Position numbers and translations under genes: made by a program. 29,420 nucleotides of DNA. Origin: a virus. The stretch lies in the IMG/VR virus record IMGVR_UViG_3300031524_000060, positions 1-29,420 of that record; one strand, written 5' to 3'. The notes beneath the pieces are model-generated. The model saw only the letters and a program-made list of their open reading frames with translations, searched no databases and was not told the origin of the DNA. The stretch's first letter is position 1. Every line of letters begins with the position of its first letter. Below are positions 1 through 29,420 of the stretch, in pieces.

Positions 1-1
1 G

Positions 2-511
2 TTCATCGAGGTTCAGGTCTACGCAAGCGTGGGCTCAGGATACTTAGAGCAGACTGCCATCAGTTTGCTCGGAGATGGCGCTATCTACAATCGCGTCTTG
101 CTTGGTGGTGCATGGCAACCTTGGCGGAAGGTCATTCTTCAGAACCTCGCCTCGTCATTCACCGCAGCACAGAGCTTCACGCTCGCAACGCTCACTGACG
201 CTGCGAACATCGCGTGGGACGTGAACGCGGGCCAGAAGGCCAAGGTGACAATCGCTGGTGCTCGCACCATGAACGCAGTCACCAACGCGGTCGAAGGCAC
301 CACGTACTTCCTCTGGATCATCCAAGACGGCGCAGGCTCCCGCACGATGGCGTGGACGACGACCGGCACTGGATCATTCGACTTCGGCGCGGCTGGCGCT
401 CCAACCCTCACGACGACCGCAAACCGCGCAGACCTTCTCTGCTTTGAGGCCGTGAACATCAACGGGACGCTCAAGTTGCGCTTCTGCGGTATTCAGAAAG
501 GCTTCTCGTAA
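2..511 (+). CDS. Phage tail fibre or receptor-binding protein, C-terminal part (5' end outside window)
   Basis: The reading frame is open from base 2, so this is the 3' end of a longer gene; the GTG at 29 is not needed as a start. The visible 169 residues begin with a stretch like the end of a tail fibre (AWQPWRK). A beta-rich, Thr/Ala/Gly-rich domain follows and ends in LRFCGIQKGFS. Such C-terminal domains are common in phage side-fibre and tail proteins, where the tip contacts the host surface. It is directly followed by the glycine-rich gene, with stop TAA and the next GTG adjacent, as expected inside a late operon. The fibre assignment rests on position and composition rather than on a catalytic motif. 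Confidence 0.6.
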   Translation, partial: FIEVQVYASVGSGYLEQTAISLLGDGAIYNRVLLGGAWQPWRKVILQNLASSFTAAQSFTLATLTDAANIAWDVNAGQKAKVTIAGARTMNAVTNAVEGTTYFLWIIQDGAGSRTMAWTTTGTGSFDFGAAGAPTLTTTANRADLLCFEAVNINGTLKLRFCGIQKGFS

Positions 512-1348
512 GTGCCTATTCTATTCCCGGCAACCATGTTGCTTGGTCCTCCTCCTCCCATCGACTGGCTCATTGTAGCTGGTGGAGGAGGAGGCGCGGC
601 GTTCGGAGGCGGAGGAGGCGCTGGTGGTGTCGTTCAAGCCTCTAACCAGATCATCGCTCCGGGCGCTTACGGCGTTGCTGTAGGTGGTGGCGGCGCTGGT
701 TGCCCAACTGGTGGCAACGGCGGCACTGAGGTTGGCTTCAATGGAGGCAACAGCACCTTCCACGTCTGGACCGCGATAGGCGGCGGTGGTGGCGGTGGAC
801 AGAACTACGCCGGTTCTGCTGGTGGCTGCGGCGGTGGAGGCGGAACGAACGCTTCCGTCCATACTGGCGGTGCTGGCACGGCTGGACAAGGTTACAATGG
901 CGGAACTTCATCAGCAGCCTCTCCCTACCCTTCAGGTGGCGGAGGAGGTGCTGGTGGCGCTGGCGCGAACGGCTCTGGCTCTACTGCTGGTGCTGGAGGC
1001 ATCGGCATCGTGTCCAGCATAGACGGCACGGCGCGCTACTACGCTGGTGGAGGCGGCGCTTGCGGCACCTACCAAGGTGCGTCTGCTGGCGCAGGCGGCG
1101 CAGGCGGCGGAGGCGCTGGAGCTTACGGTAACGGAGCCACTGGCGGCGCTGGCAACTTCTACGGCGGTGGCGGCGGTGCGGGCTCAGGTGGCTTCTCGTG
1201 GACCCACGGCCCCGGAGGAGCAGGCTATCAGGGCATTGTTATCATCCGATACTTCGGAGGACAGCGCGCCACTGGAGGCTCCATCACGTTCGTAGGCGGC
1301 TACACCATTCACACCTTCACTTCGTCAGGCACCTTCACGATTGGCTAA
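512..1348 (+). CDS. Glycine-rich phage tail or adhesin-like protein
   Basis: This 278-residue protein begins with GTG immediately after the previous stop. After a short N-terminus it consists of repeated Gly-rich blocks (for example AGGGGGGAAFGGGGGAGG) broken by Asn, Ala, Tyr and Ser. A short C-terminal beta segment (GGYTIHTFTSSGTFTIG) closes it. This composition and ending match the glycine-rich domains at the tips of phage tail fibres and of T4 gp38-type adhesins, where polyglycine helices form the receptor-binding lattice. Its place between a fibre gene and the lysis cassette fits a tip protein or fibre-assembly adhesin. The host receptor cannot be predicted. The repetitive GGT/GGC codons make this locus prone to length change and frameshifts. 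Confidence 0.7.
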   Translation: MPILFPATMLLGPPPPIDWLIVAGGGGGAAFGGGGGAGGVVQASNQIIAPGAYGVAVGGGGAGCPTGGNGGTEVGFNGGNSTFHVWTAIGGGGGGGQNYAGSAGGCGGGGGTNASVHTGGAGTAGQGYNGGTSSAASPYPSGGGGGAGGAGANGSGSTAGAGGIGIVSSIDGTARYYAGGGGACGTYQGASAGAGGAGGGGAGAYGNGATGGAGNFYGGGGGAGSGGFSWTHGPGGAGYQGIVIIRYFGGQRATGGSITFVGGYTIHTFTSSGTFTIG

Positions 1349-1773
1349 TGAAAATCTTCACGAACGTATCTGACGGCTCAGTCATCCCTCACGGCCAGCC
1401 GTTCGTCATCAACGACGTAGCTTATCCCTTCAACTGGCTCGACCTCGCAAGCGATGAAGACTTGCAGGCTCACGGCATCACGGTTCAAGACCTACCGGAC
1501 CCTGAGCCTCCTTCTGAGCCTCCTCCGGGGCCTCCGGGGCCTCCAACCCTCATCGCTGTTACTCCTCGACAAGCGCGCCTCGCGCTGCTCGAAGCGGGGC
1601 TGCTCCCACAGATCAACATGATGATCCGTGGAGCCGATGAGGCCACACAGATCACTTGGGACTACGCGACAATCATCAGCCGCGAGGACCCTCTCATTGC
1701 CTCGATAGGCTCCGCCCTCAGCCTGACAGACGCTCAAATCGACGCGCTGTTTGACAGGGCCTCAACTCTCTAA
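1348..1773 (+). CDS. Small phage tail-region protein (fibre-assembly/chaperone-like)
   Basis: A 141-residue protein starts at the ATG that overlaps the upstream stop (TAATG), which is a better start than the in-frame extension back to 1198. The N-terminal half (MKIFTNVSDGSVIPHG) is followed by a proline-rich linker of PEPPSEPPPGPPGPP type near residues 48-64. A compact helical C-terminal domain contains TPRQARLALLEAGLL and ends SLTDAQIDALFDRASTL. This C-terminal domain is very common in small proteins encoded just after tail fibre genes, often annotated as tail assembly or fibre chaperone proteins. The exact role is inferred from position; no enzymatic motif is visible. Confidence 0.6.
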   Translation: MKIFTNVSDGSVIPHGQPFVINDVAYPFNWLDLASDEDLQAHGITVQDLPDPEPPSEPPPGPPGPPTLIAVTPRQARLALLEAGLLPQINMMIRGADEATQITWDYATIISREDPLIASIGSALSLTDAQIDALFDRASTL

Positions 1774-1779
1774 GGACTT

Positions 1780-2517
1780 ATGACTGCATCTAACCGCGAT
1801 GCAGCGATCAGCAAGACGTTGACCTATGAAGGTGGCTTCGTAAACGATCCTCGTGATCCGGGCGGAGCTACCAACTGGGGCATCACGATTGCTGACGCTC
1901 GCAAGTATTGGCTTCCCGAGGCTACGCCTGACGACGTTAAGGCGATGCCGAAGTCGGTTGCCATCTCGATCTATCAGCAGAAGTATTGGGCCAAGATGGG
2001 CTGCGATGCGCGCCCGACAGGCGTTGACTTCGTTGAGTTCGACTTCGGCGTCAACAGCGGCGTTGCCCGCTCCCTGAATTACCGCGCCGCGATGCCAGCG
2101 CTGGCTCCGGTCCCTTACGTCAAGGAGTTCTGTGCGCGGCGCTCCAGCTTCCTACATGGCCTCAAGACCTTCAGCGTCTTCGGCAAGGGTTGGACCCGCC
2201 GTGTAGCCGACGTGGAAGCCACTGGCGTTGTCATGGCCCTCAAGGCCGCTGGACAGCCCGTCGCGCCCGCCGTGAAGCAAGAGGCGAAGAACGCGACCAC
2301 CAAGGCCGTGAAGAACGCCGCAGGCGCTACCGGCTCCGCTGGCGGCACCGCAGCGACCGCTCCTCAACTCCCCGACCTCTCAACCGTAGACGCCTCCTCG
2401 AAGGCTGGAATGATCTTCACCGGCCTCGTGGTCGCTAGTGTGGTCGCCTACTTCGTCTGGAACGCCGTCAAGAACGCACAGCGCGCTCAGGCTTACAACG
2501 CTGCGCTGAAAGGATAA
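1780..2517 (+). CDS. Endolysin, glycoside hydrolase family 108 (N-acetylmuramidase-like)
   Basis: This 245-residue protein has the GH108 signature TYEGGFVNDPRDPGGATNWG, with Glu17 as the presumed catalytic acid. A peptidoglycan-binding-like helical region extends to about residue 145. An Ala/Lys-rich linker follows, then one hydrophobic helix near residues 209-227 (IFTGLVVASVVAYFVW). GH108 enzymes cut the glycan strands of peptidoglycan and release progeny phage. The C-terminal membrane segment is unusual for a cytoplasmic endolysin; it may tether the enzyme to the inner membrane or make it dependent on holin-triggered depolarisation. The gene lies just upstream of three small membrane protein genes, forming a lysis cassette. 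Confidence 0.9.
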   Translation: MTASNRDAAISKTLTYEGGFVNDPRDPGGATNWGITIADARKYWLPEATPDDVKAMPKSVAISIYQQKYWAKMGCDARPTGVDFVEFDFGVNSGVARSLNYRAAMPALAPVPYVKEFCARRSSFLHGLKTFSVFGKGWTRRVADVEATGVVMALKAAGQPVAPAVKQEAKNATTKAVKNAAGATGSAGGTAATAPQLPDLSTVDASSKAGMIFTGLVVASVVAYFVWNAVKNAQRAQAYNAALKG

Positions 2518-2519
2518 TC

Positions 2520-2756
2520 ATGTTCGACAAGCTCAAAGCCCTTTGGGCGCGCGTACAGGTCCGCTGGCACATTCTCGCCCTGGCACTGCTCGCCGCCCTC
2601 CCTGAAATCCTTGACTACCTTGGCGTGGTCAACCTCAGGCCCATCCTCTCCCAAGTCCTGCCCGAGAACTACGTGGCCTTCATCGTCGGCACCTTGCCGT
2701 TCGTGCTCGCCCTCGTGAAGCCTCTCGTGGCACTGGAGCCTAAGGACCCCGAGTAA
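2520..2756 (+). CDS. Small membrane protein of the lysis cassette (holin candidate)
   Basis: A 78-residue protein starts 2 bp after the endolysin stop. It has two hydrophobic stretches, about residues 18-36 and 52-71, separated by a short loop containing PILSQVLPENY, and an acidic tail ending EPKDPE. Size, two-helix topology and position directly after an endolysin suggest a holin or another lysis-associated membrane protein. Its stop overlaps the ATG of the next gene by one base. No family-specific residue pattern was recognised, so the function is contextual. Confidence 0.6.
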   Translation: MFDKLKALWARVQVRWHILALALLAALPEILDYLGVVNLRPILSQVLPENYVAFIVGTLPFVLALVKPLVALEPKDPE

Positions 2757-3181
2757 TGTCGTGGCTCTTTGGTCTCCTGACCAACATCCCCGGCTTCCTC
2801 AATGGCCTCCTCGCGTACCTGAATAAGAAGCAGGACACGGCGCTGGAGCAGTACCGCATTGGCAACACCAATAGCCGGGATGTGTCCATTGAGGTCGTCA
2901 GGGCCGAGCAGGCTCGCATGAGCGCCGTCAAGGACGTGACTGTCTCTGCCATGTCCCATCCGATCTGGTGGGTCGCATGGAGCCTTGGCGTCTTTCCAGT
3001 GCTCATGTACCACGCCTGCATCTTTTGGGTCTCCACCTTCCCCGGCCTTGGTTGGACGGTGCTGAAGGTCCCAGCCGACCAGATGGAGTTCGCGCGGCTC
3101 GTTGTAGGGTCACTGTTCTGCATTGGCGGAGCTTCGACCCTCGTTGCAGGAGTAGCAGGAGCGTGGACAAAGAGGACATGA
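2756..3181 (+). CDS. Membrane protein, GTA-type 3-TM holin-like
   Basis: The 141-residue product has a weakly hydrophobic N-terminus (MSWLFGLLTNIPGFLNGLLAYL). A charged helical region follows (EVVRAEQARMSAVKDVT), then SHPIWWVAWSLGVFPVLMY and a C-terminal hydrophobic segment near residues 112-137. The charged RAEQ-type helix followed by P-rich transmembrane helices resembles the 3TM holins used for gene-transfer-agent and phage release. It could form membrane lesions together with its neighbours or be a spanin-like accessory. The stop codon overlaps the next ATG (ATGA), indicating translational coupling. Confidence 0.6.
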   Translation: MSWLFGLLTNIPGFLNGLLAYLNKKQDTALEQYRIGNTNSRDVSIEVVRAEQARMSAVKDVTVSAMSHPIWWVAWSLGVFPVLMYHACIFWVSTFPGLGWTVLKVPADQMEFARLVVGSLFCIGGASTLVAGVAGAWTKRT

Positions 3182-3357
3182 CCGTGACTGACATTGCCAC
3201 CACTTCCACGGCTGGCGCTGCCGTAGTGAGCCCTTGGTGGCTTCCGTACCTCCAGACGACGCACGACGGCGTGGCGTTCGTGCTGCCCTTCTTGGGCTTC
3301 GCATGGCTCGTCATGCAGATGTTCTACAAGGTACGCAACGAGCGCCGCAGCAAGTAA
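3178..3357 (+). CDS. Small single-span membrane protein of the lysis cassette
   Basis: A 59-residue protein begins at the ATG overlapping the previous stop (ATGA). It has a polar N-terminus, a single hydrophobic helix around residues 31-49 (GVAFVLPFLGFAWLVMQMF) and a basic tail (KVRNERRSK). This layout fits small class II or III holins or a holin regulator. A much longer in-frame extension to 2968 overlaps the previous gene entirely and lacks sensible composition, so the short form is preferred. It is the last gene before the terminator hairpin at 3362. Confidence 0.6.
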   Translation: MTVTDIATTSTAGAAVVSPWWLPYLQTTHDGVAFVLPFLGFAWLVMQMFYKVRNERRSK

Positions 3358-3361
3358 AAAT

Positions 3362-3410
3362 AACCGATGAAGATCAGGGATCACTCCCCGGTCCTCACCG
3401 GTTTATTGTT
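3362..3410 (+). terminator. Hairpin terminator after the tail/lysis operon
   Basis: Outer arms AACCGATGA (3362-3370) and TCACCGGTT (3395-3403) pair with one mismatch. Inner arms GATCAGGGA (3372-3380) and TCCCCGGTC (3385-3393) close a TCAC loop. A short T-rich run follows. It is closely related to the hairpin at 3987-4034, so the two seem to be copies. Confidence 0.7.
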
Positions 3411-3435
3411 GCCTAAGGTCCCCACCCCGTATAGC
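3406..3435 (+). promoter_or_regulatory. Possible sigma70-type promoter for the cargo gene at 3454
   Basis: TTGTTG (3406-3411) and TATAGC (3430-3435) are separated by 18 bp, directly upstream of the isolated gene. AAGG lies 8 bp before its ATG. A gene enclosed by terminators needs its own promoter, which is the main reason to believe this weak match. Confidence 0.35.
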
Positions 3436-3453
3436 TAATCGACAAGGCTACCT

Positions 3454-3972
3454 ATGAGCGGGGAAAGCGTGACTTTCGAAGTTGCCTACATCAATCTCCG
3501 AGTTGATGGCATGTCACGCCACAGCAACGTGGATGGCAGTGGCGTTTCACGTTCGATCAATGGTGCCTGTACGTGTATTCGGGCGTGGCATCACAAGACA
3601 CTTGAAAATCGAGTTGTCGGCGTCTGGATCAAAGAGGCGCGCCTTTCGCCTTGGCCCGACGGCGAGCTAGGGACGCTTATTATGGGACAAGAGGCCAATA
3701 TTTATCTGCCACCCGATGCTTTCGAGCACGCTTGGGAAACTGCGTTAGCTCCGACAAATAAACAACTAAATCTGAGAGTGCCAGTCGTCTCCGATGGCGA
3801 ACCACATCAGGACCACGCAATTGTTGGATATTCGTTGGATGAGCTTGAGCCTCCTAAACCCGTGCAAAAGGCAGAGCGCCTAGACTTCTCAAAAGTGATC
3901 TTCACGGCCTTTCAAATACTTCTGGTCCTTTACGCGTGCTACGCGGTTGCCAAATATTTGAAGGGTGTTTGA
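3454..3972 (+). CDS. Cargo (moron-like) gene: tail-anchored membrane protein of unknown function
   Basis: A 172-residue protein not recognised as a known family. Residues 1-145 look like a soluble beta-rich domain (opening VTFEVAYINLRVDGMSRHSN, with three Cys/His-containing stretches). A linker, EPPKPVQKAERLDFSKV, leads to one C-terminal transmembrane helix (FTAFQILLVLYACYAVAKYL), so it is probably tail-anchored in the inner membrane with the bulk in the cytoplasm. The gene stands alone between two related terminators and is visibly more AT-rich than its neighbours, the classic arrangement of a phage moron expressed from the prophage. Such genes often confer superinfection exclusion or alter the host, but nothing in the sequence proves that here. 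Confidence 0.8.
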   Translation: MSGESVTFEVAYINLRVDGMSRHSNVDGSGVSRSINGACTCIRAWHHKTLENRVVGVWIKEARLSPWPDGELGTLIMGQEANIYLPPDAFEHAWETALAPTNKQLNLRVPVVSDGEPHQDHAIVGYSLDELEPPKPVQKAERLDFSKVIFTAFQILLVLYACYAVAKYLKGV

Positions 3973-3986
3973 TGTTGAAAACAAAG

Positions 3987-4034
3987 AACCGATGGCAAGC
4001 TAGGGATCACTCCCCAGCCTCCATCGGTTTTTTT
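3987..4034. terminator. Strong bidirectional terminator between convergent operons
   Basis: Perfect 9-bp outer arms AACCGATGG (3987-3995) and CCATCGGTT (4021-4029) enclose an inner stem around GGGATCACTCCCC. A run of T follows on the + strand, and AAAA-rich sequence on the other side provides a U tract for the - strand. It separates the + strand cargo and lysis genes from the end of the - strand replication operon. Confidence 0.85.
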
Positions 4035-4038
4035 GGTT

Positions 4039-4272
4039 CTACAAATTTCTGTAGATTATCGACACATGCTTGCTGATCTGCGCCTTGGTGCAGTGGTCCT
4101 TCTCGAACTTGTCGAGCAACTTGCACAACACGCAGCCCCACTGCTCACCCTTGTCTCGCGCCCTCGCCGCCCTGAGCGAGACTGTCTCGTCAGGGTAGCC
4201 CGCGAAGATGGCGTTGGCGAACTGGTCGAGCGCCACGAGGAGGCTGAAGACGTATCTCCCCAGCCACTTCAT
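4039..4272 (-). CDS. Conserved small phage protein, last gene of the replication operon
   Basis: A 77-residue product with a hydrophobic N-terminus (WLGRYVFSLLVALDQFANAI), then GYPDETVSLRA and a Cys-containing helix (WGCVLCKLLDKFEKDHC). The DQ..NA..GYPDET(V/L)S.RA pattern recurs in small proteins of unknown function encoded near phage lysis and packaging genes. Its ATG overlaps the stop of the upstream gene (TGATG). It ends a few bases from the bidirectional terminator. No function is assigned; the N-terminal half may associate with the membrane. Confidence 0.7.
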   Translation of the reverse strand: MKWLGRYVFSLLVALDQFANAIFAGYPDETVSLRAARARDKGEQWGCVLCKLLDKFEKDHCTKAQISKHVSIIYRNL

Positions 4273-4526
4273 CAGCCCAGCAGGGCTCCGATCTTTGCAG
4301 CGACGGTCGAAGCCTTCAACTGCTCGTCAAGGTGCTCAGCGCGGGCCTTGGCGGCGGCAGCGATGGCTTCTTCCGCTTCCAGCGCCAGCTTGATCCGCTC
4401 AGCCGCGAGGTCTTCGAGGTCCTTCACTGTCTGCTGGAGGGAGGCAGTGATACCGGCCACGGTCTTTCCGCTCTGGTATCGGAACTCGAAGCGGATGACG
4501 CTCTTGAGGGCGCTGAGGATGCTCAC
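4272..4526 (-). CDS. Small coiled-coil phage protein
   Basis: 84 residues starting with GTG, which overlaps the upstream stop (GTGA). After a short N-terminus containing RFEFRYQSGKTVAGI it is almost entirely a heptad-patterned Ala/Glu/Leu-rich helix (residues about 30-75), predicting a coiled coil. No domain was recognised. Position late in the operon, with overlaps at both ends, supports it as a translated gene. Confidence 0.65.
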   Translation of the reverse strand: MSILSALKSVIRFEFRYQSGKTVAGITASLQQTVKDLEDLAAERIKLALEAEEAIAAAAKARAEHLDEQLKASTVAAKIGALLG

Positions 4527-4747
4527 TTACGGGCACCTTTCTGCACTCGCAACTGCTGCGAGGCGCTGGGGGTTTCGGGCGCTTCTTCGGTCGGCGCAAC
4601 GGGCTCAGGGGTCTTGGCGGCCTGAGTGTGCTCCGTCACGAACGAGTAGTATTCGCGCGCAGTCTGGACGTAGTTCGGGTTGCCCTGAGTGCGGACAGCC
4701 GCGTCCAAGCAGGCCAACCGAATTTGGGCGTCAGTCATTGTGGTCAT
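4523..4747 (-). CDS. Small hypothetical phage protein
   Basis: 74 residues. The N-terminal part (TDAQIRLACLDAAVRTQGN) looks helical. The C-terminal half is a Pro/Glu/Ala-rich disordered tail (TPEPVAPTEEAPETP) ending in a basic patch. The start overlaps the stop of the HslV-like gene by one base, and its stop overlaps the next GTG. A structural or scaffolding-associated role is possible, but nothing specific can be read. Confidence 0.65.
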   Translation of the reverse strand: MTTMTDAQIRLACLDAAVRTQGNPNYVQTAREYYSFVTEHTQAAKTPEPVAPTEEAPETPSASQQLRVQKGARK

Positions 4748-5187
4748 TAGTCCTCGTTAGGTCCAAGGCGCTCAACTTGAATGCTGCCGCCTGATTGTGG
4801 GTCACGTTTCGTTGCGACACGCACGGCTTCCTCAGCCGTCGCGCCAATGTCGAGAGCGCCATAGGCGTAGGCAGAGCCCGAGCCTATAGCGATGAAGTCC
4901 GTCTCTGCGGGCGAGAAGTCTCCTACGCCCTCATAGACTTTGATCGTCCCATCGACCTCGACGAGGACAGCCGTGAACGGGCTGTTGTCCGCCGTGGGAA
5001 GCTCAGCGTCCTCCTCCTCAAGATACGCGAGGAGAGGAGCCACGTAGGCGTCCTCGCCAGCCAACGCGAACAGCGCGCCGTCCGAGAGCTTGACGATCTT
5101 CAGTGAGTGGTCCGTCAGGATGGTGCCTGAGAGCGTCGAGCGCCCTTCAGCGGCCATCACGCCGTCGCGGTATGCGATGGTAGTCAC
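4747..5187 (-). CDS. HslV/proteasome-like Ntn hydrolase encoded by the phage
   Basis: The 146-residue product starts at a GTG overlapping the upstream stop (GTGA), giving M-TTIAYRDG. After Met removal an N-terminal Thr is exposed, as in HslV and 20S beta subunits. Aligned by eye with HslV, Thr1 is kept, AAEGRSTL matches AGDGQATL (Asp17 replaced by Glu), the Lys33 equivalent is kept in SLKIVKL, and IGSGSAYAYGAL matches IGSGGPYA with the Ser125 equivalent. The fold is somewhat shorter than bacterial HslV (about 175 residues). Known family members are ring-forming threonine peptidases. No HslU/ClpX-type partner is visible nearby, so it may act alone, borrow a host ATPase, or be a structural relic. 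An in-frame extension to 5583 is rejected because it overlaps the kinase gene. Confidence 0.82.
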   Translation of the reverse strand: MTTIAYRDGVMAAEGRSTLSGTILTDHSLKIVKLSDGALFALAGEDAYVAPLLAYLEEEDAELPTADNSPFTAVLVEVDGTIKVYEGVGDFSPAETDFIAIGSGSAYAYGALDIGATAEEAVRVATKRDPQSGGSIQVERLGPNED

Positions 5188-5762
5188 TTGAAGCCGCTCA
5201 TCAGGTTCGCGACGTACCAGACGTTCTTCTTCAAGTCGTCCAGCGCGCCGTCGTTGTAGATGTTGAAGTCGAACTTGTGCTTGTCGAGCAAGCCTTCGCC
5301 AGTTGCAGTGTCCCCACGAGAGCCCACGCCGGGGCGGTGGATGCGGATGCACTTGCCACCGTTCCGACGCACCATCTCGAACTCGTTCGGGAAGCGCATG
5401 TCGTCGAAGATGACGCTGTAGCTCTGGAGAGCCTTCTGCGCCTTCTGCTCCGCCAGCATCGTCCAGAGTTGCGCGTGGATACAGTCGCGGCCCCACTGCG
5501 TCCCGATGCTCTGGAGCATCCAACGCAGCGTCACGCCCAAGTGAGGGATGACGGCCTTGTCCTTGCGCTCGTCGGAGAGCCACTGACGCACTTCCGCCTC
5601 GCCGCCCGGTAGGAACGGCGCAGCGATCTGGATGATGAAGTCGTAGAACGGTGCAGCGAACGACTGCGTGAGCCCGAAGAAGCGCTCCGTGAGCATAGAG
5701 GCCACGGTGGACTTCCCCGAGCGCATGTCGCTGGAGTAGAGAGCAATAAGAACTGGTTTCAC
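5184..5762 (-). CDS. Deoxynucleoside monophosphate kinase-like P-loop enzyme
   Basis: 192 residues from a GTG overlapping the upstream stop (GTGA). The Walker A loop is at the N-terminus (SSDMRSGKST, Lys17). A Trp/Gln-rich substrate region follows (LRWMLQSIGTQWGRDCIH), then SVIFDDMRFPNEFEMVRR, typical of phage dNMP kinases related to T4 gene 1 and T5 enzymes. These enzymes convert dNMPs to dNDPs, feeding the nucleotide pool for phage DNA synthesis in the cytoplasm. The longer in-frame extension to 6008 lies inside the upstream genes and is not used. Placement among replication genes fits the call. Confidence 0.85.
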   Translation of the reverse strand: MKPVLIALYSSDMRSGKSTVASMLTERFFGLTQSFAAPFYDFIIQIAAPFLPGGEAEVRQWLSDERKDKAVIPHLGVTLRWMLQSIGTQWGRDCIHAQLWTMLAEQKAQKALQSYSVIFDDMRFPNEFEMVRRNGGKCIRIHRPGVGSRGDTATGEGLLDKHKFDFNIYNDGALDDLKKNVWYVANLMSGFK

Positions 5763-5953
5763 TTCCAGCGTTCCTCCAAGGTGACTTCGAGCACGAGGTA
5801 CTTGGTGTAGGACCCCTGCTTCTGCTGTTTGGTTAGCTCGCCCTGAGCGACGGCCCGCGACACGTACAGCGCTGGCATCGTGGACGTGCCATAGACGGTC
5901 TTGCAGGCCCCAGTGGCGGGGTTGTGGATCAGGAAGTAGGACTTCCCAATCAC
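5759..5953 (-). CDS. Small hypothetical phage protein
   Basis: 64 residues, start MIGKSYFLIHN, with alternating hydrophobic residues and a C-terminal strand (KYLVLEVTLEERWK), probably a small alpha/beta fold. The ATG overlaps the stop of the nucleotidyltransferase-like gene, and its own stop overlaps the kinase GTG, so it is embedded in a translationally coupled chain. Function unknown. Confidence 0.65.
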   Translation of the reverse strand: MIGKSYFLIHNPATGACKTVYGTSTMPALYVSRAVAQGELTKQQKQGSYTKYLVLEVTLEERWK

Positions 5954-6546
5954 AGAACGAACACCCCTTCCGCCTCCAGACGGTCAAGCGCGATGTTGAC
6001 CATCGCATCGTCCTCAGCGTTCCAGCCGAGCGCCCAACCGATGTACTTGGCCTTGAGGCGCTGGTAGCGCTTCAGGGACCGCATGACGGCCTCGACGGTC
6101 TCCGCACGCGTCAGCGTGAAGACCTCGTTGCGCTTGTCGAAGTCGTAGTCGGCGGTCTTGGTGACGCCCAACGGGTCGAAGCCGATCTGGCACAGACCGA
6201 AGTCCATGCGCTCGATGATGGCGGCAGTGTTGAAGCCACGGTCAAGCTGGACGAAGTTGAGGTCAGGCTGGCCGGTTAGCGAAGCGAACGTGTAGGTCGT
6301 CTGGACCTCTTTCGCCGCGTCGATGTAGTCGCCCGGACACCACTTCTTGTAGACGTAGACGCCAGCCAGAGCCGCGTCGAAGCGAGCGCTGTCCATGTCC
6401 TCCGTGAAGAACACGTCGAGGTCCTTGACGGGGCGGTTGTTGTCGAGGTCGCGGAGCGCGCCACCAGCGAGGTAGGCAGAGGGCGCGACGGTTCGAACGC
6501 GGCTCATGGTGTCGAGCCACGCTTCAGGCAGATGCAGATTGTTCAA
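5950..6546 (-). CDS. Nucleotidyltransferase-like protein (poly(A) polymerase/CCA-enzyme head domain)
   Basis: 198 residues, probably from a TTG overlapping the previous stop (TTGA); the first ATG would remove 13 residues but keep the domain. The motif AGGALRD (Gly28, Gly29, Arg32, Asp33) followed by VKDLDVFF (Asp42, Asp44) and later PDLNFVQL (Asp95) is the catalytic layout of class II polymerase-beta superfamily nucleotidyltransferases. Unlike true CCA-adding enzymes (over 350 residues) it lacks the large RNA-binding part and has only a short helical C-terminus (RYQRLKAKYIGWALGW). It may modify a tRNA, a protein or a small molecule; the substrate cannot be read. It lies in the replication operon between small phage genes. 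Confidence 0.8.
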   Translation of the reverse strand: MNNLHLPEAWLDTMSRVRTVAPSAYLAGGALRDLDNNRPVKDLDVFFTEDMDSARFDAALAGVYVYKKWCPGDYIDAAKEVQTTYTFASLTGQPDLNFVQLDRGFNTAAIIERMDFGLCQIGFDPLGVTKTADYDFDKRNEVFTLTRAETVEAVMRSLKRYQRLKAKYIGWALGWNAEDDAMVNIALDRLEAEGVFVL

Positions 6547-6722
6547 TGGACTGTCACCCAGTTTCCAGTCTCGTCGCGGCGCTCAAGTGCAATCATGGCG
6601 CGGATGGAGACTTCGGTTGTGTTCTTGATGGCGGTGGAGGCTTCCTTCGCCTCCTTGATGGTCTTGAAGGGGCCGTCGAAGACCTCCCCGGCCAAGTACC
6701 AGTAGCCTCGACGGATGCTCAC
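6543..6722 (-). CDS. Small phage protein (59 aa), GTG start
   Basis: A short frame begins at GTG (6722), overlapping the stop of the upstream gene (GTGA), and reads MSIRRGYWYLAGEVFDGPFK onward to ETGNWVTVH. Its stop overlaps the TTG of the nucleotidyltransferase-like gene. The pattern YWYLAGEVFDGPF(K)TIKEA is typical of small beta-strand phage proteins that wrap around a conserved Gly-Pro-Phe. Overlaps at both ends and sensible composition support translation. Function unknown. Confidence 0.65.
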   Translation of the reverse strand: MSIRRGYWYLAGEVFDGPFKTIKEAKEASTAIKNTTEVSIRAMIALERRDETGNWVTVH

Positions 6723-7036
6723 GCTTCGTCGTCCTCCTTAGGCTTGATGACGCCCATGAGCGTCGTGAACATGGTGTCGCGTCCGTCGTTCTCCCGCCGC
6801 TCGTGGAGCAGCAGGCCGTCGTTGAATGCCTTGCGGATGAGGCAGCGCAGATTGTCTTCCAGCGCCGCGTCAGCGAGCCGGTTGGCGATGCGGCTGTTCT
6901 CCATCTCGCGGCGCGTGACGAGGTAGGAGGCATGGAGCACCACATGGCGCTCCCGAGGGATCACCACGAAGCCAGCGCCCCGCAGGCGCGAAGCCCAATA
7001 CTCCAGCAGCGCGCTCTCCGTCACAGGGTCGATCAT
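6719..7036 (-). CDS. Hypothetical phage protein
   Basis: 105 residues starting MIDPVTESALLEYWASRLR at the ATG that overlaps the upstream stop; the in-frame extension to 7198 is composition-poor shadow sequence. The protein is mostly helical (RREMENSRIANRLADAALED) and ends in an acidic tail (KPKEDDEA). FVVIPRERHVVLHASYL may form a central strand pair. No family was recognised. It lies between a small membrane protein and the 59-aa gene in the operon. Confidence 0.65.
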   Translation of the reverse strand: MIDPVTESALLEYWASRLRGAGFVVIPRERHVVLHASYLVTRREMENSRIANRLADAALEDNLRCLIRKAFNDGLLLHERRENDGRDTMFTTLMGVIKPKEDDEA

Positions 7037-7257
7037 GCGCGCCACCACTTCCAAGTGTTCCGAACGTGGATCACGAGCATGGTCACGTTGAGCGGCAACA
7101 GGCCCCACAGGTCCATGTGGACCATGAGGGTCCACCACGGCACCTGAGCGCACACTCCGAGCACTGGCCCCCATACGCGCTTCGAGCCGTAGAGCCACGA
7201 GCTAATGATGGTCAGTGCCGATGCGGCGAACTGACAAGCTAAGCTGGCGGCGTCCAA
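7033..7257 (-). CDS. Small membrane protein (PnuC-like two-helix segment), start uncertain
   Basis: About 74 residues if started at TTG 7257; a start at 7287 is also open. Hydrophobic stretches around FAASALTIISSWLYG and PVLGVCAQVPWWTLMVHMDLW, followed by PLNVTMLVIHVRNTWKWW, resemble part of the membrane core of PnuC-type nicotinamide riboside transporters, but the protein is far too short to be one. Comparable short proteins occur in many phage genomes with unknown function. It overlaps the end of the exonuclease gene. Confidence 0.6.
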   Translation of the reverse strand: MDAASLACQFAASALTIISSWLYGSKRVWGPVLGVCAQVPWWTLMVHMDLWGLLPLNVTMLVIHVRNTWKWWRA

Positions 7258-8033
7258 AGGATCGGCTCCTTCTTCACTGCATCCCAATCGCTGTTGCGGA
7301 GGATGCGGGCCATACGCGCCTGCTTGAGCGCGTCAGCCTCAGTGAGCCCGCGAGCCTCGTAGGCCGCCTTGACGCACTTCCACAGTTCCTCAGCAGAGGA
7401 CTTCTGGTGAATGGTCGAGAGGATGGCCTGAGCCTTCTTGGGTCCTGTACCCGGCAGGCCGGGGTAGCCGTCCGCCGTGTCGCCCACGAGAACCTGATAG
7501 AAGAACCACCAGTCCGCTTCGTACTTGTCGATCTTCTGGACCGCCTTGTTGTCGTATAGCGTGCAAGGAATGGTCTTCATGTCCTTGTCCGCCGAACAGA
7601 TGATGGTGTTCGCATCCCGCGTGGCGAAGATGCCCATCACGTCGTCCGCCTCCAGCCCATCGAACTTAAACGAGGGCCAGGTATCCTCCGCGCGCTTGAG
7701 GACTTCCATGTAGGCGACGGGTTTCCGCGTGTCCTTGCGGTTCTGCTTGTAGGTCGGGTCCACGTCGTAGCGGAAGTTACGGCCCGCCGAGATGCACAGG
7801 AGCACGTCGTCGGTCTCGAACTTGTCCGTCAGGCGCTTGATGGCCCGCTCTACGCCGCCGAAGGCTTCCCCGGCGTCACTGACGAGCGTGTGGGTGTTGG
7901 CGTCAGTCTCGTCACCCGTGACGGATGACCACTTGATGTCCCTCTCAACGGCGGCGCACTGTCTGAAGATAACAAGGTCCGCGTCGATCAGGAGCTTCGG
8001 CGTCTTCAGCGGTACACGCTGACTTGCAACCAC
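7239..8033 (-). CDS. 5'-3' exonuclease, T7 gp6-like (FEN1 family)
   Basis: 264 residues from a GTG start. The N-terminal LLIDADLVIFRQC holds the first metal-binding Asp. GLEADDVMGIFA and CSADKDMKTIP provide the further carboxylates. VGDTADGYPGLPGTGPKKA is the helix-3-turn-helix that tracks DNA in flap nucleases. In T7 the homologous gp6 removes RNA primers and helps degrade host DNA and recombine concatemers. Its size is close to that of T7 gp6 (about 300). It follows DNA polymerase in the operon, separated only by a short HTH gene and a tiny open frame. Confidence 0.92.
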   Translation of the reverse strand: MVASQRVPLKTPKLLIDADLVIFRQCAAVERDIKWSSVTGDETDANTHTLVSDAGEAFGGVERAIKRLTDKFETDDVLLCISAGRNFRYDVDPTYKQNRKDTRKPVAYMEVLKRAEDTWPSFKFDGLEADDVMGIFATRDANTIICSADKDMKTIPCTLYDNKAVQKIDKYEADWWFFYQVLVGDTADGYPGLPGTGPKKAQAILSTIHQKSSAEELWKCVKAAYEARGLTEADALKQARMARILRNSDWDAVKKEPILWTPPA

Positions 8034-8077
8034 GTCCGGGGGTCCAGCATGGTCATGAAGAAGATGTAGAGGAGCAC
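8006..8077 (-). CDS. Possible 23-aa hydrophobic micropeptide
   Basis: GTG at 8077 overlaps the stop of the upstream HTH gene (TAGTG) and opens a 23-codon frame reading MLLYIFFMTMLDPRTWLQ and four further residues. It overlaps the start of the exonuclease gene by 28 bp. The hydrophobic N-terminus and the stop-start overlap fit the operon's habit, but a frame this short may be chance or may only couple translation to the exonuclease start. Confidence 0.25.
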   Translation of the reverse strand: MLLYIFFMTMLDPRTWLQVSVYR

Positions 8078-8271
8078 TATCCCTCGCTTTCGTTGATGAG
8101 GCGCATCCCGACCGCCGTAATGAGCCAGCGTTGGCCGTACAGTCCCCGGTCGATGCGTGTTGTGATGAGACCCTTGCAGGCGGCCATCGCTACGTGAGCG
8201 GCGTGCTGCCGTGCAAAGTCGCACTGGAGCGTGAACGGTGCCCGCCATGCGCGGCGGAGCACCTTCAGCAT
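8077..8271 (-). CDS. Small winged-helix/HTH phage protein
   Basis: 64 residues from ATG 8271. The stretch FARQHAAHVAMAACKGLITT followed by RWLITAVGMRLIN has the spacing of a winged helix-turn-helix, with recognition helix VAMAACKGLI and a wing before RWLIT. Similar tiny proteins sit next to polymerase genes in T7-like phages of Alphaproteobacteria. It starts just after the DNA polymerase stop. It is probably DNA-binding, perhaps a regulator. The upstream extension lies inside the polymerase gene. Confidence 0.6.
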   Translation of the reverse strand: MLKVLRRAWRAPFTLQCDFARQHAAHVAMAACKGLITTRIDRGLYGQRWLITAVGMRLINESEG

Positions 8272-8281
8272 CAGTTGATCG

Positions 8282-10348
8282 TCAGTGGCAGTCGCGCCAA
8301 TTCCGACCGATCTTGAACTCACTCGCGAGTGGCACACGGAAGCCGAGCTTGACGCCTGCTTCTTGGGCGCACGCAACGAGCGTTTGACCGACTTCTTCTG
8401 CAATGGATTTCCTACATGCTATCTGTTGCTCGTCGTGGACCCACAGCATCACCACGAAGTCCCTGCCCCACACGTAGCCCTTCGCTTCGAGGGCGTCCGT
8501 CGCATCGCAGAGCCACTGCTTGCACAGGATGGCCTCGATGCTAGAGCACGCGAAGTTGAGAGCGGAGTGGTCAGAGCGACATGGCACCAGCCGGTCGTCG
8601 AGACCGGGCAAGTGGTTCTTGAAGTGCTTCATGCACGCCTTGAGCTTCGCGTGCAGCTTGCCGAGCTTCAGTTTCTCGTCGAAGCTCTTGCGGACTACCG
8701 TGCCCACTTCCTTGTCGGAGCGGATGCGGATAGCGCCCTTGGCGGTCGTGGTCTTGAAGAACTTGTCGAACAGTGAGCCCCATTCGGGGTTCTTGTTCCT
8801 CGCCGTTATCAGGCAGTCGCGGACGACGCGCCCGGACTTGGGAGGGAAGCAACCGAATAGGTAGGAATACCCGAATGTCTTCGCACCCTTCTCTCGAAGG
8901 ATGTTGTGAAGCTCACTGTGCTTATCACGAGGCTCATCAGGGCCAACGAGCCCCATAGCCTGCGTATGCGACCAGTGAACGTCACCGCTTGTGACGATGT
9001 TGGAATACGTTCCTCCGTCTAGTGGGTGAAGGAGATGAGCCAGAGCGCGAAGCTGGAGGCCGCTCATGTCGGCTCCGACTTGCACAATCTCCTCGTCAGC
9101 GCCTCCCCAGCCCGCCTGCGTGGTCGTGATGCCGTTCGGGCCGAACAGTTCGCGGCACTCAGCGCCGTAGGGAGACTTCGAGGCTGGCACTTGCCCCATG
9201 TTGGGGCTGAAATGCGATGCGCGGCTGTGGACGGTCCCCATCGGGTCCATCGCGCCGTGTATCTTGTGGTCCTCAGTGTTGACCTTCTTCAGCCACGCGT
9301 TGTCGCCGTCAGCCAACTGCCCGAGCCGCTTGTCGAGCAAAAGGTACTCGACGAGCTTCGTGGCCTGCGGGTACACGTCGCCAATGCCTTGAAGCACGTC
9401 GTCGTCCAGCTTGGCCTCGCCGCTCTCCGTGAACTCGTTGGGCTCCCAGCCAAGCTCCTTCAGCTTCTTGATGCTGTGGCGGCGGCTGGAGGGGTTGTAG
9501 GTGACGGGCTCAATCTTCGTGAGCGGGTAGCCCTTGAAGACCTTCTTGTGAACGGGCGAGCCGAACTCGTCCTCGCATGTGTACTCAGCGTACTCGCCCC
9601 AGTACCCGGCCTTCTTGTCAGGCCGCTTGGGCGTCCACGTCTTCGCGCAGCCCTCAGCGTCGAGGGACTTCGTGACGGGCTCGTACCACGTCCCGAACTG
9701 AGCGATGAGGTCCTTCGCGATGAGGTCCTGCTTGCCCAGCAGCGCGACGTGAAGCTCCTGAGCCGCCTTCTCGTCGAACCAGACGCCTGCTGCCTCCATG
9801 CGGCGGCAGAGGATAGCGATGCGGTGCTCAAGCTCGATGGCACGCTGGCTGTAGGTGTCGGGCTTCAGCCAGTCCCACAAGGCGTCCTGCACGTCCACGT
9901 CGCTTTCGCAACGCTCCTGCATCTCTGGTGTGAACTCGCTCCAGTCCTCGATGTCGGCGTGGAGCTTCTGCACCCCGAGACGATAGCCCCATGCCTCGAT
10001 GCTGTGCTTGCCGTGGAGCTTGCCGGGCAGACGCCCAGCCTTCACCAAGCCCGCATCGCTGTCCTTCTGCGAGGGGCGCATGACCTTGACCACGACGTAG
10101 CTATCCACCTTCTTCTCCCGAGCGGGAGCGAAGCCGTGGAGCTTTTCAAGCACAGGGAAGTCGTAGACGATGCCGAAGTGGGCGATGAGCTTGTCCGCCT
10201 TCTCCAGCGTCTCAAGAGCCTGCGGGATTTGGTCAGGCCCCCAAGCGAACTTCTCCTTGGTGTCCACGTCCTTTGCATTGATGCAGTGGAGCTTAGTCAC
10301 CACGTCGAGAAAGCCATTCGCCTCGATGTCGAAGTGAAGGCGCTTCAT
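8282..10348 (-). CDS. DNA polymerase, family A, T7 gp5-like
   Basis: 688 residues (T7 gp5 has 704). The N-terminal 3'-5' exonuclease domain is complete: FDIEANG (Exo I), HFGIVYDFPVL (Exo II) and CESDVDVQDALW (Exo III). The polymerase domain has motif A GADMSGLQLRALAH, motif B in ILREKGAKTFGYSYLFG and motif C MLWVHDEQQIA. It replicates the phage genome, in T7 with host thioredoxin as clamp; whether a thioredoxin-binding loop is present was not established. It overlaps the upstream 75-aa membrane protein gene by ATGA. It is placed downstream of primase-helicase as in other members of the group. Confidence 0.97.
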   Translation of the reverse strand: MKRLHFDIEANGFLDVVTKLHCINAKDVDTKEKFAWGPDQIPQALETLEKADKLIAHFGIVYDFPVLEKLHGFAPAREKKVDSYVVVKVMRPSQKDSDAGLVKAGRLPGKLHGKHSIEAWGYRLGVQKLHADIEDWSEFTPEMQERCESDVDVQDALWDWLKPDTYSQRAIELEHRIAILCRRMEAAGVWFDEKAAQELHVALLGKQDLIAKDLIAQFGTWYEPVTKSLDAEGCAKTWTPKRPDKKAGYWGEYAEYTCEDEFGSPVHKKVFKGYPLTKIEPVTYNPSSRRHSIKKLKELGWEPNEFTESGEAKLDDDVLQGIGDVYPQATKLVEYLLLDKRLGQLADGDNAWLKKVNTEDHKIHGAMDPMGTVHSRASHFSPNMGQVPASKSPYGAECRELFGPNGITTTQAGWGGADEEIVQVGADMSGLQLRALAHLLHPLDGGTYSNIVTSGDVHWSHTQAMGLVGPDEPRDKHSELHNILREKGAKTFGYSYLFGCFPPKSGRVVRDCLITARNKNPEWGSLFDKFFKTTTAKGAIRIRSDKEVGTVVRKSFDEKLKLGKLHAKLKACMKHFKNHLPGLDDRLVPCRSDHSALNFACSSIEAILCKQWLCDATDALEAKGYVWGRDFVVMLWVHDEQQIACRKSIAEEVGQTLVACAQEAGVKLGFRVPLASEFKIGRNWRDCH

Positions 10349-10572
10349 TCACGCCACACAGCCACAAAGGTCCCGCAGAAGGCCCCTGCCGCTGCGGGCA
10401 AAAGCATCCAATGGTCTTCCGTGTAACTGATGACTGAGAAGCCACCGAGCAGGATGATGATGACGGAATAGTATCCTGCCTTCAGCGCCTTCCCGCTCGT
10501 AGTGCAGATGTTGTAGCGCGCCCACACGAAATCGAGTGTGAACAACGCCACGAAGACCAAGAAGGGCTTCAT
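10345..10572 (-). CDS. Small membrane protein between helicase and DNA polymerase
   Basis: 75 residues starting MKPFLVFVALFTLDFVWARY. Three hydrophobic helices can be drawn (about residues 3-16, 30-45 and 52-70) with short polar loops. It begins 8 bp after the primase-helicase stop and overlaps the polymerase start by 4 bp (ATGA). The pattern FLxFVxLFTLDFVWARY recurs in small membrane proteins of phages and bacteria without known function. An in-frame extension to 10674 inside the helicase gene is rejected. Confidence 0.65.
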   Translation of the reverse strand: MKPFLVFVALFTLDFVWARYNICTTSGKALKAGYYSVIIILLGGFSVISYTEDHWMLLPAAAGAFCGTFVAVWRE

Positions 10573-10580
10573 CGGTTCTC

Positions 10581-12188
10581 CTAAAGAGCGGCGAGCACTG
10601 GCGTTGCGAGCCAGCCTGTCTGCCTGTTGTAGATGAGGGTGTCGGCCACGCCGGTATCTCCGGTCTCGCGGCATTTCAGAACGCGGATGATGCTCTGATC
10701 CTTCAGGTCTTCTTCGGCCTGTTGGTCCCGCTCCAGCGCCAGCACGTTAAACGAAAGCTGCTCAAGCGCCGCTGAGCCGCGTAGGTCGCTCAGGGAGATG
10801 CTGGAGCCCTCGTTGAAGCTCTTGTCCTTCGCCCGCTTGAGATGGACGATGGCGATGATGCCGACGCCGGTCTCCTGCACGAGCGAAGCCAGCTTCGTCA
10901 TGAGGATGTCGATGTCCTTGCGCTCGCCCTCGCTGCTGCTCTCCATGCCTGACGTGACGATGGAAATGTGGTCGAGGAAGATGAAGTCGCACTTCTCGAC
11001 GGTCGCCATGTAGCGGAGCTTGGCGATGAGGTTGGCCTGCTCCAGCGAGCCGAAGTGGTTGTAGAAGCTCATCCGCTGGTGAATGACCTCAGCAGCCGTT
11101 GCGGCGTATTGCTCCCTCGTGAGGAGCCCTGAGTTCGCGCGGAGCTTCGAGAGTGGGATGGAGTGGTGAAGCGCGACGTAAGCCTTCGCGGTCTTCTTGA
11201 ACTGCTCCTCCAAGAACACGTTGCCAATCTTCAGGCCGTGCGTCTGGTGGAGGTTGTAGGCGATCTGGCGTGCCCAAGTGGACTTGCCGATGCCTGAGCC
11301 AGCCGTGAGGAGCGTTAGCTCGCCCTTGCGCCAGCCCATCAGTTTATCTTGAAGCTCTGGACACCCGTCGATGTCGTAGCCGGGAGCCATCTCCTCCATG
11401 AGGTCGTCAACGGAGATGTCGGCACCGTTCACGATGCCATCGGGACGCCACGGCTTCGCCTTCCAGAACGCATCCACCAGAGCGGCGGGGCCGTCCTTCA
11501 GCAGGACCTCGTTGGCGTCCTTGCGGCCCAACACGGCGATCTGCACCTTGCCGACCGGCAGGGCTGCTGCGGCTTCCTCAGCCGCAAGGCGTCCGGGCTC
11601 GTCCTGATCGAACATGAGGACGATCTTCTTGAAGCGGTCCAGCCACTCGTAATAGCGCTGGCAGTTGTAGGCCGCGTCCTTCGAGCCATTGGGTAGCGAG
11701 ACGACGGCGTACTTGTGCTTGAACGCCTGCGAGACGCTGAGCGCGTCTATCTCGCCTTCCGTGATGACGACACTGAGGTCCCCGCCTGCCAGCCACATGC
11801 CATAGAGGGGCATGTCCTTGCTACCGTTGATGCACTGGAACTTCTTGCCAGCGCGCCTGATCTTCTGAGCGACCAGTTCGCCGCCTTCGTCGCGGTAGTT
11901 CGCAATGTGGCACTTCTCATCCACATTGATCTGGTAACCCCACTTCTCCAGCGTCTCGCGTGTCAGCCCTCGATCATTGAGGTCCGCGTAGATGCCAGTC
12001 TTGTAGTCCTTCGAGATGCGCTGTTCCTTTCGCTCGTATGTGCCATCAGTCGGAGGCTCCCAATGCCCACAGCCCATGCCGAAGCACGAGGCAGAGCCAT
12101 CCAGGTATCGACCTAGATTGTCTTTGCTCCCGCACTTCGGGCATGGTTCTTTGTGGGAGAAGCCAGCGCTCTCGCGCTTAGGCCGCAC
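10581..12188 (-). CDS. DNA primase-helicase, T7 gp4-like
   Basis: 535 residues from GTG. The N-terminal zinc-binding motif has Cys16, Cys19, Cys35 and Cys40 (CPKCGS and CFGMGCGHW). A TOPRIM primase domain follows, with TEGEIDALS (Glu145) and MFDQDEPGR (Asp194, Asp196). The RecA-like hexameric helicase has Walker A GSGIGKST (297-304), Walker B in FIFLDHIS and the QLSFNVLALERDQQ arginine-finger region. It unwinds DNA and lays primers at the phage fork. T7 gp4 ends in an acidic tail with a terminal Phe that docks the polymerase; here the end is GWLATPVLAAL, so that contact must differ. It overlaps the upstream HTH gene by 11 bp. Confidence 0.96.
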   Translation of the reverse strand: MRPKRESAGFSHKEPCPKCGSKDNLGRYLDGSASCFGMGCGHWEPPTDGTYERKEQRISKDYKTGIYADLNDRGLTRETLEKWGYQINVDEKCHIANYRDEGGELVAQKIRRAGKKFQCINGSKDMPLYGMWLAGGDLSVVITEGEIDALSVSQAFKHKYAVVSLPNGSKDAAYNCQRYYEWLDRFKKIVLMFDQDEPGRLAAEEAAAALPVGKVQIAVLGRKDANEVLLKDGPAALVDAFWKAKPWRPDGIVNGADISVDDLMEEMAPGYDIDGCPELQDKLMGWRKGELTLLTAGSGIGKSTWARQIAYNLHQTHGLKIGNVFLEEQFKKTAKAYVALHHSIPLSKLRANSGLLTREQYAATAAEVIHQRMSFYNHFGSLEQANLIAKLRYMATVEKCDFIFLDHISIVTSGMESSSEGERKDIDILMTKLASLVQETGVGIIAIVHLKRAKDKSFNEGSSISLSDLRGSAALEQLSFNVLALERDQQAEEDLKDQSIIRVLKCRETGDTGVADTLIYNRQTGWLATPVLAAL

Positions 12189-12438
12189 GCGTCTGGTGAC
12201 GCAGTTCGATCAGGCGGTAGGAGGCGTACTTGTCGCCCTCCTCGTCCTCCTTGATCGTCGTGACAATCTCGAAGCCCGCTTCACGCAGATCGTGAATGCA
12301 CGCGGCGAGCCGCATGGTCCCGTAGGTCGAGAAGGCCACGAGCGGCGAGATTGCCCCACGCGTCCGCATGTAGTGGAGAACCTTCTTCCCGAGGGGCTTC
12401 AGGCGCAGTTCGGCAGTCATGGTGCTGTAAGCGTTCAC
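12178..12438 (-). CDS. Small winged-helix DNA-binding protein
   Basis: 86 residues from GTG 12438, preceded by GAGG at a 6-bp spacing; an internal ATG (12420) is an alternative. The core GKKVLHYMRTRGAISPLVAF followed by TMRLAACIHDLREAGFEIVT has the layout of an HTH/winged helix (helix, turn, recognition helix MRLAACIHDLR, wing). Such HTH proteins lie upstream of primase genes in many phages and may regulate or help load replication proteins. It overlaps the primase-helicase start. Confidence 0.65.
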   Translation of the reverse strand: MNAYSTMTAELRLKPLGKKVLHYMRTRGAISPLVAFSTYGTMRLAACIHDLREAGFEIVTTIKEDEEGDKYASYRLIELRHQTRAA

Positions 12439-12439
12439 G

Positions 12440-12562
12440 TCAGTCCTCGATCTGTGAGTTGGGGATGAGCCAGTAGTTGACGGTCTGCCATCGACCGTCG
12501 ATGAGGCGCTGGTGGGCGATGTAGTCGCCGTCAGTGCCAAACCAGATGTCGTAGCGGTCCAT
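12440..12562 (-). CDS. Very small phage protein (40 aa)
   Basis: An ATG at 12562 overlaps the upstream stop by one base (TGATG) and opens a 40-codon frame reading MDRYDIWFGTDGDYIAHQRL and ending NSQIED. Its stop is one base before the next GTG. The Trp/Tyr-rich beta-strand pattern with DGDY and DGRWQTVNYW repeats looks like a genuine small beta protein rather than chance. Function unknown. Confidence 0.55.
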   Translation of the reverse strand: MDRYDIWFGTDGDYIAHQRLIDGRWQTVNYWLIPNSQIED

Positions 12563-12789
12563 CAGCGCTTGCCACGCTTCGTCTCAGGAAACACGAACGC
12601 AACCTCGCCGCCTGTCATGGCCTTGAAGCGCTTAATCGCGTCCTTGGGGGTTGCCCCATTGATCGTCACTTCGCTGCCGTTGATGAGCAGCTTGAACGGG
12701 CGGAGATGCTTCCGCATGTGCGGTCGCACGGCTTCGATGTCGCACTCACGAGGAGCATCGACGGCGAACAGGCGGGAGGTTGCTGTCAT
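12562..12789 (-). CDS. Small hypothetical phage protein
   Basis: 75 residues starting MTATSRLFAVDAPREC, with an alpha/beta pattern (PFKLLINGSEVTINGATPKD) and a basic tail (PETKRGKR). The element NGATPKDAIKRFKAMTGGEVAFV resembles a small substrate- or DNA-binding fold, but no family was identified. It starts 7 bp after the endonuclease I stop and overlaps the 40-aa gene. Confidence 0.6.
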   Translation of the reverse strand: MTATSRLFAVDAPRECDIEAVRPHMRKHLRPFKLLINGSEVTINGATPKDAIKRFKAMTGGEVAFVFPETKRGKR

Positions 12790-12796
12790 GTAGTTC

Positions 12797-13237
12797 CTAC
12801 TTCTTGGTGGGTTTCTTCAGGTCTTTGATCCACGAAGCAGGCACAACGCCCCTGTCCGCCCACGTAAAGCCGTGGTCGTCCGCCCATTTGGCGTAGGTCG
12901 TCTTGCTGCCTTTGTAGATCGGCTTCTTCGCGTCCTGAAAGACGATGCGGATGTCGAGGTCAGGATGCTGCTCCTTGAGGAGGATCATCTTCTGACGCTC
13001 TTGCGCGCCGTTGCTGTCAGACCTAAAGCCGCCGAAGCGGCCCTTGGCCTCAATCAGGATTTTCGTGTTGCGAATGGTGAAGTCAGGGAGGTACTTCGCC
13101 TCCCTTGCCGGGACGGTGTAGTGGACCCACTGACTTTCGTAGTCGTAGGACACACCCGCATCGTCAAGCTGGTCCGCAACCTTCTTCTCTAATCGGGAGC
13201 GATACCGAGCCTCAACGAGGATCGGCTTGCTTGCCAT
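12797..13237 (-). CDS. Endonuclease I, T7 gp3-like Holliday junction resolvase
   Basis: 146 residues (T7 gp3 has 149). The PD-(D/E)XK active site is complete: Glu17 in YRSRLEKKVADQL, PDFTI (Asp52), and IEAKGRF (Glu63, Lys65). The T7 enzyme forms an intertwined dimer that resolves branched DNA and degrades host DNA to supply nucleotides. Its start overlaps the stop of the ssDNA-binding protein gene (TGATG), matching the gp2.5-gp3 order of T7. Confidence 0.94.
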   Translation of the reverse strand: MASKPILVEARYRSRLEKKVADQLDDAGVSYDYESQWVHYTVPAREAKYLPDFTIRNTKILIEAKGRFGGFRSDSNGAQERQKMILLKEQHPDLDIRIVFQDAKKPIYKGSKTTYAKWADDHGFTWADRGVVPASWIKDLKKPTKK

Positions 13238-13830
13238 CAGAGCTTGAAGGCGTCGTCACCAGCCGGGGCCTCGTCGTCACCGCTGGTGTCAGCAGCTTCG
13301 TCGGTGCCTTCTTCATCTCCGAACGCAGTCGGCTCGTACTCGTCGGCGTCGAAGCCATCCTCAGCAGCGCCGAAGGCTGCATTGGCGTCGAAGCCTTCCG
13401 AGAGCTTGAGGACGCGAACGGCATCCGGCCACAGGCTCACGCCGCGCTTAGCGCCCTTCTCCCATGCGGCAATCACGCCCGCGATGCGGATGAGAGAGCC
13501 ACCACGAACGACGGTGCCCTGCTTCAGCGGCTTGCCCTTGCTGTCAGTGAGCATGGGCTTCTTCTTCGGGGACTTGAAGTTGAACGCAATCGCGCCCTCC
13601 TTCGTCTCCTTCCACGGCAGATGGACGTTCTTCTTGCCAGCGAAGTATTCGTCGGCAACGGCCTGAATGGCCTCTTGGAACGTCTCGGTATAAGCCTCGT
13701 CGGCAGTCGCTTCGGTCTTATACTTGCCGTCTGCGTACTCGCCCTTCGTGTCGGGCTCTGACAGCTTCGGGTAACGGGCGGTCATGACTTCGGTAACGAA
13801 GGGGACGTACTTGAACTTCTTGTCAGCCAT
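13237..13830 (-). CDS. Single-stranded DNA-binding protein, T7 gp2.5-like
   Basis: 197 residues. The N-terminal OB-fold region is rich in basic and aromatic residues (KKFKYVPFVTEVMTARYPKL) and includes GTVVRGGSLIRIAGVIAAW. The C-terminal third is strongly acidic and ends APAGDDAFKL. In T7 gp2.5 the acidic tail with a near-terminal Phe contacts polymerase and helicase; the tail is present here with Phe at the third position from the end. It coats ssDNA during replication and recombination. AAAGGAAA lies about 12 bp upstream of its ATG, and a 74-bp gap precedes it, one of few gaps in the operon. Confidence 0.9.
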   Translation of the reverse strand: MADKKFKYVPFVTEVMTARYPKLSEPDTKGEYADGKYKTEATADEAYTETFQEAIQAVADEYFAGKKNVHLPWKETKEGAIAFNFKSPKKKPMLTDSKGKPLKQGTVVRGGSLIRIAGVIAAWEKGAKRGVSLWPDAVRVLKLSEGFDANAAFGAAEDGFDADEYEPTAFGDEEGTDEAADTSGDDEAPAGDDAFKL

Positions 13831-13904
13831 TGTTGCTGATAGTTTCCTTTTCAGGGGTAGAGGAGATGCACCAGCGCCTCAGAGGGCTGAAGGTGCGGTA
13901 GCCG

Positions 13905-14285
13905 TCACGCCCGTTCGGACGTGATGTCGAGACGCGCCAGATGGACGCTGCGGATTTCGAAGACTGCGATCTGGCCTTCGTATCCGTCGTTCTCCAGCGT
14001 CTCGCGGGCGAACTCCTCCGCGTGCTGGAGCGTCATGAAGGCGTCTCCAGTGAACGCGAAGTTGACCATGCCGTCGTGCATCCACGCGGTAGCAAAGCGC
14101 GGTCGAGCGGGCTCAGCGCTCGTTAGCTCCCACGGCTCGAAGTACCACTTCGAAATACCGAGGCGCGGCTCGTCGAGCTTGACGTTGATGTGACCGACGT
14201 AGTTGCTGGGAATGACTTCGCCTTCGACGCCGAGGGCTCCGATGAGGACGCGCTGTCCGATTGAGAAGGCTTCAGTCAAGGCCAT
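13905..14285 (-). CDS. Hypothetical phage protein with SH3-like N-terminus
   Basis: 126 residues from the ATG at 14285 (MALTEAFSIGQRVLIGALG). The first 50 residues have the spacing of a small beta-barrel (IGQRVLIGALGVEGEV, then HINVKLD and ISKWYFEPWEL). The rest is mixed alpha/beta (FARETLENDGYEGQIAVFEI) and ends LARLDITSERA. No family was recognised. It overlaps the preceding 52-aa gene by 14 bp and is followed by the 74-bp gap before the ssDNA-binding protein gene. Confidence 0.65.
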   Translation of the reverse strand: MALTEAFSIGQRVLIGALGVEGEVIPSNYVGHINVKLDEPRLGISKWYFEPWELTSAEPARPRFATAWMHDGMVNFAFTGDAFMTLQHAEEFARETLENDGYEGQIAVFEIRSVHLARLDITSERA

Positions 14286-14430
14286 GCTCCTTACGAAGGT
14301 TGCGCTCGATGGTCTGCACGTCGATACCAACGCTCATCATCTTGACGGCGTGGTCGTATGGGATTGCCCCGTCGCGTTCGACGTAGGCACGGGCCTGAGC
14401 GAGCAGGCTACGCAAATGCGTATTTTGCAT
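14272..14430 (-). CDS. Small hypothetical phage protein (52 aa)
   Basis: Starts MQNTHLRSLLAQARAYVERD within the last codons of the RNA polymerase gene (23-bp overlap) and ends RNLRKEHGLD. It is predicted to be all-helical, with the central GIDVQTIERNLR resembling a small HTH or anti-parallel helix pair. Early T7-like genes just after the polymerase often encode small host-takeover proteins, but this is only context. The upstream extension lies in the polymerase frame and is not used. Confidence 0.55.
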   Translation of the reverse strand: MQNTHLRSLLAQARAYVERDGAIPYDHAVKMMSVGIDVQTIERNLRKEHGLD

Positions 14431-16894
14431 TGAGCACTTCCTTGATGTTGAGGTTTCCGTATTCGATTGCAGAAGGCAACCGACTGCTATCGTGTTCAAT
14501 CAAGTCACACGTCGCCCGTTGAAGGACTTCGGCCAGCACGTCGTGCGTCTCGTACATCTCCACGAAGGTCTCGCGGATGATGCCTTGGAAGCGCGCCGCT
14601 TGGCTTGGCAGACAACCGAAGCTGTCATGCACCAATGCGAACTGAGTGATACCTTCTCGAACTCCCGCAAGCACCGTGAGGAGCAAGTGGGCCGCATCGC
14701 AGGCGTGAACGAAGTTGGGAGCAGCCCCGTTCACGGCGCGTTTCTTGTCGATGTCCTTCTGGTGGCCGGTCGCGACGATGGGGCGATAAGGCACCCGAAC
14801 GCCGTGGTCGTGCATCCAGAGGCGCAACTGCTCAGTGGTGGACGCATGGTAGCGGTTGCTCCACGGCAGTCCCGTAGGTGTGACCCACTGGAGAGGCATC
14901 CCTGCGTGAGCCATTGCGGCAGCGCAGTCCTGCAAGAACTCCATGGCCGCCATAGCGCGCGGGGCGACTTTGGCGATGGCTTCGCTGGCGTGCTTGGCGA
15001 GGAAGGTCGAAGCGGCGCGATGCTCGCCCCACGTCTTACCGAAGGGATGGGCCTTGCGCTTCTTCTTCAGCACGTCACGCTTCAGCGGCTCCATGAGGTC
15101 GTCCATGTGCTGCTGCGCCAGCCCGAACTTCTTCGAGCCGTAGAACGTCGTCATGACGTTGCGCTTGAACAGCTTGCGCCAGTCACCGTCGTAAGCCAGC
15201 ACGAGCGCTGCCAGAGGGTCTGGTGAAGCAGCGATGGCTTCACGGGCCGCGCCGCCGACCTTCAGGTACACGTCGCGCGGCTCAGGGAGGTCCGTGAGGT
15301 TAACTTCGCAGCCTTCCTCCGCGCGTGTCATGGCGCTGAGATGTTGCAGACCAGAACACGAGCCGTCCCACGAGCACGGTAACGAACAGACGTACTCCGG
15401 CCCATAGCTCAGGGCCTTGGTAAGTTCGACGCAGGCCGCGAGGAACAGGAAGGGTTTGTCGGCCTTGGTCCAGAACTCCAAGCCCGTGTCGGAGAGAGGG
15501 CCGTTGTGCTCCCAATCCTGCATCGCGCAGTTCTGGATCGCCGTGATGTTGTCGTCGGTCCATTTGATCCGTTCCTCGTAGGACTTCTTCGATACCTTTT
15601 CGAAGTCGCCGCAGTTCGCCACATGGACCTTGAGCCATGCGATGCCCTCCTCCCCGATGGCTTCACCATCCTTGAAAAGGAACAACGCACGCACGCGGTC
15701 TTCGCGCTGGAAGTTGAAGTTGGTCATCGGGTACTCACGCCCGCGCCAGTCGAGATTGTGAGGGATGTAGAACTGCGGACGCTCAGCGAGAGCGTCAGCG
15801 GTCTCCATGTCCTCGACGTAGCGCAGCCGGTCAGCCGCGAGCGTCCGGTTCTCCTTCTTGATTTCCGAGCGCTCTTGCCTCGCCAGCTTCTTCTCGTCCT
15901 CGTCCAGTTCTTCCCAAGGCTTCTCAAGCGCTGGAAGCTCGACGTTGGTCGCAGGCGGAAGGCCCTCGACCTCGATGCCGCGCCGCTGGCACTCCTTGAT
16001 GACGTTGAGGATGGTGGTGTTGATCCTCCATCCCGTCGCTTGCACAGCATTCAGCGCGTCGAGCGCTGGCTGCATCTGCCCGTTCCTGATCGCCGCCTTG
16101 ATCGCTGCGATGGTTTCACGGTGCCGCGTGCGTACCAGAGCGCTGAGCTTCTGCGCCACAGGGTCGATAGGTCCGCCCTTGTTGAAGTCGGTCCACGGTA
16201 CAGGGGGCTGCACGGTCGGCAGGAACACAGGGTTCGCCTTGATGAACTGCTGCATCGCCCGCTGAGCGAGGTCACAGGCCCCGTCGAGGATGTTGAGATG
16301 GCGAACGTCGCCGCGCATCTCGCTCTCGAACAGGTCGGGCAGCGTCTCCAGCAAAATGTCCTGCACGAAATTGCCGACCGCCACGAGTTGCGTGGGCTTC
16401 CACTGGTTGACGAACGAGAAGCCCTCCTTCTTCGCCGTCGAGCGCGCGGACTGCACACGGTACTTCAGGTTCCCGTGCTTCTCCTTGACCCACTTCTCGA
16501 TCTTCTCCGCCAGCTTCTCATCGTGGTTGCGGAGGTCGTGGGCGAACAGTTCGTGGTTCAAGGCGCGGCCCGTGCGCTCACAGATCGGCACGAATGGCAG
16601 ATCGGCCATCACGCCGTCGAGGGCGTTGTTGATGGCGACCAGCGCAATGATCTGCGGCGGGATGCACTTCAGCAGCCTGTGAACGGCCTCGTCCCAGACC
16701 TTCGTGGGCTTGACAGGCTCATCCAGCTTGGCAGCAATGGCGTCCGAAAGGCGCTCGTAACAAGTCTGCGCTATGTGAAGCGCTTCTTCAGTGGCCCCAT
16801 AGCCAAAGTTCTTGGCCGTGCGGTTTTGTAGCTTCAGGAAGCGGTCTTGGGCAGCTTCGAGTTCGGCGGAGGTCGTCGAGGTCATGAGGTTCAT
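14408..16894 (-). CDS. Single-subunit DNA-dependent RNA polymerase, T7-like
   Basis: 828 residues (T7 has 883). Catalytic motifs are intact: motif A WDGSCSGLQHLSAM (Asp510, equivalent to T7 Asp537), motif B KRNVMTTFYGS (Lys577 and Tyr585, equivalent to Lys631 and Tyr639), motif C LVHDSFG with the second catalytic Asp, and the C-terminal foot ...YAFA, like the FAFA end of T7. It transcribes middle and late phage genes from phage-specific promoters, which could not be identified here. It is the first gene of the long - strand operon, 232 bp from the + strand zinc-ribbon gene; this gap should contain the host-recognised early promoter. Presence in a prophage implies tight control, since expression would be lethal. 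Confidence 0.97.
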   Translation of the reverse strand: MNLMTSTTSAELEAAQDRFLKLQNRTAKNFGYGATEEALHIAQTCYERLSDAIAAKLDEPVKPTKVWDEAVHRLLKCIPPQIIALVAINNALDGVMADLPFVPICERTGRALNHELFAHDLRNHDEKLAEKIEKWVKEKHGNLKYRVQSARSTAKKEGFSFVNQWKPTQLVAVGNFVQDILLETLPDLFESEMRGDVRHLNILDGACDLAQRAMQQFIKANPVFLPTVQPPVPWTDFNKGGPIDPVAQKLSALVRTRHRETIAAIKAAIRNGQMQPALDALNAVQATGWRINTTILNVIKECQRRGIEVEGLPPATNVELPALEKPWEELDEDEKKLARQERSEIKKENRTLAADRLRYVEDMETADALAERPQFYIPHNLDWRGREYPMTNFNFQREDRVRALFLFKDGEAIGEEGIAWLKVHVANCGDFEKVSKKSYEERIKWTDDNITAIQNCAMQDWEHNGPLSDTGLEFWTKADKPFLFLAACVELTKALSYGPEYVCSLPCSWDGSCSGLQHLSAMTRAEEGCEVNLTDLPEPRDVYLKVGGAAREAIAASPDPLAALVLAYDGDWRKLFKRNVMTTFYGSKKFGLAQQHMDDLMEPLKRDVLKKKRKAHPFGKTWGEHRAASTFLAKHASEAIAKVAPRAMAAMEFLQDCAAAMAHAGMPLQWVTPTGLPWSNRYHASTTEQLRLWMHDHGVRVPYRPIVATGHQKDIDKKRAVNGAAPNFVHACDAAHLLLTVLAGVREGITQFALVHDSFGCLPSQAARFQGIIRETFVEMYETHDVLAEVLQRATCDLIEHDSSRLPSAIEYGNLNIKEVLNAKYAFA

Positions 16895-17126
16895 CCAGAT
16901 CGCTTTCGTGCGTAGGAAGTCGGTTGAAGAGCTAAGTGATTGGACAGTCTGAATGAAATCGCGTTTAGAGTGCTTCTACAGACTGAGTGCAGGTGTGTTT
17001 AATCTGATTTGCGGGGACTACGCAAGCGGACACTCTTAATTCCCGTGCGAATTAAGTAGCGGGTCCGTGTGATTTTGGCAGCCGGAAGGGGTGGAAAACG
17101 TACCCGCCGGGGCGCATATTTACGAA
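16895..17126. promoter_or_regulatory. Control region upstream of the phage RNA polymerase
   Basis: This 232-bp AT-richer gap separates divergently oriented genes. It contains a perfect palindrome, CTTAATTC-6 bp-GAATTAAG (17035-17056), and an inverted pair CAGTCTG (16945-16951) and CAGACTG (16979-16985). No strong sigma70 consensus was found by eye. The palindrome is a natural candidate operator for keeping the polymerase off in the lysogen, but no repressor gene is visible in the window. Confidence 0.45.
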
Positions 17127-17321
17127 ATGCAGCGCGACCAATGGACTGAGTTTTTGATTTGTCCAGTTTGCCGAAATACAGGTAAAGCCCTGCTTTCGGC
17201 GACCGAGAGGTTTTCGTGGGATTCTCGGATTGATCACCTTCCGGTCGGCTTTAAAAGTGGCAACATACAAAGCGGCGGCAACTTCTACTGTGTGTCGTGC
17301 AACAGCCCGGTGGAACCATGA
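17127..17321 (+). CDS. Small zinc-ribbon-like protein
   Basis: 64 residues from ATG 17127 (MQRDQWTEFLICPVC); GTG 17091 would add 12 residues. Two Cys pairs, CPVC near residue 12 and CVSC near residue 58, frame a core with FSWDSRIDHLPVGF, suggesting one zinc-binding ribbon. Similar small proteins of unknown function occur in Rhizobiales genomes. It is the only + strand gene in the right part of the prophage, between the divergently transcribed polymerase and the convergent integrase, so it is probably cargo or an early regulator. Confidence 0.5.
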   Translation: MQRDQWTEFLICPVCRNTGKALLSATERFSWDSRIDHLPVGFKSGNIQSGGNFYCVSCNSPVEP

Positions 17322-17377
17322 CCCCCCAAACACTGGCGACGAAGACCGCATCCGAATTGCGGAACGTCTCGTGAGCG

Positions 17378-18670
17378 TCAGAGCGCCTTGAGGACTTCCC
17401 GGCTGTAGTCTAGCCGCTCGATGGCGGCGCGGAGGTTCACGCGCTGGCCCTGCGAGTAATGGCCGTAGGTCATGCTCTCTCGCTTGTGGCCCACGAGGAG
17501 CTTGACGGTGCTCTCTGGAACCTCAGCGCCCTCCATGTGGTCGATGAAGGTGTTCCGCAGGGCGTGGAAGTCCTCGCCTGCCCCATCGACGCCCACGGCC
17601 AGCCGGTAGCGCCCATACGCCTTCGAGACGTACCACGAGCGCTTGTCGTCAGGCCCACCAGCCTCCAGTCCCTCGAACAGGAACTCCCCAGCGCCCTTCA
17701 GGCGGCGCTCGACGAGCGGCACCATCGCCCCGTGCAACGGGACCTCGCGCTTCGCCGCGTCCGTCTTGCCGCCCTCAATCTCCAGCCAGTAGCCGTCCGC
17801 GCGCTTGTGGACGCCCTTGCGCTTGAGCGCACAAAGCTCCTCCAGCCGCGCGCCAGTGAACAGGGCGAGGCGCAAGAGGTCGTGCAGCGCGCTTCGGAAC
17901 TTCTCCGTCGCGTAGCTCCCGCTGAGGAGCTTCACTATCTGCTCGTCGCTCAGGCCCTTGCGGAACTTCACGCCTGACTTCTTCCCGAGCTTGTGGCGGA
18001 GCCATACGTTGTCCTGAGCGTGGCCCTTGGCTTCGAGCCACTGCCAGAACTGCGAGAGCGAGGACAGATGACGCTTGACCGTCCTGCGGGCCAGCCCTGA
18101 GTTCGCCAGTAGCTCGCTGACGTACTCTCCAGCCCTCTTGCGCGGCGTGTCCTCGACGGTAGCGAACTCGCCTGCCCATCCGAGGAAGCGCTTCACGGTG
18201 CTCGCGTGTTGCACCTTCGTTTGCTCCGCAACCTCGACCTCCGAAATCCATGTCGCGTAATGGTCCCGCAGGATCGTCCCCTGCCCCGTGGCGACCTTGT
18301 AGACGCCCTGAGCAAGCTCCCTGTCCTTCTCAGCCAGTTGACGGGAGAGCGCCAAAACTTGATCCCGAAGCTCCCCAAAGATGATGCTATCCTCACCATC
18401 GTCACGGCGCGCAGCGTCGAGAGCGGTCTTCCATTCGGAGGCGTCCCGCAGTGCCGCAGCTTTCGGGTTCGAATGTTGTTTCAGGTTCTCGATACGCCGC
18501 AGGAATTCCGCGACGTGGGGATGCTTCAGGCGGTTCGCCTCAGCGAGGCTGGAGGTCTTCAGGGACGCCTTGAAGCGGCGTGGGACCTCACCCTTCTTGA
18601 TGAGCGCCTTGGGCACGTTGACCACGACATGCCACGTCTGGTCCTTCTTAATCAGGTACTCGTTTGCCAT
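17378..18670 (-). CDS. int: Tyrosine integrase of the T7-like prophage
   Basis: 430 residues, start MANEYLIKKDQTWHVVVNVP, with an N-terminal beta region typical of phage integrases and a core-binding helical domain (about 130-225). The catalytic set is complete: Arg275 in TGARLEELCAL, Lys302 in GGKTDA, His369 and Arg372 in HALRN, His395 in VGHKRES and Tyr405 in GHYSQG. It recombines attP with the chromosomal site. It starts 89 bp from the 17-bp attachment repeat at 18760. It is transcribed in the same direction as the replication operon and upstream of the RNA polymerase, as reported for integrase-bearing T7-like phages. It shares little with the second integrase in the window beyond the active site. 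Confidence 0.93.
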   Translation of the reverse strand: MANEYLIKKDQTWHVVVNVPKALIKKGEVPRRFKASLKTSSLAEANRLKHPHVAEFLRRIENLKQHSNPKAAALRDASEWKTALDAARRDDGEDSIIFGELRDQVLALSRQLAEKDRELAQGVYKVATGQGTILRDHYATWISEVEVAEQTKVQHASTVKRFLGWAGEFATVEDTPRKRAGEYVSELLANSGLARRTVKRHLSSLSQFWQWLEAKGHAQDNVWLRHKLGKKSGVKFRKGLSDEQIVKLLSGSYATEKFRSALHDLLRLALFTGARLEELCALKRKGVHKRADGYWLEIEGGKTDAAKREVPLHGAMVPLVERRLKGAGEFLFEGLEAGGPDDKRSWYVSKAYGRYRLAVGVDGAGEDFHALRNTFIDHMEGAEVPESTVKLLVGHKRESMTYGHYSQGQRVNLRAAIERLDYSREVLKAL

Positions 18671-18674
18671 CGCC

Positions 18675-18697
18675 TGTCACCCCGGTCTGTCACCCCG
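18675..18697. repeat. Two direct repeats, 13-bp period, upstream of the prophage integrase
   Basis: TGTCACCCCG occurs at 18675-18684 and 18688-18697, just before the integrase start. The 13-bp period and closeness to the attachment core suggest integrase arm-type sites or an autoregulatory operator. Confidence 0.4.
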
Positions 18698-18712
18698 CTT
18701 AGGGGGGAGAAA

Positions 18713-18736
18713 CCCAATAATCAAGCCATTATTGGG
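18713..18736. terminator. Hairpin between integrase start and attachment core
   Basis: Perfect 9-bp arms CCCAATAAT (18713-18721) and ATTATTGGG (18728-18736) enclose a 6-nt loop and are followed by CTTT. It may be a terminator for transcripts approaching from the left or a structured part of attP. It lies 23 bp from the core repeat. Confidence 0.45.
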
Positions 18737-18759
18737 CTTTCGGGGTGTATTTACGGGGG

Positions 18760-18776
18760 TCCTAGTTCCCCAGCCA
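18760..18776. repeat. Attachment-site core: right end of the prophage, left end of element 2
   Basis: TCCTAGTTCCCCAGCCA matches the copy at 29303-29319 in all 17 bases. Read as a tRNA 3' end it gives T-stem strand CCTAG, acceptor strand TTCCCCA, discriminator G and CCA, which fits tRNA-Gln. The bases to its left do not form the rest of a tRNA, so this is the duplicated 3' end left by integration. Confidence 0.8.
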
Positions 18777-19127
18777 ACAACAAAACCTCGCCCAACACCT
18801 TGACCGTCAAAGCCTTTTCGACCGCGCCGGCAGTCTGAATTTGGCATTGTGGACCACACTTGTGGACCATTCAAGCGTCCGGGACTGCCGGTCGCCTGCG
18901 AGAGCTTCCAGTTTCGACCGACTGCCCCCCGGAGACGCGGATGTACGGATCAGCCCGCCGACCTCCACGTGCGGGCGTCTGGCGGGACGACAGGGCCATT
19001 CCGATAGCGGGTCCCGCCCGATTAGGGTTGAGCGGGATGGCGAGGCTCCCTGTCAAAGCGCCAACGCCTTCGCGGCGTCGCGCCGCCGGTCCGGCAGCCG
19101 CAGCGCGCCTTCCATTGCAATGCTAGA
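18777..19127. other. Left-end non-coding region of element 2
   Basis: No credible gene was found. The only clear signal is the motif GTGGACCACACTTGTGGACCA at 18849-18869, described separately. Short open frames on both strands here are GC-driven and lack ribosome-binding sites. Confidence 0.5.
18849..18870. repeat. Left arm-type motif of element 2
   Basis: GTGGACCA occurs twice with a 13-bp period (18849-18856 and 18862-18869). The whole block is an inverted copy, with 4 mismatches in 22 bp, of the right-end motif at 29209-29230. It lies 72 bp from the left core. This is a likely binding site for the element's integrase. Confidence 0.65.
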
Positions 19128-19313
19128 CTAGTGCTTGGGTTCCTCATCGTTGCTGAGCGGGAAGCCAAGGTTGCGCCAAAAAGCCATCAGACAAGCGTTG
19201 CACACTGGCTCGTTTAGCGGGAGTGTTTCCAAATTGGCCCGGAACGCGCCTCGCTCGCTTGCCCACATGCCAGAGCAGAGTGCACACCGCTCTTCAGTTG
19301 TAAAATCCGTCAT
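19128..19313 (-). CDS. Small Cys4 zinc-binding-like protein
   Basis: 61 residues starting MTDFTTEERCALCSGMWASE. Two Cys pairs, CALC (residues 10-13) and CNAC (about 38-41), are spaced like a small zinc finger. The C-terminus is short and acidic-basic (DEEPKH). It lies 36 bp downstream of the 304-aa zinc-ribbon gene on the same strand, probably in one transcript. Function unknown. Confidence 0.55.
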   Translation of the reverse strand: MTDFTTEERCALCSGMWASERGAFRANLETLPLNEPVCNACLMAFWRNLGFPLSNDEEPKH

Positions 19314-19349
19314 CGAAGCGTCTCGCTAGTGGGATTGCATCGCGAACGG

Positions 19350-20264
19350 TCAGAGTTCGAGGTAGCTGCGGAGTTGGTGCTCAATTTGATCGAAAGCACC
19401 CGATGGAATTACGCCGTTTTTGACCAATAGCGCTTCGTCACGACGACCTGCCGCCAATTCGCGTAACCCGCGTTCAGCATAGCCGCGGCACTCGGCGAGC
19501 TTGTTACACAAGCCACACAGTGTTGCCATTCCGACGTATGCCATAAGCTGATCTTTCGCCAGAGCGATGGCTGGCTCGAAAGTATCCGCCGCCAAAACAC
19601 AAGCGTCTTTAGCCGCGTCCCTTTGATTTGTTGCAAGAGCTTCCTGTAGCGAGGCGAGTGCTCGATTGCCCGTCTCGCAAAGGATTTGAGAAATTGCGGC
19701 GCGCACCACCTTCGGGGAACCGAAGTCGTCGTGATCGAGCACCTTATACCGGGCCACCAACCCAGCTTTCATAGACCGTAGGACGAAAGCCTCAAGCAGT
19801 ACCTTGTCGGTGATTCCGTCGAGAATTGCGTCTATAATTTTCGGTGAAATTTCGCTCCAAGGCGGAGTTCGCGCGAACCATTCTTGCCGCTCCTCACGAC
19901 TACCGTTGGCGTAGAAAGGCTTCGCGCGAGACGTTTTGTTGCCGAACAATCTGCTCAAAATAGATATTCCTGCCCCGGCGGCCGCAGCCTGTCGTTTTTT
20001 GTCGCGACCAATCCCGAGAATGCGTTTTGCCTCCAGAACAGCGGGACGCAGGTTTTCTTTGGTAGTCTGATCAAGCTGAGGTAACCGGCCGGCCGCAATG
20101 TCGCGCCCGATCTGCTCTAGCCTGGCGTGATCAAAATAGTGATCTGTAATCGCCAGCGACAACATTAGATCATCATCTGATTGAGGGTGCGCTCCGCAGC
20201 TCCCGCAGTTAGAAAACGCGCCCCGCTTGAGGTCTCCGCAATTAAAGCAAACGGCTTCCGTCAT
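19350..20264 (-). CDS. Zinc-ribbon protein of unknown function (cargo)
   Basis: 304 residues from ATG 20264, preceded by a strong GGGAGGGGGAG ribosome-binding site; an extension to 20420 is not supported. The N-terminus is a zinc ribbon, CFNCGDLK then CGSCGAHP (Cys6, Cys9 and two more near 20-23). A helical segment SDDDLMLSLAITDHYFDHAR follows, and the rest is mainly helical with TPR-like Ala/Leu repetition (ALASLQEALATNQRDAAKDA). Similar ribbon-plus-DDLMLSLA proteins occur as orphan genes in Rhizobiales. A sensing or effector role is possible, but no catalytic motif is visible. Confidence 0.7.
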   Translation of the reverse strand: MTEAVCFNCGDLKRGAFSNCGSCGAHPQSDDDLMLSLAITDHYFDHARLEQIGRDIAAGRLPQLDQTTKENLRPAVLEAKRILGIGRDKKRQAAAAGAGISILSRLFGNKTSRAKPFYANGSREERQEWFARTPPWSEISPKIIDAILDGITDKVLLEAFVLRSMKAGLVARYKVLDHDDFGSPKVVRAAISQILCETGNRALASLQEALATNQRDAAKDACVLAADTFEPAIALAKDQLMAYVGMATLCGLCNKLAECRGYAERGLRELAAGRRDEALLVKNGVIPSGAFDQIEHQLRSYLEL

Positions 20265-20300
20265 CGCTCCCCCTCCCTGCGCTCCGCCCCGCTCTCGGGT

Positions 20301-20330
20301 AGAATACGGACATTGAAGTCTGATGTTCAA
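20301..20330 (-). promoter_or_regulatory. Possible sigma70-type promoter for the zinc-ribbon gene
   Basis: On the - strand TTGAAC and TATTCT are separated by 18 bp, 36 bp upstream of the ATG at 20264. The fit to consensus is moderate (4 of 6 each). Confidence 0.4.
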
Positions 20331-20528
20331 TGGCTCCGTGCTGAAAGCTGGGCGGCGGCTTTCCGACTCAGACCGCAGCCAGCGGCTATGGCAGGCGACA
20401 GGGCCTCGCCAGTGACCCAAATGGGCTAGGCGATGGATCGGGACTTCTCCTGCCGTTCCGGCGTCCTACGGCCCGCTTCTGCCGACGTCAAGCATAGGCA
20501 ATTGCCCCAGCCCCGGCGGAGCGTTCTC

Positions 20529-22295
20529 TCAAGGGGCCTTCGGCCGCGGCAGGAGCGGGATTCCCCAGAGGTCGTACGTCGGAAGCAAATCCCAATCGTC
20601 GGGTGCGTCCGGAAGGACCGTCTCGGCGCGGCTGTTCCGGAGGCCTGCGGCCATCCGCAGAACGGCGAACATGCCCCCCCGGGCGAGCAGAGGATTTTTT
20701 TCGACCAGCACCCGTGCAGCGCGGGCGATCGTGATCCGATGCTCCGCTTGGGTGCTGCGCGCGCTCAGTCCGGATTGATGGCGCGCGTTCGCCCCCTGGA
20801 ATTCCTTCTCCTCGGCCTTGAGTGCGTGTCCGGACGCGGCCCGGGCACCCCGTGTCTTCAGGACCTCCCCCTGCAACTTGTGCAGCCGCGCTTCCAGCGT
20901 CGGCCTCTCCGGATCATGAGTTGGCCAGAAGAGGCGATACCAACTTGACCGCGGTTTGCCGTCGCTAAGCTTCCGAAGTACTTCGTCGGCCTGCGCCTCA
21001 AGCGCCCGCAGCCGCGCAGCATCTTCCTCGGCCTTCCGCCGGGCAGCGTGAAGCGATGCCGGCTCCGGAAGCCACGCCGTCCGGCTTGCCGCCAACGTCT
21101 CAGTTTCAATCACGTCGTCGAGATCTGACAGAGTTCGTTCCATTGGCGGCAAAGCTGCTCGCCGGGCCACTGCCAAGAGATCAAGCAGTGCACCTTGATG
21201 CCGGACACAGCCCGATGCGAGGGTCAGCCATTCGTGGTCGCCGCCGGTCCGTCCAGACGGGATTCCAGATTCTCCAGCCGGGCGCGAATCTGTTCGATCC
21301 CGCCGACCGTCTGGCGCAGCAGTTCGATGACCGTATCCATCGGGTGCGGTTGGTCCGGGCCGTCGCTGCTCGCCGCCAGCTTCGACACCGGCTCCATCTG
21401 CTCCGACAGCCGCTTGAGGAGAGAATACGTGGCTTGGTGGATCGTTCGTTTGGTCTGTTGATTGGCCTGCTGCATTGAATGCCATCCTCTCCGCTAGTGC
21501 GCTCTTCCGAAGCCTCGTCAATCGGGCGAGTGACCCGACGAGCGTGCCGTCCCCGACCGTCTCAACGACCGGGGCGTCGGTTCTGTCCCCCGTCCGCAGA
21601 CGCAGAACCATCATTGACAATCTCGCGTCGAAATCGCTTCGATCCGTCGCTGCTGACAGCGCGTCCGAAATCATCACCCGCAGACGCGGCAGGTCGAAGC
21701 CCTCCCGCTTGAGGCGCTGCTGCGCCATTTCGTCGAAGCTCTGCGAGTGAGCGGCGGGAGCAATATCGCGTAGCGCATTCGCTGTATCGGTAAGCCCCTC
21801 CCGGTCAAGCGCTGCAACCACGGCATCCGCGTGAGCACCGGCGACTACGTCGTGGCCCCACAGGACCTCGACCGTCCGCGCAAGCTTTTCGTGTCGCCTC
21901 CAGTCATGGCTTGACGACATGACCCCGCCCGTAAGCGGATCAATTTCCGGCGCGCACAGGTGGTAATGTTCTCTACATCCATCTTCGGTTGCGCGATCCT
22001 TCGTGTGCTTCCAGAGCGCAATGCGCCGCTTCGGATCAAAGCCAAATTCGGCCGCTAGGCGGTGCACAAGTTCCGCAAGCTGCTCGGTCGAAATCGGTTC
22101 GGCCGGCGAGATTATCCAGTGGCGAACAGCATATTCCCGACCGAACCGTAGGGCGTCGTTCCTTGCGTCTTCAAGATCAGCGACGTTACCGCAGACCAGT
22201 TCAACGGCGTCGTTGTCGTCGCCATTGGCAAGATGCTGCAGCGACCGTTTCAGCCCCTGGCCTCTCGCCTTGACGCGTTTTGATTTGATAATCAT
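20529..22295 (-). CDS. mobA: Relaxase (mobilization nuclease)
   Basis: 588 residues from the ATG that overlaps the MobC stop (ATGA). The N-terminus MIIKSKRVKARGQGLKRSL and the three-His metal site, His97 followed by His110 and His112 in HTKDRATEDGCREHYHL, are typical of plasmid relaxases of the MobA/VirD2 type. The nucleophilic Tyr was not pinned down. Residues about 270-380 are low-complexity (TAPDGYGHRTAAPDGRRDRT) and the C-terminal part is a long helical, coiled-coil-like region. The enzyme would nick oriT and pilot the strand through a helper secretion system. The gene symbol is by family only. Confidence 0.82.
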   Translation of the reverse strand: MIIKSKRVKARGQGLKRSLQHLANGDDNDAVELVCGNVADLEDARNDALRFGREYAVRHWIISPAEPISTEQLAELVHRLAAEFGFDPKRRIALWKHTKDRATEDGCREHYHLCAPEIDPLTGGVMSSSHDWRRHEKLARTVEVLWGHDVVAGAHADAVVAALDREGLTDTANALRDIAPAAHSQSFDEMAQQRLKREGFDLPRLRVMISDALSAATDRSDFDARLSMMVLRLRTGDRTDAPVVETVGDGTLVGSLARLTRLRKSALAERMAFNAAGQSTDQTNDPPSHVFSPQAAVGADGAGVEAGGEQRRPGPTAPDGYGHRTAAPDGRRDRTDSRPAGESGIPSGRTGGDHEWLTLASGCVRHQGALLDLLAVARRAALPPMERTLSDLDDVIETETLAASRTAWLPEPASLHAARRKAEEDAARLRALEAQADEVLRKLSDGKPRSSWYRLFWPTHDPERPTLEARLHKLQGEVLKTRGARAASGHALKAEEKEFQGANARHQSGLSARSTQAEHRITIARAARVLVEKNPLLARGGMFAVLRMAAGLRNSRAETVLPDAPDDWDLLPTYDLWGIPLLPRPKAP

Positions 22296-22597
22296 CTGAT
22301 GTTCGCGAGATGTCGCGCGGCGATCGCGCGCAAGTCCTCGGCCGTTTCCTTCACGCACGCAGCGATCACCGCCGGGTCCGCGTCCGGAGCCTCCACCAAC
22401 GTCGCCAGCCTATTGGCCGCCGTCCGGACAAGCACCAAGTCCGACAGCATAGGGCGCGAGGTGATCCGTCCTGAAGCTGCTGCGCGGCCCGCGCGCCGCA
22501 ATAATTCTGAGACCGTCGTGCCGGCCCTCGCAGCGGCATCGGCGATCAACCTCTTGTCCGCAGCGGCAACCCGAAACTTGATCAACCCGCCTTGCAT
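22292..22597 (-). CDS. mobC: MobC-like relaxosome accessory protein
   Basis: 101 residues starting MQGGLIKFRVAAADKRLIAD. A ribbon-helix-helix N-terminus (IKFRVAAADKRLIADAAARA then TVSELLRRAGR) is followed by a helical domain with AANRLATLVEAPDADP and CVKETAEDLRAI, the usual MobC arrangement. These proteins bind oriT and help the relaxase melt the nick region. AAGGCGAGC precedes the ATG, and its stop is coupled to the relaxase start. An in-frame extension to 22747 runs through the putative oriT hairpins and is not used. Confidence 0.82.
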   Translation of the reverse strand: MQGGLIKFRVAAADKRLIADAAARAGTTVSELLRRAGRAAASGRITSRPMLSDLVLVRTAANRLATLVEAPDADPAVIAACVKETAEDLRAIAARHLANIR

Positions 22598-23039
22598 GCT
22601 CGCCTTGCTTTCCTTCGGGGTCCACGGGGCGGAGCCCCTGAAGCTGCTGCGGGGCCACGTCCCGCATGGCTTGCTGTTCGTTTCGCTTTCTCGAAGTCGT
22701 TGCCACGAAGCCGGAATCAAAATGAATCCGAAGCCGACAACTAGCAAGGGTCTGTGGCCACGAATGTTTCAGGTCAGGAGGAAGATGACGTAGCGGCTAC
22801 ACAGTGATTATTTCCTGCGTCCCATCTCGACGGGCCGCGGCGGCTTCACGGATGAAGGCGTTCGGTCCCGCCGCAGATTAAATACTTTGCCAAAGCGCTT
22901 GCGCACCTGCCGGCTCAATTTCAACCATCGGCCGACCGACGACGTTCGAACGGGGGGTCCTGCCCCAGCGCGGCTCGGAGACCATTCGATGTGCAACCGG
23001 AAGCGGAACGAAGCGCGATCCTCTGAGATGACCCGACTG
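22598..23039. other. Intergenic region upstream of mobC with candidate oriT
   Basis: No supported gene. Two GC-rich hairpins lie close to mobC: GGGGC-GGA-GCCCC (22626-22638) and GCGGG-7 nt-CCCGC (22649-22665). oriT usually lies directly upstream of mobC/mobA, and such inverted repeats flank nic sites. The nick sequence itself was not identified. The remainder to 23039 shows only weak short frames. Confidence 0.45.
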
Positions 23040-23588
23040 CTACATCAACAAGAGCGCGCATGTCACGACGGCGAACGTCACCCAAGAAAAAACTGTGTCC
23101 AAGAGCGTGCGGCCTCGCGCCCAACGGAGGTTGAAGAACGAAACAGGAAGCCATCCAACTACGCCCGATGCTATCGATCCTATCGAGGTTGAACCAGCGC
23201 GAATATAGGAGGGCTGACTGATGGGGGATCGCCGTAGATCGCACAACACTTGATGCAAGCCGGCGAGCAAATAGCCGAACCCTACGGAGTCAACAATCCT
23301 AAGTGTGCCGGCGCTCCCAACGACGGCTTTTCCCATGAAATATCCAACAACGTTCAACGAACCGGAAAACAACAAGCCGGTGAGGGCCGCGCCTAACGCC
23401 AGCGACTTGCCTTTACCAGTTGCGATTGCGTGCGCGCTCATGAGGTCTGTGTCTCGAGCGCGCCATTTCACGATTGCTGAGTATGCCGCCCCAACGACTG
23501 ACCAAAGCAGCGGCGCAGCGATTGTACTATGCATCGCCCCCCAATAGATCGACGGGGCGAAGTGCATGAGCAGAAATGCGATCACCAT
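23040..23588 (-). CDS. Multi-span membrane protein of unknown function
   Basis: 182 residues from ATG 23588, preceded by a GGGGG-type ribosome-binding site. Four to five hydrophobic helices are visible: MVIAFLLMHFAP, IAAPLLWSVVGAAYSAIV, LALGAALTGLLFSGSLNVVGYF, FGYLLAGLHQVL and a C-terminal VFSWVTFAVVTCALLLM. Loops are basic (KWRARDTDLM, NLRWARGRT). No family was recognised. It is divergent from the 87-aa gene at 23682, and the two may share a promoter region; together they look like element cargo. Confidence 0.65.
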   Translation of the reverse strand: MVIAFLLMHFAPSIYWGAMHSTIAAPLLWSVVGAAYSAIVKWRARDTDLMSAHAIATGKGKSLALGAALTGLLFSGSLNVVGYFMGKAVVGSAGTLRIVDSVGFGYLLAGLHQVLCDLRRSPISQPSYIRAGSTSIGSIASGVVGWLPVSFFNLRWARGRTLLDTVFSWVTFAVVTCALLLM

Positions 23589-23681
23589 AGATTTCAACCC
23601 CCACGAAGTGGCGATTTCTCGCCTACAAAACGCCACACAGGCACGGCTATGATCGATATGTAGTTGATGGAGAACGTGTCC

Positions 23682-23945
23682 ATGAGTGAATGGCCCGAAC
23701 ACGTCCGATTGCGCGTCGTGACAGACAGGCTGAAGTTGTCGAATATATCGGTGCCTGTCCCTGAAGGCGAGTACGACGGATATATCGACTGGCTGAACGA
23801 AACGGACGGAGAGCGCCAGATGGCCGCCGTTCAACTCGTCATTGGCCCGGCCGTACTCGCTCAACTGGGGCGTCCGGAGGGCATCCCTTCGATGCAATGC
23901 GAAGTGCTGCAATATCTAAAGCAAGGCGATATTGTGCGCATTTGA
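23682..23945 (+). CDS. Small hypothetical cargo protein
   Basis: 87 residues from the ATG at 23682 with GGAG nine bases upstream; earlier TTG and ATG codons (23664, 23667) are possible. The acidic protein (MSEWPEHVRLRVVTDRLKLS, then ECVLQ-like EVLQYLKQGDIVRI at the end) has an alternating strand pattern and no Cys pairs or membrane helix. No family was recognised. It is the only + strand gene of element 2. Confidence 0.55.
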   Translation: MSEWPEHVRLRVVTDRLKLSNISVPVPEGEYDGYIDWLNETDGERQMAAVQLVIGPAVLAQLGRPEGIPSMQCEVLQYLKQGDIVRI

Positions 23946-23991
23946 GTGACCGTGCCCTTTGTTCGACGCGGCGCAGCCCGTCGAAATCTAC

Positions 23992-24010
23992 CGGGACGCC
24001 CTTCGTCCCG
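23992..24010. repeat. GC-rich hairpin downstream of the 87-aa gene
   Basis: Arms CGGGACG (23992-23998) and CGTCCCG (24004-24010) enclose a 5-nt loop. There is no T run, so terminator function is uncertain. It lies between convergent genes (23682 on + and 24141 on -). Confidence 0.35.
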
Positions 24011-24140
24011 ACGCCCTCCTCCCGCCACGGAAAGCGGCGCAGTCACCGCCAGGGCGAAGCGCAGCGGAGCAGCCCGCTTCCGGGCTTGACCGCATGAGAC
24101 GCGTCCCGTGGCATTTCTCCTTTGTCTTCTATCCCGCTAA

Positions 24141-24689
24141 CTACGCGCGAAGTCGCGATATCGTGCTGTGCGAGACTGCGAAAGTCCGAGCAATCTCTGT
24201 AAGCACTTCGCCGGCAGCGCGGCGCTCCAACGCCTCACGCCTCTGATGCGCGGTAAGTTTAGGCTTCCTCCCCAGCCTCACCCCCCGCGCCTTTGCGCGC
24301 TCGCGGCCCTCGCTCGTCCGGCTCAGGATCAGTTCGCGTTCAAATTCGGCCAGGCCGCCCAAGATCGTCAGCATCAAGCGCCCGTGCGGCGTCGTTGTGT
24401 CGGCCCAGGTATCGCGCAGCGACTTGAACCCCGCCCCGGCGTCGTTGACGGCCGCCAGCGTATTCAGCAGATCGCGAGTGGACCGCGCCAGACGGTCAAG
24501 ACGGGTCACAACCAACACGTCGTCCGGAACAAGCGCCTTGATCGCACGCCCCAATTGGGTGCGCTCGGTAACCGCCCCGCTAACCTTCTCTTGAAACACC
24601 GTGACCACGCCCGCCGACTTCAGTTCGGCCACCTGTGCGTCCAAAGTCTGACCGTCGGTCGAGACCCTCGCATACCCTAGAAATGCCAT
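24141..24689 (-). CDS. Serine recombinase (resolvase/invertase family)
   Basis: 182 residues from ATG 24689, preceded by GAGG; an extension to 24746 crosses the res-like site. MAFLGYARVSTDGQTLDAQ carries the nucleophile Ser10 after YARVS. VVTRLDRLARSTRDLL and the GRLMLTILGGLAEFERELI helix complete the small-resolvase catalytic domain. A C-terminal HTH (EVLTEIARTFAVSHSTISRL) follows. It probably resolves dimers of the excised circle or acted in an ancestral transposon. It lies next to the site-like repeats at 24705-24786 and the non-coding repeat block. Confidence 0.9.
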   Translation of the reverse strand: MAFLGYARVSTDGQTLDAQVAELKSAGVVTVFQEKVSGAVTERTQLGRAIKALVPDDVLVVTRLDRLARSTRDLLNTLAAVNDAGAGFKSLRDTWADTTTPHGRLMLTILGGLAEFERELILSRTSEGRERAKARGVRLGRKPKLTAHQRREALERRAAGEVLTEIARTFAVSHSTISRLRA

Positions 24690-24704
24690 CTGATCGTCCC
24701 TCGA

Positions 24705-24786
24705 TTTCGCACCTGAATTTCGCACCAACGAAATGCCTGATTTCATTGGCCCGTGGGGGCCGTGCGAAACTTATGAGTTTTGCACC
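24705..24786. promoter_or_regulatory. res-like site upstream of the serine recombinase
   Basis: TTTCGCACC occurs at 24705-24713 and 24718-24726 (13-bp period). It recurs as an inverted/direct pair GTGCGAAA (24762-24769) and TTTTGCACC (24778-24786) around an 8-bp spacer, giving a 24-bp dyad. GAAAT-5 bp-ATTTC lies between them at 24730-24744. This clustered dyad arrangement directly ahead of a resolvase gene is how res sites are built. Confidence 0.5.
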
Positions 24787-24838
24787 GCGAGCTGATCCTC
24801 TGTCGAAAGCCTGCAACTTCAAAATCTCAGTCGGGCCC

Positions 24839-25350
24839 GGACGCCCGACGACGGCGCGCCGCCGGCGCCGACCGTCCCGCCGGAGCAGTCAAGGCTTCAC
24901 ATCGGCTTCCGGACGCGCCGGCGCCGGCGGCGCGCAGCGGCGCCACCCTCCGCCGGGCCGGTCAAGGCCTCACATCGGCGGCCGGCCTCCACAGCGCCCC
25001 GTCCGGGCGCGCCGGCGCCGGCGGCGCGCAGCGGCGCCACCCTCCGCCGGGCCGGTCAAGGCTTCACATCGGCGGTCGGCCCACGGCGCCCCGTCCGGAC
25101 GCGCCGGTGCCGGCAGCGCGCAGCGGCGCCACCCTCCGCCGGGCCGGTCAAGGCTTCACATCGGCGGTCGGCCCACGGCGCCCCGTCCGGACGCGCCGGC
25201 GCCGGCGGCGCGCAGCGGCGCCACCCTCCGCCGGGCCGGGTCCCGGCCTCACATCGGCGGCCGGCCTCCACGGTGCCCCGTCCGGACGCGCCGGCGTCGG
25301 AGGCTTGCAACGGCGGCAGCCCATCGCCAGGCGGCTCACGTTGGCGTGGG
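24839..25350. repeat. 92-bp GC-rich tandem repeat (minisatellite)
   Basis: Units begin at 24911, 25005, 25097 and 25189 (lengths 94, 92, 92 and 95) and share blocks such as GCGCAGCGGCGCCACCCTCC and GGTCAAGGCTTCACATCGGC. Diverged part-units lie at 24839 and from 25284. Units are contiguous without spacers. Near-identity of the central copies implies recent amplification. Confidence 0.85.
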
Positions 25351-25380
25351 CTCGCCAAGGGCACCCGCTCGATACGATCC

Positions 25381-25475
25381 TTCCAGTCTCGAAGCTTCAC
25401 AATTCGAGATTCGGATCGAAATGCTTCAAGACTCGAATTTTCTGAATTCGAGATTCGAATTTTCTATCTCTCGGT
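25381..25475. repeat. AT-rich palindromic island (TTCGAA-type inverted repeats), candidate origin
   Basis: A direct repeat AATTCGAGATTCG occurs at 25401-25413 and 25445-25457. Stems include CTCGAA/TTCGAG (25388-25408), CTCGAATT-5 nt-AATTCGAG (25432-25452) and AATTCGA-3 nt-TCGAATT (25445-25461). The AT-rich stretch contrasts sharply with both flanks and lies downstream of the HUH Rep gene, so it is a candidate replication origin or partition site. Confidence 0.5.
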
Positions 25476-25540
25476 AGGACTGAGCGGCAGGACCGATCCT
25501 ACGGCGCCGGCGACAGAGCCGCGGCGGCGCCGCCGACCTT

Positions 25541-25790
25541 CCGGACACGGCCCACGTCGGCAGCCGGTCCCGACGCCGGTCCCTCCGGCCACGTTGCCGG
25601 CGACGGGGGCCGCAGCGGCGCCAGCAGCCTCCCGGACGCGGCCCACCTCGGCGGGCGATCTCGACGCATCTCTCCCGACGCGCCGCCGGCGACCGGACCG
25701 CAGCGGTGCCATCGGCCTTCCGGACGCGGGTCCGCGTCGGCAGACGGTCTCAGCACCGGGGCGCTGGTCTTCACGGGAAAATCTATTCAG
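25541..25790. repeat. Second, diverged tandem repeat of about 90 bp
   Basis: The phrase CCGGAC(A/G)CGG followed by a (C/T)CGGC block recurs at 25541, 25632 and 25720. GCAGCGG(C/T)GCCA phrases resemble the 92-bp minisatellite, suggesting a shared but older origin. Confidence 0.5.
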
Positions 25791-25791
25791 T

Positions 25792-27255
25792 TCACGTCGG
25801 CGGGACGGCTGCGATGCCGGCGGGTCTGGAAGCACCCTTGCTACTATCGGGGTCTCGCGACTGGCGCATCCGTCGCCGACCTCGTGGAGTCAGCCAAGCC
25901 AGGGCCTGCGACAGTCCCCGAACGACCACGCGCAAGAAATGTCCCATTGCCTGCCATAGACCAGCCCGTGTCGTGCGGTCGGGCGGGAGCGTTCCCTGAG
26001 CCGCCGTCGGAAAAACAGGAGGAAGGACCACAAGGGCGGCCGGATTGGTGTCTGTAGGGGTCGTGGCGGGTCGCTGAGCCTCATCGGGCGACGGGTCCGC
26101 CGGATCAGAAGACGAAGCTGCCGAAAAAGGACTTAAGCCGGTCGTCGTAGTTGGTTTGGTGGCGTGGTCGTCGTAGCCGTCCGGATCATCGCTTCGTGCG
26201 GTCCTTTGGGCACGGCGCGATCCCGCCAGAATTTCGTCCTTGTGCTGCCGGGTGAGGCGTTCGCCTGGCTGAACGAACGCAATCGCGCACCAGCGGAGTT
26301 CTCCAAGCAGCTTCGCCTGCACGTAGCCCACGACTGTGCCGGTCACGCTGGGCGGCTTGGATAAAGGCGACCTCGCCGGTGGAGGACGCCTCTGGATGGG
26401 TACAATCTGAATCGCGCCATCTTCGCGAACGGGGCGCTGCCCCTCCAACGTCGCCTTGAATTCCGCGAAGGCGCCGGCGGGCCTGATGAGCCGAGGTCGC
26501 GGCAGCGACCACAAGGCTTTCACGGCTTCGTCCGGCCATTCCTGCGCTTCGCGGTGATCGACGATCCACGTCAATACGTAGTTAGCGAGAGCCGCCGGAT
26601 TGTGGATCTTTTCCGGCTCCATCCAAACCGTGCTGAATTTGGTCTGAATCCCTTTCCAGACGGTGTCGAGGTCATCTTGGGTGATCAACCAAAGGCAGTG
26701 AAGGTGTAGGTCGAACATCTGAAGGCGTTCGTCATATCTGACGTGAATCACGGATAGCAGCGGACGAATCTTGCCGTCGGATATGAGCCGGCCCACATGC
26801 TGGTTGTAGGCGGCAGACAGTTCTTGAATGGAAGCCAGAAGCCCCTCGATAGTGGCCTTCTTCCCGCGTGGGCGTAATACGAAATGCCTTAGATCAGCGA
26901 AGTCCGCTGACTGCGCGAATAGATCGAAAACAATCGCGTTTTCCGCGGCGCGCTCGGCAGCTACCGAGGCAAAGGCCCATTTTTCGCGTTTGCTGGACCC
27001 TGCGAAGGTCATACCGGGATCCACCTCAACATCGACGAGTATGCGATTGTTGCGGCGGATCGGATCGAGACCCAACGACTGGAGGCGTTCGATCATCCGC
27101 GTGTCGAGTTCACGACGTTCGTCCGACAAGATCCGTGCGCGATTTCTGATCTTGCCGGGATGATCGATGGTCGCGGCGCCGCCGTCCCCGGGCTCAACGG
27201 AGCTTTCCGGAAGGCGATCGTTCTCGTCGGCTGTCGGTTTGTGGCCACAGATCAT
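25792..27255 (-). CDS. HUH-endonuclease replication initiator candidate (rolling-circle Rep)
   Basis: 487 residues from ATG 27255. A predicted strand LRHFVLRP (about 122-129) may be motif 1. FDLHLHCLWLI contains the His-hydrophobe-His motif (His184, His186), and NPAALANYVLTWI supplies a candidate nucleophile Tyr226. The later SLPRPRLIRPAGAFAEF resembles the conserved Rep C-terminal segment. Residues about 350-430 are a Pro/Ser/Thr-rich linker, followed by a helical tail (ALAWLTPRGRRRMRQ). Rep proteins of this kind nick an origin and start rolling-circle replication. It lies downstream of the integrase in the same orientation (81-bp gap), and its gene ends at the repeat block. The family call is by motif only. 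Confidence 0.65.
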   Translation of the reverse strand: MICGHKPTADENDRLPESSVEPGDGGAATIDHPGKIRNRARILSDERRELDTRMIERLQSLGLDPIRRNNRILVDVEVDPGMTFAGSSKREKWAFASVAAERAAENAIVFDLFAQSADFADLRHFVLRPRGKKATIEGLLASIQELSAAYNQHVGRLISDGKIRPLLSVIHVRYDERLQMFDLHLHCLWLITQDDLDTVWKGIQTKFSTVWMEPEKIHNPAALANYVLTWIVDHREAQEWPDEAVKALWSLPRPRLIRPAGAFAEFKATLEGQRPVREDGAIQIVPIQRRPPPARSPLSKPPSVTGTVVGYVQAKLLGELRWCAIAFVQPGERLTRQHKDEILAGSRRAQRTARSDDPDGYDDHATKPTTTTGLSPFSAASSSDPADPSPDEAQRPATTPTDTNPAALVVLPPVFPTAAQGTLPPDRTTRAGLWQAMGHFLRVVVRGLSQALAWLTPRGRRRMRQSRDPDSSKGASRPAGIAAVPPT

Positions 27256-27336
27256 CGCCGAAAGCTGACGACGCCGATGGAAAGAGTCCAGAGATACCTA
27301 CTCGCCTGCAGGAGAGGCGGTCTCCGTCGCCGGCGA

Positions 27337-29196
27337 TCACTTCTTCGTCGGTGGGGGCGTCTTCTTCCTAGAAGCCTTTTTCTTCATCTCCCGTTCTGCG
27401 AGCGCGACATAGCGCGCCAACTCGCGGTCACGCCCCGGCGCTGGCTCGTTGCGGGGGCCTGAGTATTTGAGATGGCTGAGGTCGGCATTGATGCTGATTG
27501 TGTTCACGCAACGCCGCAAGATCGGCAGCCAGATGGCCTTGGTGTAGCGCGAACCTTCACTCCGCCGGATCGGCGATTCATGACCGATCAGTTCGTCGAT
27601 CCAGCTTTCCTTGATGCCCGGTGCGTTTTTGAGGGCCGTTTCTACGTTTCCTCGAAACGAGTGAAAATCAACCTTGGGAAGATAGCACCCGGAATTCATA
27701 CGCAGGGTAGTGAATTTTCCACTGAACGCCGCCGACCTGCGGGAGCCCGGACCCTGCTCGATCAATTCCGGGAACAGCGGTTCTTCAGGATTTCGACCGA
27801 GGACTCGATATTCAAGAAAGCCCGCTTCGAGGAGTAAATCCGGGACGGGAACGTTGCGCTCAGAGCCGGAATCCTTCCCGTCGATGATTTCGAGGTAGGG
27901 GATTCGACCGCCGTCGGTGCCTTCAAATTTGATGGCTCCAACGAGAGCGTCGGCGATTTCATTCTCGCGAACACCGGTCAATCGTCCCCAGAGCGTCACC
28001 CAGAACATGCCATCGTGGTGAATCTCGTTGCCCGGAATTGCACGTCGATGAATCGACTTGCAACCGCGTATCCACGGGGCTGAGAAGAACTTGTTCTCCA
28101 GCGCCAACGGCCAATTGTGTCGCTCGTTGCGCGCACCACGGCCTTTTTTCTTCGGAGTGTGGAATCCCTCGAATGGATTGGCGATCTCTGCCGCAACGAG
28201 CTTCTTCTCGACAAGGTAATCCCAGTATTCGCCGAGGTTTGCGAAGTGCTTATTGACCGTTCCGATGGCCACCATCGCGATCTGCTTCTTCGGATGCTTC
28301 GGCGCAACGGCCAGCCGCTTCGCTTTCGCGATCATCTCGGGAATCGGCATGACAGCCCAGTCGCCGCGCGAATAGTCTCTAGGCATCGAAAGGAGCGTGG
28401 TCTTGAAGTCCGAGGCGAGCGCCGTGACGCAAATTTGGCGGATCGTGGCGTCGGGGAACAAGCGCTTGAAGACGTTGTGGGAGCCCCGCGCGTTGGCCGC
28501 CGTGTCCGTTTTCCAAGCGTGATTGGTCACTTTGTGGGCTTCGAAGGCGCTCCAATGCATCAGAAAGTCGAAGGTCGGGTACACGATCTGGCTGCTGGTC
28601 GTGATGTGCTTCGGAATCGAAGCGACCGTGTCGCGCATCTCGTCGAGCAACGTCGAAAAGCCCCGCAAGATCGTTCGCGCCCAGAGCCGCCCATCGACGG
28701 TCGACCTATCGACCGACTGCTCCATCGATATCGCCGCCGCTTGGATGATCGGTTCAAATCGCGAGCCGTCGCCCTGGCCGCGCAGCACGGCGGCGATCTC
28801 CTGCCTTTGATGGTCCGCATGAAAGTTGTCGGCGAACCTGAGCAAGCCATCAAGTTCGCGGGCGTCCTGTTCCCCCATCGCCGCGATCTCGCCGGTATCC
28901 AGGAAATCGAAGCCATTGGTCGCGGCCCGGCGCACCTCATGCGCCCAGACTCGCTCGTCGATCCAGGCGCGGACGGTGCTTTCGACCATGCTTCTTGATG
29001 GATATGGGCGTTGCATCAGCAGGGTCTCGATTTTGATCGATAGGATCCGGGCTCGCCATAGAGCGACCCGTCGGTCGGCGGTCTGGAGCGAGCGAATAAG
29101 CTCGCCCGGGCCGCCGCGACCCGCAAGCCGGACGGGCCAGCGGTATCGAAAAAACCATGTACAACCGCGTCTACGAAGATGATGACCTTGCCCCAA
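27337..29196 (-). CDS. int: Tyrosine integrase of element 2
   Basis: 619 residues if started at TTG 29196, which follows GGGAG at 7 bp and leaves the arm motif outside the gene; the frame is open to TTG 29274. The N-terminus HHLRRRGCTWFFRYRWPVRL and IRSLQTADRRVALWRARIL is the entry domain common in long proteobacterial integrases. Catalytic residues (619-aa numbering) are Arg410 in TGVRENEIADAL, Lys441 in DGKDSG, His512 and Arg515 in FHSFRGN, His539 in IGHES and Tyr551 in SRYTKA. A basic tail ends SRKKTPPPTKK. It lies 107 bp from the right core. It is much longer than the prophage integrase and is not a duplicate of it. Confidence 0.9.
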   Translation of the reverse strand: MGQGHHLRRRGCTWFFRYRWPVRLAGRGGPGELIRSLQTADRRVALWRARILSIKIETLLMQRPYPSRSMVESTVRAWIDERVWAHEVRRAATNGFDFLDTGEIAAMGEQDARELDGLLRFADNFHADHQRQEIAAVLRGQGDGSRFEPIIQAAAISMEQSVDRSTVDGRLWARTILRGFSTLLDEMRDTVASIPKHITTSSQIVYPTFDFLMHWSAFEAHKVTNHAWKTDTAANARGSHNVFKRLFPDATIRQICVTALASDFKTTLLSMPRDYSRGDWAVMPIPEMIAKAKRLAVAPKHPKKQIAMVAIGTVNKHFANLGEYWDYLVEKKLVAAEIANPFEGFHTPKKKGRGARNERHNWPLALENKFFSAPWIRGCKSIHRRAIPGNEIHHDGMFWVTLWGRLTGVRENEIADALVGAIKFEGTDGGRIPYLEIIDGKDSGSERNVPVPDLLLEAGFLEYRVLGRNPEEPLFPELIEQGPGSRRSAAFSGKFTTLRMNSGCYLPKVDFHSFRGNVETALKNAPGIKESWIDELIGHESPIRRSEGSRYTKAIWLPILRRCVNTISINADLSHLKYSGPRNEPAPGRDRELARYVALAEREMKKKASRKKTPPPTKK

Positions 29197-29208
29197 AAGT
29201 GCGCTCCC

Positions 29209-29230
29209 GTGGACCAAAAGTGTGGACCAC
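29209..29230. repeat. Right arm-type motif of element 2
   Basis: GTGGACCA occurs at 29209-29216 and 29222-29229. Read in reverse complement the block matches the left motif at 18849-18870, and it lies exactly 72 bp from the right core, mirroring the left end. It lies just upstream of the preferred integrase start. Confidence 0.65.
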
Positions 29231-29302
29231 CGCGCGGACGGGGAGACGGGACAAGGCGCAAGCCATTGAAGCAACGAGGGAATTACGAAAGCCGGGATGG
29301 AC

Positions 29303-29319
29303 TCCTAGTTCCCCAGCCA
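29303..29319. repeat. Attachment-site core, right end of element 2
   Basis: Identical over 17 bp to the copy at 18760-18776. The preceding bases (GGGATGGAC) do not complete a tRNA T-loop, so this too is a duplicated 3' tRNA fragment. DNA from 29320 to the window end shows no gene and is probably host sequence or another element. Confidence 0.8.
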
Positions 29320-29420
29320 TCGTCAAATCATCGACTACGCCAGGCTATTTGCGCCAAATTGCATTGAACTATCAATGCCTCCCTCGTGCTTGGCCTGTGG
29401 TGTCATTCGGTCAAGATATC

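Follow-up and report, generated by a model that had tools for sequence, protein, structure and literature searches.

The proteasome-like proteins of tailed phages and prophages were named and described in 2021 as the PPH family (PMC8665760). PPH proteins are about 140 residues long, have no propeptide, lack helix H2 and carry a Thr1, Asp17 and Lys33 active-site triad; the family counts 324 sequences at nr90 (PMC8665760). A single helix where HslV has two is a published mark of PPH and RPC proteins, and BPH (beta-proteobacteria proteasome homologue), which belongs to Group I, has no known unfoldase (PMC8665760). The proteasome triad consists of Thr1, Lys33 and Asp/Glu17, and the E17A substitution inactivates the Thermoplasma beta subunit (PMC4792962). 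Our search of the open-access literature returned no functional study of PPH or phage HslV proteins and no report of PPH activity.

PPH has already been described in many phages, and the gene reported here is an ordinary family member. It lies in IMG/VR record IMGVR_UViG_3300031524_000060, positions 1 to 29,420, a viral stretch of 29,420 nt (29.4 kb) that we call the window. A preliminary description had marked the stretch 4747-5187 without giving a strand; it holds a real gene, which we place on the minus strand. The open reading frame runs from 5187 to 4747 with the product (M)TTIAYRDGVMAAEGRSTLSG..., and we rejected a plus-strand reading because stops interrupt the frame. The product start given earlier, M-TTIAYRDG, is correct, with the GTG codon read as (f)Met and followed by TTIAYRDG. 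The gene and its key codons are as follows.

4747..5187, minus strand: gene for a proteasome-like Ntn hydrolase of the PPH family; 146 aa from a GTG start, with Thr2 as the predicted nucleophile
5179..5187, minus strand: start codon and Thr-Thr codons (GTG ACT ACC), without a propeptide
5146..5148, minus strand: codon GAA, which encodes Glu14 at the position equivalent to Asp17; all 121 other distinct homologues have Asp here
5098..5100, minus strand: Lys30, the Lys33 equivalent, kept in 121 of 122 homologues

Methionine aminopeptidase takes off an initiator Met that precedes Thr, and this removal is predicted to make Thr2 of the window protein N-terminal, as Thr1.

The protein fits the already named PPH family, separate from HslV proper. 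It is 146 aa long with Thr directly behind the start codon, T7-like genes flank it, and T2, K30 and E14 supply the triad when Asp and Glu are taken as equivalent (PMC4792962). Its match to Pfam PF00227 (Proteasome) scores 35.1 bits where the cut-off is 22.4, PHROG 1040 ('peptidase HslV family') is hit with an E-value of 6.8e-33, and a 10-homologue profile run against the PDB picked out HslV and 20S beta chains, the best at E 8.4e-14; with these scores the family match is not due to chance. Single-sequence queries of viral and genome contigs yielded zero relatives for want of shared patterns; an alignment query recovered them, with about 500 candidate stretches in IMG/VR encoding relatives. Deposited phage records contain relatives in 36 cases, each below 60% identity, and the genomes span 55-208 kb; none of the PPH-bearing records found there is T7-sized, and a search of plasmid sequences for PPH relatives gave no match. 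Among close relatives the median dN/dS of 0.12 (775 non-independent pairs) indicates purifying selection on PPH.

The AlphaFold2 model (82 sequences; pLDDT 96.6, pTM 0.90) has a proteasome-like fold, its structure matches in BFVD are other phage proteins of the same kind, and among solved structures it superposes best on HslV chains (Z 17.0-18.8, 2.1-3.3 A, 139-144 residues). The best HslV superposition reaches Z 18.8 and 2.1 A over 139 residues, 20S beta chains superpose at Z about 17, and residue 2 of the model pairs with chain residue 1 in most HslV and 20S rows. Helix H2 is absent: after helix 46-57 the chain passes through loop 58-71 into strand 72-76. The preliminary description had called the product a proteasome-like (HslV-type) Ntn hydrolase and proposed comparing a predicted structure with HslV and 20S beta subunits; at Z about 17 to 19 the Ntn fold holds, as do the active-site residues, while the assignment to HslV gives way to PPH.

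With PPH proteins the window protein shares a length of about 140 aa, the missing propeptide and H2, the phage or prophage context and the Thr-Lys-Asp/Glu site; it differs in having Glu14 rather than Asp, a T7-like genome and a coupling to deoxynucleoside monophosphate (dNMP) kinase. With HslV (ClpQ) it has the fold, Thr1, Lys33 and Ser125 in common, but it is about 30 residues shorter, has one helix fewer and has no HslU gene found alongside. The Asp166-Ser169-Gly-Gly motif of 20S beta subunits is matched by D129..S132 G133 G134, and Thermoplasma 20S beta carries Glu17 much as the window protein carries Glu14; unlike 20S beta, the window protein lacks a propeptide, a C-terminal extension and an alpha subunit. 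RPC-like proteins of large Klebsiella, Vibrio and Aeromonas phages are 32-39% identical to it in their N-terminal part, but they are 266-304 aa long and the window protein has no such extension. A profile built from the window homologues matches BPH, and both lack a known unfoldase, whereas BPH is about 200 aa long and chromosomal.

The catalytic residues are strongly conserved. Thr1, Asp17, Lys33 and Gly47 correspond to T2, E14, K30 and G44, HslV Ser125 (20S Ser129) to S103, and Asp166 and Ser169 to D129 and S132. Thr1, Lys33 and Ser125 had been reported as kept and Asp17 as changed to Glu, which is what we see; the Gly47, Asp166 and Ser169 equivalents are present in addition. Across 122 distinct aligned homologues, Thr2 and Asp/Glu14 are invariant (122/122 each), with Lys30 in 121/122, Gly44 in 110/122, Ser103 in 115/122, Asp129 in 116/122 and Ser/Thr132 in 118/122. 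Because the initial search patterns took in the N-terminus, we retested conservation without it, using a degenerate C-terminal DNA pattern and a profile that left out the first 17 residues. This gave 46 matching ORFs, 43 of them with a readable N-terminus, in which residue 2 is Thr in 36/43 and Ser in 7/43 (counted by hand; several are near-identical) and position 14 is Asp in 43/43. Conservation of Thr2 had been named as a point on which the earlier reading might fail; every one of the 43 readable homologues has Thr or Ser there, so the nucleophile is conserved, and it is the Glu14 of the window protein that stands out. PPH-like proteins with Ser in place of Thr as the predicted nucleophile occur in L173, L180, L192, L207, L179, L204 and L225.

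Glu14 is unique to the window protein among the 122 distinct aligned homologues. An inactive enzyme is not the reading we favour, since the Thermoplasma 20S beta subunit is active with a natural Glu, confirmed in its PDB chain, which reads ..IMATERR.., and Glu14 therefore does not imply loss of function. It could nevertheless reduce activity, or reflect an error in sequencing. The substrates of Ntn hydrolases vary widely, which leaves some room for a different reaction, either ligation of the connectase kind or an amidase activity. Connectase proves that the fold is capable of ligation (PMC8665760), but the window protein retains the active-site set of proteolytic beta subunits and its model has no visible connectase-like S3/S4 insertion, so we regard a non-protease function as very doubtful.

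The genome context places the gene in a DNA-metabolism run of a T7-like phage, as the following features show.

5184..5187, minus strand: 4-base GTGA overlap of the dNMP kinase stop and the PPH start, read from the sequence
5184..5765, minus strand: dNMP kinase, 193 aa as scanned (PF21448, 48.7 bits, cut-off 27.1; PHROG 139, E 5.5e-36)
5950..6546, minus strand: nucleotidyltransferase-like protein (PHROG 1614), upstream in the same gene run
7239..8033, minus strand: 5'-3' exonuclease, from the family scan
8282..10348, minus strand: DNA polymerase, aligned with homologues in related contigs, which we take to be of the PolA/T7 type
10581..12188, minus strand: T7-type primase-helicase, from the family scan
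12797..13237, minus strand: phage endonuclease I (T7 gp3 type), from the family scan
14408..16894, minus strand: single-subunit T7-type RNA polymerase, from the family scan
17378..18670, minus strand: tyrosine integrase, from the family scan

Read from right to left, the minus strand encodes integrase, T7-type RNA polymerase, a ssDNA-binding-like protein (weak hits), endonuclease I, primase-helicase, DNA polymerase, exonuclease, nucleotidyltransferase, dNMP kinase and PPH; past PPH, the plus strand carries an endolysin and other late genes. Both context claims of the preliminary description survive: RNA polymerase, primase-helicase, endonuclease I and exonuclease share the gene run with PPH, which is in that sense inside a T7-like operon, and the proposed translational coupling involves a real kinase (PF21448, PHROG 139) joined to PPH by the GTGA overlap. 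The kinase-PPH pair is retained in the four nearest relatives, L013, L014, L094 and L093 (5/5 with the window), with overlaps of 4, 4, 4 and 1 bases. Five PPH-bearing records encode a T7-type RNA polymerase (the window, L014, L093, L097 and L015), and the window and L014 also carry an integrase. To the right of the integrase, on the minus strand, lie a MobA/VirD2-type relaxase (20529-22301) and a NikA-like mobilization protein (22292-22699), probably bacterial or mobile-element DNA past the prophage end. A serine resolvase/invertase gene occupies 24141-24686 on the same strand, and two tyrosine recombinase-like genes, 27337-29274 and 17378-18670, both on the minus strand, have DUF6538 near their N-termini; the 645-aa tyrosine recombinase-like protein gives only a weak integrase match.

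Elsewhere the neighbourhoods of PPH vary. The proposed check on homologues in other phages turned up many PPH-bearing phages with differing surroundings. TerL lies within 5 kb of PPH in 44/123 loci, with PPH upstream in many temperate-phage contigs; in large phages the genes close to PPH include those for PhoH and ribonucleotide reductase. Many temperate-phage contigs show the order PPH, putative metallopeptidase PF18894, DUF2280, TerL and DUF4055 protein (for example L008:8001-9060). The PF18894 metallopeptidase stands between PPH and TerL in 20/22 loci of one TerL type and 0/22 of another; this pairing is lineage-specific and we rejected it as an explanation here, as it does not apply to the window. 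In Aeromonas phage 2L372D two distinct HslV-like genes lie next to each other (L011:2432-3885), the first with a short insert near its N-terminus and no Pfam match. The position of PPH upstream of terminase and portal-region genes in many temperate-phage contigs might suggest processing of capsid or scaffold proteins, as had been proposed for this gene. Coupling to dNMP kinase in the window lineage and the PhoH and ribonucleotide reductase neighbours in large phages argue against it, and no prohead protease is known to be required by T7-type capsids. With this gene in a DNA-metabolism block and other PPH genes in varied places, we set the capsid proposal aside as most improbable.

The absence of a nearby ATPase partner, also noted earlier, extends beyond this locus: HslU was found neither among the neighbouring window ORFs scanned nor in 40 other PPH-bearing records (0/40, mostly fragments). 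PPH might then dock on host HslU or another host unfoldase, redirect it and supply the protease chamber, and the HslV chains as closest solved folds, together with those 40 records that yielded no unfoldase, are consistent with such an arrangement. Yet the loss of H2 (PMC8665760; single helix 46-57 in the model) and a length about 30 residues below that of HslV indicate that the HslV ring surface is altered in PPH, and we consider docking quite unlikely.

The explanation we favour, and think rather probable, is that this PPH-family Ntn hydrolase, with an exposed Thr nucleophile, is an ATP-independent peptidase made with nucleotide and replication enzymes. Removal of the initiator Met would expose Thr as the nucleophile, Lys30 would serve as the general base, with Glu14, which replaces Asp17, orienting it, and Ser103, Asp129 and Ser132 would surround the N-terminal amine. 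From the lack of an unfoldase in the PPH family we infer action like that of an uncapped proteasome or BPH particle, in which an oligomer or small assembly would hydrolyse peptides or unfolded or specific proteins without ATP. Isolated proteasome subunits are inactive before assembly (PMC8665760), which counts against this explanation. Activity, assembly, ATP independence and timing are all inferred; the protein is most likely an ATPase-independent threonine peptidase, and, judged from sequence and model, this enzyme of an integrase-bearing T7-like phage probably works as a protein cutter. Alternatively, PPH could serve in counter-defence or host takeover, as a selective protease that cuts one host protein early in infection. 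Its place in the early/middle DNA-metabolism run and the spread of PPH across unrelated phages with differing neighbourhoods speak for such a role, but we noticed no defence-linked neighbour and there is no known target, and we rate it unlikely.

What is modestly new is the occurrence of PPH in a T7-like lineage bearing RNA polymerase and integrase, with the kinase-PPH coupling kept; the T7-like lineage, the dNMP kinase coupling and the Glu14 variant are the distinguishing features of this PPH. The gene is small, its translation is coupled to that of a known enzyme, and the T7-like genome around it is compact, which makes it convenient for testing PPH function. Tentatively, and as a possibility that falls short of likely, integrase-bearing T7-like phages may use a proteasome-like peptidase, encoded in a nucleotide-metabolism translation unit, to act without ATP on one particular protein, of host or phage origin, during takeover. 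If true, this would give a viral proteasome homologue its first functional role.
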